The notes under the pieces: generated by a model
Told to the model about the DNA's origin: nothing
Seen by the model: only the letters and a program-made list of their open reading frames with translations
Databases searched by the model: none
Program-made: the position numbers and the translations under genes
Assembly: GCF_014202315.1 (NCBI RefSeq)
Contig: NZ_JACHGN010000001.1
Span: forward strand, 147,757-211,756
DNA from: Thermocatellispora tengchongensis
GTDB lineage: Bacteria > Actinomycetota > Actinomycetes > Streptosporangiales > Streptosporangiaceae
Direction of reading: 5' to 3'
Length of the DNA: 64,000 nucleotides
Shown here: one piece after another, positions 1 through 64,000 of the stretch
How positions within the stretch are numbered: position 1 is the stretch's first letter
Layout: every line of letters starts with the position of its first letter

Positions 1-1
1 C

Positions 2-691
2 GCGCCGCGTACGGTGCCCAGGGGGATGATCCGCAGCCTGATGCTGGCCACGGTGCTGTACATCGCCGTGGCCGTGGTCATGGTGGGCATGATCCCCTAC
101 ACCCTGATGGACCCCGACACGCCGCTCGCCTCGGCGTTCCGGCAGGTCGGGGTGGGGTTCATGGCGCACGTCATCAACGTGGGCGCGGTGCTCGGCCTGA
201 CCACGGTGGTGCTGGTCCTGCTGGTCGGGCAGACCAGGGTGCTGTTCTCCATGGCGCGCGACGGCCTGCTGCCGCGCGGGCTGGCCACGCTGAGCCGCTT
301 CCGCAGCCCGTCGCGGGCCACGCTGGTGATCGGGCTGGTCGCACTGGTGCTGGCCGAGACCGTGCCGGTGCTCACGCTGCAGCAGCTCGTGGTGATGGGC
401 ACGCTGTTCGCCTTCCTGTTCGTCGCCGCCGGTGTGATCGTGATGCGGCAGAGCATGCCGGACCTGTCACGCGGGTTCCGGGTGCCGCTCTCGCCGGTGG
501 TGCCGATGCTGTCGCTGGCGGCCACGCTGTGGCTGATGCTGAACCTCCAGGTCATCACCTGGATCTACTTCGCGGTGTGGATGGCGGCGGGCTTCGTGGC
601 GTACCTGCTGTACGGCCGCAGGTTCAGCGTGCTCGCGCCCGGCGCGCCCCCGCGGCCCTCGGGCGAGCGGGGACGCCACCGGCGCGGCTAG
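2..691 (+). CDS. Amino-acid permease, APC superfamily, C-terminal part (5' end cut by window)
   Basis: The reading frame is open from the first bases of the window, so the N-terminal half is missing. What remains has about six hydrophobic segments typical of cationic amino-acid transporters (CAT/YfnA group of the APC superfamily). It contains the loop GQTRVLFSMARDGLLPR, which in this family joins two transmembrane helices. The protein would import amino acids across the cytoplasmic membrane by secondary transport; the substrate cannot be read from this fragment. The C-terminus is a basic hydrophilic tail. Its stop overlaps that of the convergent ABC ATPase gene by 4 bp, and no separate terminator is visible between them. 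Confidence 0.85.
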   Translation, partial: APRTVPRGMIRSLMLATVLYIAVAVVMVGMIPYTLMDPDTPLASAFRQVGVGFMAHVINVGAVLGLTTVVLVLLVGQTRVLFSMARDGLLPRGLATLSRFRSPSRATLVIGLVALVLAETVPVLTLQQLVVMGTLFAFLFVAAGVIVMRQSMPDLSRGFRVPLSPVVPMLSLAATLWLMLNLQVITWIYFAVWMAAGFVAYLLYGRRFSVLAPGAPPRPSGERGRHRRG

Positions 692-1431
692 AGCCTGCGG
701 GAGGCGATGACCGTGCTCAGGAACGCCCGAGTACGCTCGTGCCGCGGCTCGGTGAAGATCTGCTCCGGCGTGCCCCGCTCGCGCAGCACGCCCTCGTCCA
801 GGAAGCACACCGTGTCGGCGATCTCGCGGGCGAAGCCCATCTCGTGCGTGGCCAGGATCATGGTCATGCCGCCCTCGCGCAGCTCCCTGATCACGCCCAG
901 CACCTCGGCGACCAGCGCGGGGTCGAGCGCCGAGGTGACCTCGTCCAGCAGCATGAGCCGGGGCCGGGTGGCCAGCGCCCGGATGATGGCCACGCGCTGC
1001 TGCTGGCCGCCGGAGAGCCGGTCGGGGTAGGCGCCCGCCTTGTCGGCCAGGCCGAAACGGGTCAGCAGCTCGCGGGCCTCCTCCTCGGCCCGGCCCCGGG
1101 GGACGCCGTGCGCCTTGACCGGGGCCAGGCAGATGTTGTCCAGCACGGTCATGTGCGGGAACAGGTTGTAGGACTGGAACACCATGCCGATGCGCTTGCG
1201 GACGGCGTCGGCGTCGGCCCGCGGGGAGGTGATCTCCTCCTCGTCGAGGAAGATGGCGCCGTCGTCCACGGTCTCCAGCAGGTTCACGCAGCGCAGCAGG
1301 GTGGACTTGCCCGAGCCGGACGCCCCGATCAGGCACACCACCTCGTGCGGCGCCACGGCCAGATCGACGCCGCGCAGCACGCTGTGGCCGTGGTAGTCCT
1401 TCCACAGGTTCTCGATCCGCAGCAGGGTCAT
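688..1431 (-). CDS. Polar amino-acid ABC transporter, ATP-binding subunit (GlnQ type)
   Basis: This is a 247-residue cytoplasmic ATPase that powers amino-acid uptake. Walker A (GASGSGKST) lies at residues 36-44, the Q-loop glutamine at about 86, the signature LSGGQQQR at 139-146 and Walker B with LLDE at 159-164, followed by TSALDP. This is the normal length and motif set for the PAAT family (GlnQ, GluA, HisP). The start ATG overlaps the stop of the upstream permease gene as ATGA, so the two are translationally coupled. It is the last gene of a three-gene minus-strand operon (binding protein, permease, ATPase). The exact amino acid carried is not evident. Confidence 0.93.
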   Translation of the reverse strand: MTLLRIENLWKDYHGHSVLRGVDLAVAPHEVVCLIGASGSGKSTLLRCVNLLETVDDGAIFLDEEEITSPRADADAVRKRIGMVFQSYNLFPHMTVLDNICLAPVKAHGVPRGRAEEEARELLTRFGLADKAGAYPDRLSGGQQQRVAIIRALATRPRLMLLDEVTSALDPALVAEVLGVIRELREGGMTMILATHEMGFAREIADTVCFLDEGVLRERGTPEQIFTEPRHERTRAFLSTVIASRRL

Positions 1432-2468
1432 GCGCCGCGCCTCCTCGCCGTACGGGCCGCCAGGTAGTCGGTGAACCGGGCCATGGGGATCGTGAGCAGG
1501 ACGAACAGCAGCGCGGCGGCGAGGTAGGGGGTGTAGTTGAACTTCGAGCTGGCGTAGATCTGGGCCTGGCGCAGCGCCTCGATGACCCCGATGGTGGACA
1601 CCAGCGCGGTGTCCTTCTGCAGCGAGACGAAGTCGTTGAGCAGGGGCGGCACCACGTTGCGCACCGCCTGCGGCAGCACGACGTACCGCATGGCCTGGGT
1701 GTGGGACAGGCCGAGGGAGCGGGCGGCGGCGCGCTGACCGGGGTGCACGGTCGCGATGCCGGCGCGGAACACCTCGGCGACGTAGGCGGTGTAGGACAGC
1801 GTCAGCGCGATGACGCCGAGCGTGACCTCGTCGTCGGGGACGCCCTGTAGCCGCAGCGCGGGCAGCCCGAAGCCGACCAGCAGGATCACCAGCAGCGTGG
1901 GCACGCCGCGGAACACGTCCACGTACATCACCGCCAGCGCGCGCAGCGGGAAGAACACCGGCGCGCGCAGCTCGCGGACCAGCGCGATCAGCAGGCCCGC
2001 GATCAGGATCAGCGGCTCGGCGATCAGGAAGATCTGGACGTTGACCCAGAACCCGGCCACGACGTCGGGCAGCGCCTCGGCGAATGCGGCCGGGTCGAAG
2101 AACGCCGCGCGCACCCGCTCCCAGCCGGGCGCGTTGACGACCACCGCCACGACCAGGGCCAGGAAGATGATCGTGGAGGCCGAGGCCACCGACCCGGAGC
2201 GGTACGCCCGCCGCCGGCGCAGCCGCTCCCGCTCCACCTGCCGGGCGCTCTTGACCCTGCCGCCCCCCGCGACCGTCCCGGCCGGCACCGCGGACGGCTC
2301 AGACGGCACCGCAGAGGGCCCAGACGGCACCGCAGAGGGCCCAGACGGCACCGCGGAGGGCCCAGACGGCACCGCCGCCGCCCCAGACGGCACCGCGGAC
2401 GGCCCGGCGGGAGTGTCGGGTGGGCCCGCCGGGGTCTCGGGGGACGGCGAGCCCGGTGCGTCCGTCAC
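1428..2468 (-). CDS. Polar amino-acid ABC transporter permease with repetitive N-terminal extension
   Basis: This is a membrane permease of the His/Glu/Gln/Arg family. The conserved domain has about five helices and ends in the ATPase-coupling loop (GLSHTQAMRYVVLPQAVRNVVPP), the family's EAA-type motif. I place the start at a GTG that overlaps the stop of the binding-protein gene as GTGA, giving 346 residues; a longer in-frame start at 2504 would lie inside the upstream gene. The first ~75 residues are a proline-serine-rich tail made of 7-residue repeats (GPSAVPS and variants), followed by a basic stretch before the first membrane segment. Such an extension is not part of the family fold. A single permease implies a homodimeric channel. 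Confidence 0.9.
   Translation of the reverse strand: MTDAPGSPSPETPAGPPDTPAGPSAVPSGAAAVPSGPSAVPSGPSAVPSGPSAVPSEPSAVPAGTVAGGGRVKSARQVERERLRRRRAYRSGSVASASTIIFLALVVAVVVNAPGWERVRAAFFDPAAFAEALPDVVAGFWVNVQIFLIAEPLILIAGLLIALVRELRAPVFFPLRALAVMYVDVFRGVPTLLVILLVGFGLPALRLQGVPDDEVTLGVIALTLSYTAYVAEVFRAGIATVHPGQRAAARSLGLSHTQAMRYVVLPQAVRNVVPPLLNDFVSLQKDTALVSTIGVIEALRQAQIYASSKFNYTPYLAAALLFVLLTIPMARFTDYLAARTARRRGA
2284..2409. repeat. 21-bp tandem repeat, six copies, in the permease 5' coding region
   Basis: Six consecutive 21-bp units beginning GGCACCGC run from 2284 to 2409. Two are identical and the others differ at a few positions. On the minus strand they encode the heptad GPSAVPS and variants. The unit is a multiple of three, so copy-number change would keep the frame. 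Confidence 0.9.
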
Positions 2469-3355
2469 TTGAGCTCCGGCGCGCCGGCCGCGGAGCCGAG
2501 CCACTCGGTCTCGATCTTCCGCAGGTCACCGGACGACTCGACCTGGGCGATGGCCTGGTTGACGCAGGTCACCAGGCCGCTGCCCTTCTCCATGACCAGG
2601 CCGAACTCCTCCGGCGTGCCGGAGGCGGCGTCGAACTGGCCCACGATCACCGAGTTCTCCACCTGGGCGGCGGTGACGTAGAACGCGGTCGGCAGGTCCA
2701 CCACGATCGCGTCCACCTGGCCGTTCTTCAGCGCGTTCACCGCGTCCACCTGCTGGTTGTACACCTTGGGCTGCTCGGTCGTGCGGATCACGTCCTGGAC
2801 GGCCTGCAGCGAGGTGGTGCCGACCTGGACGCCGATCGTGGCGTCCCTCAGCCCGGCGAGATCGGTGGCGGAGGCGAACTTCGAGCCCTTCACGGCCACC
2901 ACGGCCTGCTTGACCCGGTAGTAGCCGTCGCTGAAGTCCACGGCCTTGGCCCGGTCGGGGGTGATGGAGACCTGGTTGATGTCGAAGTCGAACTTCTTCG
3001 CGCCGGGCGAGAACGCGCTGTCGAAGGCCACGGTGATCCAGTCGACCTCGTCGCGGGTGAAGCCGAGCCTGCCGGCGACGGCGTACGCGACGGCGCTCTC
3101 GAAGCCCTGACCGTTGGACGGGTCGTCGTCCTTGAACCACGGCTCGTACGCCGGCTTGTCGGTGCCGATGGTGAGCCGGCCCGGGTTCTTCAGCGGCAGC
3201 GCGTCCTTGCTGCACGCGGGGGACGCGGCGGCGGTGCCGGAACCGCCGGTCGCGGGTGTGGCGGTGGTGCCGGATTCGGAGACCGGGGCGCAGGCGGTGG
3301 CGACCGCGGTCGCCAGCATGCCGGCCGTGACGAGGATGAGGGGACGACGGACCAT
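2465..3355 (-). CDS. Polar amino-acid ABC transporter substrate-binding lipoprotein
   Basis: This is a 296-residue periplasmic-binding-protein family 3 protein (GluB/GlnH type), which captures an amino acid outside the membrane for the permease and ATPase encoded just downstream. The N-terminus is a lipoprotein signal: basic MVRR, a hydrophobic stretch, then the lipobox-like ATAC at about residues 19-22, whose cysteine would be lipidated. The mature part has the family's two-lobe layout, with LTIGTDKPAYEPW near the start and a VDFSDGYY segment. The start ATG at 3355 is preceded by GGAGG seven bases upstream. It is the first gene of the operon; its promoter should lie in 3356-3401. Confidence 0.92.
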   Translation of the reverse strand: MVRRPLILVTAGMLATAVATACAPVSESGTTATPATGGSGTAAASPACSKDALPLKNPGRLTIGTDKPAYEPWFKDDDPSNGQGFESAVAYAVAGRLGFTRDEVDWITVAFDSAFSPGAKKFDFDINQVSITPDRAKAVDFSDGYYRVKQAVVAVKGSKFASATDLAGLRDATIGVQVGTTSLQAVQDVIRTTEQPKVYNQQVDAVNALKNGQVDAIVVDLPTAFYVTAAQVENSVIVGQFDAASGTPEEFGLVMEKGSGLVTCVNQAIAQVESSGDLRKIETEWLGSAAGAPELK

Positions 3356-3401
3356 GACCCGGCCTCCAGGGGATTTCAGGGAGAATGCGGGGGGAAATTG
3401 T

Positions 3402-3437
3402 AAAGGGCCTCCTCCCTGACGTGGGAGGAGGCCCTTT
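3402..3437 (-). terminator. Intrinsic terminator of the rpsF-ssb-rpsR-rplI operon
   Basis: A perfect 15-bp inverted repeat (3402-3416 with 3423-3437) with a 6-base loop lies 22 bp beyond the rplI stop. On the minus strand the stem ends in TTT and continues ACAATTT. It sits between rplI and the start of the ABC operon, so it would separate the two minus-strand units. Confidence 0.85.
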
Positions 3438-3459
3438 CAGGCCCGGTGGGGACGCCGCG

Positions 3460-3912
3460 TCAGGCCGCGACGACCTCGACGTCGAGCTGCGCCGAGACCT
3501 CGGGGTGCAGCTTGACCGAGACCCGGTGCGAGCCGATGCTCTTGATCGGGTTGGCGATCTCGATGCGGCGCCTGTCGAGCTCGGGACCGCCGGCGGCCTT
3601 GACGGCCTCGGCGACGTCGCCGGTGGTGACCGAGCCGAACAGCCGGCCGGACTCGCCGGCGCGGACCTTCAGCGTCACCTTCAGCGACTTGAGCCGGCCC
3701 GCGACCTCCTGGGCGGTGCCGAGGTCGCGGATCTGGCGGGCGTCGCGCGCCTTCTTGATCGAGGCGATCTGCTTCTCGCCGCCACGGGTCCACAGGATCG
3801 CGTAGCCGCGCGGGAGGAGGTAGTTACGGCCGTACCCCGGCTTGACCTCGACGATGTCGCCGGGGGCGCCGAGGCCGGAGACCTCGCTGGTGAGGATGAG
3901 CTTCATAGCCAT
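3460..3912 (-). CDS. rplI: 50S ribosomal protein L9
   Basis: This 150-residue protein is a component of the large ribosomal subunit that binds 23S rRNA near the L1 stalk. The N-terminal domain [19 protein letters not shown] with [13 protein letters not shown] is diagnostic of L9. It is followed by the connecting helix ([20 protein letters not shown]) and the C-terminal domain ending LDVEVVAA. I chose the ATG at 3912, which has GGAGG ten bases upstream, rather than an ATG two codons later. It is the last gene of the rpsF-ssb-rpsR-rplI operon and is followed by a strong hairpin terminator. Confidence 0.97.
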
Positions 3913-3928
3913 AGTCGCGAAACCTCCC

Positions 3929-4165
3929 TTAGCGCGCGGTGCTCGTGTACGGCAGCAGGGCCATCTCACGCGCGTTCTTGATCGCGGTCGCCACGTCGCG
4001 CTGGTGCTGGGTGCAGTTGCCCGTCACCCGGCGGGCACGGATCTTGCCGCGGTCGGAGATGAACTTCCGCAGCAGCCCGGTGTCCTTGTAATCGACGTAG
4101 GAGATCTTGTCGTGGCAGAACAGGCAAACCTTCTTCTTCGGCTTGCGCAGTGCCGGCTTGGCCAT
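3929..4165 (-). CDS. rpsR: 30S ribosomal protein S18 (cysteine-containing form)
   Basis: This 78-residue S18 binds the small-subunit platform next to S6. The recognisable core is [27 protein letters not shown], with [20 protein letters not shown] at the end. It has CLFC at residues 14-17 and a further cysteine in GNCTQH, so it belongs to the cysteine-rich, probably zinc-binding version. Actinobacteria often encode a second zinc-free S18 elsewhere under Zur control; none is visible here. The gene is 16 bp from rplI and downstream of ssb in one operon. Confidence 0.96.
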
Positions 4166-4241
4166 CGTGGTGCTCCTTTCAGAGCCCCGCCGTAGGGCGG
4201 GAATGGTCAGTTCGGATGGGTGGGCAATTCACAGGGGAGGG

Positions 4242-4784
<543 letters not shown>

Positions 4785-4889
4785 GGCTCCGGTGGCCTTC
4801 CTACAACGGATCGGCTATGGGTTACGGCCCACACTACGGCCGCCCCCCGACAATTTCCGCCCGGTCGCCGGAGCGACCGCACGGAAGCT

Positions 4890-5180
4890 TCAGTGCACGT
4901 CGGGACGCAGGACCTTGGTGCGCAGGATGCCCTCGTTGAGGTTCATCTGACGGTCGAGCTCCTTGACCGTGGCCGGCTCGGCGGTCAGGTCGATGACCGC
5001 GTAGATGCCCTCGGCCTTCTTCGCGATCTCGTACGACAGCCGGCGGCGGCCCCAGACATCGACCTTCTCGACCGTGCCGCCGTCGTTGCGCACGACGGCG
5101 AGGAACTGGTCGAGGGACGGCGCGACGGTACGCTCGTCGAGCGCCGGGTCGAGGATGACCATCATTTCGTATCGACGCAT
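4890..5180 (-). CDS. rpsF: 30S ribosomal protein S6
   Basis: This 96-residue S6 forms the S6-S18 pair on the small-subunit platform. [19 protein letters not shown] at the start and [16 protein letters not shown] in the middle are diagnostic. I chose the ATG at 5180, with GGAGG about 12 bases upstream; a longer in-frame start at 5360 adds non-conserved residues. It is the first gene of the rpsF-ssb-rpsR-rplI operon, and its promoter should lie in the 294-bp gap before the divergent membrane-protein gene at 5475. No E. coli-like C-terminal glutamate tail is present. Confidence 0.95.
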
Positions 5181-5474
5181 GCTGACTTCGGACCTCCTCT
5201 GGACTCTTGCGGTCACGACACCGTGCCGTGACAGGAGGGCGCTGGCGCGCTCGCCGGCCGCCTCACTGCGGCGGGGCGGCGGTGCGGGCGATGAAACGCC
5301 CAGCACATCACGCAGCCGGTCCAGGCTACCAGCACCGGGCCGGTGCGGCGGCCCGTTCACGGCCGGTCACCGCGGCGGTCCCCAAGCAAATGATTGGGTA
5401 GCCATCAGCCGGGGAACGTCCATGTCACTCGTTGTATGTCCTTGATGTCGTTAGGGTCCTTGGGGGTGGCGCCC

Positions 5475-5786
5475 ATGCCACACATGTTCGGCCCCGTGGA
5501 GCACCGGCCGTTCCGGCTGACGCTGAACAGCGACGGACGCTCGCATCCCGTCGAGAACCTGCTCAGCATCGCCACGCTGGTGGTCGGCCTGCTGGCGTTC
5601 ATCACGGGGTTCATCCCCGGCGCGCACGTCATCGCCTCCTGGGCGGGCGCGCTCGGCTTCGGCGGCGGCCTGTACTCGCAGTACATCTCGGCCACCACGC
5701 CGGAACGCGCGCTCAACGTCGTCGGCATCGTGGCGTCCTTCGTGGGCGTCGCGCTGGGCATCTACCACGGCGGCTTCATGCCCTGA
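5475..5786 (+). CDS. Small three-helix membrane protein, unknown function
   Basis: This is a 103-residue protein (from the ATG at 5475) of unknown function. After a hydrophilic N-terminus (MPHMFGPVEHRPFRLTLNSDGRSHPVENLL) it has three hydrophobic segments: NLLSIATLVVGLLAFITGFI, VIASWAGALGFGGGLYSQYI and VVGIVASFVGVALGIYHG. Upstream in-frame ATGs at 5436 and 5445 and a TTG at 5394 are possible; I prefer 5475 because a G-rich stretch lies just before it. It is divergent from rpsF. No catalytic motif is visible. Confidence 0.6.
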   Translation: MPHMFGPVEHRPFRLTLNSDGRSHPVENLLSIATLVVGLLAFITGFIPGAHVIASWAGALGFGGGLYSQYISATTPERALNVVGIVASFVGVALGIYHGGFMP

Positions 5787-5914
5787 CCGCATTCCCCGGC
5801 CGGATGCCCCGACCGCGGACGGTACGCCCGCGGGTCCCGCCGGGCCCGCGGGCGCGCTCGCGATCGGCCCTCGCCCCCGGTGAGCCTTCGAGTGCGGTCA
5901 GCCTTCGCGTGCGG

Positions 5915-6094
5915 TCAGCCGCTGATGTGCAGGTCCACCCCCAGCAGGGGGAGGAACCACAGGAAGACCGCGAGCACGGCCTCGGCCAGGTCCTTCAGCA
6001 GGGCGGGGGTGATGTAGTCGTAGACCCAGGCGACATAGAGGCCGACCAGGAGATATATCAGGAGAACTAATCCAGAGATCCTGCGATATGTCAC
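5915..6094 (-). CDS. 59-residue membrane protein, unknown function
   Basis: A GTG start at 6094, preceded by GGAG six bases upstream, opens a 59-codon frame ending at 5915. The product begins MTYRRISGLVLLIYLLVGLY and has two hydrophobic segments: residues 8-25, and 37-54 around AVLAVFLWFLPLLG. The helices are joined by a short loop with aromatic and acidic residues (WVYDYITPALLKDL). Codon choice is mixed near the start and GC3-rich after it, as expected of a real gene. The function is unknown. It lies between two plus-strand genes. Confidence 0.6.
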   Translation of the reverse strand: MTYRRISGLVLLIYLLVGLYVAWVYDYITPALLKDLAEAVLAVFLWFLPLLGVDLHISG

Positions 6095-6214
6095 GTCAAG
6101 CTCCTCGCGCTCGCCCGCACGATCGGGGGGGTGTGCGGCGCGCCGCCCGACTTCCCGTACAGACGCTCTTGAAACGGAGCCGGCCGCTCACCTGGGTGGA
6201 CTACTCTCAGGGGC

Positions 6215-6973
6215 ATGCCGCGCATCGGAGCTCATGTCGACCAGGACGATCCCCGTGGCCACGCCGAGGCCGTGGGCGCCGACGTGGTGCAGTTCTTCCT
6301 CGGCGATCCGCAGAGCTACAAGGGCCCGGTGGTGCCCGAGAAGGCGGCCGACCTGGCGGGGTCGGGCATCGACGTCTACATCCACGCGCCGTACGTCATC
6401 AACGTCGCCTCCCCCAACAACCGGATCAGGATTCCCAGCCGCAAGCTGCTCACCCAGCACCTTGAGGCGGCGGCCGGGGTCGGGGCCAAGGGCCTGATCG
6501 TGCACGGCGGCCACGTCGGCAAGGACGACGACCCGCAGGCCGGCTTCGACAACTGGCGCAAGGTGTTCGAGCGGCTCGGCGAGCACGAGGTGCCGGTCCT
6601 GATCGAGAACACCGCGGGCGGCGGCAACGCGATGGCCCGCAAGCTGGAGCGCATCGCCCGGCTGTGGGACTCCCTCGACGGCTTCGACGTCGGCTTCTGC
6701 CTCGACACCTGCCACGCCCACGCGGGCGGCGAGGATCTGGTGGACCTCGTCGACCGGGTCAAGGCCATCACCGGCCGCATCGACCTGGTCCACTGCAACG
6801 ACTCGCGCGACGCCTTCGACTCCGGGGCCGACCGCCACACCAACCTCGGCGCGGGACAGATCGACCCCGAGCTGATCCTGGCCGTATGCCGCGCCGCCGG
6901 CGCACCGATCGTGGTCGAGACCCCCGGCGCGGGTCAGGCCGACGACATCGCCTTCCTGCGCAAGCACCTGTAG
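6215..6973 (+). CDS. nfo: Deoxyribonuclease IV (AP endonuclease family 2)
   Basis: This 252-residue TIM-barrel enzyme would cleave DNA at abasic sites in base-excision repair, using a three-zinc centre. Family features are MPRIGAHV at the N-terminus, [15 protein letters not shown] (the HAPY-type motif), [33 protein letters not shown], and [25 protein letters not shown] carrying metal-binding His/Asp residues. Length is slightly shorter than E. coli Nfo (about 285). It is alone on the plus strand, followed by a long repetitive intergenic region. Confidence 0.92.
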
Positions 6974-7079
6974 CCCGCCGGGGCGGAGCAACCCGCCTGG
7001 GGCAGAGCAGCCCGCTCGGGGCGGGGCAGCCCCGGCCGGGCCCGTCCGTGCACCCCCTTGCGCCCCAACGCACCCTGCG

Positions 7080-7425
7080 AGGCCCCGTGCGACCCATGCA
7101 CACCCGCGCGACATGTGCACCCCGTGCCCGTGCCCGTGCTCCCCTGGTGCCCCGGCGACCCCGTGCAACCTGTGCACCTCGTGACGCGCACCGTCTGCAC
7201 CCCTGGCCCCGCACACCTCTTCCACCCCGCGGTCCTATGCACCCCGCACACCCCTTGCACCCCGCCGGTCCTGTGCACCCCGCGCGACCTTGCACCGCGC
7301 CGGTCCCGCGCACCCGCGCGACCTTGCACCCGCAGGTCCTGTGCACCCCGCGCGACCTGTGCACCCCGCGCGGCCTGTGCACCCCGCGCGGCCTGTGCAC
7401 CCCGCGGGTCCTGTACACCCGTACG
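7080..7425. repeat. Degenerate 18-bp tandem repeat in the nfo downstream region
   Basis: Four nearly perfect 18-bp units of the form CCTGTGCACCCCGCGCGG lie at 7338-7409. They are flanked, back to about 7080, by decayed copies of variable length sharing TGTGCACCCC. The 582-bp gap 6974-7555 holds no credible gene: frames on both strands stay open only because 18 is a multiple of three. Each unit contains TGTGCAC, which resembles half of a DnaA box. Confidence 0.85.
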
Positions 7426-7484
7426 GCAGTGGCCCGGCCGTCTCGTTCACCTCGCGGTGGCGCCCGGCCCGCCTGTACACACCC

Positions 7485-7493
7485 TGTGGATAA
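7485..7493 (+). promoter_or_regulatory. Isolated DnaA box
   Basis: TGTGGATAA is a consensus DnaA-binding 9-mer (reverse of TTATCCACA). It lies right after the 18-bp repeat region and about 37 kb from dnaA. Binding is inferred from sequence only. Confidence 0.5.
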
Positions 7494-7555
7494 CTTTTCT
7501 GGATTACGGAGCAGGAAAAGCGGGTAGATCCTTCTATCCCGCCGCTACCCCCCGG

Positions 7556-8728
7556 CTACCCCGCCCAGGCGCCCTGGAGGAACGTCAGCGTGTTCAGGGC
7601 CATCAGCGGCGCCACGAGCAGCCCGTAGACCGCCAGTGTCCACGGCCGTACCTGCGCCATGACCCCGTCCTCCTCCGGGCGGGGCGTGCTCAGGCGGGCG
7701 ATGGCCAGCCACAGCGGCCACCACAGCAGCGCCGAGCGCGGGATCGAGAGGTAGTACGCCGAGCAGATCAGCGCGCCCACCTGCAACCCGACGTAGACCA
7801 GCTCGCTCCACCTGCGCATCCACAGCAGCCACAGCACCAGGCCCACGCCGACCACGGCGCCCGCGATCTCCAGGCGGAACGCCCAGGCGAACTGCCCGTC
7901 GCCGGTGGCCGAGGCCCAGGTGGTCGCGAACGACTCCCACGGGGGCACCAGCCTGCGCCCCCAGCCGGCCTCCTGGGCGTGGTTCCAGGCCAGCCAGTCG
8001 CCCGTACGGCTGTACTGGTAGGCGGAGTAGGCGAGCAGCGGCACGAACGGCACGACCAGCCAGCCCCAGTGCGTACGCAGCCGGGCGCCGGGCTCCTCCT
8101 CCGCCTGCTCGCGCCGGCGGCCCGCGACGTACTCCACGATCAACGCGAACGCGAGGAACAGCCCGGTGATGCGCACGCACGACGCGCCCGCGCCGAGCAG
8201 CCCGGCCGCGAGCCAGTTGCCGCGCCGTGCGGCCAGCCACGCCGGGATGCCGAAGGCCAGGAACAGGGCCTCGCTGTAGCCCGCGAACAGGAACACCGCC
8301 GTCGGGCACAGCAGCAGCGCCAGCACGGCCCGCCACCCCGCGCCCGGCGGGCCCTCGAACTCCGCGAGCCTGGCCAGCGCGACCATGGCCACGGCCCCCG
8401 CGACCAGGGAGATGAACATCCCGCTCAGGGTCCAGTCGCGCACGATCAGGTGGACCGCCCGCAGCGCGAGGGGCATGCCGGGGAAGAAGGCGGGCAGGCC
8501 GGGGTCGGGCCGGGCCGCGGGGTCGCCGTCGTAGCCGTGCTCGGCGATGATGATGAGCAGGTGGGCGTCCCAGTGGCGCCAGCGTTCCAGCAGCGGGCGG
8601 ACGTCGTCGCGGAACAGGGTGCCGGCCGCGACCACCGCCAGCGCGAGCACGCCCAGCCTGGACGCCACCCACAGAGCGAGCGCCTGGTAGGTCGTGGCCT
8701 CCTCGGCCTCGGTCCGCACGCGGGCCAC
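7556..8728 (-). CDS. Membrane mannosyltransferase-like protein (PIG-V related)
   Basis: This 390-residue polytopic membrane protein resembles the bacterial branch of the PIG-V mannosyltransferase family (GT-C fold), which transfers mannose from polyprenol-phosphate-mannose outside the membrane. The early loop WRHWDAHLLIIIAEHGYDG followed by PAFFPGMPLALRAVH matches the family's conserved W-D and FFPxxP-like patterns with its acidic catalytic candidate. About nine hydrophobic segments follow, one with RITGLFLAFALIVEYV. It is 7 bp downstream of a GT87 gene and ends the minus-strand unit DUF5318-PBP-GT87-PIG-V. The acceptor is unknown; a surface glycolipid or glycoprotein is likely. Confidence 0.75.
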   Translation of the reverse strand: MARVRTEAEEATTYQALALWVASRLGVLALAVVAAGTLFRDDVRPLLERWRHWDAHLLIIIAEHGYDGDPAARPDPGLPAFFPGMPLALRAVHLIVRDWTLSGMFISLVAGAVAMVALARLAEFEGPPGAGWRAVLALLLCPTAVFLFAGYSEALFLAFGIPAWLAARRGNWLAAGLLGAGASCVRITGLFLAFALIVEYVAGRRREQAEEEPGARLRTHWGWLVVPFVPLLAYSAYQYSRTGDWLAWNHAQEAGWGRRLVPPWESFATTWASATGDGQFAWAFRLEIAGAVVGVGLVLWLLWMRRWSELVYVGLQVGALICSAYYLSIPRSALLWWPLWLAIARLSTPRPEEDGVMAQVRPWTLAVYGLLVAPLMALNTLTFLQGAWAG

Positions 8729-8735
8729 GGCGCCG

Positions 8736-10088
8736 TCACGCGGTGGCGGGCAGGAGGCGGAAGCCGCGGAACCTGTCGGGCGCCCCGGCGAACACGCCGC
8801 CCGACGGGTCGTCCACGCCGTCCTGACGTACGAGGTCGTGCTCCGGACGCAGGATGTCGCGTACGACCAGGGCCATCATCAGCACGATGGTCAGCGCCCG
8901 CGCCCACACCGCGGTGAAGTAGGTGTCGGCGGTGATGCCCAGCGCCTCGTTGCCGGGCTGGAGCCCCACGAGGTAGAGCCAGATCGCGAAGAAGTACCAG
9001 ATCTCGGCGGCCTGCCACAGCGCGTACGCCCTGCGGTTGGGCCGGGCCAGCACCGCGAACGGCACCAGCCACACCACGAACTGCGGCGACCACACCTTGT
9101 TGGTCAGCATGAACGACGCGAGCGCGAGGAAGCAGAGCTGCGCCAGCCGCGGCCGGGTGGGGGCCATCAGCGCGAGCACCGCGATGCCCAGGCACAGCAG
9201 GGCGAGCGAGGCGATGCCCAGGAAGCTGAGCCGGGCGGGGTCGCCCAGGAAGGGCCAGCCCTTCTGCTGGAAGAAGAACCACAGCGAGCCCCAGTCGGCG
9301 CCGCGCTCGCTGCTGAAGACGTAGAACCGGCTCCAGCCCTCGTAGGCGAAGATCATCACCGGCAGGTTGACGGCCAGCCATGCGACGGCGGCGGCGCCCA
9401 TGGTCTCCAGGAACGGCCGCCATCTCGCGGTGCGCAGGGTGAGCAGGAACAGCGCGCCGATGAACATCAGCGGGTAGAACTTGGTGGCGATGGCCAGGCC
9501 GAGCAGTACGCCCGCGAGCCACTGCCGCTGCCGCGACCAGGCGTACAGCGCGCCCAGCGACAGCACCCCGGCCGCGAGGTCCCAGTTGACGTAGCCGGCC
9601 AGGATCACGCCGGGCGCCAGGGCGTACAGCGCGGCGTCCCAGCGGCGCTCCCTGCCCGCCAGCGCCGCCATCAGCACCACCCCGATCACCAGGCAGATGC
9701 CCAGGGTGATCACGGTCAGGTCGTAGAACCGCTCGGCCCTCGTCGTCAGGTCGGCGATCGGCGAGACCAGCCACGACATGAGCTGCATGAACCAGCCGAG
9801 CACCACGGGGTACTCGACGTGCTTGTCGAAGGGCACGTCGGCGAAGTACGGGAGCTGGCCCTCCGACAACCGCCGGTCGAAGTACAGCGGATAGATGTCG
9901 GTGTAGCAGAAGTGGGTGAACTGGCGAGTGCCGTCGTTCCAGGCCCCGCCGACGCGGCAGGGCCACTTCCACAGGTAGGCGAGCACCGCGCCCAGCGCGC
10001 CGACCAGCGCGAACGGCAGGTACGGCAGCGCGCGGGCGCGGGCCTCGGCCATCAGGTCGCCCGAGCCGGCCGGGCGCGTCATGTTCAT
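8736..10088 (-). CDS. Polyprenol-phosphate-dependent glycosyltransferase, GT87/DUF2029 family
   Basis: This 450-residue GT-C type membrane protein is of the family that includes mycobacterial PimE and relatives, which use polyprenyl-phosphate mannose as donor. Conserved patterns include the periplasmic loop DIYPLYFDRRLSEGQLPYFADVPFDKHVEYPV, LATKFYP-like IATKFYPLMF, and NKVWSPQFVVWLVPF. The start ATG at 10088 overlaps the PBP stop as ATGA, so it is coupled to cell-wall synthesis genes. The mycobacterial counterpart also sits next to ponA1, which supports orthologous placement. Substrate specificity is not determined. Confidence 0.82.
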   Translation of the reverse strand: MNMTRPAGSGDLMAEARARALPYLPFALVGALGAVLAYLWKWPCRVGGAWNDGTRQFTHFCYTDIYPLYFDRRLSEGQLPYFADVPFDKHVEYPVVLGWFMQLMSWLVSPIADLTTRAERFYDLTVITLGICLVIGVVLMAALAGRERRWDAALYALAPGVILAGYVNWDLAAGVLSLGALYAWSRQRQWLAGVLLGLAIATKFYPLMFIGALFLLTLRTARWRPFLETMGAAAVAWLAVNLPVMIFAYEGWSRFYVFSSERGADWGSLWFFFQQKGWPFLGDPARLSFLGIASLALLCLGIAVLALMAPTRPRLAQLCFLALASFMLTNKVWSPQFVVWLVPFAVLARPNRRAYALWQAAEIWYFFAIWLYLVGLQPGNEALGITADTYFTAVWARALTIVLMMALVVRDILRPEHDLVRQDGVDDPSGGVFAGAPDRFRGFRLLPATA

Positions 10089-12925
10089 CCGTCTTCCGGT
10101 TCGCGCCCGTACGAGTCGGCGTTCTGCGGGGTCGTGGAGGGGACGCCGCCGCCCCACGGCTGGTCCTCGCCGCCGCCGACGTCACAGGAGCCGTCCCAGG
10201 GCAGGCAGTCGCGGCTCTCGTCGGTCGGCTCCTCGTCGATGCCGCCGTCGTCGTCCACCGTGGGCGGCCAGGTGGCGGTGTCGTCCTCGGGGAAGGTCGG
10301 CTCGGTGTCCTCGGGCGTGGGCGTCGGAGTGGGCTTGGGCGCCAGGTTCTCCGGCGTGCCCACGTTGGCCCGCGGCGGGAACTGCTCGACCTTGGCGTTC
10401 TTCAGCGCCTCGGCCATGAACGCCCGCCACACCTTCGTCGGGTAGGAGGCGCCCTGGATGTTGCCGAGCGAGACCTCCTTGCCGTTGACCTCCTTGTACA
10501 TGCCCACCGCGGTCGAGAGCTGCGGGGCGAAGCCGACGAACCAGGCTTCCTTGTTCTCGTTGTTGGTACCGGTCTTGCCCGCCACCGGCCGGTTGTACAG
10601 GGCGGCGCCGCGGCCGGTGCCGCTCTTGACCACCGCCTCCAGCGCGGCCACCGCGTCGGCGGCGGCCTCGGGCGAGATGACCTGCTTGTAGGTGCTCGGC
10701 TCCTTGAAGACCACCATCTTGTCCTTGTTGAGGACCTTGATGATGGTGTGGGTCTCGTAGTGCCGGCCCTGGTTGGCGAAGATCGAGTATCCAGCGGCCT
10801 GCTCGACCGGCGTCACCTGACTGGAGCCGATGCTGATCAGGTAGTGGTGCCGCGACTCGGCGTCCTCCAGCCGCTCCCGATCCAGCCCGGCGCCGGCCGC
10901 GATGTCGATGACGGCGTCCAGGCCGACCTTCTCCGCCATCTTGGCGTACGCGGTGTTGACCGACTGCGCGGTCGCGTTGATCACGTTCACCGAGGGGCCG
11001 ACGTTGTGGTCGTTGGTGATCGGGGTCGTGCCCTCCAGCTTCACCGAGCCGCTGCCCGGCAGGTAGCTGTCCAGGCTGTAGCCCTGGTTCAGCCAGGCCG
11101 CCAGCACGTACGGCTTGAACGCCGAGGCCGCCTGCTTCTGCGACATGGTGGCTTCGTTCCACTGGTCGGTGGCGAAGTTCTTGCCGCCGTAGAAGGCGCG
11201 CAGCCGCCCGTTGCGCGGATCGACCGCGGCGAGCCCGGTGCGGATCTGCTTGGGCAGCCCGGCGGTGTTGTTGACCACGGCGTCCCTGGCGATCTTCATC
11301 AGCCGCTGGTTGAACGTGGAGTAGATCCTGTAACCGCCCTTCTCCACGTCCTCCTTGCTGATGCCGTGCTTCTCCATCTCCTCCAGGACCTCGGTGATCA
11401 TGTAACCGTTGAGGCCCTTGTACACGTCGCGCTGCTTGTAGGCCACCCGCTTGGGCGCGGTCGGCGACTTCGTCGGCAGCGAGCCGTACTCCTCGGGGAA
11501 CAGCTCCGCCATGCCGCCGATGACGTAGTCGTAGCGCTCCTCGGTCGGGGCCAGGTTGCCGGCGATCTCGGCGCGGTCGAAGCGGTCGGGGTTCTGGATG
11601 CGCCCGGCGAGGTACGCCGCCTGCTCCGGAGTGAGCTCCTTGACGCTCTTGTGGAAGAACTCCTGGGCGGCGGCGCCGATGCCGTGAGCGCCGCGGCCGA
11701 AGTAGATGGTGTTGAGGTACTGGGTGAGGATCTCTTCCTTCGTCAGCGTCTGGTCCAGCTTGATCGCGACGAAGATCTCCTTGACCTTACGGTTGATCGA
11801 CACTTCCTGGCTGAGGCCGCCGTAGTAGTTGCGGGCCATCTGCTGGGTGATGGTCGAGGCGCCCTGCACCTGCTGGCCGCTGACGGTGCTCCACAGCGAC
11901 CGGACCATGCCCCGGAAGTCGATGCCGTTGTCCTCGCGGAAGCTGCGGTTCTCGGCCGCGATCACCGCGTCCTGCACCTGCTTGGGGATCTGGTCGAAGG
12001 TGACCGGGATGCGCTTGACGCCGAGCTTGGCCAGCACCTTGCCGTCGTCGTAGTAGATGACGCTGCCCTGGTCGTCCACGTCGTCCTGGGTGTAGCTGGG
12101 CACCGGCGTGTTGGCGTACGCGACCGCGATCATGCCGAAGATGCCCGCGGAGAACACCACGAGCCCGGCCATGACGATCTTCCAGGTCGGCACGAACCGG
12201 CGCCAGCCCGTCCGGGCCGGCTTCTCGTCGCCCGAGCCGCCCTTGGCCCGGCGCCGCCTCCCGGGCCCGGACCCGCCGTCGTCGTCGCCAGGACCGCCAG
12301 GCCCGCCAGGACCGCCTGGCCCGCGCCCGCCGGGACCGCCGGGCCCCCCGGGGCCACCCGGACCGCCGGGGCCCATCGGGCTGCGCGCCGCCGCCCCCCG
12401 CGCGGCACGCCGGCCACCCGGCCTGGGCATGCCCTGCGTGGGCTGAAGCCGCGGGTCGCTCGCGCCGCCCGGCTCGCCGGGCCTGGGCATGCCCTGCGTC
12501 GCGTGGAGCCGCGGGTCGCTCGCGCCGCCCGCGGCGGCGGCCAGCATCGCCTGTGTGTCCTCGAACGCGGCCTCGGGCCTGCGCGCCCCCGGCGCGGGCT
12601 GCTGCGGCCCGCGCGCACCCTGCGGCTGCTGCGGCTGTGGTTGCGGCTGCTGCTGCGGATGGGGCCCGCGCGGCGGCGGGGCGGAGCGGCGTCCGGGCTC
12701 GCCGCGCCGCCCGGGGGGCGGCGTGGGCGAGGAGTTCCACTCACCCGTCTGTGGCGACGGGGAGCGCGACGGTGGCGGAGCGGGGACGGCCTGGGGTGCG
12801 CTACCCGGAGTCGAGCGACGGCGCCGCCCCGGGCGAGCCTGGCCGGCGGAACCCTCGCGCGGTGCGGGGCCGCCGGTCGGCTCGGGGCCATAGCTGCTGT
12901 AACTCACGCGTCCTCGTTCAGTCAT
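10085..12925 (-). CDS. Class A penicillin-binding protein (transglycosylase/transpeptidase)
   Basis: This is a bifunctional peptidoglycan synthase of 946 residues. A cytoplasmic N-terminus of about 245 residues is Pro/Gly/Gln-rich. It contains a duplicated ASDPRL..TQGMPRPG segment (about 135-170) and a GPGG repeat (about 185-213). One transmembrane helix spans about 248-270. The GT51 domain has AAENRSFREDNGIDFRG with the catalytic Glu, QGASTITQQMARNYY and QYLNTIYFGRGAHGIG. The transpeptidase has SAFK (SxxK), SVN (SxN) and KTGT. The tail is acidic and Pro/Thr-rich. The start is uncertain: the ATG at 12925 has no clear SD, and a GTG at 12907 (MSYSSYG) has GAGGA close by. It is orthologous by position to mycobacterial ponA1. 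Confidence 0.93.
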   Translation of the reverse strand: MTERGRVSYSSYGPEPTGGPAPREGSAGQARPGRRRRSTPGSAPQAVPAPPPSRSPSPQTGEWNSSPTPPPGRRGEPGRRSAPPPRGPHPQQQPQPQPQQPQGARGPQQPAPGARRPEAAFEDTQAMLAAAAGGASDPRLHATQGMPRPGEPGGASDPRLQPTQGMPRPGGRRAARGAAARSPMGPGGPGGPGGPGGPGGRGPGGPGGPGGPGDDDGGSGPGRRRRAKGGSGDEKPARTGWRRFVPTWKIVMAGLVVFSAGIFGMIAVAYANTPVPSYTQDDVDDQGSVIYYDDGKVLAKLGVKRIPVTFDQIPKQVQDAVIAAENRSFREDNGIDFRGMVRSLWSTVSGQQVQGASTITQQMARNYYGGLSQEVSINRKVKEIFVAIKLDQTLTKEEILTQYLNTIYFGRGAHGIGAAAQEFFHKSVKELTPEQAAYLAGRIQNPDRFDRAEIAGNLAPTEERYDYVIGGMAELFPEEYGSLPTKSPTAPKRVAYKQRDVYKGLNGYMITEVLEEMEKHGISKEDVEKGGYRIYSTFNQRLMKIARDAVVNNTAGLPKQIRTGLAAVDPRNGRLRAFYGGKNFATDQWNEATMSQKQAASAFKPYVLAAWLNQGYSLDSYLPGSGSVKLEGTTPITNDHNVGPSVNVINATAQSVNTAYAKMAEKVGLDAVIDIAAGAGLDRERLEDAESRHHYLISIGSSQVTPVEQAAGYSIFANQGRHYETHTIIKVLNKDKMVVFKEPSTYKQVISPEAAADAVAALEAVVKSGTGRGAALYNRPVAGKTGTNNENKEAWFVGFAPQLSTAVGMYKEVNGKEVSLGNIQGASYPTKVWRAFMAEALKNAKVEQFPPRANVGTPENLAPKPTPTPTPEDTEPTFPEDDTATWPPTVDDDGGIDEEPTDESRDCLPWDGSCDVGGGEDQPWGGGVPSTTPQNADSYGREPEDG

Positions 12926-13023
12926 CGGCGATGTGGAATTGGCGACGGCCGGCGGCGGCGGGGAGCCGCGACGCCACCTGGAATTCTCGGGCAAGATCCC
13001 GGCGATCACAGGGATTTCCCGAA

Positions 13024-13404
13024 TCAGGTCTCCTGTGGGGGATCTCCGTTCCCGAGGACGAACGAGACCGTCAGGTGGTTCCAGCCACAACCTTGACAGA
13101 CCTCTACCACGTAGACCCGGAATTCGCGGTATTCGCGCGCCATCTCGGCGAGGTCTGACGTGGCCTTTACCCTGCCCACCTGGCGACCGAGCTCGTCGCC
13201 GTAGACATAGGTCACGTTGGTGACGTTCCTTCGCTCGCACACCGGGCAGAGGCGTTCGGTCGGCTCGCCGTGGTAGCGCGCGGCGCGAAGGAGGTACGGA
13301 TGCGCGTCACATACGTCGTCGTGAGAGCAGCGGCCGGTGCGCAGAGAGCGAACCGTCGCCCTCTTCGCGAGGCCGTAGTCCACGACCGATCGTTGTGACC
13401 ACAT
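13024..13404 (-). CDS. DUF5318 family protein with zinc-ribbon-like cysteines
   Basis: This 126-residue protein starts at the ATG at 13404 (MWSQRSVVDYGLAKRATVRSL). A four-cysteine arrangement, C-P-V-C-E-R-R in the middle and C-Q-G-C-G-W near the end, suggests a zinc ribbon; another pair of cysteines lies in RCSHDDVCDAHPYLLRAA. The family is restricted to Actinobacteria and sits upstream of the class A PBP in Mycobacterium as well, so the linkage is old. The function is unknown. It is the first gene of the minus-strand PBP unit and is divergent from padR. Confidence 0.85.
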   Translation of the reverse strand: MWSQRSVVDYGLAKRATVRSLRTGRCSHDDVCDAHPYLLRAARYHGEPTERLCPVCERRNVTNVTYVYGDELGRQVGRVKATSDLAEMAREYREFRVYVVEVCQGCGWNHLTVSFVLGNGDPPQET

Positions 13405-13517
13405 ACGCGCCAGAGTACGGCGTTTTGCCGATTCGCCCCAACCTCTTGGGGAACTCGTGAACATCGCCGCAGGCCAGGCGGCGTTGCGACGTTATGCCGC
13501 GGCGACGTATCCTCGGG

Positions 13518-13536
13518 ATGTATCGGCTCGATACAT
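13518..13536. promoter_or_regulatory. Perfect palindrome, putative PadR operator
   Basis: ATGTATCG-GCT-CGATACAT is an exact 8-bp inverted repeat with a 3-bp centre, 60 bp upstream of the PadR-type gene. PadR-family operators are built from inverted ATGT/ACAT half-sites, which are the outer bases here. The site lies in the divergent 191-bp region between the DUF5318 gene and padR, so it could autoregulate padR-ino1 and also affect the minus-strand unit. Confidence 0.65.
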
Positions 13537-13595
13537 CGATGCGAGACGTTGGAGTAGCCGGGCCGGAGACCGACGAGAGGGGAGGCGGGTTTCCA

Positions 13596-14267
13596 ATGGC
13601 GTCAGGCGGACGGGGCAACGTCTTGGAGCTCGCCGTGCTCGGCTCACTGCACGAGACCCCGCTTCATGGCTACGAGCTGCGCAAACGGCTCAACGCCCTG
13701 CTCGGGATGTTCCGGGCCTTCTCCTACGGCTCGCTGTATCCCTGCCTGCGCTCGCTGCTGAACGACGGGCTCATCGTGGAGGAGCAGCCGCCGGCCGAGG
13801 GCGTCGCCCCCCTCACGGGCCGGCGCTCGAAGATCGTCTACAAGCTGACCGCCGAGGGCAAGGAGCGACTGCAGGAGCTTCTCACCCAGTCCGGCCCTTC
13901 GGCCTGGGAGGACGAGAGCTTCGGCGTCCACTTCGCCTTCTTCCGCCACACCGAGGCCGAGGTCCGGCTGCGCATCCTCGAAGGGCGGCGCAGCCGGCTG
14001 GAGGAGCGGCTGGAGGCCGTGCGCACGGCCCTCGCCCGCACCAGGGAGCGGCTCGACAGCTACACCCTTGAGCTCCAGCGCCACGGGCTGGAGTCGGTCG
14101 AGCGGGAGGTGCGCTGGCTCAACGAGCTGATCGCGACCGAACGGCGCGCCGAGGCGCGGGCCGTGAACGAAGGAACCACTGACACCACGACGGGGCGGCC
14201 CGAGGGCGAGGCCGAGACCCCCGGCGCGGACGACGGTCCCCACAGGGCCACGGATACGGATGAGTAA
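13596..14267 (+). CDS. PadR family transcriptional regulator
   Basis: This 223-residue regulator starts at the ATG at 13596 with GGGAGG about ten bases upstream. The N-terminal winged helix has the PadR pattern [23 protein letters not shown] followed by [22 protein letters not shown] and the wing [18 protein letters not shown]. The C-terminal half has a [22 protein letters not shown] segment and a coiled-coil-like region for dimerisation. The last ~45 residues are acidic and disordered. Only 13 bp separate it from ino1, so it probably controls inositol synthesis. A PadR gene next to ino1 is also seen in Mycobacterium (Rv0047c-Rv0046c). The inducer is unknown. Confidence 0.9.
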
Positions 14268-14280
14268 GGGAGCGAGTGCC

Positions 14281-15360
14281 ATGGGTTCGGTGCGCGTAGC
14301 GATTGTCGGAGTCGGCAACTGCGCGGCGTCACTGGTGCAGGGGGTGCATTACTACAAGGACGCCGACCCGGGCACCCGGGTCCCGGGCCTGATGCACGTC
14401 CGCTTCGGCGACTACCACGTGGGCGACATCGAGTTCGTCGCGGCCTTCGACGTGGACGCCAAGAAGGTCGGGCGTGACCTGTCCGAGGCCATCGTCGCCT
14501 CGGAGAACAACACCATCAAGATCACCGATGTGCCGCCGCTGGGCGTGACCGTGCAGCGCGGGCACACCTACGACGGTCTCGGCGAGTACTACCGCGAGAC
14601 GATCCAGGAGTCCGACTTCGAGCCCGTGGACGTCGTGCGGGTGCTGAAGGAGTCGCGCGCCGACGTACTGGTGTCCTACCTGCCGGTGGGCTCGGAGGAG
14701 GCCGACCGCTTCTACGCCCAGTGCGCGATCGACGCCAAGGTGGCCTTCGTCAACGCGCTGCCCGTCTTCATCGCCTCCGACCCCGAGTGGGCCGCGAAGT
14801 TCACCGAGGCGGGCGTGCCGATCGTGGGCGACGACATCAAGTCGCAGGTGGGCGCCACGATCACGCACCGCGTGCTGGCCAAGCTGTTCGAGGACCGCGG
14901 GGTCGAGCTGCTGCGCACGTACCAGCTCAACTTCGGCGGCAACATGGACTTCATGAACATGCTGGAGCGCAAGCGGCTCCAGTCCAAGAAGATCTCCAAG
15001 ACCCAGTCGGTCACCTCGCAGATCCCGCACGAGATGGCCAAGGCCGACGTGCACATCGGCCCGTCGGACCACGTGCCGTGGCTCGACGACCGCAAGTGGG
15101 CCTACGTCCGCCTTGAGGGCCGCTCCTTCGGCGACACTCCGCTGAACCTGGAGTACAAGCTGGAGGTCTGGGACTCGCCGAACTCCGCCGGCATCATCAT
15201 CGACGCCATCCGCGCCGCCAAGATCGCCCTCGACCGCGGCGTCGGCGGGCCCCTGGTGTCGCCCTCGTCCTACTTCATGAAGTCGCCGCCGGAGCAGTAC
15301 TCCGACGACGACGCCCGCGACGCCGTGGAGAAGTTCATCCGCGGCGAAGTCACCCGCTGA
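14281..15360 (+). CDS. ino1: Inositol-3-phosphate synthase
   Basis: This 359-residue enzyme converts glucose-6-phosphate to L-myo-inositol-1-phosphate with NAD, supplying inositol for phosphatidylinositol, mannosylated phosphoinositides and mycothiol. The Rossmann motif [16 protein letters not shown] is at the N-terminus. Further family marks are [45 protein letters not shown] and [12 protein letters not shown] chose the ATG at 14281 with GGGAG nine bases upstream. It is co-transcribed with padR and followed by a strong terminator. Mycothiol production would link it functionally with the SigR-controlled thioredoxin genes further on. Confidence 0.96.
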
Positions 15361-15365
15361 CGCGT

Positions 15366-15397
15366 GAAGAAGGCCCGGCTCCGGCCGGGCCTTCTTC
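15366..15397. terminator. Bidirectional hairpin terminator between ino1 and idi
   Basis: A perfect 13-bp stem GAAGAAGGCCCGG pairs with its complement across a 6-base loop, 5 bp after the ino1 stop. The stem ends in CTTCTTC, and the reverse strand likewise, so it can serve both convergent genes. Confidence 0.8.
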
Positions 15398-15411
15398 GTG
15401 TGCTCCCCCGG

Positions 15412-16008
15412 TCACGAGCGGGCGGCGGGGGGGAGGTCGGCCGGGCTGGCGATGGGCCAGGCCAGCGGGTCGGGACCGAGCCGGGCCAGTTGCGGGACCT
15501 GCTCCCGGCACCAGGGCGAGATGTCCAGCTCGCCGCTCAGGACCCCCTCGGCGAACTCCTTCCACGGCATCCAGGTGACCTCGCCGACCTCGTCGGGGTT
15601 GGGGACGGCGTCGGCGGCGACGACCGCGCGGTAGACGGGGCACAGCTCGTGCTCGACCGTGCCGTTGTCCATCACGGCCCGGTAGGCGAAGCGGGGCAGG
15701 ATCAGATCGACGCGCGCCACGCTCAGCCCCAGCTCGTACGACAGCCGCCGCGCCACCGCGCTCGTCAGCGGCTCGCTGGGCATCGGGTGGCCGCAGCAGC
15801 TGTTGGTCCAGGCGCCGGGCCAGGTGGTCTTGTGCGAGGCCCGGCGCGACAGCAGCACCCGGCCCTCGGCGTCGAACACATAACTGGAGAAGGCCAGGTG
15901 GAGCGGGGTCTCCGGGCCGTGCACCGACTTCTTGGGAGCGGTGCCGATCGCGTTTCCCTCGCCGTCGACCAGCACCACGAGTTCATCAGTCGTCACCCCA
16001 GGTAGCAT
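15412..16008 (-). CDS. idi: Isopentenyl-diphosphate delta-isomerase, type I
   Basis: This 198-residue Nudix-fold enzyme interconverts isopentenyl and dimethylallyl diphosphate, feeding isoprenoid, menaquinone and polyprenol synthesis. Diagnostic segments are TPLHLAFSSYVFDAEGRVLLSRRA, TWPGAWTNSCCGHP with the catalytic cysteine, the glutamate-rich Nudix region and VEHELCPVYRA. The first ATG (16008) lacks a clear SD. A GTG five codons in (TTDELVVLVD) is an alternative. The promoter region is the 80-bp gap shared with the divergent MFS gene. Confidence 0.94.
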   Translation of the reverse strand: MLPGVTTDELVVLVDGEGNAIGTAPKKSVHGPETPLHLAFSSYVFDAEGRVLLSRRASHKTTWPGAWTNSCCGHPMPSEPLTSAVARRLSYELGLSVARVDLILPRFAYRAVMDNGTVEHELCPVYRAVVAADAVPNPDEVGEVTWMPWKEFAEGVLSGELDISPWCREQVPQLARLGPDPLAWPIASPADLPPAARS

Positions 16009-16088
16009 AACTGATCATGATGGACCCGGGGGTGCTCTAAGGGTTCATCCGGATGCCCGGCCCGGGGCGGGGCCCGTAGTCTTACCGG

Positions 16089-17378
16089 GTGTCCTACCTC
16101 TCCGATCTGCGTGCGGTCCTCCAGGGCCGCGATTTCAGGCGGCTGTTCGCCACCCGCCTGGTCTCGCAGTTCTCCGACGGCATCTTCCAGTTCGGAGTCG
16201 CGGGCTACGCCTTCTTCAGCCCCGAGACCCAGACCAGCGCCGCGTCGGTGGCCGCCGGGCTCGCGGTGCTGCTGCTGCCCTACTCGGTGCTGGGGCCGTT
16301 CGCGGGGGTGTTCATCGACCGGTGGTCGCGGCGGCAGATCCTGCTCATCGCGCCGCTGATCCGGGGCGCGCTGCTGGTGGTCGCCGCCGCGCTGGTCGCC
16401 GTCCGCGCCCCCGACTTCTGGTTCTACGGGGTGGCGCTCGGCGTGCTGGGCGTGAACCGGTTCTTCCTGGCCGCGCTGGGGGCCTCGCTGCCGCACGTGG
16501 TGCCGGCCGACCGTCTGCTGATGGCCAACGCGGTCACGCCGACCTCCGGCACCGTGGTCACGTTCGTCGGGGCGGGCGCGGGCTTCCTGCTGCGCGGCGT
16601 CTTCGGCCCCGAGGCCGGCGGCACGGCGCTGCTGCTGGTGACCTCGGGCGTGGTGTTCGTGATGGCCGCGCTGATCGCCGCGACCATGGCGCGCTCGCTG
16701 CTCGGCCCGGCGTACGACCCCGACCGGCCGCAGGCCCGCGAGGCGGTGCGGAACGTGCTCACCGGCCTGGTGGACGGCCTGCGGCACATCGCGCACCACC
16801 GCAGGGCCGCCGCCGCGCTGGGCGCGATGTCCACCCACCGCTTCATGTACGGCATGTGCACCGCCATGCTGATCATGCTGTACCGCTACTACTTCACCGA
16901 CGACGCCGAGGAGGCGCTGCGCGGCATCGCCCTGGTGCTCGGCACCTCCGGCGCGGGCTTCTTCGTGGCCGTGCTGGTCACTCCGTGGGCCACCCAGCGG
17001 TTCCGCATCGAGACCTGGGTGCCGATCATGCTGGTCACGGCCGGCGTCACCGGGGTCGCGCTGTGCGCGCCGTTCCAGGAGTGGGGCTTCCCCGTCGCGG
17101 GCTTCGTCCTCGGGGTCACCGGCCAGAGCGTGAAGATCTGCGCCGACACCTCGGTGCAGCGCGACGCCGACGACGCCTACCTCGGCCGGATCTTCTCGAT
17201 CTACGACATGCTGTTCAACGGCATGTACGTCCTCGCGGCGGCGTTCGCGGCGGTCCTGCTGCCGATGAACGGCAAGTCCTACACCGTGGTGGCCATCATC
17301 GGCCTGGGCTACATCGCCGGGGCGCTCGCCTACCGGGCGGCCACCCCCTCGGCCCCCCGGGTGGCTCAGAGCGCCTGA
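16089..17378 (+). CDS. MFS transporter
   Basis: This 429-residue protein has about twelve transmembrane segments and the MFS loop [15 protein letters not shown] after the second one, matching the family's GxxxDRxGRR motif. The central loop contains [24 protein letters not shown]. An MFS gene also lies here in the Streptomyces cluster (between the ino1/padR genes and cca). The substrate is unknown; export of a small molecule is plausible. It begins with GTG and overlaps the convergent bioA gene by 13 bp, so no terminator separates them. Confidence 0.85.
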
Positions 17379-18595
17379 GCGGCGGCCACCATCGCCCGTG
17401 TGATCAGGGCCAGGTCGTCCGCGCCGATCGGATACGGCGGCATGGTGTAGATCAGCCGCCCGAAGGGCCGCAGCCAGACCCCGTGCGCCATCACGGTGCG
17501 CTGAACCTCCGGCACATCGACCGGGGCCTCGGTCTCGATCACGCCGATCGCCCCCAGCACGCGTACGTCGCGCACCCCCGGCAGCCCGCGCGCGCCCGCC
17601 AGCCCCTCGCTCAGGCCCGCCTCGATGCCCTTGACCTCCTCGCGCCAGGGCCGCTCGGCCAGCAGCTCCAGCGACGCCCGCGCCACCGCCGTGGCCAGCG
17701 GGTTGGCCATGAACGTGGGCCCGTGCATCAGCACCCCGACGCCCTCGGCCACCCGCTCGGTGCACAGGGTCGCCGCCAGCGACAGGTAGCCGCCGGTCAG
17801 CGCCTTGCCCAGGCACATGATGTCGGGCCGCACCCCGGCGTGGTCGCAGCCGAACAGCTCCCCTGTGCGGCCGAACCCGGTGGCGATCTCGTCGGCGATC
17901 AGCAGGATGCCGTGCTCGTCGGCCAGCTCGCGCAGCCTGCGCAGGTAGCCCGGATGGTAGAACCGCATGCCGCCCGCGCCCTGCACCACCGGCTCCACGA
18001 TGATCGCGGCCAGCTCGGCGGAGTGGCGGGCCACGGTGCTCTCCAGCTCGGCGAGGTACGCCTCGCTCAGGTGGGCGGGCGGCTCGCCCGCGAACACGTG
18101 CTCGGGCAGCACGGAGGCGAACATGTGGTGCATGCCGTTGACCGGGTCGCACACGGCCATCGCGCCGAACGTGTCGCCGTGGTAGCCGCCGCGCACCGTC
18201 ATCAGCCGTGTGCGCCCGGACGCCCGGCCGTACTGCAGCGCCATCTTGATCGCGACCTCGACCGCCACCGACCCCGAGTCGGCGAAGAACACCTTGGGCA
18301 GCCCGGTCATCGCGGTCAGCGTGCGCGCCAGCTCCACCGCCGGGGCGTGGGTGAGCCCGCCGAACATGACGTGCGCCATGGCGCCGAGCTGGTCGCCGAT
18401 CGCCCGGTCCAGCCGGGGGTGCCGGTAGCCGTGGATGGCCGACCACCATGACGACATGCCGTCCACCAGCTCGCGGCCGTCGGCGAGCGCGATCCGCACC
18501 CCGGACGCCCCGGTCACCACATGCTGCGGCACGGGCGCCGGCACCGGGGCGTACGGGTGCCAGACGTGCTCACGGTCGAAGGACGCGATCTCCAT
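17366..18595 (-). CDS. bioA: Adenosylmethionine-8-amino-7-oxononanoate aminotransferase
   Basis: This 409-residue PLP-dependent class III aminotransferase of biotin synthesis transfers the amino group of SAM to KAPA, giving [12 protein letters not shown] at the N-terminus and [14 protein letters not shown] are BioA-specific. PLP-site features are [46 protein letters not shown] and [12 protein letters not shown] with the Schiff-base lysine. [11 protein letters not shown] and the C-terminal [17 protein letters not shown] also match. No bioB, bioD or bioF is beside it, so the rest of the pathway is encoded elsewhere. It overlaps the MFS gene tail to tail. Confidence 0.94.
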
Positions 18596-18610
18596 GGTCG
18601 AAGGCTACGC

Positions 18611-20071
18611 TCACAGCCCCTGCGACTCGGCCCAGGCGCGCAGGGCCTCCTCGGCGGCGTCCTTGCCGATCAGGCCCTTGTCCAGGCGCATGTCGAGCAG
18701 GAACTTGTACGCCTTGCCGACCACCGGCCCCGGCCCGATGCCCAGGATGCGCTGGATCTCGTTGCCGTCGAGCTCGGGGCGGATCTTGGCCAGCTCCTCC
18801 TCCTCGGCCAGCCGGGCGATCCGCTCCTCCAGGTGGTCGTAGGTGCGCGAGAGCGCCAGCGCCTTGCGCTTGTTGCGGGTGGTGCAGTCGGCCCGGGTCA
18901 GCTTGTGCAGTCGGTCCAGCAGGTGCCCGGCGTCGCGTACGTAGCGGCGTACGGCGCTGTCGGTCCACTCGCCGGTGCCGTAGCCGTGGAAGCGCAGGTG
19001 CAGCTCCACCAGCCGCGCCACGTCGGCCACGACGTCCTTGGGGAACTTCAGCTCACTGAGCCGCTTCTTGGCCATCTGCGCGCCCACCACCTCGTGGTGG
19101 TGGAAGGAGACCCGCCCGCCCGGCTCGTGCCTGCGCGTCTTGGGCTTGCCGATGTCGTGCAGCAGCGCCGCCCAGCGCAGCACCCGGTCGGGGCCGCTCT
19201 CCTCCAGCGCGATGGCCTGCTCCAGCACGATCAGCGTGTGCTCGTAGACGTCCTTGTGCCGGTGGTGCTCGTCGATCTCCAGGCGCAGCTTGGGCAGCTC
19301 CGGCAGCACGTGCGCGGCCAGCCCGGAATCGACCAGCAGGGTCAGGCCCCGGCGCGGGTGGGCGCCCTGGATCAGCTTGTCCAGCTCGGCCTGGATGCGC
19401 TCGGCCGAGACGATCTCGATCCGCTCGGCCATGCGCTTCACGGCCTCGAACGTCGGCGGGTCGATGCTGAACCCGAGCTGGGCGGCGAACCTGGCCGCGC
19501 GCAGCATGCGCAGCGGGTCGTCGTCGAAGGACCGCTCCGGCGGGCCGGGCGTGCGCAGCACCTTGGCCGCCAGATCGGCCAGGCCGCCGTACGGATCGAC
19601 GAAGTCGGCGGGCTCGCGCGCGGGCAGCCGCACCGCCATCGCGTTGACCGCGAAGTCGCGCCGCGACAGGTCCTCGCCCAGGTCGTCGCCGTACGCCACC
19701 TCGGGCTTGCGCGACTTCGGGTCGTACGCCTCGCTCCGGTACGTCGTGATCTCCAGCAGGAGGCCGCCCTTGCGCACCCCCACCGTGCCGAAGTCGATCC
19801 CGATCGTCCAGACCGAGTCGGCCCAGTCGCGCACGATCTCCAGCACCCGCTCGGGCCTGGCGTCTGTGGTCAGGTCGAGGTCGTTTCCGGCGCGGCCGAG
19901 GAACACGTCGCGTACGGAGCCGCCGACGAGGGCCAGCTCGTGCCCCTTGGCGGCGAAGATCTCACCGAGTTCCCCGGCGATCGGGGAGATGCGGCGGAAC
20001 AGGTCCATGAGCGGCACGGCCGGACGCGCCGGGGACTCCGGCGCGCTCCGGGTCAGATTCGATTCGGACAA
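18611..20071 (-). CDS. cca: CCA tRNA nucleotidyltransferase
   Basis: This 486-residue class II nucleotidyltransferase adds or repairs the 3' CCA of tRNAs. The head has LALVGGSVRDVFLGR and the catalytic DLDLTTDARPE, then RRDFAVNAMAV and the amino-acid-like EDxxR region DDDPLRMLRAARFAAQLGF. An HD domain follows (WAALLHDIGKPKTR with FHHHEVVGA), which may give phosphatase activity. I chose a TTG start at 20071 with AAGGA ten bases upstream; an ATG at 20008 gives 465 residues but lacks an SD. The gene is 15 bp from bioA. Its position next to the membrane genes at 20.2-24.7 kb is conserved in actinomycetes. Confidence 0.92.
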   Translation of the reverse strand: MSESNLTRSAPESPARPAVPLMDLFRRISPIAGELGEIFAAKGHELALVGGSVRDVFLGRAGNDLDLTTDARPERVLEIVRDWADSVWTIGIDFGTVGVRKGGLLLEITTYRSEAYDPKSRKPEVAYGDDLGEDLSRRDFAVNAMAVRLPAREPADFVDPYGGLADLAAKVLRTPGPPERSFDDDPLRMLRAARFAAQLGFSIDPPTFEAVKRMAERIEIVSAERIQAELDKLIQGAHPRRGLTLLVDSGLAAHVLPELPKLRLEIDEHHRHKDVYEHTLIVLEQAIALEESGPDRVLRWAALLHDIGKPKTRRHEPGGRVSFHHHEVVGAQMAKKRLSELKFPKDVVADVARLVELHLRFHGYGTGEWTDSAVRRYVRDAGHLLDRLHKLTRADCTTRNKRKALALSRTYDHLEERIARLAEEEELAKIRPELDGNEIQRILGIGPGPVVGKAYKFLLDMRLDKGLIGKDAAEEALRAWAESQGL

Positions 20072-20223
20072 GCTGGGTAGGTCCTTCGGGTACGGAGAAT
20101 GTTCTCCCCGGCCATACCTGGTGTAACCCGTCGGATGTACACCGTCGGCGGTCACCGGGCCACGGTCGATCAGTAGTTCGGACAGACCGTCGGAGGTCGT
20201 GCGACGAGGCTAGGAGCGCGCAT

Positions 20224-20793
20224 ATGAAGGACGCCCTCGCGATCCATCGATGGCTCCTCGCACACCAAGTCCATCATGAGATCGTACGCCTTCCGCGGGC
20301 GCTGACGTCCGCCAGGGAGCTTCCGGACGTTCTCGGCGCCGATCCCGCCGACTGTCTGGAGGTCACGGTCTTCGAGGTGGACACGCGTGTCGGGCTCGAA
20401 CCGGTCGCCGTGTTGTCCTCCGTCGCCGCGCCGCCGAGCCCCGGCATCGTGGGCGCGATTCTGGGCGCCCGCAAGGTGCGCCCCGCGCCCGCGTTCCTGG
20501 TCAACGCCGCCACCGAGTACGCCGACGGCCTGGTGTGCCCGCTGCTGCTCCCCGAGACGCTCGCCCTGCTCATCGACGAGCGGTTGTACGTCGGCCAGGA
20601 GGAACACGCCGGTCAAGGCGGCGCGAGGCTGTTCCGCACGCCCACCGGCGAGCGCCACACCGCGCTGTCCATCCGGGCCGCCGACCTGCTCTCCCTCGTC
20701 TCCGGCAAGCGGCTGGACCTCGCCCCCCGGCGGCCCCTGCCGGTTGCCGGCGTACCGCGTCAGGCGCACCCCCGGGCGGTGCGGAGGCCATAG
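20224..20793 (+). CDS. YbaK/ProX-like aminoacyl-tRNA deacylase domain protein
   Basis: This 189-residue protein resembles the YbaK/EbsC editing domain, which hydrolyses mischarged aminoacyl-tRNAs such as Cys-tRNA(Pro). Matching parts are ALAIHRWLLAHQVHHEIVRLP at the start, CPLLLPETLALLIDE in the middle and FRTPTGERHTALSIRAADLL near the end. The family lysine usually found in the active pocket is not obvious, so enzymatic activity is less certain. The ATG has AGGAG in good position. The last ~20 residues are basic and Pro/Arg-rich. Confidence 0.7.
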   Translation: MKDALAIHRWLLAHQVHHEIVRLPRALTSARELPDVLGADPADCLEVTVFEVDTRVGLEPVAVLSSVAAPPSPGIVGAILGARKVRPAPAFLVNAATEYADGLVCPLLLPETLALLIDERLYVGQEEHAGQGGARLFRTPTGERHTALSIRAADLLSLVSGKRLDLAPRRPLPVAGVPRQAHPRAVRRP

Positions 20794-20832
20794 CATTGCG
20801 GGCGTGCGCCGTACTCGAACCCGGGCCGGCAC

Positions 20833-23085
20833 GTGATCCGCGAAGCCGCGCTGCTGACCGCCCTGACCGCCACGCTCCTCGCTCCCGCGGCGAGCGCGGC
20901 GGCGGCCACGGCTGCCACCGCGACCCCCGGCCCGGCCGCCACGGCGACCGCGAACGCCGAGCAGGGCAGGGGGGCCCGCCAGACCCCGCCGCTGGTCATC
21001 GAGTCGATCACGCCCGACGTGCCCCGCGAGCGCGCCACCGAGATCAAGATCTCCGGCACGTACGTCAACAACACCGGCGCGCCGCTGTACAACCTGCGGC
21101 TACGGCTGCGCAACTCCCCCACGCCGCTGGCGAGCCGGGCCGAGATGGCCGCCTACCAGGCCGGCCAGGGGCCGCCTGACCGCGCGTCGCTGTCGGCCTC
21201 CATGCAGATCCCCTCCCTCGCCGCGGGGGCGAAGCAGGAGTGGGAGTTCACCGTCTCCCCCGCCCAGATGGAGCAGTGGCGGTTCGGGGTCTACCCCCTG
21301 GCCGTCGAGGTGGTCGACTCCCTGGGCCGCTCGCTGGCGCTGCAGCGCACGTTCATGCCGTTCGCCCCCAAGGACCACAAGGTCGCGCGGAGCAAGCTGA
21401 GCGTGGTGCTGCCGCTGGTGGACGCCCGGCCGCGGCGCAGCGACGACCGCACCTTCCTCGACGACGACCTGCGCACCTCCCTGGCCTCCGGCGGGCGCCT
21501 GGCCGACCTGCTGAAGCTGGTCCAGAGCACCGCCTCGGCCAAGAACGTCACCTGGATGGTCGATCCGTCCCTGCTCGACGACGTCAACGCGATGACCGCG
21601 GCGTACACCGTGGGCACCGGCGCCGACGCGCAACGGCGTCCCGCCGAACCGGCCGCGGCGCCCTGGCTCGACGGGCTGCGCACCGCGCTCGCCAACACCT
21701 CGGTCTTCGCCGCGCCGTACGCCGACCCCGACGTCGCCGCGCTCGTCCACCAGGGCCTCGACACCGCCACCGGCACCGCCATCTCCGCCTCGGCCGAGGT
21801 CGCCAAGCAGATGCTCGGCCGCGACGTGCCCACCGACGTCGCCTGGCCGCCCGGCGGCCTGCTCGACTACGACGCGCTCGACGCGCTCGCGGGCGGCGGC
21901 GTGCGCAGGGTCCTGCTGTCGCAGGACAACCTGCCGCCCGACCCGTCGGTCACCACCACGCCCGACGCGGTCACCACCCTCGGCAGCGTCTACGGCGACG
22001 TCACCGCGGTGGTCGCCGACCCGGTGCTGAGCCAGGCCCTCGGCGCCGACGTGAGCACGCCCGGGGCCGCGACCCTGGCCAAGCAGCGGTTCGTGGCCGA
22101 GACCGCGATGATCGCCAACGAGGTCCCCGAGACCCCGCGCAACCTCCTGGTCACGCCCTACCGGCGCTGGCACCCCGACCCCGAGTTCGTCTCCGGCCTG
22201 CTGAAGACCGCCGCCGGACTGCCCTGGCTCAGCGGCCAGACCCCGGTCACCGGGCTGAAGCAGCCCAAGACCCCCACCCCGCGCGGCGACCTGACCTACA
22301 CCGACCAGAACCGCCGCGACGAGCTGAGCAAGTCCTACCTCGCCACCGTGAAGAAGACCAGCACCCAGGCCGACCTCACCGCGCTGGTCACCAACGGCGA
22401 CGAGCGGCAGGCGTTCAGCCGGGCCGTGCTGCGGCTGACCTCCTCCGGCTGGCGCGGCGGCACCGGCACCGCGCGCGCCGCCGTCGAGCGCATCGACTCC
22501 GCCATCGCCGACCGCATCGACGACGTGTCGGTCACCGGCACCGAGCAGCCGCGCACGCTCGCCGGCGCCGACGGCGTGGTGCCGATCAGCGTGCACAACT
22601 CACTGCGCGATTCGGTAACGATCCGGGTCGACGTCACCTCGTCCAACCCCAAGCTGCTGGAGATCAGGCCGTACGATCCGGTGGTGCTCGTCGGCGCCAA
22701 CCAGAACCAGACCCTCCAGGTGCCGCTGACCGCGCACACGAGCGGCGAGACCAAGGTGACCGTGCAACTGCGCACCGAGCAGGGCCGGCGCTACGGCCCT
22801 CCGGTCGAGCTGACCGTGCGCACGACCGGCTACACCGGGATCGCGCTGGTGATCGTGGGCGGCGCCCTGTCGGTCATGCTGGCCGCGGTGGTGCTGCGGG
22901 TCCTGCGCCGCAGGTCCCGCCGGGCCGCGAAGGCCGCGAAGGCCGCGAAGGCCGCGAAGGCGGCGAAGGCGGCCCCGGCCGCCAAGGCGTCCGGCGAGCA
23001 GCGGCCCCCGGCCGGCGCCGAGGGCGAGAAGACGGGCACGACGCACGACCCCGCACAGCGGGTCGGCGGCGGAGACAACACATGA
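20833..23085 (+). CDS. DUF6049 family secreted/membrane-anchored protein
   Basis: This 750-residue protein has an N-terminal signal peptide (AALLTALTATLLAPAASA), a large extracellular part, one transmembrane segment near residue 675 (GYTGIALVIVGGALSVMLAAVVLRVL) and a cytoplasmic tail of KAA repeats encoded by 9-bp units at about 22923-22976. Such proteins sit directly upstream of murJ in Streptomyces and Mycobacterium (Rv3909-like), so a role in cell-wall assembly is inferred, not shown. The lumenal part has beta-sandwich-like segments (KISGTYVNNTGAPLYNLRL, VTIRVDVTSSNPKLLEI). It starts with GTG at 20833 and is 21 bp from murJ. Confidence 0.8.
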   Translation: MIREAALLTALTATLLAPAASAAAATAATATPGPAATATANAEQGRGARQTPPLVIESITPDVPRERATEIKISGTYVNNTGAPLYNLRLRLRNSPTPLASRAEMAAYQAGQGPPDRASLSASMQIPSLAAGAKQEWEFTVSPAQMEQWRFGVYPLAVEVVDSLGRSLALQRTFMPFAPKDHKVARSKLSVVLPLVDARPRRSDDRTFLDDDLRTSLASGGRLADLLKLVQSTASAKNVTWMVDPSLLDDVNAMTAAYTVGTGADAQRRPAEPAAAPWLDGLRTALANTSVFAAPYADPDVAALVHQGLDTATGTAISASAEVAKQMLGRDVPTDVAWPPGGLLDYDALDALAGGGVRRVLLSQDNLPPDPSVTTTPDAVTTLGSVYGDVTAVVADPVLSQALGADVSTPGAATLAKQRFVAETAMIANEVPETPRNLLVTPYRRWHPDPEFVSGLLKTAAGLPWLSGQTPVTGLKQPKTPTPRGDLTYTDQNRRDELSKSYLATVKKTSTQADLTALVTNGDERQAFSRAVLRLTSSGWRGGTGTARAAVERIDSAIADRIDDVSVTGTEQPRTLAGADGVVPISVHNSLRDSVTIRVDVTSSNPKLLEIRPYDPVVLVGANQNQTLQVPLTAHTSGETKVTVQLRTEQGRRYGPPVELTVRTTGYTGIALVIVGGALSVMLAAVVLRVLRRRSRRAAKAAKAAKAAKAAKAAPAAKASGEQRPPAGAEGEKTGTTHDPAQRVGGGDNT

Positions 23086-23106
23086 GCGAAGAGGCATGAG
23101 CGAGGA

Positions 23107-24711
23107 ATGAGCAGGGTGCTGCGCGCGGGCGCGATCATGGCGGCGGGCACCCTCGTGTCCCGCGTCACCGGCTTCCTGCGTACGGCCGTGCTGGCCGCGG
23201 CCATCGGCACGGCCGCGCTCGGCGACGCGTACAACGTGGCCTACACCATCCCGCTGATCCTGTTCGACCTGCTCATCGGTGGTGTGCTGAGCAGCGTCAT
23301 CGTGCCCATGATCGTACGGGCGCAGCGGAACGACCCCGACGGCGGGCGGGCGTACGAGCAGCGGCTGATGACGCTGGCGATCCTGGCGCTGACCGCGGTG
23401 GCGGTGCTCGCGGTGGCGCTCGCCCCGCAGATCGTCGATCTCTACACCGACGACTGGACGGGCCCCAAGCGCGAGGCCGCGGTGACGCTGGCCCGGTTCA
23501 TCCTGCCGCAGATCGCCTTCTTCGGGATCGGCGCCCTGGCCGGGGCGATCCTCAACACCCGCGACCGCTTCGCCGCCCCGATGTGGGCCCCGGTGCTGAA
23601 CAACCTCGTCATGATCGCGGTCGGCCTGCTCTACCTGGTCGTCAGCGACGCGGGCAGCGCCGTGGAGGAGGTCACCCGCTCCGACCTGGCGCTGCTCGGC
23701 CTGGGCACCACGGCCGGCATCGTGGTCCAGTGCCTGGCCCTGGTGATCTCGCTGCACCGCGTGGGCTTCCGCTTCCGCCCCCGCTTCGACCTGCGCAACG
23801 CGGGCCTGGGCGAGATGGGCCGCACCGCCACCTGGACCTTCGCGTACGTCGGGATCAGCCAGGCCAGCTTCTGGGTCACCACCAAGCTCGCCACCGGCGC
23901 CGGCGACATGGCCCCCGGGGCCGGCAACGCCGCCTACTCCTACGCCTGGCAGCTCTTCCAGCTCCCCTACGGCATCATCGCCGTCTCGGTGATCACCGCG
24001 ATGCTCCCCCGCATGAGCCGCTCGGTCGCCGACGGCCAGTACGACATGGTCCGCGAGGAGTTCTCCAGCGGCGTACGCCTGGTCTCCTCGGTCATCGTCC
24101 CGTCGGGCCTGCTGCTGATGGTCCTCGGCCCCGCCCTCACCGTGATCATCTTCGGCCACGGCAACATGACCACCCAGGACGCCATCTACATCGGCAACGT
24201 GCTCCAGGTCTTCGGCCTGGCGCTGGTGCCGTTCTCGGTCTTCCAGCTCCTGCTGCGCGTGTTCTACAGCTTCGGCGACACCCGCACCCCGGCCCTGATC
24301 GCCCTGGCGAACGCCGCGGTCAGCGCCGGGCTGAGCCTGCTGGCCTACCTCACCCTCCCGGCCGAGTACATCGTCATGGGCCTGGCCTTCTCCTTCACCG
24401 TCACCTACATCGCCGGCGGCACCATCACCTGGATGCTCGCCAGCCGCAGGGTGGGCGGCCTGGACGGCCGCCGCGTCGCCGCGTCCCTGACCAGAATGTA
24501 CGTCGCCGCGATCCCCACCGCCGCCCTGGCCCTGGCCGTCCTGTGGGCCGTGGAGACCTTCGCCGGCCTCACCCTGCTCTCCAGCCTGATCATCCTCGTA
24601 GCGGGCGGCGGCCTCGGCGGCCTGCTCTACCTGGCCATCTCCCACAGGATGCGCATCCCCGAGATCCGCTCCATAGTCGGCCTGGTAGCCGGCCGCCTCG
24701 GCAGAGGCTAG
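23107..24711 (+). CDS. murJ: Lipid II flippase MurJ (MviN)
   Basis: This 534-residue polytopic protein has about fourteen transmembrane segments and flips lipid II to the outer face for peptidoglycan synthesis. Family marks are MAAGTLVSRVTGFLRTAVLAA, GDAYNVAYTIPLILFDLLIGG, FGIGALAGAILNTRDRFAAPMWAPVLNN and QLPYGIIAVSVITAMLPRMSR. In Mycobacterium MurJ carries a fused C-terminal pseudokinase. Here the protein stops after the membrane region and the pseudokinase is a separate gene about 530 bp downstream. The SD is GAGGA just before the ATG. Confidence 0.95.
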   Translation: MSRVLRAGAIMAAGTLVSRVTGFLRTAVLAAAIGTAALGDAYNVAYTIPLILFDLLIGGVLSSVIVPMIVRAQRNDPDGGRAYEQRLMTLAILALTAVAVLAVALAPQIVDLYTDDWTGPKREAAVTLARFILPQIAFFGIGALAGAILNTRDRFAAPMWAPVLNNLVMIAVGLLYLVVSDAGSAVEEVTRSDLALLGLGTTAGIVVQCLALVISLHRVGFRFRPRFDLRNAGLGEMGRTATWTFAYVGISQASFWVTTKLATGAGDMAPGAGNAAYSYAWQLFQLPYGIIAVSVITAMLPRMSRSVADGQYDMVREEFSSGVRLVSSVIVPSGLLLMVLGPALTVIIFGHGNMTTQDAIYIGNVLQVFGLALVPFSVFQLLLRVFYSFGDTRTPALIALANAAVSAGLSLLAYLTLPAEYIVMGLAFSFTVTYIAGGTITWMLASRRVGGLDGRRVAASLTRMYVAAIPTAALALAVLWAVETFAGLTLLSSLIILVAGGGLGGLLYLAISHRMRIPEIRSIVGLVAGRLGRG

Positions 24712-24795
24712 GCCCTCCGCCACCGCGCCAGGCGGGCCGAGGACTCACCCGGAAGCGGGCGATCCTCCCTCGTTCCCGCCAGGTGGGTTGTGGTG

Positions 24796-24912
24796 GCTTG
24801 GGCGCGGGTCGTGTCTGGAGGAGGAGCGCAGGGAGCGAAGCGACCGGAGCGACGAGGGAAGACACGACCCTGCGAGGCGCCCAAGCCCGCGTATTGCGAA
24901 GCAATCGCAATA
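24796..24912. repeat. Compound inverted-repeat element between murJ and the pseudokinase gene
   Basis: An imperfect long hairpin spans 24796-24886. The outer arms GCTTGGGCGC / GCGCCCAAGC and inner arms GGGTCGTGTCT / AGACACGACCC match exactly, with a 6-base bulge on one side and a purine-rich loop. A second hairpin, TATTGCGA-AGCAA-TCGCAATA, follows at 24892-24912. The loop carries GAGCGAAGCGACCGGAGCGA. It could act as the murJ terminator, but its structure looks more like a dispersed palindromic repeat. The rest of the gap (24913-25240) shows no gene. Confidence 0.65.
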
Positions 24913-25240
24913 AACACAGTAATCTGTTGGGCTCACTCACGCGTCTTGTGGTTTGAGAGAGATCATGGACGTTCGGGACCTTGGGGACCCAGGGGTCGCA
25001 TGTGGCCGACTGGGTCAGGTTTGCGGGCCGGGACAGGTTTCCCTGGGGGAGACCGGCGGAACCGTTCTTCTTGAAGGACGGGCGGAACCGGCTCGGGACT
25101 ACCATGGTGCCCGACACGCGGCGGAATGGAAGCAGGAGGGGCGTGGGCGGATCCACCCGGCATCAGGTGTTGCATGCCGACCTGACTGCGTGGCCCGGCC
25201 ACCGCGGCACGCTTTCTAGGCATGGAACGGTGATCGCCGC

Positions 25241-26752
25241 ATGAGCGCCCCCGCTGTCGAACCAGGCACCCGACTCGCCGAGCGGTTCCGGTTGGAGGAC
25301 CGGGTGGCCGAGGCCGAGGGGGCGACCCTGTGGAAGGCCATCGACGAGGTCCTGGCCCGGCCCGTCGCCGTGCACACCTTCGCGCCCGACTTCCCGCGGA
25401 TCGGCGAGGTCGTCACGGCGGCGCGGGCCGCGAGCAGGCTGTCCGACCCGCGGCTGACCCAGGTGTTCGACGCCGCCGAGGACGACGGCCACTCCTATGT
25501 GGTCAGCGAGTGGGTGACCGGCGAGACGCTGGCCGACCTGCTGTCGGCGGGCCCGCTGGAGGCCGAGCGGGCGGCGGCGCTGGTCGGTGAGGCGGCCGAG
25601 GCGCTGGCCCACGCGCACGAGGCGGGGCTGGCGCACCTGCGGCTGCGGCCCGACCGCCTGGTGTGGACCTCGGGCAGCACGGTGAAGCTGCTCGGCGTCG
25701 GCCTGGACGCGGCGCTGTCCGATCTCTACAGCGACGAGCCCGCGCTGGAGGACACCCAGGGCCTGGGCCGGCTGCTCTACGCCGGGCTGACCGGCCACTG
25801 GCCGGCCGACGACGAGGACTGCGGCCTGCCCATCGCGCCGATGGACGACGGCCACTACCTGTCTCCCCGCCAGGTCACGGCCGGTGTGCCCGGCTACCTC
25901 GACACGATCACCTGCCGGGCGCTGCTGCCCGAGGCGCGGCGCGGCCTGACCCCGCTGACCACGCCCGCCGAGGTCGCCGACGCGCTGAGCGGCGTGCCGC
26001 GGCCGGTCCCGGTGCCGATGGCGGCGAACATGCCGCCCGGGGTGATGCCGGGCGAGGAGGAGGACGTCCGGTTCGAGATGGCGCGGGGCGGTGTCGAGAC
26101 CGGCGCCCCGCTGACCCTCGCGCCCCCGCCGCCGCGGCGGCGTCCCGGCGTGCTGAACCGGGCCCTGATGACGCTCGTCGTGCTGCTGGTGATGGTGGCC
26201 GTCGGGCTCGGCGCGTGGACCCTGGGCCGCAACCTCGGCTCTCCCAGCGCCACCCCCACCACCGGCCCGACGCCCACTCCGACCAGCGAGACCGCCAAGG
26301 CCGAGCCGATCAAGGCCAAGAGCGCCCGCGGCTTCGACCCGCGCGGCGACCGCGAGGAGCACCAGGAGATCGCCCGCAACGCGATCGACGGCAAGGGCTC
26401 CACCGAGTGGCACACCGAGAACTACAACGAGCCCGACCTCGGCCCGCTGAAGGGCGGGGTGGGCCTGATTCTCGACATGGGCAAGTCCGTGAAGGTGTCC
26501 GAGGTCGAGATCACGCTGGGCAAGGCGTCCGGCGCCGACCTGGAGCTTCGGGTCGGCGACACGGCCGAGCTGGGCGAGCTGAAGACGGTGGCCAAGGAGA
26601 AGGACGCCGACGGCGGGAAGATCACCATGACGCCCGACGAATCCGCAAGCGGTCGGTACGTTTTGATCTGGTTTACTCGGGTTCCGGCCGATCAAGGAGA
26701 AAATCGTGGCACCATCTATGACGTAGTGGTCTACTCCCCCGGATCGGCATAG
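25241..26752 (+). CDS. Membrane-anchored pseudokinase with discoidin-like outer domain
   Basis: This 503-residue protein has a kinase-like domain (about 1-250), a transmembrane helix near 312-330 (NRALMTLVVLLVMVAVGLGAWTLG) and an extracellular domain. The kinase fold lacks catalytic residues: the VAIK lysine is replaced (VAVHTF), HRDLKP is HLRLRP, and DFG is degraded to GVG. The outer domain (RNAIDGKGSTEWHTE, GLILDMGKSVKVSEVEITLGK) resembles a discoidin/F5-8 sugar-binding fold. In mycobacteria the equivalent MviN pseudokinase is bound by FhaA after PknB phosphorylation and restrains wall synthesis. A similar role is inferred here. It is 13 bp upstream of sigM. Confidence 0.85.
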   Translation: MSAPAVEPGTRLAERFRLEDRVAEAEGATLWKAIDEVLARPVAVHTFAPDFPRIGEVVTAARAASRLSDPRLTQVFDAAEDDGHSYVVSEWVTGETLADLLSAGPLEAERAAALVGEAAEALAHAHEAGLAHLRLRPDRLVWTSGSTVKLLGVGLDAALSDLYSDEPALEDTQGLGRLLYAGLTGHWPADDEDCGLPIAPMDDGHYLSPRQVTAGVPGYLDTITCRALLPEARRGLTPLTTPAEVADALSGVPRPVPVPMAANMPPGVMPGEEEDVRFEMARGGVETGAPLTLAPPPPRRRPGVLNRALMTLVVLLVMVAVGLGAWTLGRNLGSPSATPTTGPTPTPTSETAKAEPIKAKSARGFDPRGDREEHQEIARNAIDGKGSTEWHTENYNEPDLGPLKGGVGLILDMGKSVKVSEVEITLGKASGADLELRVGDTAELGELKTVAKEKDADGGKITMTPDESASGRYVLIWFTRVPADQGENRGTIYDVVVYSPGSA

Positions 26753-26765
26753 CAGGACTCTCCTT

Positions 26766-27410
26766 GTGAATTCACCACCCGAGACCCCGCCGGAGGCGGA
26801 GCGTACGGCGCGGTCCCCCCTGACCGACGCCGAACTGCTCACGCGCCACATCGGCGGGGACCCGCACGCGTTCAGCGAGATCGTCAAGCGCCACCGGGAC
26901 CGCATGTGGGCGGTGGCCCTGCGCACGCTGGGCGACCCCGACGAGGCGGCCGACGCCGTCCAGGATGCCTTCGTCTCCGCCTATCGCAAGGCCGAGAGCT
27001 TCCGCGGCGAGGCCGCGGTCACGACGTGGCTGCACCGCATCGTGGTCAACGCGTGCCTGGACCGCATGCGCCGCAAGTCCGTACGCCCGGTCGCCGACGA
27101 CGAGCTGATCGAGGCCGCGGAGCGCGACACCCCGATGCCGGACCAGACCGGCGAGCGAGAGGTCTCGATGGAGGTGTCCGCGGCGCTCAAGGCGCTGCCG
27201 GCCGACCAGCGGGCCGCGCTCGTGCTGGTGGACATGATGGGCTATTCGGTGGAGGACGCCGCTCACGTGCTGCAAGTGCCCAGTGGAACGGTGAAGAGCA
27301 GATGCGCCCGCGGAAGGGCGAAACTTGCCCCGATTCTTTCGCATCTGCGGAACCGATCCAACCTCACTCGCGTCTCATCCGCGAAGGGAGCAGAACTTCG
27401 TGACGGGTGA
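26766..27410 (+). CDS. sigM: RNA polymerase ECF sigma factor SigM
   Basis: This 214-residue ECF sigma factor has region 2 at about 20-95 (DPHAFSEIVKRHRDRMWAVALRTLGDPDEAADAVQDAFVSAYRKAESFRGEAAVTTWLHRIVVNACLDRMRR type layout) and region 4 at about 135-190 (ALKALPADQRAALVLVDMMG, VPSGTVKSRCARGRAKL). Position between the murJ/pseudokinase genes and trxBA matches sigM of Streptomyces and Mycobacterium. It starts with GTG and overlaps the anti-sigma gene by 11 bp, so the pair is coupled. It presumably responds to envelope or redox stress; its own target promoters are not visible in the window. Confidence 0.92.
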   Translation: MNSPPETPPEAERTARSPLTDAELLTRHIGGDPHAFSEIVKRHRDRMWAVALRTLGDPDEAADAVQDAFVSAYRKAESFRGEAAVTTWLHRIVVNACLDRMRRKSVRPVADDELIEAAERDTPMPDQTGEREVSMEVSAALKALPADQRAALVLVDMMGYSVEDAAHVLQVPSGTVKSRCARGRAKLAPILSHLRNRSNLTRVSSAKGAELRDG

Positions 27411-28461
27411 CACGCACTACGACCTGGAGATCTTGGCCGAGCTGGCCGAAGGTCTCCTCGACGCCGCCACGGCCAAACAGGTCCGCGAGCATCTCGCGGT
27501 CTGCGATCCCTGCGGGGAACGCCTGGCCGACCTGGCGGCGGTTCGTGAGGTGCTCGCCGCGACGCCGACACCGGCCATGCCGATGGGGGTCGCGCTACGC
27601 ATAGACCAGGCTCTCGCCGCCGAGGCCGAACGCCGGCCGCGTACGGCGGTGGCGCTGGCGGAGGCCCCCGACTGGGACCGTCTCATGGCCGGCTCCCCCT
27701 GGGAGACGGCGGCGAAGGAGGCTCCCCCGTGGGAGGCCCCCGCCGCACGGGCGCCCGAGCCGGAGCGGCCCGCCGAACCGGCGGCGCCGTGGGCGGCCGA
27801 GGAGGAGACGCCTTCCCCGTGGGAGACCCGTCGCAGGGTGCGGGCCGAGGAGCCGGAGCCGGCCTTCCTCGCCGCGGCTCCCGTGCCCGAGCCGGAGGCC
27901 GGGCACGAGCCCGAGGCGCGCCCCTTACCGCTGGGCGTGGTCGCCGACGACGGCACCATCGTGCCGGCCAAGCGGCGCAAGGCGGGGGCGAGCAGACGGC
28001 GCAGGTGGCTGATGCCGGTGGCGTCCGCCGCCGCGGCGTGCGCGGTGATCGGCACCGCCGCGGTCGGCACGACGATGTTCGCCGCGTCGCCGGGGCCGTC
28101 GAACAGTCCGGCCCCGATCGCCGCGCCGTCCAAGACGATGGTGATCGGCCCGGCGTACAAGATCACCGAAACCGACTTCAACTACAGCAACCGCGACCTG
28201 CGCGGCACGCTGAGCGACTACTTCGCCCCCGCGCCCGTTCAGAAGGGCGAGGACGAGGTCGACGCGAAGCTGACGCGGTGCGTGAACAAGGTCGCCGGCA
28301 TCGTCGGCGACAAGCCGTTCCAGGTGGACCGGGCCTACTACCTGGGCCAGGAGGCCACGATCATGCTGTTCTGGAAGGACCGGGCCGCCAACACCGTACA
28401 GGTGCGCGTGCTCGGGCCCGAGTGCAAGAACCTGCGCAAGCCCGGCCTGGCCAAGTGGTAG
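27400..28461 (+). CDS. Membrane-anchored anti-sigma factor for SigM
   Basis: This 353-residue protein starts at a GTG overlapping the end of sigM. The N-terminal zinc-finger-like domain has HLAVCDPC (HxxxCxxC), the ZAS motif of ECF anti-sigma factors, at about residues 32-39. A long acidic Trp/Pro-rich linker follows (repeats of SPWETxx and PPWEAPA). A transmembrane helix lies at about 210-230 (MPVASAAAACAVIGTAAVGTTMFAA) and an extracytoplasmic domain contains two cysteines (LTRCVNKVAG and GPECKNL) that may sense redox or be disulphide-bonded. It would hold SigM inactive at the membrane until a signal arrives. Confidence 0.85.
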   Translation: MTGDTHYDLEILAELAEGLLDAATAKQVREHLAVCDPCGERLADLAAVREVLAATPTPAMPMGVALRIDQALAAEAERRPRTAVALAEAPDWDRLMAGSPWETAAKEAPPWEAPAARAPEPERPAEPAAPWAAEEETPSPWETRRRVRAEEPEPAFLAAAPVPEPEAGHEPEARPLPLGVVADDGTIVPAKRRKAGASRRRRWLMPVASAAAACAVIGTAAVGTTMFAASPGPSNSPAPIAAPSKTMVIGPAYKITETDFNYSNRDLRGTLSDYFAPAPVQKGEDEVDAKLTRCVNKVAGIVGDKPFQVDRAYYLGQEATIMLFWKDRAANTVQVRVLGPECKNLRKPGLAKW

Positions 28462-28492
28462 CGCCACACCGGAGCCGCCGCTGAGACCCGAA

Positions 28493-28522
28493 GGAGCCCG
28501 CCCCCCGGCGGGCTCCTTTTTT
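28493..28522 (+). terminator. Intrinsic terminator of the sigM operon
   Basis: A perfect 10-bp stem GGAGCCCGCC / GGCGGGCTCC with a CCCC loop is followed by six T residues, 32 bp after the anti-sigma stop. This is the most canonical terminator in the window and isolates trxBA from sigM. Confidence 0.93.
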
Positions 28523-28557
28523 CTGTCCCTTCCGCATAGCGGCAGGTCCCGCCGGGC

Positions 28558-28584
28558 GGGAATCACCAGACCTTAGGATCTGTT
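28558..28584 (+). promoter_or_regulatory. SigR-type promoter of trxBA
   Basis: GGGAAT at 28558-28563, exactly 18 bases, then GTT at 28582-28584. This matches the known SigR consensus GGGAAT-N18-GTT, which drives trxBA in Streptomyces coelicolor under disulphide stress. It lies 40 bp upstream of the trxB start and downstream of a terminator. Confidence 0.8.
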
Positions 28585-28623
28585 AACGCGACTGGCATTC
28601 AGCGGACCGGAAAGGCGTGGACT

Positions 28624-29556
28624 GTGAGCGACGTCCGTAACGTGATCATCATCGGGTCGGGCCCGGCCGGGTACACGGCGGCGATCTACTCCGCACGCGC
28701 CGATCTTCGGCCGCTGGTGTTCGAGGGGTCGGTCACCGCGGGTGGCGCCCTGATGAACACCACCGACGTGGAGAACTTCCCCGGCTTCCCCGACGGCATC
28801 ATGGGGCCCGACCTCATGGACAACCTGCGCAAGCAGGCCGAGCGGTTCGGGGCCGAGCTGGTGGCCGACGACGTGGTGGAGGTCGATCTCGCCGCCTCCC
28901 CCAAGGTCGTCAAGACCGCCACCGACACGTACTACGCCAAGGCCGTCATCCTGGCGACCGGCTCCCGTTACCGTGAGCTGGGCCTGCCGAACGAGAAGCG
29001 GCTGTCCGGCCACGGCGTGTCGTGGTGTGCCACCTGCGACGGCTTCTTCTTCCGCGACCAGGACATCGTCGTGGTCGGCGGCGGCGACTCCGCGATGGAG
29101 GAGGCCACCTTCCTGACCAGGTTCGCCCGTTCCGTGACAGTCGTGCACCGTCGCGACACGCTGCGCGCCAGCAAGATCATGCAGGACCGCGCGTTCGCGA
29201 ACGAGAAGATCCGCTTCCTGTGGGACAGCGAGGTGGTGGACGTCCTGGGCGAGGAGCGCGTCTCCGGCGTGCGCGTCCGCAACCTCAAGACCGGCGAGGA
29301 GAGCGAGCTGCCGGTCACCGGCGTCTTCGTGGCGATCGGTCACGACCCGCGCAACGAGCTGGTCAAGGGACAGATCGAGCTCGACGACGAGGGTTACATC
29401 AAGGTCAAGGCGCCCGGCACGGGCACCACGATCGACGGCGTCTTCGCGTGCGGCGACGTCGTCGACCACATCTACCGTCAGGCGATCACCGCGGCCGGCA
29501 CCGGTTGTCAGGCGTCGCTCGACGCCGAGCGCTGGCTCGCCCTGCAGGAGAGTTAA
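28624..29556 (+). CDS. trxB: Thioredoxin reductase
   Basis: This 310-residue FAD/NADPH enzyme reduces thioredoxin. The FAD-binding motif GSGPAG is at residues 11-16, the redox pair CATC at 135-138, and the NADPH-binding motif GGGDSA follows with the [10 protein letters not shown] specificity segment. [23 protein letters not shown] near the C-terminus binds FAD. It starts with GTG and stands 14 bp ahead of trxA in an operon headed by a SigR-type promoter, so thiol stress should induce both. The SigR-RsrA pair itself is not in the window. Confidence 0.97.
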
Positions 29557-29570
29557 GGAGAGGGTCCACC

Positions 29571-29894
29571 ATGGGCACCATCAAGAACGTCACCGACGCG
29601 TCCTTCGAGCAGGACGTGCTCAAGAACGACAAGCCCGTTCTGGTCGACTTCTGGGCCGAGTGGTGCGGGCCGTGCCGCCAGGTCGCGCCGATCCTGGAAG
29701 AGATCGCCAAGGACCACTCGGACAAGCTGGAGATCGTCAAGCTCAACACCGACGAGAATCCCGAGACCGTTCGGACCTATGGCGTACTCCAGATCCCGAC
29801 CCTGAACGTCTATAAGGGCGGAGAGGTCGTGAAGCAGATCATCGGCGCCAAGCCGAAGGCCATGCTGCTTCGCGAGCTTGAGGGCATCATCTAG
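29571..29894 (+). CDS. trxA: Thioredoxin
   Basis: This 107-residue thioredoxin has the active site WCGPC at residues 31-35 in a standard fold (VLVDFWAEWCGPCRQVAPILEEIA, IPTLNVYKGGEVV with the cis-proline). It reduces protein disulphides and ribonucleotide reductase, and is itself reduced by the TrxB encoded 14 bp upstream. The start ATG at 29571 has AAGGAGAGGG upstream. It is followed by a strong hairpin terminator. Confidence 0.97.
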   Translation: MGTIKNVTDASFEQDVLKNDKPVLVDFWAEWCGPCRQVAPILEEIAKDHSDKLEIVKLNTDENPETVRTYGVLQIPTLNVYKGGEVVKQIIGAKPKAMLLRELEGII

Positions 29895-29990
29895 AGCTCG
29901 TCCCCACGGAGCTCCAGGTGGCCCCCTGCGGCCGGGCGACCCCACCGCCCGCCGTACCACCGCTCTTCCGAGCGGCACCCACCCAACACC

Positions 29991-30022
29991 GAGCCCCCTC
30001 ACCCTTCCGGGTGAGGGGGCTC
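29991..30022. terminator. Terminator between trxA and the convergent acetyltransferase gene
   Basis: A perfect 14-bp stem GAGCCCCCTCACCC pairs with its complement around TTCC. It lies 96 bp after trxA and 29 bp beyond the stop of the convergent GNAT gene, so it can serve both. Confidence 0.85.
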
Positions 30023-30051
30023 CCGTATGTCTGAAAGCCGCTGAGATCGTC

Positions 30052-30669
30052 TCAGACGGGGCGCAGGGCGCGTTCTGGGGTCATGGAGCCGAGCAGGCGC
30101 TCCAGGGCCACCTCGACGTCCTCACGCCACGACACCGCGGACTTCAGTTCCAGGCGGAGCCGGGGGTAGCGCAGGTGCGGGCGGACGGTCTTGAAGCCGA
30201 CCGCGAGAAGGTGCTCGGCGGGCAGCAGACAGCTCGGCTCCTCCCACTTCAGGTCGCCGAACGCCTCGATGGCCTTCACGCCGCGCCGCGTCAGGTCCTT
30301 GGCGACGCCCTGGATGAGCATGCGGCCGAGGCCGCCCCCGGAGAACTCGGGGATGATGTGCGCGGTCATCAGCAGCACCGCGTCGGCGCTGACCGGCGAG
30401 GTGGGGAAGGCGACCGAGCGCGGGACGTACAGGGGCGGGGCGTAGAGCACGAAGCCGGCGGGCACCCCGTCGACGTACACGATCTTGCCGCAGCTCCCCC
30501 ACTCCAGGAGCGTGGCCGAGATCCACGCCTCCTTCTCCAGGGCCGGATCGCCGGACTTGACGGCCCGCTCGCCGCTGACCGGGTCGAGCTCCCAGAACAC
30601 GCACCGCCTGCATCTGCGCGGCAAGTCGTCAAGGTTGTCCAGCGTGACGTTGGCGAGGCGACGCGACAA
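30052..30669 (-). CDS. GNAT family N-acetyltransferase
   Basis: This protein of about 205 residues (TTG start at 30669; an ATG at 30762 gives 236) has an acetyl-CoA-binding pattern EFSGGGLGRMLIQGVAKDLTRRG, matching the GNAT Q/RxxGxG/A motif. Its N-terminus, DLPRRCRRCVFWELDP, has a CxxC pair. The same acetyltransferase sits between trxA and parB in Streptomyces, with the strongly conserved WELDPVSGE and EAWISATLLEWGSCGK segments. The acceptor is unknown. I prefer the TTG because conserved residues begin just after it and a G-rich tract lies six bases upstream. Confidence 0.82.
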   Translation of the reverse strand: MSRRLANVTLDNLDDLPRRCRRCVFWELDPVSGERAVKSGDPALEKEAWISATLLEWGSCGKIVYVDGVPAGFVLYAPPLYVPRSVAFPTSPVSADAVLLMTAHIIPEFSGGGLGRMLIQGVAKDLTRRGVKAIEAFGDLKWEEPSCLLPAEHLLAVGFKTVRPHLRYPRLRLELKSAVSWREDVEVALERLLGSMTPERALRPV

Positions 30670-30895
30670 CAGTTGCCCCCACTCCTGCCGAGAGTCCTGT
30701 GGAAAACCCCGCGAAAACGGCGTCCCCAGTCTGGCATCGTAGCCCAGTGGGGGGCGCGTCATGCGGCTTGACGATCGAGCCGCGCGTCACGTGCCCGACG
30801 TGGCGACGCATGGCAAGCCCGTGTCCCCCGTGAAGCCAGTCACGAATGGTGACGTACCCTGGTTTCTCCGGCTATAGACCACTAGGAGGTGGACC

Positions 30896-32221
30896 GTGAC
30901 GGAGGAGACGGATCACGGTCGGACGGCCGCGGCCCACGGGTCGCGCATCGACAACTATGTCGATCGGTACGCCGCACGAGCTACCGGGATGGTCGCCTCC
31001 GAGGTCCGAGCTCTTTTCGCCGTCGCGTCGAGGCCCGAGGTGGTCTCGCTCGCCGGCGGCATGCCGTACGTCACGGCCCTTCCTCTCGACGTCGTCGGCG
31101 AGCTGGTCGCCGACCTGGTGGCGCGGCGCGGCCCGGTCGCGCTGCAGTACGGCTCCGGCCAGGGAGACCCGCACCTGCGCGAGCAGATCTGCGAGGTCAT
31201 GCGGCTGGAGGGCATCGAGGCGGGTCCTGACGACGTCGTGGTGACCGTCGGCTCGCAGCAAGCGCTTGATCTGATCACCCGGATCTTCATCGACCCGGGT
31301 GACGTGGTCCTGGCCGAGGGCCCGTCGTACGTCGGCGCGCTCGGCACCTTCGCCGCCTATCAGGCGTCCGTCGTGCACGTACCGATGGACGAGGACGGCC
31401 TGATCCCGTCCGCGCTGGAGGAGACCCTCACGACCCTCGCCCGCATGGGCAGGCGGGTCAAGTTCCTGTACACGATCCCCAACTTCCAGAACCCGGCCGG
31501 CGTGACCCTCGCCGCCGAGCGCCGCCGCCAGGTGCTGGAGATCTGCCAGCGCGCCGGCGTCCTGGTCGTGGAGGACAACCCGTACGGCCTGCTCGGCTTC
31601 GACGGCGAGCCCATGCGCGCCCTGCGCGCCGACGACCCCGACGGGGTGGTCTACCTCGGCTCGTTCTCCAAGACCCTCGCGCCCGGCTTCCGGGTGGGCT
31701 GGGCCCTGGCCCCGCACGCCATCCGCGACAAGCTGGTGCTCGCGATGGAGTCGGCGGTGCTGTCGCATTCGACGTTCTCCCAGCTCGCGGTGGGCCAGTA
31801 CCTCGCGACACAGCCGTGGCGCGAACAGATCAAATCCTTCCGCGAGCTTTACCGCGAACGACGTGACGCGATGCTCTCCTCGCTGGAGGCCCTGATGCCG
31901 CCAGGCTGCGCGTGGACCCGCCCGGCCGGCGGCTTCTTCGTGTGGATGACCGTGCCCGAAGGGCTCGACTCCAAGGCGATCCTGCCCCGCGCGGTCGCCG
32001 AGCGCGTCGCGTTCGTCCCCGGCACCGGCTTCTTCAGCGACTCGCAGGGCGCCCGCCAGATGCGGCTGTCCTACTGTTATCCACAGCCCGACCGCATCCG
32101 CGAAGGCGTGCGCCGCCTCGCCGGGGTGATCGAGCAGGAGATGGAACTGCGCGCCACGTTCGGCACCGGCTCGGCCCGCGACCACTTCGGAGTCGACACT
32201 CCCGGTCCCGATCTGGCCTGA
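30896..32221 (+). CDS. PLP-dependent aminotransferase, class I/II (LysN/2-aminoadipate type)
   Basis: This 441-residue fold-type I aminotransferase resembles 2-aminoadipate and aromatic aminotransferases and the catalytic domain of MocR regulators, but has no winged-helix DNA-binding domain. Marks are VVSLAGGMPYVTALP, QYGSGQGDPHLREQI, VTVGSQQALDLI, TIPNFQNPAGVTL and YLGSFSKTLAPGFRVGW with the PLP lysine. The GTG start has AGGAGG seven bases upstream. The true substrate is uncertain. Codons TGT TAT CCA CAG at 32074-32085 make an exact DnaA box, unusual in this GC3-rich gene. Confidence 0.88.
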   Translation: MTEETDHGRTAAAHGSRIDNYVDRYAARATGMVASEVRALFAVASRPEVVSLAGGMPYVTALPLDVVGELVADLVARRGPVALQYGSGQGDPHLREQICEVMRLEGIEAGPDDVVVTVGSQQALDLITRIFIDPGDVVLAEGPSYVGALGTFAAYQASVVHVPMDEDGLIPSALEETLTTLARMGRRVKFLYTIPNFQNPAGVTLAAERRRQVLEICQRAGVLVVEDNPYGLLGFDGEPMRALRADDPDGVVYLGSFSKTLAPGFRVGWALAPHAIRDKLVLAMESAVLSHSTFSQLAVGQYLATQPWREQIKSFRELYRERRDAMLSSLEALMPPGCAWTRPAGGFFVWMTVPEGLDSKAILPRAVAERVAFVPGTGFFSDSQGARQMRLSYCYPQPDRIREGVRRLAGVIEQEMELRATFGTGSARDHFGVDTPGPDLA

Positions 32222-32237
32222 TCGGCCCAGGGTCATC

Positions 32238-32282
32238 GGCCGACGCCCTGTTCCTCCACTAAGGTGCAGGGCGTCGGCCTTT
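32238..32282 (+). terminator. Terminator after the aminotransferase gene
   Basis: A perfect 13-bp inverted repeat GGCCGACGCCCTG with a 16-base loop is followed by TTTAAT, 17 bp past the stop and 39 bp before the next start. Confidence 0.75.
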
Positions 32283-32320
32283 AATACGCCACGAGTAGTT
32301 GAGGAGAGAGGGACCGCCCG

Positions 32321-33289
32321 ATGAGCGATCTCGGCCACGTGCTGGTTCTGGCCGGCGGACTGTCGTACGAGCGGGAGGTCTCCCTGCGATCCGGGCGCCG
32401 GGTCAGCGAGGTGCTGCGCGCGCTCGGCATCGACGTGGAGACGCGCGACACCGACTCCTCCCTGGTCCCCTCCGTGCTCGCCGACCCGCCGGACGCGGTC
32501 TTCGTCACGCTGCACGGCGGCGCCGGTGAGGACGGCGCGATCCGCTCGGTGCTCGAACTCCTCGACGTCCCGTACGTCGGCGCCGGCCCCGACGCCTGCC
32601 GGGTCGCCTTCGACAAGCCCACCGCCAAGGCCGTCGTACGCTCGGTCGGCCTGCGCACCCCCGAGTCGGTCACCCTGCCCAAGGAGACCTTCCACGACCT
32701 CGGCGCGTCCGCGGTGCTGGCCCGGATCGTGGACAGCCTCGGCCTCCCCCTGTTCGTCAAGCCCGCCCGCGGCGGCTCGGCGCTCGGCGCGTCCATGGTC
32801 GCCACCGCCGAGGATCTGCCGGCCGCGATGGTCGGCTGCTTCGCGTACGGCGACACCGCCCTGATCGAGAAGTACGTCGAGGGCGTCGAGGTCGCGGTCT
32901 CGGTGATCGACCTGGGCGACGGCCCGGTGGCGCTGCCCGCGGTCGAGATCGTCCCCGACAAGGGCGTGTACGACTATGCCGCCCGCTACACGGCCGGGCA
33001 CACCGAGTTCTTCGCGCCGGCCCGGCTCTCCCCCGAGGTCGCCGCCGCCTGCGCCGAGATGGCCGTGACCGCGCACACCGCGCTCGGCCTGCGCGACATC
33101 AGCCGTACCGATCTGATCGTGGACGCCGGCGGCCACCCGCACTTCCTGGAGGTGAACGTGGCCCCCGGCATGACCGAGACCAGCCTCCTGCCCATGGCCG
33201 CCGAGGCGGCGGGCCGCGACCTCGGCACCCTGTGCCGTTCCCTCCTGGAACAGGCCGCCACCAGATCGGCGGATCATCCCGCCGGCTGA
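32321..33289 (+). CDS. D-alanine--D-alanine ligase family protein (ATP-grasp)
   Basis: This 322-residue ATP-grasp enzyme has VLVLAGGLSYEREVSLRSGRRV at the N-terminus, the Ddl VFVTLHGGAGEDGAI motif, FVKPARGGSALGASMV for ATP binding, and the metal-binding segment HPHFLEVNVAPGMTETSLLPMAAEAAG. These are the motifs of D-Ala-D-Ala ligases. Actinomycetes normally have the main ddl elsewhere, so this may be a second ligase or one with a different D-amino-acid or hydroxy-acid partner. It is shorter than typical Ddl (about 340-370). An SD-like GAGGAGAGAGGG lies before the ATG. The threonine aldolase gene follows 17 bp later. Confidence 0.85.
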   Translation: MSDLGHVLVLAGGLSYEREVSLRSGRRVSEVLRALGIDVETRDTDSSLVPSVLADPPDAVFVTLHGGAGEDGAIRSVLELLDVPYVGAGPDACRVAFDKPTAKAVVRSVGLRTPESVTLPKETFHDLGASAVLARIVDSLGLPLFVKPARGGSALGASMVATAEDLPAAMVGCFAYGDTALIEKYVEGVEVAVSVIDLGDGPVALPAVEIVPDKGVYDYAARYTAGHTEFFAPARLSPEVAAACAEMAVTAHTALGLRDISRTDLIVDAGGHPHFLEVNVAPGMTETSLLPMAAEAAGRDLGTLCRSLLEQAATRSADHPAG

Positions 33290-33306
33290 CGGCGTAGCCT
33301 GGCGGG

Positions 33307-34356
33307 GTGCTGATGGATTCCGGATATCCCAAGAGCTTCGCCAGCGACAACCACAGTGGGGTCCACCCGGCCGTGCTCGCCGCCGTGACCGCCGCCAACG
33401 TCGGCGACGCCTCGGCGTACGGCGACGACGACTGGACCCGCGCGTTCGAGGAGCACGTGCGGGAGACCTTCGGCGAGCACGCCCTCGGCTTCGCCGTGCT
33501 CAACGGGTCCGGCGCCAACATGCTCGCCCTGGAGCCCACCCTGCGCCGCCGCTTCGACGCCATCATCTGCCCGGAGACCGCGCACATCGTCACCGGCGAG
33601 GCCGGCGCCACCGAACGCCTCCTCGGCGCCAAGCTCATCACCGTCCCCACCCCCGACGGCAAGCTGCGCCCCGAGGACATCAAGGCCCGCCTGCACACCC
33701 CCGGCGACTTCAACTTCCCGCCCCCACGCGTGGTCTCCATCTCCCAGGTGACCGAGCTGGGCACCTGCTACACCCCCGGCGAGGTCGCCGCCCTGGCCGA
33801 GACGGCCCACGCCCACGGCCTCCTCCTGCACATGGACGGCGCCCGCCTCGCCAACGCCGGCGCGTACCTCGGCTGCCCCCTCCGCGCCTTCACCACCGAC
33901 GCCGGCGTGGACGTCCTCAGCTTCGGCGGCACCAAGAACGGCGCCCTGGCCGCCGAGGCCGTCATCATGCTCACCCCCTCACTCGCCGCCGACTTCCCCA
34001 TCCTGCGCCGCCAGTCCCTGCAACTGGCCTCCAAGATGCGCTTCATCTCCGCCCAGCTCTCCGCCCTCCTCACCGACGACCTCTGGCGCACCAACGCCGC
34101 CCACGCCAACGCCATGGCCCTCCGCCTCGCCGAGGGCGTCCGCGACCTCCCCGGCCTGACGATCGAGTACCCCGTCGAGTCCAACGCCGTCTTCGCCGCC
34201 CTCCCGGAACAGGCGATCACGACGTTGCGCCAGAAGTACGCCTTCCACGTCTGGGACCACACAACCGGCGTGGTCCGCTGGATGACCGCCTTCGACACGA
34301 CCCCCGAGCACGTGGACGACTTCATCGCCGACATCCACAAGGCGCTTCTCCCCTGA
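33307..34356 (+). CDS. Low-specificity L-threonine aldolase / beta-eliminating lyase family
   Basis: This 349-residue fold-type I PLP enzyme cleaves L-threonine or allo-threonine to glycine and acetaldehyde. Marks are FASDNHSGVHPAVLAA, YGDDDWTRAFEEHVRETFG, LHMDGARLANAGAYLG and SFGGTKNGALAAEAVI with the PLP lysine. The start is GTG at 33307 or ATG at 33313. It follows the Ddl-like gene closely and is probably co-transcribed. A parS site lies 5 bp after the stop. Confidence 0.9.
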   Translation: MLMDSGYPKSFASDNHSGVHPAVLAAVTAANVGDASAYGDDDWTRAFEEHVRETFGEHALGFAVLNGSGANMLALEPTLRRRFDAIICPETAHIVTGEAGATERLLGAKLITVPTPDGKLRPEDIKARLHTPGDFNFPPPRVVSISQVTELGTCYTPGEVAALAETAHAHGLLLHMDGARLANAGAYLGCPLRAFTTDAGVDVLSFGGTKNGALAAEAVIMLTPSLAADFPILRRQSLQLASKMRFISAQLSALLTDDLWRTNAAHANAMALRLAEGVRDLPGLTIEYPVESNAVFAALPEQAITTLRQKYAFHVWDHTTGVVRWMTAFDTTPEHVDDFIADIHKALLP

Positions 34357-34361
34357 GCCAC

Positions 34362-34377
34362 TGTTCCACGTGAAACC
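34362..34377. promoter_or_regulatory. parS site (chromosome segregation)
   Basis: TGTTCCACGTGAAACC matches the ParB-binding consensus TGTTTCACGTGAAACA at 14 of 16 positions. It lies in the gap after the threonine aldolase gene, about 3 kb from parB. Confidence 0.88.
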
Positions 34378-34463
34378 TCGCCGAAAGCCAAGACCTCCCA
34401 CATCACCACCCCGGCCGCCACTACCTGACGACGGAGACATTCACAACGGGAGGCCGCCCCGCA

Positions 34464-35579
34464 TCAGACCCGGCCGAGCCGCCACAGGGAAGTGACCTCG
34501 GCAGCACGGGCCGCGTGGAGTGCGTCGGTCTCCTCCCGCGCACGCGGATGCCTCGCCCGCGTCTCCAGCCGGCCCAGGACCCGCAGTCCCGCGGCCGCGA
34601 ACCCGGCCAGCAGCTCGGCGCGGGTCCGCAGCATGAGACGCTCGGCCAGATCCGACAGGATCAGCCAGCCCTCCCCGTCCGGTTCCAGATGCGCCGAGAG
34701 ACCGTCGAGGAAGCCGCGCAGCATGCGACCGCCGGGGTCGTAGACCGCGTGATCGAGGGGTGAGACGGGCTCGGCCGGAATCCACGGCGGATTGCACACG
34801 ACGAGCGGCGCGCGTCCGGGCGGGAAGACGTCCACCCGCATCACCTCGACCCGCTCCGCGAGCCCCAGCCGCCGGAGATTGTCACGCGCGCAGGCCACGG
34901 CCCGCGGGTCCCGATCGGTCGCCACGACGCGCTCGACTCCCCTGCGCGCGAGAACCGCGGCGAGCACCCCGGTTCCGGTCCCGATGTCGAACGCCCGGGA
35001 ACGCGAGACGAGCGGCGCCCGCGCCACCAGGTCGACGTACTCGCCCCGGACCGGCGAGAAGACACCGTAGTGCGGATGGATGCGCCCGCCCAGCGCGGGA
35101 ACCTCGACGCCCTTCCTCCGCCACTCGTGCGCGCCCACGATGCCCAGCAGCTCGCGAAGCGAGACCACCGACGGCCCCGCCGCCGGGCCGTAGACCTCGG
35201 CGCACGCCACCCGCACGTCCGGTGCGCGCCGCAGCGGAACGGAATAGTCCTGATCGAGCGGCACCAGCAGCCTGCCCAGCAGGGTGGCCTGCCGGGAGCG
35301 TGCCTCGCGCTGCGCATGGAACGCGCCCGGCAGCGCCCGGACATCACCCCCACGCGAACGGCGCTCGACGCGGCGCGCCACGGCACTCAGCAGCAGGCGA
35401 GCGTTGTGGTAGTCGCCCCGCCACAACAACGCGACACCCTCACGGACGAACCGGTAGGCGCGATCGGCGCTGATCCGGTCGTCGGCGACGACCACCCGGC
35501 CGGGCGGCGCCGAGCCGTTCGCGGAACGCCACCGAGCGGACCGGGCTTCGCCGTCTTCGATCCAGCAGATCTCGGACAC
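34464..35579 (-). CDS. Class I SAM-dependent methyltransferase (HemK/RsmC-like)
   Basis: This protein has 371 residues, the C-terminal half being a SAM-binding fold. It has SRAFDIGTGTGVLAAVLARRG (motif I), VVATDRDPRAVACARDNLRRLGL and VVCNPPWIPAE, the NPPW form of the N6/N5-methyltransferase motif that modifies an amide or adenine nitrogen. The N-terminal ~170 residues are Arg-rich and not recognised; a YSVPLRRAPDVRV segment may bind the target. The start is GTG at 35579, overlapping the end of a possible small ORF upstream. The target (rRNA, release factor or other) is unknown. Confidence 0.78.
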   Translation of the reverse strand: MSEICWIEDGEARSARWRSANGSAPPGRVVVADDRISADRAYRFVREGVALLWRGDYHNARLLLSAVARRVERRSRGGDVRALPGAFHAQREARSRQATLLGRLLVPLDQDYSVPLRRAPDVRVACAEVYGPAAGPSVVSLRELLGIVGAHEWRRKGVEVPALGGRIHPHYGVFSPVRGEYVDLVARAPLVSRSRAFDIGTGTGVLAAVLARRGVERVVATDRDPRAVACARDNLRRLGLAERVEVMRVDVFPPGRAPLVVCNPPWIPAEPVSPLDHAVYDPGGRMLRGFLDGLSAHLEPDGEGWLILSDLAERLMLRTRAELLAGFAAAGLRVLGRLETRARHPRAREETDALHAARAAEVTSLWRLGRV

Positions 35580-35636
35580 TCAGGCTCCTCATGATCGAAC
35601 CAGTGATGGCCATGAAGAGCACTTCGTCGCGGTGGA

Positions 35637-35714
35637 TCAGCCTGCGGCAGCCTCCCGCGAGGAAGTGCACGCCGAAGCGTCGCCGAGAACCATGCCGGGC
35701 GGCGGGAACGACAT
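35637..35714 (-). CDS. Possible 25-codon ORF with strong ribosome-binding site
   Basis: GAGGAGG six bases before an ATG at 35714 opens a 25-codon frame (MSFPPPGMVLGDASACTSSR...) that ends at 35637. A second frame overlapping it carries a more protein-like sequence (VHFLAGGCRRLIHRDEVLFM) running towards the methyltransferase gene. This could be a leader peptide or a small gene broken by a frameshift. I cannot choose between them. Confidence 0.3.
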   Translation of the reverse strand: MSFPPPGMVLGDASACTSSREAAAG

Positions 35715-36199
35715 GATCAACCTCCTCGTGGGACCTGGAATCTTCTCATCCTAGGCTCCCCCGGCGAGCCACGTTGCCGCTGTACACCCCAACCGGGAGG
35801 AGTGGACAAGCGGACGCCGCCCGACCCCAGCCCCAGCCGACCCGAAACAACACCCGACGGTATGCGCCCGAGGCTCCGCCGCCCCAGAACGCGCGGCAGC
35901 GCCTACCCCTCCCACGAATCGGTCGCCCGCCTGCTCTTGGCAGCGATCCCGCGGCTCGCGGGTGGGGATGCGAAGGGAGTGGGGGTGAGGGCGGGACGCG
36001 AACGGCCAGGGTGGAGGCGGAAGGTGGACGGCCAGGGTGAGCGCGGGAGACGGAGGCATGGATGGGCGCGCGACACGCACGGCCGAGGCGGGCGCGGACC
36101 ACGCACGGGCGAAGTGAGCGCGCGATACGCACGCCGGGGTGGAGGCAGGACACGGAAGATAGGGGAATGGGTGGGTGAGGGCGAGGGCCGGCGGCGGGA

Positions 36200-37060
36200 G
36201 GAACAGGGCGATGAGGGGCGGGGAGGTGACAGCCTGGGCGGCGGCCAGGGCCCGAACGACGATCAGCAGGCCCCGCCGCGACAGGCGGGATGGTGGCGGG
36301 AGAGCCGGGGCCGGTGGCGGGAGCAGCAGAGCGATGCGAGCCGGAGGGTGACGGCCAGGATGGTGGTCCGGGCCGGGAAGGCGATCGCCCGGCCCCGCCC
36401 CGACAGGCGGGAATGATCGGGGAACGGGTAGGCGGGGGCCGGTAGCGGGAGGAGCAGGGCAATGAGGGCCAGGGGCCAACGGCCAGGGCAGTGGTCCGGG
36501 CCAGGACGACGATCAACCGGCCCCGCCGTGGCAGGGGGCGAGTGAGTAGCCGGAGGGGCGATCGTGATCGTGAGGGGCCACAGCGGGAGAGCCGGGGCCA
36601 GGGCTGGCGCCGGTGGCGGGGGCAGCAGGGCGACGAGGGCCCCGGGGAGGTGACGGCCGGGAGGGCGGTCAGGACCGGGACGGTGATCAACCGGCCCCGC
36701 CGCAGCCGGAGGCGGGTAAGCAGCCGGAGGGGCGGTCGTGATCGTGAGGGGCCACAGCGGGAGAGCCGGGGCCAGGGCTGGCGCCGGTGGCGGGGGCAGC
36801 AGGGCGATGCGAGCCGGAAGGTGACCATCAGGACGGCGGTCAGGGCCGGGACGGCGATCAACCGGCCCCGCCGCGACAGGGGGCGAGTGAGCAGCCGGAG
36901 GCGCGATCGTGATCGTGGGGGCCGCAGCGGGAGCGCCGAGGCCAGCGCCGGTGGCGGTGGCGGTGACGGTGACAGCAAAGCGATGCGAGCCGGAGGTGAC
37001 AGCCAGGACGGCGGTCAAGGCTAGGACGACGATCAACCCGCCCCGCCACAACAAGAAGGC
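36200..37060. repeat. Tandem-repeat array 1, units of about 125 and 172-175 bp
   Basis: The motif GATCAACCGGCCCCGCC and variants recurs at about 36261, 36383, 36511, 36685, 36856 and 37031, giving spacings of 122, 128, 174, 171 and 175 bp. A 72-bp stretch is identical at 36562-36633 and 36736-36807. Frames on both strands stay open, but translations are low-complexity Arg/Pro/Ala with no recognisable domain, so I treat the array as non-coding. It fills most of the 2-kb gene-poor gap 35.7-37.6 kb beside parS sites. Confidence 0.85.
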
Positions 37061-37189
37061 GGGTAAGCAGCCGGAGGCGCGATCATGATCGAGAGGGCCG
37101 CAGCGGCCACCTCGCTGGACCACGACGGGGCGACGGCGGCTGCGGCGCTGAGCCACGACGGGGCCACGGGACCACAACAGGGCTACGGC

Positions 37190-37480
37190 CGCCACCTCGC
37201 TGCACGACAACGGGACCATGGCGGCCACGGCGCTGGACCATGACGGGCCACGGCCGTCACCTCGCTGCACCACAACGGGACCATGGCGGCCACGGCGCTG
37301 GACCATGACGGGCCACAGCCGCCACCTCGCTGCACCACGACAGGGCCACGGCCGTCACCTCGCTGCACCACAACGGGACCATGGCGGCCACGGCGCTGGA
37401 CCATGACGGGCCACAGCCGCCACCTCACTGCACCACGACAGGGCCACGGCCGCCACCTCGCTGCACCACGACGGGGCCGC
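37190..37480. repeat. Tandem-repeat array 2, 65-bp unit with 33-bp half units
   Basis: CACCTCGCTGCACCAC and variants begin at 37193, 37258, 37323, 37356, 37421 and 37453, giving spacings of 65, 65, 33, 65 and 32 bp. The 65-bp unit also contains GGGACCATGGCGGCCACGG. Copies are nearly identical, which implies recent expansion. The array ends about 80 bp before two parS sites. Confidence 0.9.
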
Positions 37481-37560
37481 GGCGGCCTCGGCGTTGGGCC
37501 GTGTACCCCGGACTGGCGCGTATGCCGACCCGAAGAGGGCGTGAAGAGGGCGCGGAGGCG

Positions 37561-37576
37561 TGTTTCACGTGGAACG
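37561..37576. promoter_or_regulatory. parS site
   Basis: TGTTTCACGTGGAACG matches the parS consensus at 14 of 16 positions. It is 10 bp from a second site at 37587, and both are just beyond the 3' end of parB. Confidence 0.85.
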
Positions 37577-37613
37577 GTGAGGGCGCTGTTCCACGTGGAA
37601 CAGCGCCCTCACC
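37576..37613. promoter_or_regulatory. parS site inside a 38-bp perfect palindrome
   Basis: The core TGTTCCACGTGGAACA (37587-37602) is a perfectly symmetric parS variant. Symmetry continues through 11 more bases on each side (GGTGAGGGCGC / GCGCCCTCACC), giving 38 bp with no loop. It begins 22 bp past the parB stop on the minus strand and could also form a hairpin in the parB transcript, though no T-run follows. Confidence 0.85.
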
Positions 37614-37635
37614 AGGCTGGGCGGGACGAGAGGGG

Positions 37636-38643
37636 TCACTCCTCCATGTGCATGGAGGTCACCGCCTCCGGGGCCATGGTGCCGATGATGCGTTCCAGGT
37701 CGTCGATCGTCGCGAACTCCACGACGATGCGGCCCTTGCGGCGGCCGAGGTCGACCTTCACCTTGGTTTCGAAGTGGTCGGAGAGGCGGTCGGCCAGGTG
37801 GCGGAGGCCAGGGGCGGTGGGCTTCTTGGGGGCGCGTTCGCGGGGGGCCGGGCCCGCCTTGGCGTCGCCGATGGCGACGATCTCTTCGACGGTGCGTACG
37901 GAGAGACCTTCGGCGACGATGCGCTTGGCCAGTTGCTCCTGGGCCGCCGGGTTGTCCAGGGAGAGCAGCGCCTTGGCGTGGCCGGCGCTGATCAGGCCGG
38001 CCGCCACGCGCTTTTGCACCTCGGGCGGGAGCTTGAGGAGGCGCAGGGTGTTGCTGATGTGGGGGCGGGAGCGGCCGATGCGCTGGGCGAGTTGCTCGTG
38101 GGTGGCGCCGAAGTCGTCGAGGAGTTGCTGGTACGCGGCGGCCTCTTCGAGCGGGTTGAGCTGCTCGCGCTGGAGGTTCTCGATGAGCGCGTCGCGCAGC
38201 ATCTCGTTGTCCTGCGTGTTGCGGACGATCGCCGGGATCTCCGACAGGCCGGCCATCTTGGAGGCGCGCCAGCGCCGCTCCCCCATGATGAGCTCGAACT
38301 GCTTCGGGCCCGCGACCCGTACCACGATCGGCTGGAGCAGGCCCACCTCCTTGATGGAGTCGGCCAGTTCCCTGAGCGCCTCCTGGTCGAAGATCTCGCG
38401 GGGCTGCCTCGGGTTCGGCGTGATCGCGTCGACCGGGATCTCCTGGAAGTACGCGCCCGGCACCGGAGCGGGGCCGGGGGCCGCGCTCGCAGCGGCGTCG
38501 CCGCGTACGGCCCGGCCGGACTCCGTGGCGATCGTCCCCGTGGTGCCCGTGGCCGGGGGCACGCTCCCCGTGCCATCGACGATCGGGCCGGTCGGGATGA
38601 GTGCCCCGAGCCCCTTGCCCAGTCCGCGCCGCTGCTGACTCAC
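37636..38643 (-). CDS. parB: Chromosome-partitioning protein ParB
   Basis: This 335-residue CTPase DNA clamp loads at parS and spreads to organise the origin for segregation. The N-terminus [17 protein letters not shown] is the ParA-interacting motif. The CTP-binding region has the PRQPR box and GERRWRA at residues 121-127. The helix-turn-helix follows ([27 protein letters not shown]), and the C-terminal dimerisation domain ends [18 protein letters not shown] disordered stretch (about 20-62) separates the first two parts. parA lies upstream, but a strong hairpin stands between them. At least four parS sites are within 6 kb. Confidence 0.97.
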
Positions 38644-38771
38644 TGAATCTCCTCATCCGCCCGGCCGCCACCGGCCACTCCATCGAGAGGTTACCGCCGC
38701 GAACGCGCGTACCACGCCGCAAAGCACTCCGGGTCGCCCGAATCATGGGTGATATCGCGCTTTCGCCATGT

Positions 38772-38811
38772 GCCACCGGCCAGGCCGCCCGCTCGCGGCC
38801 TGGCCGGTGGC
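38772..38811 (-). terminator. Strong hairpin between parA and parB
   Basis: A perfect 17-bp stem (38772-38788 with 38795-38811) with a 6-base loop starts 11 bases past the parA stop. No T-run follows. It may terminate or attenuate read-through into parB, which starts at 38643, about 130 bp further on. Confidence 0.6.
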
Positions 38812-38822
38812 GAGGGGGCGGC

Positions 38823-40034
38823 TCAGACCTCTGCGCCGCGGAAGGCGATCTCGCGCGCGGCGTCCATGTACGCCATCGCGCCGCTCGACCCCGGGTCGTA
38901 CGTCATCACCGACTGGCCGTAGCTCGGCGCCTCGGACACCCGGACGCTGCGCGGGATGACGGTGTTGAGCACGGTCTGCCCGAAATGCGCGCGCACCTCG
39001 TCGGCGACCTGCGACGCGAGGCGGGTCCTGCCGTCGTACATGGTGAGCAGGATCGTGGACAGGTTGAGGTTCGGGTTCAGGTGGACGCGGACCAGGTCCA
39101 CGTTGCGCAGGAGCTGGCCGAGGCCCTCCAGCGCGTAGTACTCGCACTGGATCGGGATCAGCAGCTCGTCCGCGGCCACGAGCGCGTTCACGGTGAGCAG
39201 CCCGAGCGAGGGCGGGCAGTCGATCAGGATGTAGTCGAGTTCCATGGCGTCGAAGGCGGTCAGCGCGCGGCGCAGCCGGGCCTCGCGGGCCACCATGGAC
39301 ACCAGCTCGATCTCGGCGCCGGCGAGGTCGATCGTCGCGGGGGCGCAGTACAGGTTCGGCATGTCCGGCACCTGCTTGACGATCTCCGCCAGCGGCAGGT
39401 CGTCCACCAGGACCTGGTACACGTCGGGCACGTCTCCGCGGTGCTCGGTGGCGAGCGCGGTGGACGCGTTGCCCTGGGGGTCGAGATCGACGACCAGCAC
39501 CCGCTGGCCGTGCATCGACAGCGCGGCGGCGAGGTTCACCGAGGTGGTCGTCTTGCCGACGCCACCCTTCTGATTGGCCACGGTGATGACCCGGCATTTG
39601 GGCGGACGTGGCCAATCCCCGTTATCCCTCCGGGAGGTTCCCTCCGTGGAAGGCGCGGACGTAGTCGTCGGAGCCGATGTTTCACGTGAAACCACTGAGC
39701 TGAGTGCCTCTCGTACCAGCGGCGAATCGCCGGGGTTAAGCGGGGTCTGGGTCACGGTCGTCGTCCTTTCAACCGGCGCGGCGGGCGTGCTCGCCTCGCC
39801 CGCGCCGGCCATCACCCCGGGCGCGTCCGGCGGCGTCGGGCGCGGCGCGGCCGGGGAGGAAGTGGCCGGCTCCGGCGAGTTCGCCACCGGTACGTCGGTC
39901 GCGGGGGGAGTGGAGGCCGAGGACCGTCCCTCCGTGTCGGCCGGCCAGCCCAGGCCGGAGGGACGTCCGGCGTTCACGACGGTGTGCGTGTCCGGCCAGC
40001 CCAGGCCGCGAGCCGTTCCCGGCAAGACCGTCAC
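38823..40034 (-). CDS. parA: Chromosome-partitioning ATPase ParA with long N-terminal extension
   Basis: This 403-residue protein has the Walker-type partition ATPase fold from about residue 147: KGGVGKTTT with the signature lysine (about 156-164), VVDLDPQGNAS, DYILIDCPPSLGLLTVNAL and the C-terminal VRVSEAPSYGQSVM. The first ~146 residues are a Pro/Ser/Thr/Ala-rich disordered extension with two GLGWP segments, longer than in most ParA proteins. A parS site lies inside this extension's coding sequence. The start GTG overlaps the rsmG stop as GTGA, so expression is coupled. It drives origin segregation with ParB. Confidence 0.96.
   Translation of the reverse strand: MTVLPGTARGLGWPDTHTVVNAGRPSGLGWPADTEGRSSASTPPATDVPVANSPEPATSSPAAPRPTPPDAPGVMAGAGEASTPAAPVERTTTVTQTPLNPGDSPLVREALSSVVSRETSAPTTTSAPSTEGTSRRDNGDWPRPPKCRVITVANQKGGVGKTTTSVNLAAALSMHGQRVLVVDLDPQGNASTALATEHRGDVPDVYQVLVDDLPLAEIVKQVPDMPNLYCAPATIDLAGAEIELVSMVAREARLRRALTAFDAMELDYILIDCPPSLGLLTVNALVAADELLIPIQCEYYALEGLGQLLRNVDLVRVHLNPNLNLSTILLTMYDGRTRLASQVADEVRAHFGQTVLNTVIPRSVRVSEAPSYGQSVMTYDPGSSGAMAYMDAAREIAFRGAEV
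39678..39693. promoter_or_regulatory. parS site inside the parA coding sequence
   Basis: TGTTTCACGTGAAACC matches the parS consensus at 15 of 16 positions. It encodes part of the disordered N-terminal extension of ParA (VVSRETS), where protein constraint is low. Confidence 0.88.
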
Positions 40035-40714
40035 CTCTTCCGTCGGCGCCGCGAAGCCTGCCGTGCTCGCGCGGGCGGGCGACCGGCGACCACCCGGACG
40101 AGAGTTGCAGGCGGCTCGACCTTACCGTGCCCGACCGAAACAAGCTCGGCCGTTCTGGCTCCGGTGGCGTGCAATTGGGCCTGCGCGCCCTCCAGCTCCT
40201 CGGCCGCCCGCTCCCCCTTCATCGCCAGCAGCTCGCCGCCCTCGCGCAACAGCGGCATCGACCACGCGAGCAGCCGGTCGAGCGGGGCCACGGCCCGCGC
40301 GCTCGCCACGTCGAACACCCGCTTGCCCGCCAGCTCCTCGGCCCGGCCGCGCAGCACCTCGACGTTCTCCAGCTTCAGCGTGTCCACGCACTCCTCCAGG
40401 AAGACGGTCCTGCGCAGGAGCGGTTCGAGCAGCGTCACCGAGATGTCCGGCCGGACGATGGCGAGCACGAGCCCGGGGAGCCCGGCGCCCGAGCCGATGT
40501 CCACCAGGCTCACGCCGGGCGGGATCGCCTCGGCGACCACCGCGCAGTTGAGCAGGTGCCGGTCCCAGATCCGGGGGACCTCGCGCGGGCCGAGCAGCCC
40601 GCGCACGACGGCGGGTCCGGCCAGCATGGCGGCGTACGCCTGGGCCTGGTCCCACGCCTCCCCGGCGAAGACCTCGCGGGCCACGGCCGGCGCGGCCGGG
40701 AGCTCGTCGCTCAC
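40031..40714 (-). CDS. rsmG: 16S rRNA (guanine-527-N7)-methyltransferase
   Basis: This is a 227-residue SAM-dependent methyltransferase of 16S rRNA G527 (GidB); loss gives low-level streptomycin resistance in other bacteria. Marks are RIWDRHLLNCAVVAEAI, SLVDIGSGAGLPGLVLAIVRPDISVTLLEP (motif I), and VASARAVAPLDRLLAWSMPLLREGGELLAMKG. I chose a GTG at 40714 with GGAGG seven bases upstream over an ATG at 40771. The C-terminus is Arg-rich. It heads the rsmG-parA unit. The 379-bp gap 40715-41093 upstream contains the terminator of the jag unit and presumably the rsmG promoter. Confidence 0.94.
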   Translation of the reverse strand: MSDELPAAPAVAREVFAGEAWDQAQAYAAMLAGPAVVRGLLGPREVPRIWDRHLLNCAVVAEAIPPGVSLVDIGSGAGLPGLVLAIVRPDISVTLLEPLLRRTVFLEECVDTLKLENVEVLRGRAEELAGKRVFDVASARAVAPLDRLLAWSMPLLREGGELLAMKGERAAEELEGAQAQLHATGARTAELVSVGHGKVEPPATLVRVVAGRPPARARQASRRRRKR

Positions 40715-41013
40715 CGCGCCACCTCCGCCGGGTATCGCTCCACTGCCGCCATCCGCCCGCTCGCTGATCATTCGGTCACGTTCTCCCTCGCCCGCGTACG
40801 GGCCGCGGCTTCCGGCCGTACTCCTGCGCGCGGGCGCGGGGTGCGCCCCGGATCTCCACTCACTCGACTCGCCCGAGCCTATCGTCCGGCACGGTACGGA
40901 CCCGCTTCGCGCGGCCCCGTACCTCAGCACTCACCTAGATCACTCCAAGGCTAACGCCCACCCGTCGGTTCCTCCGAACACAGGGCGGTTTCGCGGCCGG
41001 GCCGGAAATGCTA

Positions 41014-41046
41014 AATCGGTCGCCGGCATGCAGCGGGCGACCGATT
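41014..41046 (-). terminator. Terminator of the rpmH-rnpA-yidD-yidC-jag unit
   Basis: An 11-bp perfect inverted repeat AATCGGTCGCC / GGCGACCGATT with an 11-base loop lies 47 bp past the jag stop. On the minus strand it is followed by TAGCATTT. It separates this unit from rsmG-parA. Confidence 0.75.
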
Positions 41047-41093
41047 GAGGGGGAACACCAAAAGCCAGAAAAGCCAGGAAGGCCGGGAACGGG

Positions 41094-41591
41094 TCAGGCG
41101 GGCAGGACCACCACGTACCGGCGGGGTTCCTCGCCCTCCGACTCGCTGCGGAGGCCGGCGGCGGCCACCGCGTCGTGGACGATCTTGCGCTCGAAGGGGG
41201 TCATGGGCTGGAGCGGCTTGGGCTCCCCCGACCGCTTGACGTCTTCTGCGATCTTGGCGCCGAGCTTGCTCAGCTCGGCGCGGCGCTTCTCGCGGAAGCC
41301 GCCAACGTCGAGCATCAGACGGGAGCGCTCGCCGGTCTGGCGGTGGACGGCCAGGCGGGTGAGCTCCTGGAGGGCTTCCAGGGTCTCGCCGTTGGGGCCC
41401 ACCAGGTCGCCCCCCTTGACGTCGACGACGGAGACCACGGCGCGGTCGCCCTCGACGTCCATGTCGATGTCGCCGTCGATGTCGGCGATGTCAAGCAGAC
41501 CCTCGATGTAGTCCGCCGCGATCTCGCCTTCCTGCTCAAGTGCCGCGAGATCGGGGGCGGCTTGCACCGTCTCCTGCTCGGTCTCGGTCAC
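41094..41591 (-). CDS. jag: Jag/KhpB RNA-binding protein (KH and R3H domains)
   Basis: This 165-residue protein carries a KH domain (VKGGDLVGPNGETLEALQELTRLAVHRQTGE) and a C-terminal R3H domain (MTPFERKIVHDAVAAAGL..RYVVVLP). The extended Jag-N domain found in Firmicutes is missing; the N-terminus is acidic. KhpB binds RNA with KhpA and affects cell wall and division genes in other Gram-positives. The GTG start follows the yidC stop by about 50 bp. The order yidC-jag-rsmG is conserved across bacteria. Confidence 0.94.
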   Translation of the reverse strand: MTETEQETVQAAPDLAALEQEGEIAADYIEGLLDIADIDGDIDMDVEGDRAVVSVVDVKGGDLVGPNGETLEALQELTRLAVHRQTGERSRLMLDVGGFREKRRAELSKLGAKIAEDVKRSGEPKPLQPMTPFERKIVHDAVAAAGLRSESEGEEPRRYVVVLPA

Positions 41592-41640
41592 GTCCGGCCT
41601 CTCCTTCGGTGGTGTCGGGTCGCGTCCGACCCGGCATGGT

Positions 41641-42606
41641 CTACGACTTCTTGGTGCCCGTCCGCTTGCTGCGCGGCTGCCTGGTGGGCTGGCGGCGCTG
41701 CATCTTGGGGGCGGGCGGCGGCGGGGGCGGCGCGTCCTGCGGCTCGGCCTCCGGCTTCGCCTTCCGTACGACCCTGCTCAGCAGGCCCGGCTTGGGCTCG
41801 GGCTGGATCATGTTGCCCTTGGCGTCGAACTTGGGCATGGGGTGACGGCTGTAGAACCAGTGCTGCTGGCCCAGCGTCCACACGTTGGTGGTCACCCAGT
41901 ACAGGATCAGGCCGAGCGGGAAGTTCAGGCTGAACACGGCGAACAGCGGCGAGATGTACATCAGGATCTTCTGCTGCTGCGCCATGGGGTTGTCGGGCAT
42001 CTGCGCCATGGACCGGGTGACGCTCTGCCGGACGGTGAGGAACGTCGTCAGCGAGCTGACCGCGACGAAGATGGCCAGCACGACCTTGGTCATGATCGGC
42101 TGGGCGCCCAGGGCCACGATGTCGCCGTCGGAGGTGAAGAACGTGGCGGGGATCGGCGCGCCGAAGATGTGCGCGGCGCGGGCGCTGTTCACGAGTTCCT
42201 GGGTCATGCTGAACTTGGGCTCGCCGTGGGCCATGGCGTTCAGCACGGTGAACATCGCGATGAAGATCGGGAACTGGGCCACGATCGGGAGGCAGCCGCC
42301 CAGGGGGTTGGCGCCCGCTTCCTGGTAGAGCCGCATGACCTCCTGGTTCATGCGCTGCTTGTCGTTCTTGTATCTCTTGCGCAGCTCTTGAACCTTGGGG
42401 GCGAGCTCCTGCATCTTGCGCGAGGAGCGCATCTGCTTCATGAACAGGGGGAAGATCAGCAACCGCATGAGCACGGTGAGCGTGATGATGGTCAACGCCC
42501 AGTTGATCCCGCTGTCTTTCGGCAGGAAGGTGCTGTAGCCCTGGTGGATCCAGGTGATGACGTGTGCGACGGCCGTGTAGAGCCAATTCAGCCAGGACAG
42601 CTCCAC
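41641..42606 (-). CDS. yidC: Membrane protein insertase YidC
   Basis: This 321-residue YidC/Oxa1 insertase, Gram-positive type without the large periplasmic domain, has five transmembrane segments. Marks are WALTIITLTVLMRLLIFPLFMKQMRSSRKMQ, the coiled loop LAPKVQELRKRYKNDKQRMNQEVMRLYQEAGANPLGGCLP and FPIFIAMFTVLNAM. The C-terminal ~50 residues form a basic tail that would contact the ribosome. It inserts membrane proteins alone or with SecYEG. It is 4 bp downstream of yidD. Confidence 0.96.
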   Translation of the reverse strand: MELSWLNWLYTAVAHVITWIHQGYSTFLPKDSGINWALTIITLTVLMRLLIFPLFMKQMRSSRKMQELAPKVQELRKRYKNDKQRMNQEVMRLYQEAGANPLGGCLPIVAQFPIFIAMFTVLNAMAHGEPKFSMTQELVNSARAAHIFGAPIPATFFTSDGDIVALGAQPIMTKVVLAIFVAVSSLTTFLTVRQSVTRSMAQMPDNPMAQQQKILMYISPLFAVFSLNFPLGLILYWVTTNVWTLGQQHWFYSRHPMPKFDAKGNMIQPEPKPGLLSRVVRKAKPEAEPQDAPPPPPPAPKMQRRQPTRQPRSKRTGTKKS

Positions 42607-42610
42607 CGAG

Positions 42611-42904
42611 CTAGCTCCCTTGCTTATCGAGGGGTCGGATCGGGCGCGGAGGGACGGGATCGACTCCTCCGGGATGGAAGGGGTGGCAACGCCCGATTCG
42701 CCGGATCGTCAGCCATGAGCCGCGCAGTGCGCCGTGTACGGTGATCGCCTCCAGCCCGTACGCGCTGCACGAGGGATAGAACCGGCACCTGGGCCCGAGA
42801 AGCGGGCCGATGAAGGCACGGTAGAAGCGGATCAAGGCCAGCAGGACGCGGGCCGCCGGGCCGGAGCCGGTCTCCGCGACGGGGGTGTGCCGCACCGCGC
42901 TCAT
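42611..42904 (-). CDS. yidD: Membrane protein insertion efficiency factor YidD
   Basis: This 97-residue protein has [29 protein letters not shown] and [15 protein letters not shown], the diagnostic YidD segments with three conserved cysteines. It assists YidC-dependent insertion. The ATG at 42904 has no strong SD; the frame continues upstream into the 163-bp gap before rnpA, so a longer start cannot be excluded. Confidence 0.93.
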
Positions 42905-43067
42905 GATCGCGCCCGTGGCATGTGTCGGCGCCCCGCACGCCCGTCACGCCCCGCGCACGCCCTTTCGGTACGCGTGCCGCGGTGGCGCCGCCCGCCCGCG
43001 GCGGGGTGCGGCGTGCCGCGGTGCCACGGGCGCGGGGTGCTGGGTCGCTCCCGGCTCGACTGCTCGG

Positions 43068-43448
43068 TCATACTCGTCCATCCGTCCGGGCCTGGTGGTC
43101 AGGCCCTCGCCGCCTGAGTAAACGATCCAGCGCGACGTCGAGTTCGGCGGCGAGGTGCTCGCTTCGCGCGGACGCGGCCGGTGGGTTGGCGCGTACAACC
43201 AGCAGGCTACCCCGCGGAAGGCGGTGCAGACGGTCGCGCATCAGGTGTCGCAAGCGGCGTTTCACCCGGTTGCGCACCACCGCGCCGCCGACGGCGCGGC
43301 TCACCACGAAACCCACCAGCGGCGGCTCGGCGACGTCCTCGCGCACCTGAAGGTGCGCGACCAGCGTGGGGCGGCCGGCGCGGTTCCCCCGCCGGATCGC
43401 GGCGGCGAACTCGTCGCCCCGCCGCATTCGGGATCCGGACGGCAACAC
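43068..43448 (-). CDS. rnpA: Ribonuclease P protein component
   Basis: This 126-residue basic protein binds the catalytic RNA that matures tRNA 5' ends. The RNR-type motif [16 protein letters not shown] is diagnostic, preceded by [16 protein letters not shown]. The GTG start at 43448 opens with [21 protein letters not shown]. It is directly downstream of rpmH as in nearly all bacteria. The tail is Arg-rich and ends at about 43068. Confidence 0.95.
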
Positions 43449-43561
43449 GGAATGGACCTCTCGGAAAAACCCCGGCAGGTACGGCCATCGCCCGCCGCAC
43501 CTGCCGGGGGCGGTGGCGGACGGGCGACGGACTCGGCTTCCTGATCCGGCGGTGGGGGCCG

Positions 43562-43699
43562 TCAGGCCGACAGCTTCTCGCGGCCCTTACGGCGGCGGGA
43601 GGCCAGGATCGCGCGGCCCGCGCGGGTGCGCATGCGCAGCCGGAAGCCGTGGGTCTTCGCGCGGCGACGGTTGTTCGGCTGGAAAGTACGCTTGCTCAC
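43562..43699 (-). CDS. rpmH: 50S ribosomal protein L34
   Basis: This 45-residue protein, [20 protein letters not shown] followed by [25 protein letters not shown], is a full-length L34. The GTG at 43699 has GGAG seven bases upstream; the longer upstream frame is not conserved. It heads the minus-strand unit diverging from dnaA. Confidence 0.97.
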
Positions 43700-43889
43700 G
43701 AGTGGGCTCCAGGCTTCGGTCGCGTCTCGCCGGACGCGGACGCTTCGCTTCATTCACAGGGCTGGCTGTCGGCTCACGTGAATGGCCTGCGCTTGCGCGA
43801 GGGCATGCGAAATAGCCGTCACAACACAAGCCGACCGTCGTACGTTACGGGGCGCGCCCCTTCCAGGTCAAACCGGAGGCCGGCCCGGC

Positions 43890-44275
43890 GCGGGGTTATC
43901 CACTAATCCACAGGCGGGTTGTCCACGGGTCCACATGCGGCTTCTCCACTCCGGTCCCGTCATCCACAGGATGTGCACACAGCCTCCCCCGACCTGCCAC
44001 TAGGCTGTGGACAACGTCTTGAACACGGATGTGCACACGGCTACTGTCGGCCCTCCGGACCTTCCCTCCGATGCTTGTGGACTGTGCCTGCAACCGACCC
44101 CGCAGGCTGTGCACACGATGTGGATGGGCTGTGGATCTCCGGTGGAGAACCCGCGGCGACCAGGTTGTGGATACGAGCGGCTACGAGGGGTATCCGGCAC
44201 CGCCGCAGGGCAGCGGGCGAGGCCGGGTGTGGATGAACGATCGCGGGGGGCCGCGGCAGGAAGGAGGGCAGCCGG
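43890..44275. promoter_or_regulatory. rpmH-dnaA intergenic region rich in DnaA-box-like motifs
   Basis: The divergent gap (43700-44278, 579 bp) holds no gene but many DnaA-like 9-mers: TTATCCACT (43896), TAATCCACA (43904), TTGTCCACG (43919), the exact TGTGGACAA (44007-44015), TGTGGATAC (44166) and several TGTGCACAC. It must contain the promoters of rpmH and dnaA. The boxes suggest DnaA autoregulation or a second origin block. Confidence 0.7.
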
Positions 44276-44278
44276 ACC

Positions 44279-46345
44279 ATGGACGCTGTGGAACTCGGCG
44301 CGGTGTGGAGCCGGTCGCTGGAGAACTTTCTCAACAGCAGCGTCCCGATGCAGCACCGGGCCTGGCTCGCCATGACCCGCCCCCTCGGCCTGGTCAACGA
44401 CACCGTCGTGCTGGCCGCCCCCAACGACTTCGCCAAGGACGTGCTGGAGAGCAAGCTCCGGCCGCTGATCGCGCACGCGCTGTCGCAGGAGTTCGGCCAC
44501 CCCATGCGGGTCGCGGTCATGGTCGATCCGATCGCCGCCGGCCCGGAGGAGAGCGGGCCGCGCCCCGCCGAGACGTATCCCCAGCTTCCCGGATCGGGCT
44601 ATCCCCAGCACGGCGGCCCGCAGCCTGACTATGGACAACCCGCATCTCCCCAGGTGGGAGCGGGGTCGGGCGGCCAGCAGGGCTACCCGCACGGCGCCGG
44701 TCACCCGGCGTTGTCCACCGAGTATCCACAGCATCATCCACAGGGCGGCGGGCATCGGCCCGGTTCGTATCCCTATGGGGGAGAGGACGGAGCCCAGCCC
44801 TTTCTGCCCGGCTCCCAGGACGGCGCCCCGGCGGAGGGCGGGCGGCATCGCGCGCCTCCCGGGCAGGGCGTGGTGCTCCCCGGCACGGTGGTGCCCGGCG
44901 CCCCGTACGGCGACGCGCGGCACCAGGCGTACGGGGGCGATCAGTACGACGGTCAGTACGAAGGCCAGTACGACGGCCAATACGAAGGCCAATACGAAGG
45001 CCAGTACGCCGGCGCCCCCGAGCGCGGCGGCGACGGCCAGCAGGCGGGGCGGCCCGTCCCGTACGGCGAGGCGCGGCAGGGCTCGCCCGACTTCTCCGAT
45101 CCCTCGCTCGACGCCCCCACGCTGAGCTTCGACGCGTCCGCCCTGTTCGGCGACGGCAAGGGCGCCGCCCAGGTGGCCGGGCCCGGCGAGGGGCAGGGCG
45201 CCGACCGGCAGGACCGTCCGGCGCCGAGCCCGGCGGCCCCCCACGGCGCGCCGCCGCCGCAGGCCGGGCAGAACCGGTGGGACGGGCGCGGCGCCCGGCC
45301 GGGGGAGCCCGCGCGGCTGAACCCGAAGTACACCTTCGAGACCTTCGTCATCGGCTCCAGCAACCGCTTCGCGCACGCGGCGGCGGTCGCGGTCGCGGAG
45401 GCGCCGGCCAAGGCGTACAACCCGCTGTTCATCTACGGCGACTCGGGGCTGGGCAAGACGCACCTGCTGCACGCGATCGGCCACTACGCCCAGAGCCTGT
45501 ACGACGGCGCGCGGGTGCGCTACGTGAGCTCGGAGGAGTTCACCAACGACTTCATCAACAGCATCCGCGACCACAAGGCCGACGGCTTCCGCAGCCGCTA
45601 CCGGGCTGTGGACATCCTCCTGGTGGACGACATCCAGTTCCTGGAGGGCAAGGAGCAGACCCAGGAGGAGTTCTTCCACACCTTCAACACCCTGCACAAC
45701 GCGAACAAGCAGATCGTCATCTCCAGCGACCGGGCGCCCAAGCAGCTCGTCACGCTGGAGGACCGGCTGCGCAACCGGTTCGAGTGGGGCCTGATCACCG
45801 ACGTCCAGCCGCCCGAGCTGGAGACCCGGATCGCGATCCTGCGCAAGAAGGCGATCCAGGAGGGGCTGGCCGCGCCGGGCGATGTGCTGGAGTACATCGC
45901 CTCGCGGATCTCCACCAACATCCGCGAGCTGGAGGGCGCGCTGATCCGGGTGACCGCGTTCGCCAGCCTGAACCGGCAGTCGGTGGACCTCCAGCTCGCC
46001 GAGGTGGTGCTGAAGGACCTGATCACCGAGGACTCCGGGCCGGAGATCACGGTCGCGATGATCATGGCGCAGACGGCGGCGTACTTCGGGATCTCGATCG
46101 ACGACCTGTGCGGCGGCTCGCGCTCGCGGGTGCTGGTGACGGCCCGGCAGATCGCGATGTACCTGTGCCGCGAGCTGACCGACATGTCGCTGCCCAAGAT
46201 CGGGGCCCAGTTCGGCGGGCGTGACCACACCACGGTCATGCACGCCGACCGCAAGATCCGCTCGCTGATGGCGGAACGGCGCTCGATCTACAACCAGGTG
46301 AACGAGCTCACCGGCAGGATCAAGCAGCAGTCGCGCAACGACTGA
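44279..46345 (+). CDS. dnaA: Chromosomal replication initiator DnaA
   Basis: This 688-residue initiator is longer than E. coli DnaA (467) because domain II is about 240 residues. Domain I is at 1-85 ([32 protein letters not shown]). Domain II is Gly/Pro/Gln/Tyr-rich with QYDG/QYEG repeats. The AAA+ domain has [21 protein letters not shown] (Walker A), [25 protein letters not shown] (Walker B) and sensor [10 protein letters not shown]. Domain IV ends with [31 protein letters not shown], the DnaA-box-binding signature. A long domain II is also known in Streptomyces. Its coding DNA contains DnaA-box-like 9-mers. Confidence 0.98.
44942..45013. repeat. 12-bp tandem repeat in dnaA domain II
   Basis: Six 12-bp units (CAGTACGACGGT and variants) encode QYDG/QYEG tetrapeptides. 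Several use GAA and CAA/CAG codons in the same positions, so the copies arose by duplication. Copy-number change would keep the frame. Confidence 0.9.
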
Positions 46346-46937
46346 TCCCGGCAATACACGACTTGTCGTCATTTATGGCTGTGCACAGCCTGTGGATAAC
46401 GCTGTGGATCGATGTGGACGGAGCCGATCGGCCGGTGTACACGGGGCTCCGGCGCTCGCGACGATCATCAGAGGCGGGGAGACGCCGGGAAAGGCTGGTC
46501 AGAGGCTGGGGATAACTCTGTGTACAACCCTGTGCACAACCTGTTGATAACTTGTGGAGAACCTGGGGAAGGGCTGTGAACTCTTTACCTTCGGGTCCGC
46601 AAAACGGACACGTACCCGGTGGATAACCTGTTGAAACCTTGTGGAGAACCGGTGGATGACGACCCCGCCATCTGGGGATGGACTGTGGGCAACTCTCGGT
46701 CATCCCCAGCCGAACAAGTTTCCAACAGGCGTCACCCACAGTGCCAGTGGATAGAAAAACCGGGGCTGACCTGCGGAAACGATGGTTACCCACAGTATCC
46801 ACACCCCCTAATGAGATGACTCCCTATGTCTCTCTCCAAGAAATCAAAAACCCATAGAGGGGTTCCCTCCCAGCCAGGGTCCGGGAGGGTGAACACTTGA
46901 ACCCCGACGAGAGCCGAACCAACAGGAGGCGATCCCC
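46346..46937. other. oriC: Replication origin oriC (dnaA-dnaN intergenic region)
   Basis: This 592-bp non-coding region lies between dnaA and dnaN, where oriC is located in Streptomyces and Mycobacterium. DnaA-box-like 9-mers are dense: TGTGGATAA (46391), TGTGGATCG (46403), TGTGTACAA (46519), TGTGCACAA (46531), TGTTGATAA (46542), TGTGGAGAA (46553 and 46640), TTACCCACA (46786) and GTATCCACA (46795). Boxes face both ways. The stretch 46801-46860 is relatively AT-rich (AAGAAATCAAAAACCCATAG) and may be the unwinding element. Confidence 0.92.
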
Positions 46938-48074
46938 GTGATGTTCCGGGTCGATCGAGACGTACTCGCCGAGGCCGTCGCGTGGACGGCGCGCAGCCTC
47001 CCCGCGCGCCCGTCCGTGCCGGTGCTGGCCGGCATGCGGCTGGAGGTCACCGAGGACCACCAGCTCAAGCTCTCCGGCTTCGACTACGAGGTCTCCGCCG
47101 AGGTCACGCTGGAGCTGCAGACGGGCGAGCCCGGCGTCGTGCTCGTCTCCGGCCGCCTCCTCGCCGAGATCACCCGCGCTCTCCCCGCACAGCCTGTGGA
47201 CTTCGTCATCGACGGCGCCAAGGCCGTGGTCACCTGCGGCAGCGCCCGGTTCACGCTGCTGACCATGCCGGTCGAGGACTACCCGACCCTCCCCGCGATG
47301 CCGCCGGCCGCGGGCCGGGTCGGCAGCGACGTGTTCGCCTCCGCCGTCGCCCAGGTCGCCACCGCCGCGGGCAAGGACGACACGCTGCCGATGCTGACCG
47401 GCGTGCGCATGGAGATCGAGGGCGACATGGTGACCCTCGCCGCCACCGACCGCTACCGCCTCGCCGTGCGCGAGCTGAAGTGGCAGCCCGACCAGCCCGA
47501 CATCTCCGCCATCGCGATGATCCCCGGCAAGACCCTCGCCGACACCGCCAAGTCGCTCACCACCGGCGCTGAGGTCGAGATCGCGCTCAGCTCCACCGGC
47601 GGCACCGGCGAGGGCATGATCGGGTTCTCCAGCGGCGGCCGGCGCACCACCACCCGCCTGCTCGATCCGGAGTTCCCCAAGTACCGCTCGCTGCTGCCCA
47701 CCGAGTTCTCCGCCCGCGCCGACCTGGCCACCGGGCCCTTCGTCGAGGCGGTCAAGCGCGTGGCCCTGGTCGCCGAGCGCAACACTCCGGTGCGGCTGTC
47801 CTTCCGCGGCGAGGAGGTCGTGCTGGAGGCCGGCAGCGGCGACGAGGCCCAGGCGGTCGAGGTGCTTCCGGTCGAGTTCGACGGCGACGAGATCAACATC
47901 GCCTTCAACCACCAGTTCCTGCTGGAGGGCCTGGGCGCGATCGACTCCGACGTCGCGCGGCTGCAGTTCACCACCGCCACCAAGCCGGCCATCCTCACCG
48001 GCGGCAAGCCCGCCGACACCGGCACGGTGCCCGACTACCGCTACCTGATCATGCCGATCCGCCTGTCGAGCTGA
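46938..48074 (+). CDS. dnaN: DNA polymerase III sliding clamp, beta subunit
   Basis: This 378-residue clamp encircles DNA and tethers polymerase and repair proteins. Three repeated domains are visible: MMFRVDRDVLAEAVAWTARSLPARPSVPVLAGMRLE at the start, LPMLTGVRMEIEGDMVTLAATDRYRLAVREL in the middle, and the C-terminal DYRYLIMPIRLSS that helps form the partner-binding pocket. AGGAGG lies eight bases before the GTG at 46938. It is the first gene after oriC, followed by gnd. Confidence 0.97.
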   Translation: MMFRVDRDVLAEAVAWTARSLPARPSVPVLAGMRLEVTEDHQLKLSGFDYEVSAEVTLELQTGEPGVVLVSGRLLAEITRALPAQPVDFVIDGAKAVVTCGSARFTLLTMPVEDYPTLPAMPPAAGRVGSDVFASAVAQVATAAGKDDTLPMLTGVRMEIEGDMVTLAATDRYRLAVRELKWQPDQPDISAIAMIPGKTLADTAKSLTTGAEVEIALSSTGGTGEGMIGFSSGGRRTTTRLLDPEFPKYRSLLPTEFSARADLATGPFVEAVKRVALVAERNTPVRLSFRGEEVVLEAGSGDEAQAVEVLPVEFDGDEINIAFNHQFLLEGLGAIDSDVARLQFTTATKPAILTGGKPADTGTVPDYRYLIMPIRLSS

Positions 48075-48233
48075 TCGCGGGTGAACCCCCGCTGGGCGGC
48101 GTGCGTACCGGCTAGGATCTCCCGCGGGGGGAGCGAGCCCGCACGGCCGGCGCCGGTCGGTTTGACGCGCCACCCACCGGGAAGGCCGTGTGGCTGTGCG
48201 GCCGGGGCGAAACCGAGGATGAGGGGGGCTCTC

Positions 48234-49172
48234 ATGCAGATCGGCATGGTCGGGCTCGGCAAGATGGGCGGCAACATGGCCGAGCGCCTGCGCCGCGGCG
48301 GCCACGAGGTCGTCGGCTACGACCGCAACCCGGAGGTCAGCGACGTCCCCAGCCTGAAGGACCTTGTGGACAGCCTGGCCGCCCCCCGCACGGTGTGGGT
48401 CATGGTGCCCGCGGGCCCGCCGACCCACGCCACGATCGAGCAGCTCGGCGAGCTGCTGTCCGAGGGCGACCTCGTCATCGACGGCGGCAACTCCCACTAC
48501 GTGGACGACCAGAAGCACGGCGCCCAGCTCGCCGAGAAGGGCATCGGCTTCGTCGACGTGGGCGTCAGCGGCGGCGTGTGGGGGCTGGAGAACGGCTACG
48601 CGCTGATGGCCGGCGGGTCCGAGGGCGACATCCGCCGCCTGTGGCCGGTCTTCGAGACCCTCAAGCCCGAGGGCGACGGGTTCGTGCACGCGGGCGACGT
48701 CGGCGCGGGCCACTTCGCCAAGATGGTGCACAACGGCATCGAGTACGGCATGATGCAGGCCTTCGCCGAGGGCTGGGAGCTGCTGGAGGCCGCCGACGTC
48801 GTCAAGGACGTGCCCGGCACGTTCGCGAGCTGGCGCCATGGCACGGTGATCCGCTCCTGGCTGCTCGACCTGTTCGTGCGGGCGCTGAACGAGGACCCCG
48901 ACCTGTCCGACCTCCAGGGCTACGCCCAGGACTCCGGCGAGGGCCGGTGGACCGTCCAGGCCGCGGTCGAGCACGCCGTGCCGCTCCCGGTGATCACCTC
49001 GGCCCTGTACGCGCGCTTCGCCTCCCGCCAGCCCGACTCCCCCGCGATGAAGGTCGTCGCCGCGCTGCGCAACCAGTTCGGCGGCCACGCCGTCGCCTCC
49101 AAGGAGGGCGCCCACGCCAAGGGCGCCGACTCCCCCGGCGCCGACGTCGCGCCGCCGCGCGAGGTCTCCTGA
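48234..49172 (+). CDS. gnd: 6-phosphogluconate dehydrogenase, decarboxylating, short (probably NAD-dependent) form
   Basis: This 312-residue enzyme oxidatively decarboxylates 6-phosphogluconate to ribulose-5-phosphate. The Rossmann motif MQIGMVGLGKMGGNMAERL is at the start, followed by VIDGGNSHYVDD, GFVDVGVSGGVWGLENGYALMAGG and HFAKMVHNGIEYGMMQA with the catalytic Lys and Asn. At about 310 residues it is the GndA short form, which is usually NAD-preferring, instead of the 470-residue NADP form. I chose the ATG at 48234 with a G-rich SD. Its location between dnaN and recF is typical of Streptomyces-type chromosomes. Confidence 0.95.
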   Translation: MQIGMVGLGKMGGNMAERLRRGGHEVVGYDRNPEVSDVPSLKDLVDSLAAPRTVWVMVPAGPPTHATIEQLGELLSEGDLVIDGGNSHYVDDQKHGAQLAEKGIGFVDVGVSGGVWGLENGYALMAGGSEGDIRRLWPVFETLKPEGDGFVHAGDVGAGHFAKMVHNGIEYGMMQAFAEGWELLEAADVVKDVPGTFASWRHGTVIRSWLLDLFVRALNEDPDLSDLQGYAQDSGEGRWTVQAAVEHAVPLPVITSALYARFASRQPDSPAMKVVAALRNQFGGHAVASKEGAHAKGADSPGADVAPPREVS

Positions 49173-49247
49173 GCGTTCCGGAGTCGTGACATACCCGGCG
49201 GCACGGGTGTGACGACGGTGAGTCCTGAGGCTCGGTAACCTTCCTGG

Positions 49248-50504
49248 GTGCACGTCGCCCACCTGTCGCTGGCCGATTTCCGGTCCTACGAGTCCGTCGA
49301 GCTCGACCTGGAGCCCGGCGTGACGGCGTTCGTGGGCCCCAACGGGCAGGGCAAGACCAACCTGGTCGAGGCGCTGGGCTACGTGGCCACGCTGTCCAGC
49401 CACCGCGTCGCCGGCGACGCCCCCCTCGTCCGCCACGGCGCCACGCGGGCGATCATCCGCGCGGCCGTGGTCAAGGACGACCGGCGGGCCCTGGTCGAGC
49501 TGGAGATCAACCCGGGCCGGGCCAACCGCGCCCGGCTGAACCGCTCCCCGGTCCCCCGCCCGCGCGACGTGCTGGGCCTGCTGCGCACGGTGCTGTTCGC
49601 GCCCGAGGACCTCGCGCTGGTCAAGGGCGACCCGTCCGAGCGGCGGCGCTTCCTGGACGACCTGCTGGTGGCGCGGGCGCCGCGGTTCGCCGGGGTGCGG
49701 GCCGACTACGACCGGGTGCTCAAGCAGCGGGGCGCGCTGCTGCGCACGGCGGCGCTGGCGCGGCGCGGGCGGGGCGGCCCGCGCCGCGCCGAGAGCGAGG
49801 CCGCGTTCGCGGCGGCCGGCGCCGGCGACGTGCTGAGCACCCTTGAGGTCTGGGACGCCCAGCTCGCCAGGTACGGCGCGGAGCTGCTCGGGGCGCGGCT
49901 GGAACTCGTCGAGGCGCTGCGCCCGCTGGCGGCCGAGGCGTACGCCGCGCTGGCCCCCGGCTCGGGCGCGGCGACCCTGTCCTACCGCAGCACGTTGTCC
50001 ACAGGTGGGGATACCGAATCCGATGTGAGCGCCGGTGGGGGCGTGTCTACGGGGTTGTCCACAGAGTCCCGTTCCCTGGGGATAACTCCTGCGGTGACCG
50101 ATCGCGACGCCCTCGCGGAACGGCTGCGGGCGCGTCTGCTGGAGGTGCGCCAGGCGGAGCTGGAGCGGGGCGTGACGCTCGTCGGGCCGCACCGCGACGA
50201 GCTGTTCCTGGGGCTCGGCGACCTGCCCGCGCGGGGCTACGCCAGCCACGGCGAGTCGTGGTCGTTCGCGCTGGCGCTGCGGCTGGCGGCGTACGAGCTG
50301 CTGCGGGCCGAGGGCACCGACCCCGTGCTGATCCTGGACGACGTCTTCGCCGAGCTGGACACCCAGCGCCGCAGGCGGCTGGCCGAGATCGTCGCGCCGG
50401 CCGAGCAGGTGCTGATCACCGCCGCGGTACCCGAGGACGTGCCCGCCGAGCTGTCCGGGGCCCGATTCGACGTCTCGGAGGGGAGCGTGACCCGTGTCGC
50501 CTGA
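49248..50504 (+). CDS. recF: DNA replication and repair protein RecF
   Basis: This 418-residue SMC-like ATPase helps load RecA at gaps. The N-terminus [43 protein letters not shown] has Walker [11 protein letters not shown]-like [16 protein letters not shown] is the signature region, and [24 protein letters not shown] contains Walker B and the D-loop. A linker of about 35 residues ([28 protein letters not shown]) is inserted before the signature; its coding DNA carries two exact DnaA boxes 60 bp apart. The start is GTG. It overlaps the DciA gene by 11 bp. Confidence 0.96.
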
Positions 50505-51132
50505 GCCCGAGCCCCGTCCACAGCGTTCACAGAGTCCACACGGTCCACAGAGTCCACAGGTGCCTCCGCGTCCGGCTGTGGACCCGATGGCGCCCATCCG
50601 TCCCCAGCCGGCCGGTCCTGTGGAAAACATCACACCCACGCCCCAGAGCGCGGCCGCGCGGGGGGCCGCGATGGCACGCGAGAAGCTCGCCCAGGCGAAG
50701 GCCGACGCCGCCCGGCGCGGGCGCCTGCCGCGCACCGAGCCGCGCCGCAAGGCGTCCGGCGGGCGCCGCGACTCCGGCGATCCACAGCTTTTCGGACGGG
50801 CGATCCGCGAGTTGCTGGCGGCCCGCGGCTGGGAGCGCGAGGTCGCGGTCGGCGGCGTGTTCGGCCGCTGGGCCGAGATCGTCGGGCCCGACCTGGCCGC
50901 GCACACCAGGCCCGAGACCTTCGCCGACGGCGAGGTCGTCGTCTCCGCCGACTCCACCGCGTGGGCCACGCAGGTGCGTCTGCTCGCTCCGACGCTGGTC
51001 AGACGGCTGAACGAGGAGCTGGGCGACGGCATGGTGCGCCGGGTGAAGGTGCGCGGCCCGCAGAACGGCCCGCGCCCGTCGGGCGGGCTGCGGGTGAAGG
51101 GCACGCGGGGGCCGCGTGACACCTACGGCTGA
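50494..51132 (+). CDS. DUF721/DciA family protein (probable replicative helicase loader)
   Basis: This 212-residue protein carries the DUF721 domain at the C-terminus ([53 protein letters not shown] type layout, then [24 protein letters not shown]). DciA proteins load the DnaB helicase in bacteria that lack DnaC or DnaI. The first ~85 residues are Pro/Gln/Ser-rich and disordered. Five GTCCACA-like motifs recur every 9 bp in the coding DNA for this tail. It starts with GTG inside the end of recF and is followed by gyrB, as in Mycobacterium (Rv0004). Confidence 0.88.
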
Positions 51133-53442
<2,310 letters not shown>

Positions 53443-53484
53443 CCCGCTGAACTCGGCTGAACTCCACAAAGGATCGAATTTCCC

Positions 53485-55998
<2,514 letters not shown>

Positions 55999-56001
55999 CC
56001 C

Positions 56002-56955
56002 ATGAGTGCCCAGTCGAACTCGGGCGGCGCTGGAGGCGGCGGCCCGACGAGACCCAATCCCGCGCAGGCCGGCGCCGGCGGCGCGGGCTCGGGCAGGCGG
56101 AAGTCGCCGCCGGCGGCTTCATCATCCCCCTCGCGTAACCGGGTGACGGAGAAGATGGACAGAGCCACCGAAAACGATACGATCAACGTGGCCGAGTCCA
56201 AGAGCGCGCCCACGCGCCCCGGCCCCACGAAAACGCCACGACCGCCTCAGGGTGACGGTAGCGCCAAGGCCCCCGAGCCCGATGTCCCGGTGAACGACAA
56301 CACCAAGGATGGGCAGAAGGTGACCACGACCCGCGACGACCGTCCCGGCGCCCCGATGGGCCGGGTCCGCCCCACGCCGGAAGCACGCCCGGCCGAGCCC
56401 CGCGAGAACGGCCAGCAGGCCACCCGCCCGGCCGGCGTGCGCCCACCGCAGGCACAGCAGCAGCCCGGCGGCCAGGCGGGCGGCCTGACCTTCTCCCCGT
56501 CTCCGTCGCCCACCACCGGCGACACCGAGACCACCACCCGCTCGAAGAAGAAGCCGGCCTCCGAGACCACCCGGGCCCCCCGCAAGGCCCACCTGGTCCT
56601 GCGCCGCATCGAGCCCTGGTCCGCCATGAAGTTCAGCTTCGTGGTGGCCCTGGTCTGCTTCGTCATCCTCTTCGTCGCGGTCGCCGTCCTGTACGGCGTC
56701 CTCAGCGCCCTCGGCGTGTTCGACTCCATCGTCAACACCATCAACCAGATCACCAACGGCGACCAAACAGCCGCCGCTTCCGGCCTGGACGCCTCGACCT
56801 GGTTCGACCCGGTCCGCATCCTCGGCTTCACCGCCCTGATCGGCGCCATCAACGTGGTCCTCATCACGGCCCTGTGCACCCTCGGCGCCGTCATCTACAA
56901 CATCGCCGCCGACGTGGTGGGCGGCGTAGAGGTCACCTTCAGCGAGGCCGAGTAA
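56002..56955 (+). CDS. DUF3566 transmembrane protein
   Basis: This 317-residue protein starts 3 bp after gyrA. The first ~195 residues are Pro/Gln/Gly/Thr-rich and disordered. The DUF3566 domain follows: KAHLVLRRIEPWSAMKFSFVVALVCFVILFVAVAVLYGVLSALGVF (helix 1), DASTWFDPVRILGFTALIGAINVVLITALCTLGAVIYNIAADVVGGVEVTF type segment (helix 2). The gene follows gyrA in Mycobacterium (Rv0007) and Streptomyces. The function is unknown; a link to envelope or division has been proposed for relatives. Confidence 0.88.
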   Translation: MSAQSNSGGAGGGGPTRPNPAQAGAGGAGSGRRKSPPAASSSPSRNRVTEKMDRATENDTINVAESKSAPTRPGPTKTPRPPQGDGSAKAPEPDVPVNDNTKDGQKVTTTRDDRPGAPMGRVRPTPEARPAEPRENGQQATRPAGVRPPQAQQQPGGQAGGLTFSPSPSPTTGDTETTTRSKKKPASETTRAPRKAHLVLRRIEPWSAMKFSFVVALVCFVILFVAVAVLYGVLSALGVFDSIVNTINQITNGDQTAAASGLDASTWFDPVRILGFTALIGAINVVLITALCTLGAVIYNIAADVVGGVEVTFSEAE

Positions 56956-56963
56956 CCCCCATC

Positions 56964-56998
56964 CCCCCGGCCCGGCACCCGCCGTACCGGGCCGGGGG
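56964..56998 (+). terminator. Terminator after the gyrase operon
   Basis: A 12-bp perfect inverted repeat CCCCCGGCCCGG / CCGGGCCGGGGG with an 11-base loop lies 8 bp past the DUF3566 stop. It lacks a T-run, as is common in GC-rich actinomycetes. Confidence 0.75.
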
Positions 56999-57104
56999 AT
57001 AACCGTCCCGACCACCCCGCGAAACACGCTAAGCTAGTCACCACACCGGCCGACGAGTTCGCCTCTCATCCAGAGAATGCGATACTCTTCGACGGCACCC
57101 GCAA

Positions 57105-57181
57105 GGGGCTATAGCTCAGTCGGTTAGAGCGCTTCCCTGATAAGGAAGAGGTCCCAGGTTCAAGTCCTGGTAGCCCCACCA
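57105..57181 (+). tRNA. tRNA-Ile (anticodon GAU)
   Basis: The 74-nt cloverleaf has acceptor GGGGCTA/TAGCCCC, D-arm GCTC..GAGC, anticodon stem CTTCC/GGAAG with loop CTGATAA (anticodon GAT), and T-arm CCAGG TTCAAGT CCTGG. The 3' CCA is encoded (57179-57181). It follows gyrA as in related genomes; the tRNA-Ala normally beside it is absent, replaced by an integrase gene. Confidence 0.97.
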
Positions 57182-57225
57182 GCAAAAAGGCCGTAAGCGA
57201 TCAAGGGCCGTGCGTCACAGGTGCG

Positions 57226-58509
57226 TCAAACCTGCGAAGACGCTTCTCTGGTCTCCCTCCGTGACCACGACTCCAGGATCTTCCCGTGCGCGTCCGGCGC
57301 GAGGTGAGCGTACCTCTGCGTCGTCGCGAACGACTCGTGGCCGAGCAGGTGCTGCACGTCGTACAGCGGCACGCCATCCATCACGAGCCAACTCGCCGCC
57401 GTGTGCCGCATGATCTTCGGAGGGAACCGGCGAATCTGGTGCGCCGGGTCTGCGCACACCCCTGCACACTCGCCCGCCGGGAAGTCATGCCCTTCCGCGG
57501 GCGGCTTGCCGCACGTCCGGGCCGCGTCCACCGCCGGGTACCAGAACCGGTCCCGGAAATTCCCGTCATCGATCGGGCCGCCCTTCTCCGCCGGGAACAT
57601 CAGCCCCGGACACGGGCCGCGCCCCGGCTGCCGCTCACCGGTCGGCAGCACCCGCGGGCACGTACACGCGCCCACCGTCCGCCCGGCCGTCAGCTCCTCG
57701 ATCGCGTCCAGCAGCGCCGGCGGAATCGGCACCGACCGCCTCGACTTCTTCGACTTCGGATACTCCCGCAGCCCCGCCCGCGTCATCACGTGCGTAACGT
57801 GCACCAGCCGCCGATGCCGGTCCACACGGCCCACATGCAGCCCGTACGTCTCACCAGGGCGCAGCCCCACCTGCATGCCCAGCTCGACCAGAGTGCGCCA
57901 CTGAAGGCCGTACAGCCGCTCCAGAGCGCTGTACAGCGCCTCAGCCTCCTCCCGCTCGTAGAACTCGACCACGCCCAGGTCCAACGGCGGCAGATCGAGC
58001 CGCGCGAACGGGTTCGCGCCCACCACCGGCGGGTCCTCATCCATCGCCGCGGCGTACAGCGCACTCATCACGTGCACCGCGGCGTGCACCGTCGCCGCGC
58101 TGAGGGTCGGCACGTCCTTGTCGGACGCGCGCACCGCCCGGCCCTGATGGCGGGCCCGCCGCGTCTGCCGGAGCTGCTGGACCCACGCCTTTGCGTCGGT
58201 GCGCGTAACGGCGTTCAATGGCCACGCCCCCCACGCTTGCGCGCAATGCGTCTCCCACAGCGAATCCGTTTTCGCCAGAGTGCTGGCCTCCAACCCGGAC
58301 ACCGCCCGGACCTTTTCCCGCCACTTGCTGATCGTGATCTCTCCCGCTCGCGGATCAATGCGGGAGCCTGCCTCGAACTTGGCTTCCTGCTCGGTTGCCC
58401 ATTTCTTGACCACTGACTTGAGCCGGCTGGTCTTCGTCCGGCGCTTGCCGTTCGGCATGCGCACCGTGGCCTGATACTTGCCGCTCGGCAACTGCCGTAT
58501 GTATGGCAC
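57226..58509 (-). CDS. Site-specific tyrosine recombinase (integrase)
   Basis: This is a 427-residue integrase. The N-terminal arm-binding region (MPYIRQLPSGKYQATVRMPNGK) is followed by a SAM-like core-binding domain (about 60-175) and the catalytic domain. R217 lies in GLRPGE, R368-H369 in MRHTAASW, H391 in LLGHESF and Y400 in TQRYAHL. The first His of box II is replaced by K365. A ~70-residue insertion before box II carries six cysteines (282, 284, 300, 333, 348, 352), possibly zinc-binding. The GTG start is 6 bp after the hypothetical gene at 58516, so the two are co-transcribed. It integrates the element at tRNA-Ile. Confidence 0.95.
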   Translation of the reverse strand: MPYIRQLPSGKYQATVRMPNGKRRTKTSRLKSVVKKWATEQEAKFEAGSRIDPRAGEITISKWREKVRAVSGLEASTLAKTDSLWETHCAQAWGAWPLNAVTRTDAKAWVQQLRQTRRARHQGRAVRASDKDVPTLSAATVHAAVHVMSALYAAAMDEDPPVVGANPFARLDLPPLDLGVVEFYEREEAEALYSALERLYGLQWRTLVELGMQVGLRPGETYGLHVGRVDRHRRLVHVTHVMTRAGLREYPKSKKSRRSVPIPPALLDAIEELTAGRTVGACTCPRVLPTGERQPGRGPCPGLMFPAEKGGPIDDGNFRDRFWYPAVDAARTCGKPPAEGHDFPAGECAGVCADPAHQIRRFPPKIMRHTAASWLVMDGVPLYDVQHLLGHESFATTQRYAHLAPDAHGKILESWSRRETREASSQV

Positions 58510-58515
58510 CTCGCC

Positions 58516-58962
58516 TCACCACCTCGTCAATCGGGGAACGGGGATACTCAAGCGCGCCCCTGCGCCCACGATGGGCGTGGTCGCGATGAACCACCGCAGC
58601 ACCTCCGTACCGTGTTTGCCAAGCTCGCGGACGACATCGGTGGTGACCAGGCACCGCGGCAGCATGATGTCTACCGTGTTCGCGGACATGTCGGCGTCGA
58701 TCAGCCGGTCGCCGCCAAGGTGGCGGTCGCGGTGGATGCGAACCGTCCAGAAGGGGTTGTCACGGCGCGACGCCGATCGTGTAGCGCCGAGGGCAGCCAT
58801 GAAGATGTCGCTCAGCTTGCCGATCGCCTGGGGCAAAATCGGGTCAATCTGCGCCATATCCACATCAACCCGGACTAACCCATTTCGGGTGACATGAATC
58901 GCTATCGGTCCAAGGGGAATCTGGTCCGCTGGGCGAAGGCGGTATAGGACCGTTCCATCCAT
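58516..58962 (-). CDS. Hypothetical protein upstream of the integrase
   Basis: This 148-residue protein is not recognised. It begins MDGTVLYRLRPADQIPLGPI and has a beta-rich look (IAIHVTRNGLVRVDVDMAQID; NTVDIMLPRCLVTTDVV) with no membrane segment. The ATG at 58962 has GGGA ten bases upstream. It ends 6 bp before the integrase start, so it is in the same operon and may affect integration or excision. Third-position GC is lower than in the core genes, consistent with transferred DNA. Confidence 0.65.
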   Translation of the reverse strand: MDGTVLYRLRPADQIPLGPIAIHVTRNGLVRVDVDMAQIDPILPQAIGKLSDIFMAALGATRSASRRDNPFWTVRIHRDRHLGGDRLIDADMSANTVDIMLPRCLVTTDVVRELGKHGTEVLRWFIATTPIVGAGARLSIPVPRLTRW

Positions 58963-59094
58963 GGCGCATCGTCCCTCTCTGCACCCCGTTGTGCCGTGGT
59001 GGTCGATATCAACACTTCGGCCACGCCCGTGACAACAAGATGGCGGAGATTTCGGACAACAGTGACAGCACAGTGGCTAGTGCGCTACACCACG

Positions 59095-59547
59095 TCACTC
59101 CGCGGAAGGGTCAGCCAAATCCGCGGCCAGCCGCTCCGCCATGCGAATGACCCGCCGGCGGTCCTCCTCGCTCAGGTTCGGCGGGACGCTGATCGTCACG
59201 AATCCCCCATCGGAGACAGGAATCGCCTCGACTTCGGACAGCTCCAGCCACTGCACCGCCGCCCACCGCTTGATCTCCTCCAGTCGGGTCCGGTAGTCAG
59301 GCTGGTCGGCACCGGACTCGACGGCAGCCATCCCCGCAGCTAGAGCCCGCAGCCGCCACATGTCCGGCAGGCGGTTGACGCTGCCATACATCAGATCCTG
59401 GATGTACCCGTGCAGGAGCGACTGCCCAGTCTCAGGGTCGATGCAGTACCTCGCGAACTGGCGGCCGGTCAGATCGTGCCTGGTCATGAACCGCTGCACC
59501 TGGTCACTCAGCGGGCGAGCCCTGGTGCCGTTGTTGAGCGGCGACAT
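59095..59547 (-). CDS. Putative XRE-like regulator / repressor of the element
   Basis: This 150-residue protein (ATG at 59547 with GGAAGG upstream) has an N-terminal helical segment, LSDQVQRFMTRHDLTGRQFARYCIDPETGQSLLHGYIQDLMYGSVNRLPD, that fits a Cro/C1-type helix-turn-helix. The C-terminal part is amphipathic and ends SEEDRRRVIRMAERLAADLADPSAE. It diverges from the XRE-excisionase gene across a 238-bp region containing an 18-bp palindrome. This is the usual layout of a lysogeny switch. A longer start at 59772 would run through the operator region and is less likely. Confidence 0.6.
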   Translation of the reverse strand: MSPLNNGTRARPLSDQVQRFMTRHDLTGRQFARYCIDPETGQSLLHGYIQDLMYGSVNRLPDMWRLRALAAGMAAVESGADQPDYRTRLEEIKRWAAVQWLELSEVEAIPVSDGGFVTISVPPNLSEEDRRRVIRMAERLAADLADPSAE

Positions 59548-59731
59548 GATGACGCCTTCCTGGTAGCCCTCGCCTAACTCGCGGACCTTGCCGTCTGATG
59601 ATTCGCACGACAGGCGCCACCCGCCCGTTGTACCGCGCACCTCTCCAGACAACAAGATGAGGCAATCAAACCAGACCTGTTCGGCTATACGCACGCCGGG
59701 GCTGGACATCGGCAGCACTGGGGGCGTACGG

Positions 59732-59749
59732 TGTTGGAATCTTCCAACA
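59732..59749. promoter_or_regulatory. 18-bp palindrome, putative repressor operator
   Basis: TGTTGGAA-TC-TTCCAACA is a perfect 8-bp inverted repeat in the divergent region between the regulator (59547, minus) and the fusion regulator (59786, plus). It lies 37 bp upstream of the plus-strand start, where a repressor would block transcription. Confidence 0.6.
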
Positions 59750-59785
59750 ACATTAGCGTCACGGGATTGCACGGAGGTCCACAGA

Positions 59786-60244
59786 GTGTCAGGCCGTCCC
59801 CGGATGATCCTCCGCTCAAAAGATCACCTTCGCGAGATCATGTCGGCCCAGGGCCACGACACAGCCTCGCTGGCGCAGGCCACCGGCCTGTCAAAACAGC
59901 TCATCGACTACCTCCGGGGAGACGGGCCCTCCAGTCGTGAGACGTGCAGTCACAAGACGGCTCGACTGCTCGCGTCGGCCCTGAACGTCCAGATCGACAC
60001 CCTTTTTTGCGATCGACTGTTGGATTTTTCCTACACCAAACAGGAGGAGGACATGGACTCCTACACCGTCGCGGACGCCGCGGAGGTGCTGGGTGTCTCC
60101 CCGAGCACCGTCTACCGGCGCATCGCGGAGGGAGAGCTGGAGGCGTACGACATCTCCCGCCGCGGCTCCAGCCGACCCAACCTGCGCATCACCCGCACCT
60201 CGATCGAGGCGTTCCAGGCGGCCCGCACCGTCACCGCCGCCTGA
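59786..60244 (+). CDS. XRE domain fused to excisionase-type (MerR-like) helix-turn-helix
   Basis: This 152-residue protein starts at a GTG with GGAGG eight bases upstream. The first half is a Cro/C1 XRE domain: REIMSAQGHDTASLAQATGLSKQLIDYLRG and ARLLASALNVQIDTLF. The second half is a winged helix of the excisionase/MerR type: YTVADAAEVLGVSPSTVYRRIAEGELEAYDI with RITRTSIEAFQAARTV. A short AT-rich linker joins them. Such domains are usually separate proteins. An internal ATG with a strong SD lies between the two domains. Confidence 0.75.
   Translation: MSGRPRMILRSKDHLREIMSAQGHDTASLAQATGLSKQLIDYLRGDGPSSRETCSHKTARLLASALNVQIDTLFCDRLLDFSYTKQEEDMDSYTVADAAEVLGVSPSTVYRRIAEGELEAYDISRRGSSRPNLRITRTSIEAFQAARTVTAA
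60053..60244 (+). CDS. Possible internal in-frame start: stand-alone excisionase-like protein
   Basis: AGGAGGAGG (60042-60050) directly precedes an ATG at 60053 in frame with the fusion gene. Translation from here gives 63 residues, MDSYTVADAAEVLGVSPSTV onward, a complete excisionase-type domain. The SD is better than that of the full-length start and lies in coding sequence (KQEEDM), where no selection for it is expected otherwise. Confidence 0.5.
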   Translation: MDSYTVADAAEVLGVSPSTVYRRIAEGELEAYDISRRGSSRPNLRITRTSIEAFQAARTVTAA

Positions 60245-60318
60245 CACAGCAAAGCGGGCCCGGCCTGCCCGCCGAACCCGCCAAATCCCCGCTCACCAAC
60301 CCGCAGAGAGCAGGAACC

Positions 60319-60681
60319 ATGACCAACAGTACCGACCGCGCACAGCAGCAGCTCGCCGCCGGCCTCGCCCTCGCCGACCTGCTGACCCACGCCCACCGCC
60401 TCCCCCCGATCTACGCCTGGAGTATCGAGGCGGACGGTCCCGTGACCATCCGGGGACAGCTTGGCCAGGCATGCGACGGGCTCGCCGCCATCCGCGGCGC
60501 GCTCACCGAGTGGGCCAACACCCTGGACAACCCGACCTGGACCACCCGGCGGTACACCGGCTACGACGGCGGCCAGATCGCGGTGACCGGCACCTACATG
60601 GGCCAGTCCGTCACCATCTGGGAGGGCCTGACCGCCGGCCAGCTCGCCGAGGTCGGCGACGCCGTCAGGAGCGCGGCGTGA
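60319..60681 (+). CDS. Hypothetical protein of the element
   Basis: This 120-residue protein is not recognised. The ATG at 60319 has AGGA five bases upstream. The sequence is acidic to neutral with Trp-rich segments (EWANTLDNPTWTTRRYTGYDGG, VTIWEGLTAGQLAEVG) and no membrane helix. It is the first of a run of overlapping genes: its stop overlaps the next start as GTGA. Confidence 0.6.
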   Translation: MTNSTDRAQQQLAAGLALADLLTHAHRLPPIYAWSIEADGPVTIRGQLGQACDGLAAIRGALTEWANTLDNPTWTTRRYTGYDGGQIAVTGTYMGQSVTIWEGLTAGQLAEVGDAVRSAA

Positions 60682-60848
60682 CGCTCCTCGCCATCCGCAT
60701 CGGCCTGCGCGCCCTGCTGCTCTGGGTGCGGGCCCGGCTCATCAGGCGCCACCGGGACGCCGACCGAGCGCTGAGGGCGTGGGCCGCCGACCCGCGGAAC
60801 TTCTGCGACCGGCCCGGCTGTGACCGCTGCTGGCGGTGGGCTCTATGA
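60678..60848 (+). CDS. 56-residue basic protein with CxxxxCxxC cluster
   Basis: A GTG overlapping the previous stop (GTGA) opens a 56-codon frame. The product has a hydrophobic/basic N-terminal half (LLAIRIGLRALLLWVRARLI) that could be one membrane-associated helix, then CDRPGCDRCWRW at the C-terminus, a possible metal site. Its own stop overlaps the next start as ATGA. The coupling on both sides supports translation. The function is unknown. Confidence 0.5.
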   Translation: MTLLAIRIGLRALLLWVRARLIRRHRDADRALRAWAADPRNFCDRPGCDRCWRWAL

Positions 60849-61108
60849 CCGGCCTGCCCGTCGTGGCCGTCGATCCGCACGCCGTACGCGCCGGCCACCT
60901 GCTCCAGCTCGACGGCCTGCTGATCGCCCGGGTGACCACCACCACGCGCGTGCCGAACGGGCGCCTGCTGTGGTGGGTCCTCCTCGGCCCGTGCCCGCTC
61001 GGCGCGACCGGCGCCGGGGCCCTGTTCGTCGGCGACGGCGACACCGCCCCGTGCGTCCGCGTCGCCGACTGGCTCGCCGAGTTCGAGGGCGGTCGCGAGG
61101 ATGCTTGA
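60845..61108 (+). CDS. Hypothetical protein of the element
   Basis: This 87-residue protein (ATG at 60845 in an ATGA overlap) begins MTGLPVVAVDPHAVRAGHLL and looks like a small beta-barrel (LDGLLIARVTTTTRVPNGRLLWWVLLG). No known domain is recognised. It overlaps the nuclease gene by 8 bp. Confidence 0.55.
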   Translation: MTGLPVVAVDPHAVRAGHLLQLDGLLIARVTTTTRVPNGRLLWWVLLGPCPLGATGAGALFVGDGDTAPCVRVADWLAEFEGGREDA

Positions 61109-61943
61109 CACCGTCATCGCCTCGCCCGGCATCTACGACCTCGCCGAGGACGAGTACCACGCCGACCCCGTCCCCGGAGGCAGCCTCTCCAGCAGCGGCA
61201 CCCGCCGCCTGCTCGCCACCTGCCCCGCGGTCTACCGCTGGGAGCGCGAGCACGGCGCCCTTCCGCGTCGCGCCTGGGACCTCGGCACCGCCGCACACAA
61301 GCTCGTGCTCGGCGTCGGCCCCACGCTCGCCGTGATCGACGCCCCCGACTACCGGACCAAGGCCGCCCAGCAGGAACGCGACGCCGCGCGCGCTGCCGGC
61401 GCCGTGCCCCTGCTCACCAAGGAGCACGACCAGGTACAGGCCATGGCCGCCGCCCTGCGCACGCACCCGATCGCCGGGCCCCTGCTCACGCCCGGCAACG
61501 GCGACGCCGAACAGACGCTCATCTGGTACGACCACCCGACCGGCGTGTGGTGCCGGGCCCGCCTCGACTGGCTCCGCCGCCCCCAGACCGGGCGCCCCAT
61601 CATCGCCGACTACAAGACCACCACCGACGCGAGCGAGGAAGCCATCGCCCGCGCCGTCGCCTCCTACGGCTACCACTGCCAGCACGACTGGTACACGACC
61701 GGCGCCGCCGCTCTCGGCCTCGACGCCGGGATGGTCTTCGTGTTCCAGGAGAAGCAGCCGCCCTATGTCGTGACGGTGGTCGAGCTGGACCACGACGCCA
61801 TACGCGCCGGCCGCCGCCGCAACCGCCGCGCGATCGAGATCTACGCGCGGTGCGCCGAAACCGGCCACTGGCCCGCCTACGCCGAGGACCACATCCCGCT
61901 CATCACCCTGCCCGCATGGGCCACGCGAGAGGACAGCCTGTGA
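61101..61943 (+). CDS. RecE-like PD-(D/E)XK nuclease
   Basis: This 280-residue protein resembles the DUF3799/RecE exonuclease family, 5'-3' exonucleases of phage recombination systems. The order of motifs fits: GTAAH with H66, E137, D156 in CRARLDWL, and the catalytic D170-Y-K172 in IIADYKTTTDAS, then a Q/Y-rich helix (YGYHCQHDWYTTGA). It would degrade one strand of DNA ends to give 3' overhangs. It is coupled to the next gene as GTGA, which encodes a likely annealing or recombination partner. Confidence 0.82.
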   Translation: MLDTVIASPGIYDLAEDEYHADPVPGGSLSSSGTRRLLATCPAVYRWEREHGALPRRAWDLGTAAHKLVLGVGPTLAVIDAPDYRTKAAQQERDAARAAGAVPLLTKEHDQVQAMAAALRTHPIAGPLLTPGNGDAEQTLIWYDHPTGVWCRARLDWLRRPQTGRPIIADYKTTTDASEEAIARAVASYGYHCQHDWYTTGAAALGLDAGMVFVFQEKQPPYVVTVVELDHDAIRAGRRRNRRAIEIYARCAETGHWPAYAEDHIPLITLPAWATREDSL

Positions 61944-63319
61944 CCACCACCAACCACCGCGCACTTGATCAGGTCGCGCCCCGCCTTCCGGCCCCTGGAC
62001 GCGTCGGCCAAGCGACCGCCGTCGAGCAGTCCCGCGCCGTCGCCGAGGTCCACGCCGCGATCGTCGTCGCCCAGCAGTGCCCCCGCAACGTGCAGTCCGC
62101 CCGCGCCGCCATGCTCGACACCTGCTCCTTCCAGGGCATGGCCGACCGAGCGTTCTACCGCTACTCCCGCGGCAAGAACACCATCACCGGCCCGTCCGTC
62201 CACCTCGCCCGCGAACTCGCGCGGTGCTGGGGCAACGTCCAGTACGGCGTCTCGGAGCTAAGGCGGGACGATGACGCCCGCCAGAGCGAGATGCAGGCGT
62301 GGGCGTGGGACGTCCAGACCAACACCCGCAGCGTCCTGACCTTCGTCGTGCCGCACGCCCGCGACACCAGCGACGGCGTCAAGGCCCTGACCGACATGCG
62401 CGACATCTACGAGAACAACGCCAACGCTGGCGCCCGCAGGCTCAGAGAGGCCATCTTCGCGATCTTGCCCGCGTGGTTCATCGAGGAGGCCAAGGAGCGG
62501 TGCAACTCGGTCCTAACCAAGGGCGGTGACGTACCGCTCGCCGAGCAGGTCGCAAAGGCCATCGATGAGTTCGCCGGGCTCGGCGTCACCGCCGATCAGA
62601 TAGAACGCAAGCTCGGCCGAGGTCGCAGTGAGTGGACGCCGTACGACCTCGCCCAGCTCCGCGTCATCCACCGCTCACTCCGCCGCGGTGAAATCACCAT
62701 CGGCGAGGAGTTCCCGCCCGTCCGCGTGACCCCCGAGGAGATCAAGGGCGAGACCGCCCCGCCCGCGCCGGTCGCCAACGCGCCGACTCCGACCAGCGAG
62801 CCGTCCGCGGTTGCCGCGGACGCTGGCAGCACCACGTCGGGCGCGAGAGCGTCGCAGGCCAAGCTCCGGGAGCTGAACATCCTGTTCACCGAGACCGGTA
62901 TTGCCGCCAAGACCGGCAAGGGGTCCACGGCCGCGAATGACCAGGCCCGGTTCGCGTGGATCGCCGAGCACGTCGGCGTCCAGGTGGAGTCCACCAAGGA
63001 CCTCACCGCCGAGCAGGCCGACCGCGCGCTCACCCTTCTGCGGGACGCCAAGGTGCAGGCCGCCCGCGCCCGCGCCGAGACCACCAAGCGCATCGCCGCC
63101 CTCTTCGACGGCCTCGACACCCCCCTCACCGCCGAGCAGCGGCTCCGCGACCTCACCACCCTCCTCGGCCGCACCATCACCGGCCCCGCCGACATCACCG
63201 ACGCCGAGCACGCCGAAATCGAAGCGCTGCTGACCGACTGCAAGGGCCAGACCAGCGTCTGGAACACGGCCATCGCCGCGGCCAAGGCCGCCCAGCCTCA
63301 GGGGGAGGGCACCCGATGA
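61940..63319 (+). CDS. Phage-type protein of recombination module (possible RecT-role partner)
   Basis: This is a 459-residue protein. Its N-terminal ~250 residues belong to a family I recall in phages and integrative elements next to RecE-like nucleases; I cannot name the Pfam. Conserved-looking blocks are TAVEQSRAVAEVHAAIVVAQ, ADRAFYRYSRGKNTITGPSVHLARELARCWGNVQYG, QAWAWDVQTNTRSVLTFVVPHARDT and DIYENNANAGARRLREAIFAILP. A low-complexity linker (about 272-305) leads to a helical C-terminal part (AKLRELNILFTETGIAA; EQADRALTLLRDAK). Single-strand annealing is inferred from context only. Confidence 0.65.
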   Translation: MTTTNHRALDQVAPRLPAPGRVGQATAVEQSRAVAEVHAAIVVAQQCPRNVQSARAAMLDTCSFQGMADRAFYRYSRGKNTITGPSVHLARELARCWGNVQYGVSELRRDDDARQSEMQAWAWDVQTNTRSVLTFVVPHARDTSDGVKALTDMRDIYENNANAGARRLREAIFAILPAWFIEEAKERCNSVLTKGGDVPLAEQVAKAIDEFAGLGVTADQIERKLGRGRSEWTPYDLAQLRVIHRSLRRGEITIGEEFPPVRVTPEEIKGETAPPAPVANAPTPTSEPSAVAADAGSTTSGARASQAKLRELNILFTETGIAAKTGKGSTAANDQARFAWIAEHVGVQVESTKDLTAEQADRALTLLRDAKVQAARARAETTKRIAALFDGLDTPLTAEQRLRDLTTLLGRTITGPADITDAEHAEIEALLTDCKGQTSVWNTAIAAAKAAQPQGEGTR

Positions 63320-63591
63320 CGCAGTGCGACTGCGGCCCCGAGGAGAGCTGCCCAATCTGCATCCCCTGCGACATCTGCCGGGAGGGCGAGGAGGAGTGCC
63401 CCTGCGACGGTGAGCGGGACTGGGACGGCAGTTACGTCTGCTGCCCCGGCTACCGCATCCCCGAGCACTGCTGCGACTGCGGCGGCTCCCCCTACTGCGT
63501 GAAGTGCCACAAGTGCGGCGCGCCCTGCTTCGGCGCCTGCACCTGCCCCGTCACCGTGCGCCTGGAGAACGGCGCCGACCTCGTTCTGTAG
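63316..63591 (+). CDS. Cysteine-rich small protein (19 Cys in 91 residues)
   Basis: The ATG overlaps the previous stop as ATGA. The product begins MTQCDCGPEESCPICIPCDI and has many CxC, CxxC and CC pairs, with 19 cysteines in total and few histidines. It is acidic in the first half (EGEEECPCDGERDWDGS) and ends with a short cysteine-free tail. Several structural zinc sites or a disulphide-rich fold are possible. No signal peptide is visible, so it should be cytoplasmic and metal-binding. Confidence 0.65.
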   Translation: MTQCDCGPEESCPICIPCDICREGEEECPCDGERDWDGSYVCCPGYRIPEHCCDCGGSPYCVKCHKCGAPCFGACTCPVTVRLENGADLVL

Positions 63592-63654
63592 CGCGCTCGC
63601 CGCGACATCACCGCCCCGGGCCTCGCCACTGGCCCGGGGCCGGAAGGGGAACCC

Positions 63655-63984
63655 ATGGACACCCCACTCGGCCGCCCCACCGCCGGCCCACTCATCATCC
63701 ACGACGGCCACCCGTACGCCTGCGTCACCTACGCCGGACTCAGCATGTTCGACTGGACGAGCAGCCCCGCGTTCGCCCGTGCCGCCTCCTCCGCATGGCT
63801 CATCGCCGCGCACGTCCTGGAGGCCGAGCACGACCGCGCGTTCATCGCCGCCGCGGTGCACCCCGCCTACCCGAACAGCGTCTGCGACGACTGCGCGTCG
63901 CCCATCCCCGCCGGCTACGACTGCCCGCGCTGCGCCCCGATGACCGCCGTCCGCGTTCTGCCCACGCTCGGCGGTGAGCGATGA
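63655..63984 (+). CDS. Hypothetical protein with C-terminal zinc-ribbon pattern
   Basis: This 109-residue protein starts at an ATG with GGAAGGGG six bases upstream. The C-terminus has CDDCASPIPAGYDCPRC, the CxxC-x9-CxxC layout of a zinc ribbon. The N-terminal part (PLIIHDGHPYACVTYAGLSMFDW; SSAWLIAAHVLEAEHDRAFIAA) is unrecognised. Its stop overlaps the next start as ATGA. Confidence 0.6.
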   Translation: MDTPLGRPTAGPLIIHDGHPYACVTYAGLSMFDWTSSPAFARAASSAWLIAAHVLEAEHDRAFIAAAVHPAYPNSVCDDCASPIPAGYDCPRCAPMTAVRVLPTLGGER

Positions 63985-64000
63985 GCACCGTACTGATCAG
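63981..64000 (+). CDS. Start of next element gene, cut by window end
   Basis: An ATG overlapping the previous stop (ATGA) begins a frame reading MSTVLI before the window ends. The coupling pattern matches the genes before it. Nothing can be said about its product. Confidence 0.35.

Follow-up and report, generated by a model that had tools for sequence, protein, structure and literature searches.

A conserved palindrome before padR-ino1 of Thermocatellispora tengchongensis, the probable operator of an InoR-type PadR regulator

The DNA analysed here (the window) is a stretch of 64,000 nucleotides from Thermocatellispora tengchongensis, in which a perfect palindrome precedes the genes padR and ino1. 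The core of this element adjoins nearly every sampled copy of the regulator gene across the actinobacterial phylum. We consider it very probable, at odds of nearly nine in ten, that this palindrome serves as operator for the PadR protein whose gene lies downstream, a probable ortholog of InoR, which would repress its own gene, block ino1 and be released by a small molecule. That this PadR is the binding protein, that repression is the sign of its effect and that a ligand takes part are points that we infer from comparison of sequences. The features of the locus are collected in Table 1.

Table 1. Features of the padR-ino1 locus, its divergent neighbour and related sites
Feature	Position	Strand	Remarks
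Core operator, perfect palindrome ATGTATCG-GCT-CGATACAT	13518..13536	.	Present (at most 1 mismatch) in 80/80 loci, the best 80 of at least 577
Likely -35 element TTGCGA	13484..13489	+	TTGC columns conserved in 102 non-redundant contexts
Likely -10 element TATCCT	13508..13513	+	18 bp after -35; TATCNT columns conserved
Octamer unit 1 GATGTATC	13517..13524	.	Member of the 13-bp phased set
Octamer unit 2 GATACATC	13530..13537	.	13 bp after unit 1
Outer upstream unit GACGTATC	13504..13511	.	Differs from GATRYATC at one position; 13 bp ahead of unit 1; shares bases with -10
Degenerate outer downstream unit GAGACGTT	13543..13550	.	Half-site GAGACGT in register, 13 bp after unit 2
padR (probable inoR ortholog), 223 aa	13596..14267	+	PadR PF03551; PDB relative 8jxk_A
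ino1 / inoA, myo-inositol-1-phosphate synthase, 359 aa	14281..15360	+	Inos-1-P_synth PF01658; other in-frame start 14260
DUF5318 gene	13024..13404	-	Listed ORF begins 13464; conservation favours ATG 13404
DUF5318 promoter: TTGGGG 13441-13436, TACTCT 13417-13412	13412..13441	-	7 bp before ATG
Methyltransferase-linked sites	L049/L275, L048/L278 (group A); L047/L296, L295/L297 (group B)		

The padR-ino1 genes

Read from the window, the sequence at 13518-13536 is exactly the perfect palindrome that an earlier sequence-only reading had described, with arms of 8 bp each around a spacer of 3 bp. The same reading placed a PadR gene about 60 bp further on, and the ATG at 13596 indeed leaves a gap of 59 bp. 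The predicted product belongs to the PadR family (PF03551, 56.3 bits against a curated Pfam cut-off of 27). It has a close relative in PDB chain 8jxk_A ('Conserved protein', E 3e-58), which we take to be an Rv0047c-type protein, and a distant match in chain 1yg2 (AphA). The gene that follows directly on the same strand encodes an inositol-1-phosphate synthase (PF01658, 123.6 bits against a Pfam cut-off of 27), which is the arrangement of the InoR-InoA pair. Between the end of padR at 14267 and the start of ino1 at 14281 lie 13 bp, and if ino1 starts instead at the alternative in-frame ATG, 14260, the two genes overlap; either arrangement is consistent with the single operon that had been proposed. 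The nearest named relatives in the protein search, among the matches listed, were from Streptosporangium, Planotetraspora, Nonomuraea and the like.

Conservation of the site among relatives and across the phylum

When the window was shuffled 100 times, no shuffle contained the palindrome at three or fewer mismatches. The genome-wide search suggested in the sequence-only reading was done on the whole assembly (11,649,915 bases, 62 contigs) with up to two mismatches in the arms, and it found the place at 13518-13536 and no other; the reversed control pattern gave 2. The same pattern was then applied to 60 genomes, the own genome included, and matched in 45. In 44 of these the site stands before padR, and in the 45th (G007) the match is at an unrelated place. 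The 44 linked cases comprise 43 loci that were read plus the own genome; of the 43, 42 show ino1 and the remaining one, L009, is a short stretch.

A protein search gave at least 577 relatives among 592 stretches, and the best 80 were kept, which are therefore the nearest relatives of the window's locus. In all of these 80 (best 80 of at least 577) a site with no more than one mismatch precedes padR with ino1 present; 64 are exact and 16 have one mismatch. One of the contigs with padR-ino1 and the operator, L118, is labelled as a Spirochaetaceae metagenome-assembled genome and encodes a PadR that is 71% identical; this label is probably a binning error.

For a wider view, PadR was sought by protein profile in a phylum sample of 246 genomes. 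At E <= 1e-30 it was found in 107 of them, as a single copy in each and with the same gene order, and all 107 loci were read. The ino1 gene is downstream in 104; the remaining three stretches end before it could appear. Upstream of 103 of the 107 padR orthologs, and of 85 among the 89 that belong to other classes than the window, there is a site whose score exceeds 99.9% of the values obtained from 2140 mononucleotide-shuffled upstream regions, by a matrix built from loci of the window's class, three of the 107 genomes among them. The top shuffle scored 14.4, which exceeds the five weakest of the 103 sites. Compared with ATRTATCGNNNCGATAYAT, 47 of the 103 have no mismatch, 43 have one and 13 have two. 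Only 17 of the 107 retain the strict ATGTATCG/CGATACAT form with at most one mismatch; a strict-pattern search of all 246 genomes matched in 19, of which 17 have the site at padR-ino1 and two (L157, L160) elsewhere.

The sequence-only reading had named absence of the palindrome before orthologous padR-ino1 pairs as the result that would speak against it. The outcome was in its favour: with 80 of 80 loci (best 80 of at least 577) and 103 of 107 phylum-sample orthologs, the palindrome is a conserved cis-element of padR-ino1. These counts and the window shuffles also rule out a chance palindrome.

The sites of the phylum sample stand before the PadR gene in 30 families. Their core letters TATC and GATA are almost invariant, and at the variable position the two arms covary (13 G/C, 9 G/T, 14 A/C and 66 A/T, with one other excluded; Fisher P = 0.0002 in a calculation that ignores relatedness among loci). 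Seven PadRs from outside the class, 35-47% identical to that of the window by tblastn, are encoded behind a site that differs from the strict form at no more than one position. The putative operator is thus unusually old, since its TATCG-N3-CGATA core is kept while the regulator drifts to 35-47% identity. A search for PadR residues that vary along with the A/G exchange in the arms of the site supports no claim, as its top columns seem only to separate clades.

The six phylum-sample genomes of family f6, probably mycobacteria and their kin, have a weaker form of the operator, 3-4 mismatches away, for example ATATATCGCTCCGATACTA. The four of the 107 orthologs that had no site all belong to family f72 (L266, L268, L270 and L271); few of the 107 PadRs score as low as those of these padR-ino1 pairs, and the site may therefore have been replaced.

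Loss or divergence of regulator and site

PadR was looked for, at E <= 1e-20, in 16 of the 60 genomes, namely the 15 with no arms match and G007; it was found in eight of them and not in the other eight. Among the eight positive genomes, none of which has a strict match, the site of L052 has three mismatches and that of L053 is cut by a contig end; the other six have weaker variants with 3-5 mismatches, such as ATATATCGAAGCGATATAG, 50-276 bp upstream. Five loci from same-family relatives whose PadR has diverged (L054, L055, L057, L058 and L059) carry a TATATC-N7-GATATA-like site; it lies some 150-276 bp ahead of the conserved PadR start and is followed by what looks like a shared stretch.

Six of the eight genomes lacking PadR encode an Ino1-family protein, which in five is close to that of the window (78-85% identity) and in one is not. 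PadR was not found on the stretches read around ino1 of these genomes, of which that of L143 begins at a contig end. Upstream of ino1 on the padR-less stretches of G010 and G006 (L142 and L144), TATATC...GATATA-like letters were seen by eye, and these seem to be decayed remains of the operator. The strict site was not found in the genomes without PadR, apart from one unrelated two-mismatch place in G007. Among the 60 genomes, then, presence of the site and presence of the regulator agree.

Promoter of padR-ino1 and phased half-sites

Alignment of 102 non-redundant contexts on the first base of the palindrome revealed two further conserved motifs that are directed toward padR. The letters TTGC at -33 to -30 are found in 92, 68, 67 and 64 of the 102, and the columns of TATCNT at -10 to -5, the N column excepted, in 85-89. 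The two motifs are separated by a nearly fixed distance and the pair ends 4 bp before the palindrome. On conservation alone they are likely to be the -35 and -10 elements of the padR-ino1 promoter; a generic σ70 scan of 13400-13620 reported neither a promoter nor a terminator. Given the position of the -10 element, the start point should fall near 13519-13521, inside the palindrome's left arm.

Copies of the half-sites recur around the palindrome in a register of 13 bp. In 87 non-redundant loci, with two mismatches permitted, the right half-site is found again at +13, +26 and +39 bp in 34, 14 and 7 loci, respectively, and 59 loci have the left half-site repeated 13 bp upstream, against a background of about 1 and largest off-register counts of 8 (right) and 12 (left). 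In 67 of the 87 there is a unit 13 bp away on at least one side, downstream (+13) or upstream (-13). The -13 unit shares bases with the -10 element, so that the promoter accounts for at least some of its conservation. Outside the window's class the first downstream copy is found at one mismatch or fewer in 39 of 85 sites, compared with none at the median offset. The extreme case is L020, with seven extra downstream units in register and nine half-sites before padR in all. The self-complementary octamer GATATATC stands unaltered at unit 1 in 49 of the 85 outside-class sites and at unit 2 in 37, and 32 sites have it at both units; being self-complementary, such a unit could pair with either of its neighbours.

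Sites at other genes

Nine of the 53 arms matches in the 60 genomes lie away from padR-ino1, compared with 11 for the reversed control pattern. Six of the nine were read; the other three were classed as unlinked because the linked site of each genome stands elsewhere. The extras are at control level, and a general second regulon was rejected on the evidence of the arms pattern. Three of the nine are also exact matches to an octamer pair, GATRYATC-N5-GATRYATC, which was run on the same 60 genomes as an exact pattern. It gave 39 matches in 36 genomes and none in the control. Of these, 35 are at padR-ino1 and four are elsewhere, and all four of the latter are located 40-51 bp before a gene for a SAM-dependent methyltransferase, in two ortholog groups. 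Each of the four is accompanied by TTGC and TATCNT-like boxes whose spacing is close to that seen at padR-ino1, and InoR itself or another PadR may act there.

Most orthologs of these methyltransferases in the loci read for the two groups are without the octamer pair. In group A (20 loci) the exact pair is found in 2 of the 12 closest loci, L277 has a pair with two mismatches next to a gap in the assembly, and no octamer pair was found in the eight more distant loci. In group B it is exact in 2 of 4 loci and none was seen in L298; the gene start of L299 was not located. The sequence-only reading had spoken of a dedicated repressor for inositol and mycothiol precursor supply. This fits the own genome, with its one site, but in four of the 60 genomes the same promoter-operator stands before methyltransferase genes. 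Also in the own genome, directly after an ABC-transporter gene pair at C10:350142 (L274), there is a solitary octamer pair that has one mismatch.

Probable mode of action

If the downstream PadR binds as supposed, a dimer on the palindrome would cover the predicted start and reach the -10 element through the outer half-site. Bound there, it would block initiation by RNA polymerase and so repress both padR and ino1, and the outer units may hold further dimers. A need for inositol phosphate would be signalled by a small molecule that loosens PadR from the DNA. Zhang et al. (2012) reportedly describe InoR as a repressor, with glucose-6-phosphate, the substrate of Ino1, as its signal in Streptomyces.

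The phased half-sites allow a broader and more tentative proposal, namely that the operator is an ancestral, phylum-wide row of self-complementary octamers every 13 bp, -10 element included, with units that are GATATATC-like outside the window's class and GATGTATC/GATACATC here. PadR would bind along the array cooperatively, so that the number of units, from two to nine, would set the strength of repression, and in some lineages the promoter-operator as a whole would have been captured by methyltransferase genes. We regard this as possible, and rate it somewhat lower than we otherwise would because 48 of the 87 non-redundant loci (77 of all 124) have no extra downstream unit at two mismatches or fewer.

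The site might also serve PadR as an activator or a dual regulator. Some PadR-family proteins, AphA for one, activate transcription; the AphA chain 1yg2 is a distant match to the window's PadR. In Streptomyces the padR-ino1 operon is down in an abrB mutant (PMC7581861), a result compatible with either sign. The palindrome, however, overlaps the predicted start and touches the -10 element, the usual position for repression, and we think activation unlikely.

More doubtful still is binding by an unlinked regulator, such as the developmental WhiI, with padR a mere passenger of the operon. The WhiI DNA-binding domain is reported to bind the S. coelicolor sco3900-3899 promoter in vitro (PMC4125116); S. 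venezuelae ChIP-seq (PMC4125116, PMC5133688) also counts for WhiI, and the listing of sco3900-3899 and sco3901 as σE targets in S. coelicolor (PMC6767563) counts for another regulator. Yet it is a PadR gene that the site precedes in 30 families of the phylum sample (a count made for padR), and genomes lacking PadR lack the strict site as well, the unrelated place in G007 excepted. A protein-free hairpin in the 5' leader RNA, acting as an attenuator or on ribosome access, is highly improbable: the predicted start would put most of the palindrome in the leader, but the half-sites keep a 13-bp DNA register that extends upstream of the start, and the TATC and GATA letters of the core are nearly invariant. 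Autorepression by the downstream PadR remains the preferred reading.

The divergent DUF5318-PBP unit

It had been suggested that the palindrome might also act on a divergent PBP unit. A PBP gene with Transgly and Transpeptidase domains (Pfam) is indeed present, but the immediate neighbour is the DUF5318 gene, and PBP comes next. The DUF5318 gene has a conserved promoter of its own: in 45 non-redundant DUF5318 upstream regions, the columns of TANNCT at -13 to -8, seven bases before the ATG, are matched in 33-37. Because the TACTCT box stands so close to the ATG, the DUF5318 mRNA is probably leaderless, beginning at 13404. The palindrome is 76 bp from this promoter and does not overlap it. Since the unit has its own conserved promoter at that distance, direct control from the palindrome is unsupported. 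The divergent layout is common: of the 80 loci (best 80 of at least 577), 74 have a PBP domain and 29 have DUF5318 in divergent orientation to padR. Yet nothing ties the operator to the DUF5318-PBP unit. A separate link between padR-ino1 and the divergent unit is their shared listing in S. coelicolor, where sco3900-3899 and sco3901 are both given as σE targets (PMC6767563). An inverted repeat, CCCCAACCTCTTGGGG, at 13436-13451 overlaps the -35 element of the DUF5318 promoter, and similar letters were seen by eye in some close relatives.

Relation to known systems

The classical PadR operator has the consensus ATGT-N8-ACAT. As the sequence-only reading noted, the window palindrome shares the inverted ATGT/ACAT ends beside a padR gene; these ends are set 11 bp apart (ATGT-N11-ACAT), however, and the likeness does not extend to the classical spacing of 8. 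The conserved core TATCG-N3-CGATA and the extra half-sites in a 13-bp register are further differences.

Inositol phosphate feeds the mycothiol and inositol lipids of actinobacteria, and the operator bears on control of inositol supply in Streptomyces, in rare actinomycetes and, through the variant site, probably in mycobacteria. The gene pair itself is already known as inoR-inoA (SCO3900-SCO3899 in S. coelicolor), which PMC4255298, PMC4125116, PMC5133688 and PMC7581861 credit to Zhang et al. 2012, and PMC7581861 also to Zhang et al. 2010; the pair in the window is therefore a further case of a known system. In both, a regulator gene (Pfam PadR for the S. coelicolor gene, PMC6767563) and, immediately after it, the synthase gene form one operon. 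The arms of the window palindrome recur in named Streptomyces loci such as L095 and L099, and the proteins of L095-L139, mostly from Streptomyces, share 59-73% identity with the window's PadR (S. coelicolor is not among these loci; identities are among the matches listed). A literature search of titles and abstract openings, with the key subscription papers outside its scope, found no description of the operator among the matches listed, and its phylum-wide reach and phased build may be new.

A comparable arrangement is that of Rv0047c-ino1 (Rv0046c) in Mycobacterium tuberculosis, where a PadR gene is co-transcribed with ino1; PMC3899939 suspects this mycobacterial PadR of controlling ino1, and IpsA, a LacI-type protein, is given there as a further regulator. 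A stop mutation in Rv0047c, together with a change in Rv3068c, is reported in PMC5571309 for two of four drug-resistant isolates.

Follow-up and report, generated by a model that had tools for sequence, protein, structure and literature searches.

An open frame at 59786-60244 on the plus strand of the window (the whole stretch of 64,000 nucleotides analysed here, in whose numbering all positions are given) joins a Cro/C1-type domain to an excisionase domain, and the linker between the two appears to carry within its codons both an operator and the ribosome site for the second domain. What is new here is this predicted second operator copy in the linker (O2), which co-varies among homologous loci with the operator predicted at the cro promoter (O1). 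We consider it reasonably probable (about 0.6) that one rightward transcript gives rise to both the full-length Cro-Xis protein and free Xis, and that a repressor bound at O1 and O2 silences the unit.

The sequence itself displays the domains, a frame that is always retained, an internal start kept among homologues, the co-variation of O1 with O2 and the survival of this pair where cro is lost; from these we infer the two products, the divergently encoded repressor (Rep) as the binder, a roadblock or loop, and the excision activity. Transcription from the cro promoter (P_cro) would run rightward and yield full-length Cro-Xis, while initiation at the internal ATG would yield free Xis, the linker DNA thereby doing three jobs as flexible tether, as operator O2 and as the site where ribosomes would start on xis. 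During lysogeny, Rep would sit on O1, at the promoter start, and on O2, and block initiation; occupancy of both sites would either form a DNA loop or stall leaking polymerase before xis, and the excision protein would stay silent for as long as the repressor persists. Upon induction, Cro-Xis would be made at the same time as Xis, coupling the switch to excision.

A fused gene in the immunity region of a prophage

A complete siphovirus-type prophage of ~36 kb is inserted in tRNA-Ile, and the fusion gene sits in its immunity region; the prophage interior codes for primase, large terminase, portal, protease, and major head and tail proteins. The gene order is integrase (minus strand), a small gene (minus), a divergent gene for 150 amino acids (minus, 59095-59547) and the cro-xis fusion (plus). 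The stop-free translation of the latter amounts to 152 amino acids from a GTG start with its own Shine-Dalgarno (SD) sequence, CGGAGG. As originally predicted, two domains share this single frame. The first (59786-60007) matched the Cro/C1-type family HTH_26 of Pfam at residues 14-74 (28.1 bits; cut-off, 22), and the N-terminal half was assigned to cro-like repressors by PHROG profile. The second half matched HTH_17 of Pfam at residues 93-147 (48.6; cut-off, 27) and TIGR01764 ('excise') of NCBIfam (34.5 bits; cut-off, 28.8), and the 63-residue form that would be free Xis (60053-60244) matched HTH_17 by itself (1.6e-13). The second half scores as an excisionase by these matches, and presumably acts in excision.

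Structure prediction agreed with the proposal of two separately folded halves, as the AlphaFold2 model (pLDDT 80.6, albeit built on four sequences only) comprises two folded domains and a low-confidence linker, with residues 79-88 under pLDDT 50. The best Foldseek matches of the first half were Cro/C1-type controllers including C.BclI and 434 Cro (all E > 0.001), and the second half matched mycobacteriophage Pukovnik Xis (4j2n; TMt 0.8, E above 0.001). A stop codon missed between the domains, which would have undone the original prediction, was looked for and none was found, since four relatives at about 41-46% identity read through the junction; a missed stop or an artefact as the source of the fusion is thus ruled out.

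Homologues were compared at 13 loci carrying both Cro and Xis, most of which are prophages in members of the host's family, including two under the name Nonomuraea; the phage, plasmid and viral collections searched for homologues gave partial phage or plasmid matches only and few viral contigs. cro and xis are fused in 10 of the 13 loci and are separate genes in the other three (G214, G296 and G019). Two families of excisionase are separated at 100/100 support. Fused and separate members occur in both, so that more than one event of fusion or fission is probable. Two further loci (G216 and G198) have no cro, which appears to be dispensable there.

The N-terminal half had been taken for an XRE repressor making the lysogeny decision. 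That assignment did not survive: this half occupies the Cro position, the first gene of the lytic operon and divergent from the predicted repressor gene, and the fusion is best explained as the first lytic gene of a temperate phage. The immunity repressor is likely to be the product of the separate divergent gene at 59095-59547, a homologue of which is kept opposite cro at 12 of the 13 loci (G019 has a different gene in that position). No Pfam, NCBIfam or PDB family matched Rep and its AlphaFold2 model was too poor for use (pLDDT 57.7), so that DNA binding by Rep is argued from its position and conservation. At other loci (L144, L146, L147, L150, L151 and L170), a Rep homologue diverges from a gene whose product is predicted to be secreted or lipoprotein-like, and no neighbouring cro or xis was found.

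Between the two genes, a rightward promoter, P_cro, was predicted from the sequence at 59703-59732 (plus strand; -35 TGGACA, 18 bp, -10 TACGGT), and nearly all loci have TAnnnT directly 5' of O1 or overlapping it. A conserved element before rep (GACAACAAGAT..TCAAACCAG, 59648-59674, minus strand), alike in homologues, is probably a control site of the rep promoter. The prophage has exactly three copies of GACAACAAGAT, on both sides of rep (59031-59041 and 59648-59658) and about 75 bp from attR (92919 in the window's numbering, minus strand).

Predicted operator copies at the promoter and in the linker

The predicted operator O1 (GTTGGAATCTTCCAAC, 59733-59748) follows the -10 hexamer of P_cro, and the predicted O2 (GTTGGATTTTTCCTAC, 60019-60034) lies about 286 bp downstream, inside the linker codons and just before xis. 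These two were the only matches to TTGGAANNTTCCAA at up to two mismatches, in the 64-kb window as well as in 60 kb covering the prophage, the window's O2 having two mismatches in its arms. The operator sequences vary by locus, and the linker copy tracks its own promoter copy, as exemplified by the pairs in G296 (TGATGAATCATCA) and G225 (GTTCGATTAATCGCACAAC / GTACGAACAATCGCACAAC); the end of O2 stands 12-22 nt from the xis start across loci. In 11 of the 13 loci, no more than 4 of 200 shuffles equalled the match between the linker and its own P_cro region, nor did any other segment tested; in this comparison among related loci, 200 shuffles per locus allow no P value below about 0.005 to be claimed. 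In G158 and G170, the match by itself was not significant. A position-free repeat search returned O1/O2 as the best pair in 10 of the 13 loci, missed the pair in G158 and G175, and found it in G170 at a non-significant level.

In the two loci lacking cro, two operator copies nevertheless flank its place before xis, and a Rep homologue lies alongside. This persistence of the pair where cro is lost favours Rep as the putative binder of O1 and O2, albeit Xis, or Cro where present, could bind the operators alone or share the sites. A different reading, that O1 and O2 are autorepression sites for the Cro domain or Cro-Xis and not for Rep, seems unlikely to us. It would account for the recognition-helix residues of Cro, which vary between loci with differing operators, and for standalone Cro-like genes, with no xis noted adjacent, that carry O1/O2-type copies 5' of the gene and at its 3' end (L047-L051, L117 and L118). 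Nevertheless, it sits poorly with the retention of both operators in the absence of cro, and with the third operator copy that adjoins rep in G198. In lambda, CI and Cro share operator sites, and both Rep and Cro may do likewise.

Three other roles of the operator pair were considered and rejected. Strict helical phasing is incompatible with a spacing that ranges from 253 to 296 bp, a sigma-70 promoter for xis at O2 was dismissed as no TAnnnT was seen there by eye, and an RNA hairpin over the SD was discarded as the folds were not clearly better than shuffles (z from -1.6 to 0.1).

A run of six T (60003-60008, plus strand) ends 10 nt before O2. No other T6 or A6 occurs in the prophage (35.8 kb, 71.1% G+C), and the run requires the rare codons CTT and TTT, which make up 3.1% of Leu and 6.5% of Phe codons in the prophage genes. 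Runs of five or six T have a density of 0.32 per kb, and in nine of the 13 loci one of them lies 10-12 nt before O2. The nine comprise the five fused loci with an Xis of the window's family, all of which have T6 with a 10-nt gap, and G214, G296, G225 and G226, which have T5 with gaps of 10-12. Three of the 13 loci have no run of four or more T near O2 or have one at gap 15 only, G019 has T5 at gap 23, and the standalone Cro genes examined lack the run (CTGTTC or CTCTTC in its place). A polymerase that meets a bound protein halts about 14 bp upstream of it, and the T run would coincide with the expected place of a polymerase stopped at O2. It is attractive to speculate, as a tentative possibility, that the linker is a repressor-dependent terminator written in codons, in which RNA polymerase, halted by repressor bound at O2, stops with its active site in T6. 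The weak rU:dA hybrid would then free the transcript, and read-through into xis and the lytic genes would be cut only with the repressor present. A programmed frameshift at T6 was rejected, as no good slippery codons were seen by inspection and a shift exits the xis frame.

The ribosome site at the junction

The strong SD and in-frame ATG that the original prediction placed between the domains are indeed present. The internal SD (AGGAGGAGG, 60042-60050, plus strand) lies upstream of the ATG at 60053-60055, from which 63 codons remain in frame with the fusion, and AGGAGG-N5-ATG, with an expectation of 0.38, occurs twice in the 64 kb. Ranked by 16S pairing energy, this ATG was the best of the four in-frame ATG/GTG codons. 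The ATG or GTG at the junction likewise had the best SD energy within the xis frame at all 13 Cro+Xis loci, which is more than chance; in a ranking that compared starts within these genes only, it also topped all starts of the gene in 12 of them, the exception being the window, where it was second of seven over all frames.

Conservation of the SD and start codon in homologues had been set beforehand as a test of the prediction, and both were present at 13 of 13 loci. All 10 fused homologues retain them at the junction, linker residues differ, and GGAG sits in differing codon phases among loci, so that RNA rather than protein seems to be kept. In the three loci with separate genes, xis itself begins at the junction start. 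From these observations we infer that both Cro-Xis and free Xis are made from one gene. That the full-length protein is made is argued by the distance between the LF motif and the xis start, which varies from 14 to 18 residues in the fused loci with the frame always kept.

It is improbable, in our judgement, that only the full-length two-domain protein is made, as a single regulator-excisionase similar to Apl or Cox with a purine-rich linker that merely codes for acidic residues. Purine-rich Glu and Lys codons do look like an SD, the frame is retained in 10 loci, and Apl of phage 186 is one protein capable of both jobs (PMC7498355); nevertheless, the start codon and SD, and not the linker residues, are what all 10 fused loci retain, and the junction start is the real xis start in the separate relatives. 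We see similarly poor prospects for the opposite reading, in which ordinary cro and xis are the working genes, the fusion is a by-product of stop loss, and only O2 and the SD are selected at the junction: the separate versions in G214, G296 and G019 have the same O2 and start and cro is dispensable in G216 and G198, but linker length changes across 10 diverged loci never break the frame.

Known switches and the attachment sites

Roadblocks, elongation-stopping repressor sites, distant operators and dual-purpose excisionases are all known already. Second operators downstream of the promoter exist in TP901-1 (O_D) and in lac (O2, inside lacZ), and resemble the present one, albeit the O2 described here also codes for the tether of the fusion protein, close before the xis start. 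O_D of TP901-1 is able to support looping (PMC4941734), and roadblocking of transcription by bound proteins has been reported (PMC10310618). The stoperators of L5-type mycobacteriophages are repressor sites away from the promoter, and a role in halting elongation has been proposed for them (PMC9283540). In L5 they are asymmetric, 13 bp long and more than 20 in number across the genome, whereas the present prophage has O1/O2-type sites only twice, both near-palindromic and one of them within a coding linker.

The lambda-type cI/cro and actinophage rep/cro/xis cassettes share with this locus a repressor gene that diverges from cro and an xis gene farther downstream. The annotated phages that we inspected encode Cro and Xis by separate genes, not by a fusion as here; phage Karkharias, for instance, has int(-), HTH(-), HTH(+) and HTH(+) as separate genes. 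Cox of P2 and XisF4 of Pf are cases related to Apl of phage 186, and in these systems, too, switch control is coupled to excision (PMC7498355, PMC7379572). Apl, Cox and XisF4 each serve both roles as one protein, those of the Cox/Apl type with one DNA-binding domain, whereas the present fusion adds a Cro-type domain of its own to the excisionase domain and is accompanied by a candidate free Xis. In the open-licence literature, we found no description of a Cro-excisionase fusion, nor of one with a linker operator. If the mechanism proposed above is genuine, a single short stretch of DNA has been under selection for three functions at once, those of protein tether, operator and ribosome site, and a prophage has a route to lock its excision protein onto the lysogeny switch. 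Nature also offers this switch in versions with cro and xis fused, with the two separate and with cro missing, a set that lends itself to testing.

The attL core, the 3' half of tRNA-Ile, lies at 57137-57179, and the identical 43 bp recur as attR at 92994-93036 in the window's numbering. A tyrosine integrase is encoded at 57226-58509 on the minus strand (PF00589, 2.9e-18; phrog_1, 3.1e-51). In the stretch that separates the att core from the integrase gene's end, direct repeats of GTGCGTCA, 11 bp apart (57210-57228), are a candidate Xis-binding arm. The tRNA-Ile 3' segment is present three more times, in series, at 92994-93036, 100741-100786 and 111589 in the same numbering (loci L033 and L034), which suggests tandem integrated elements behind the prophage.
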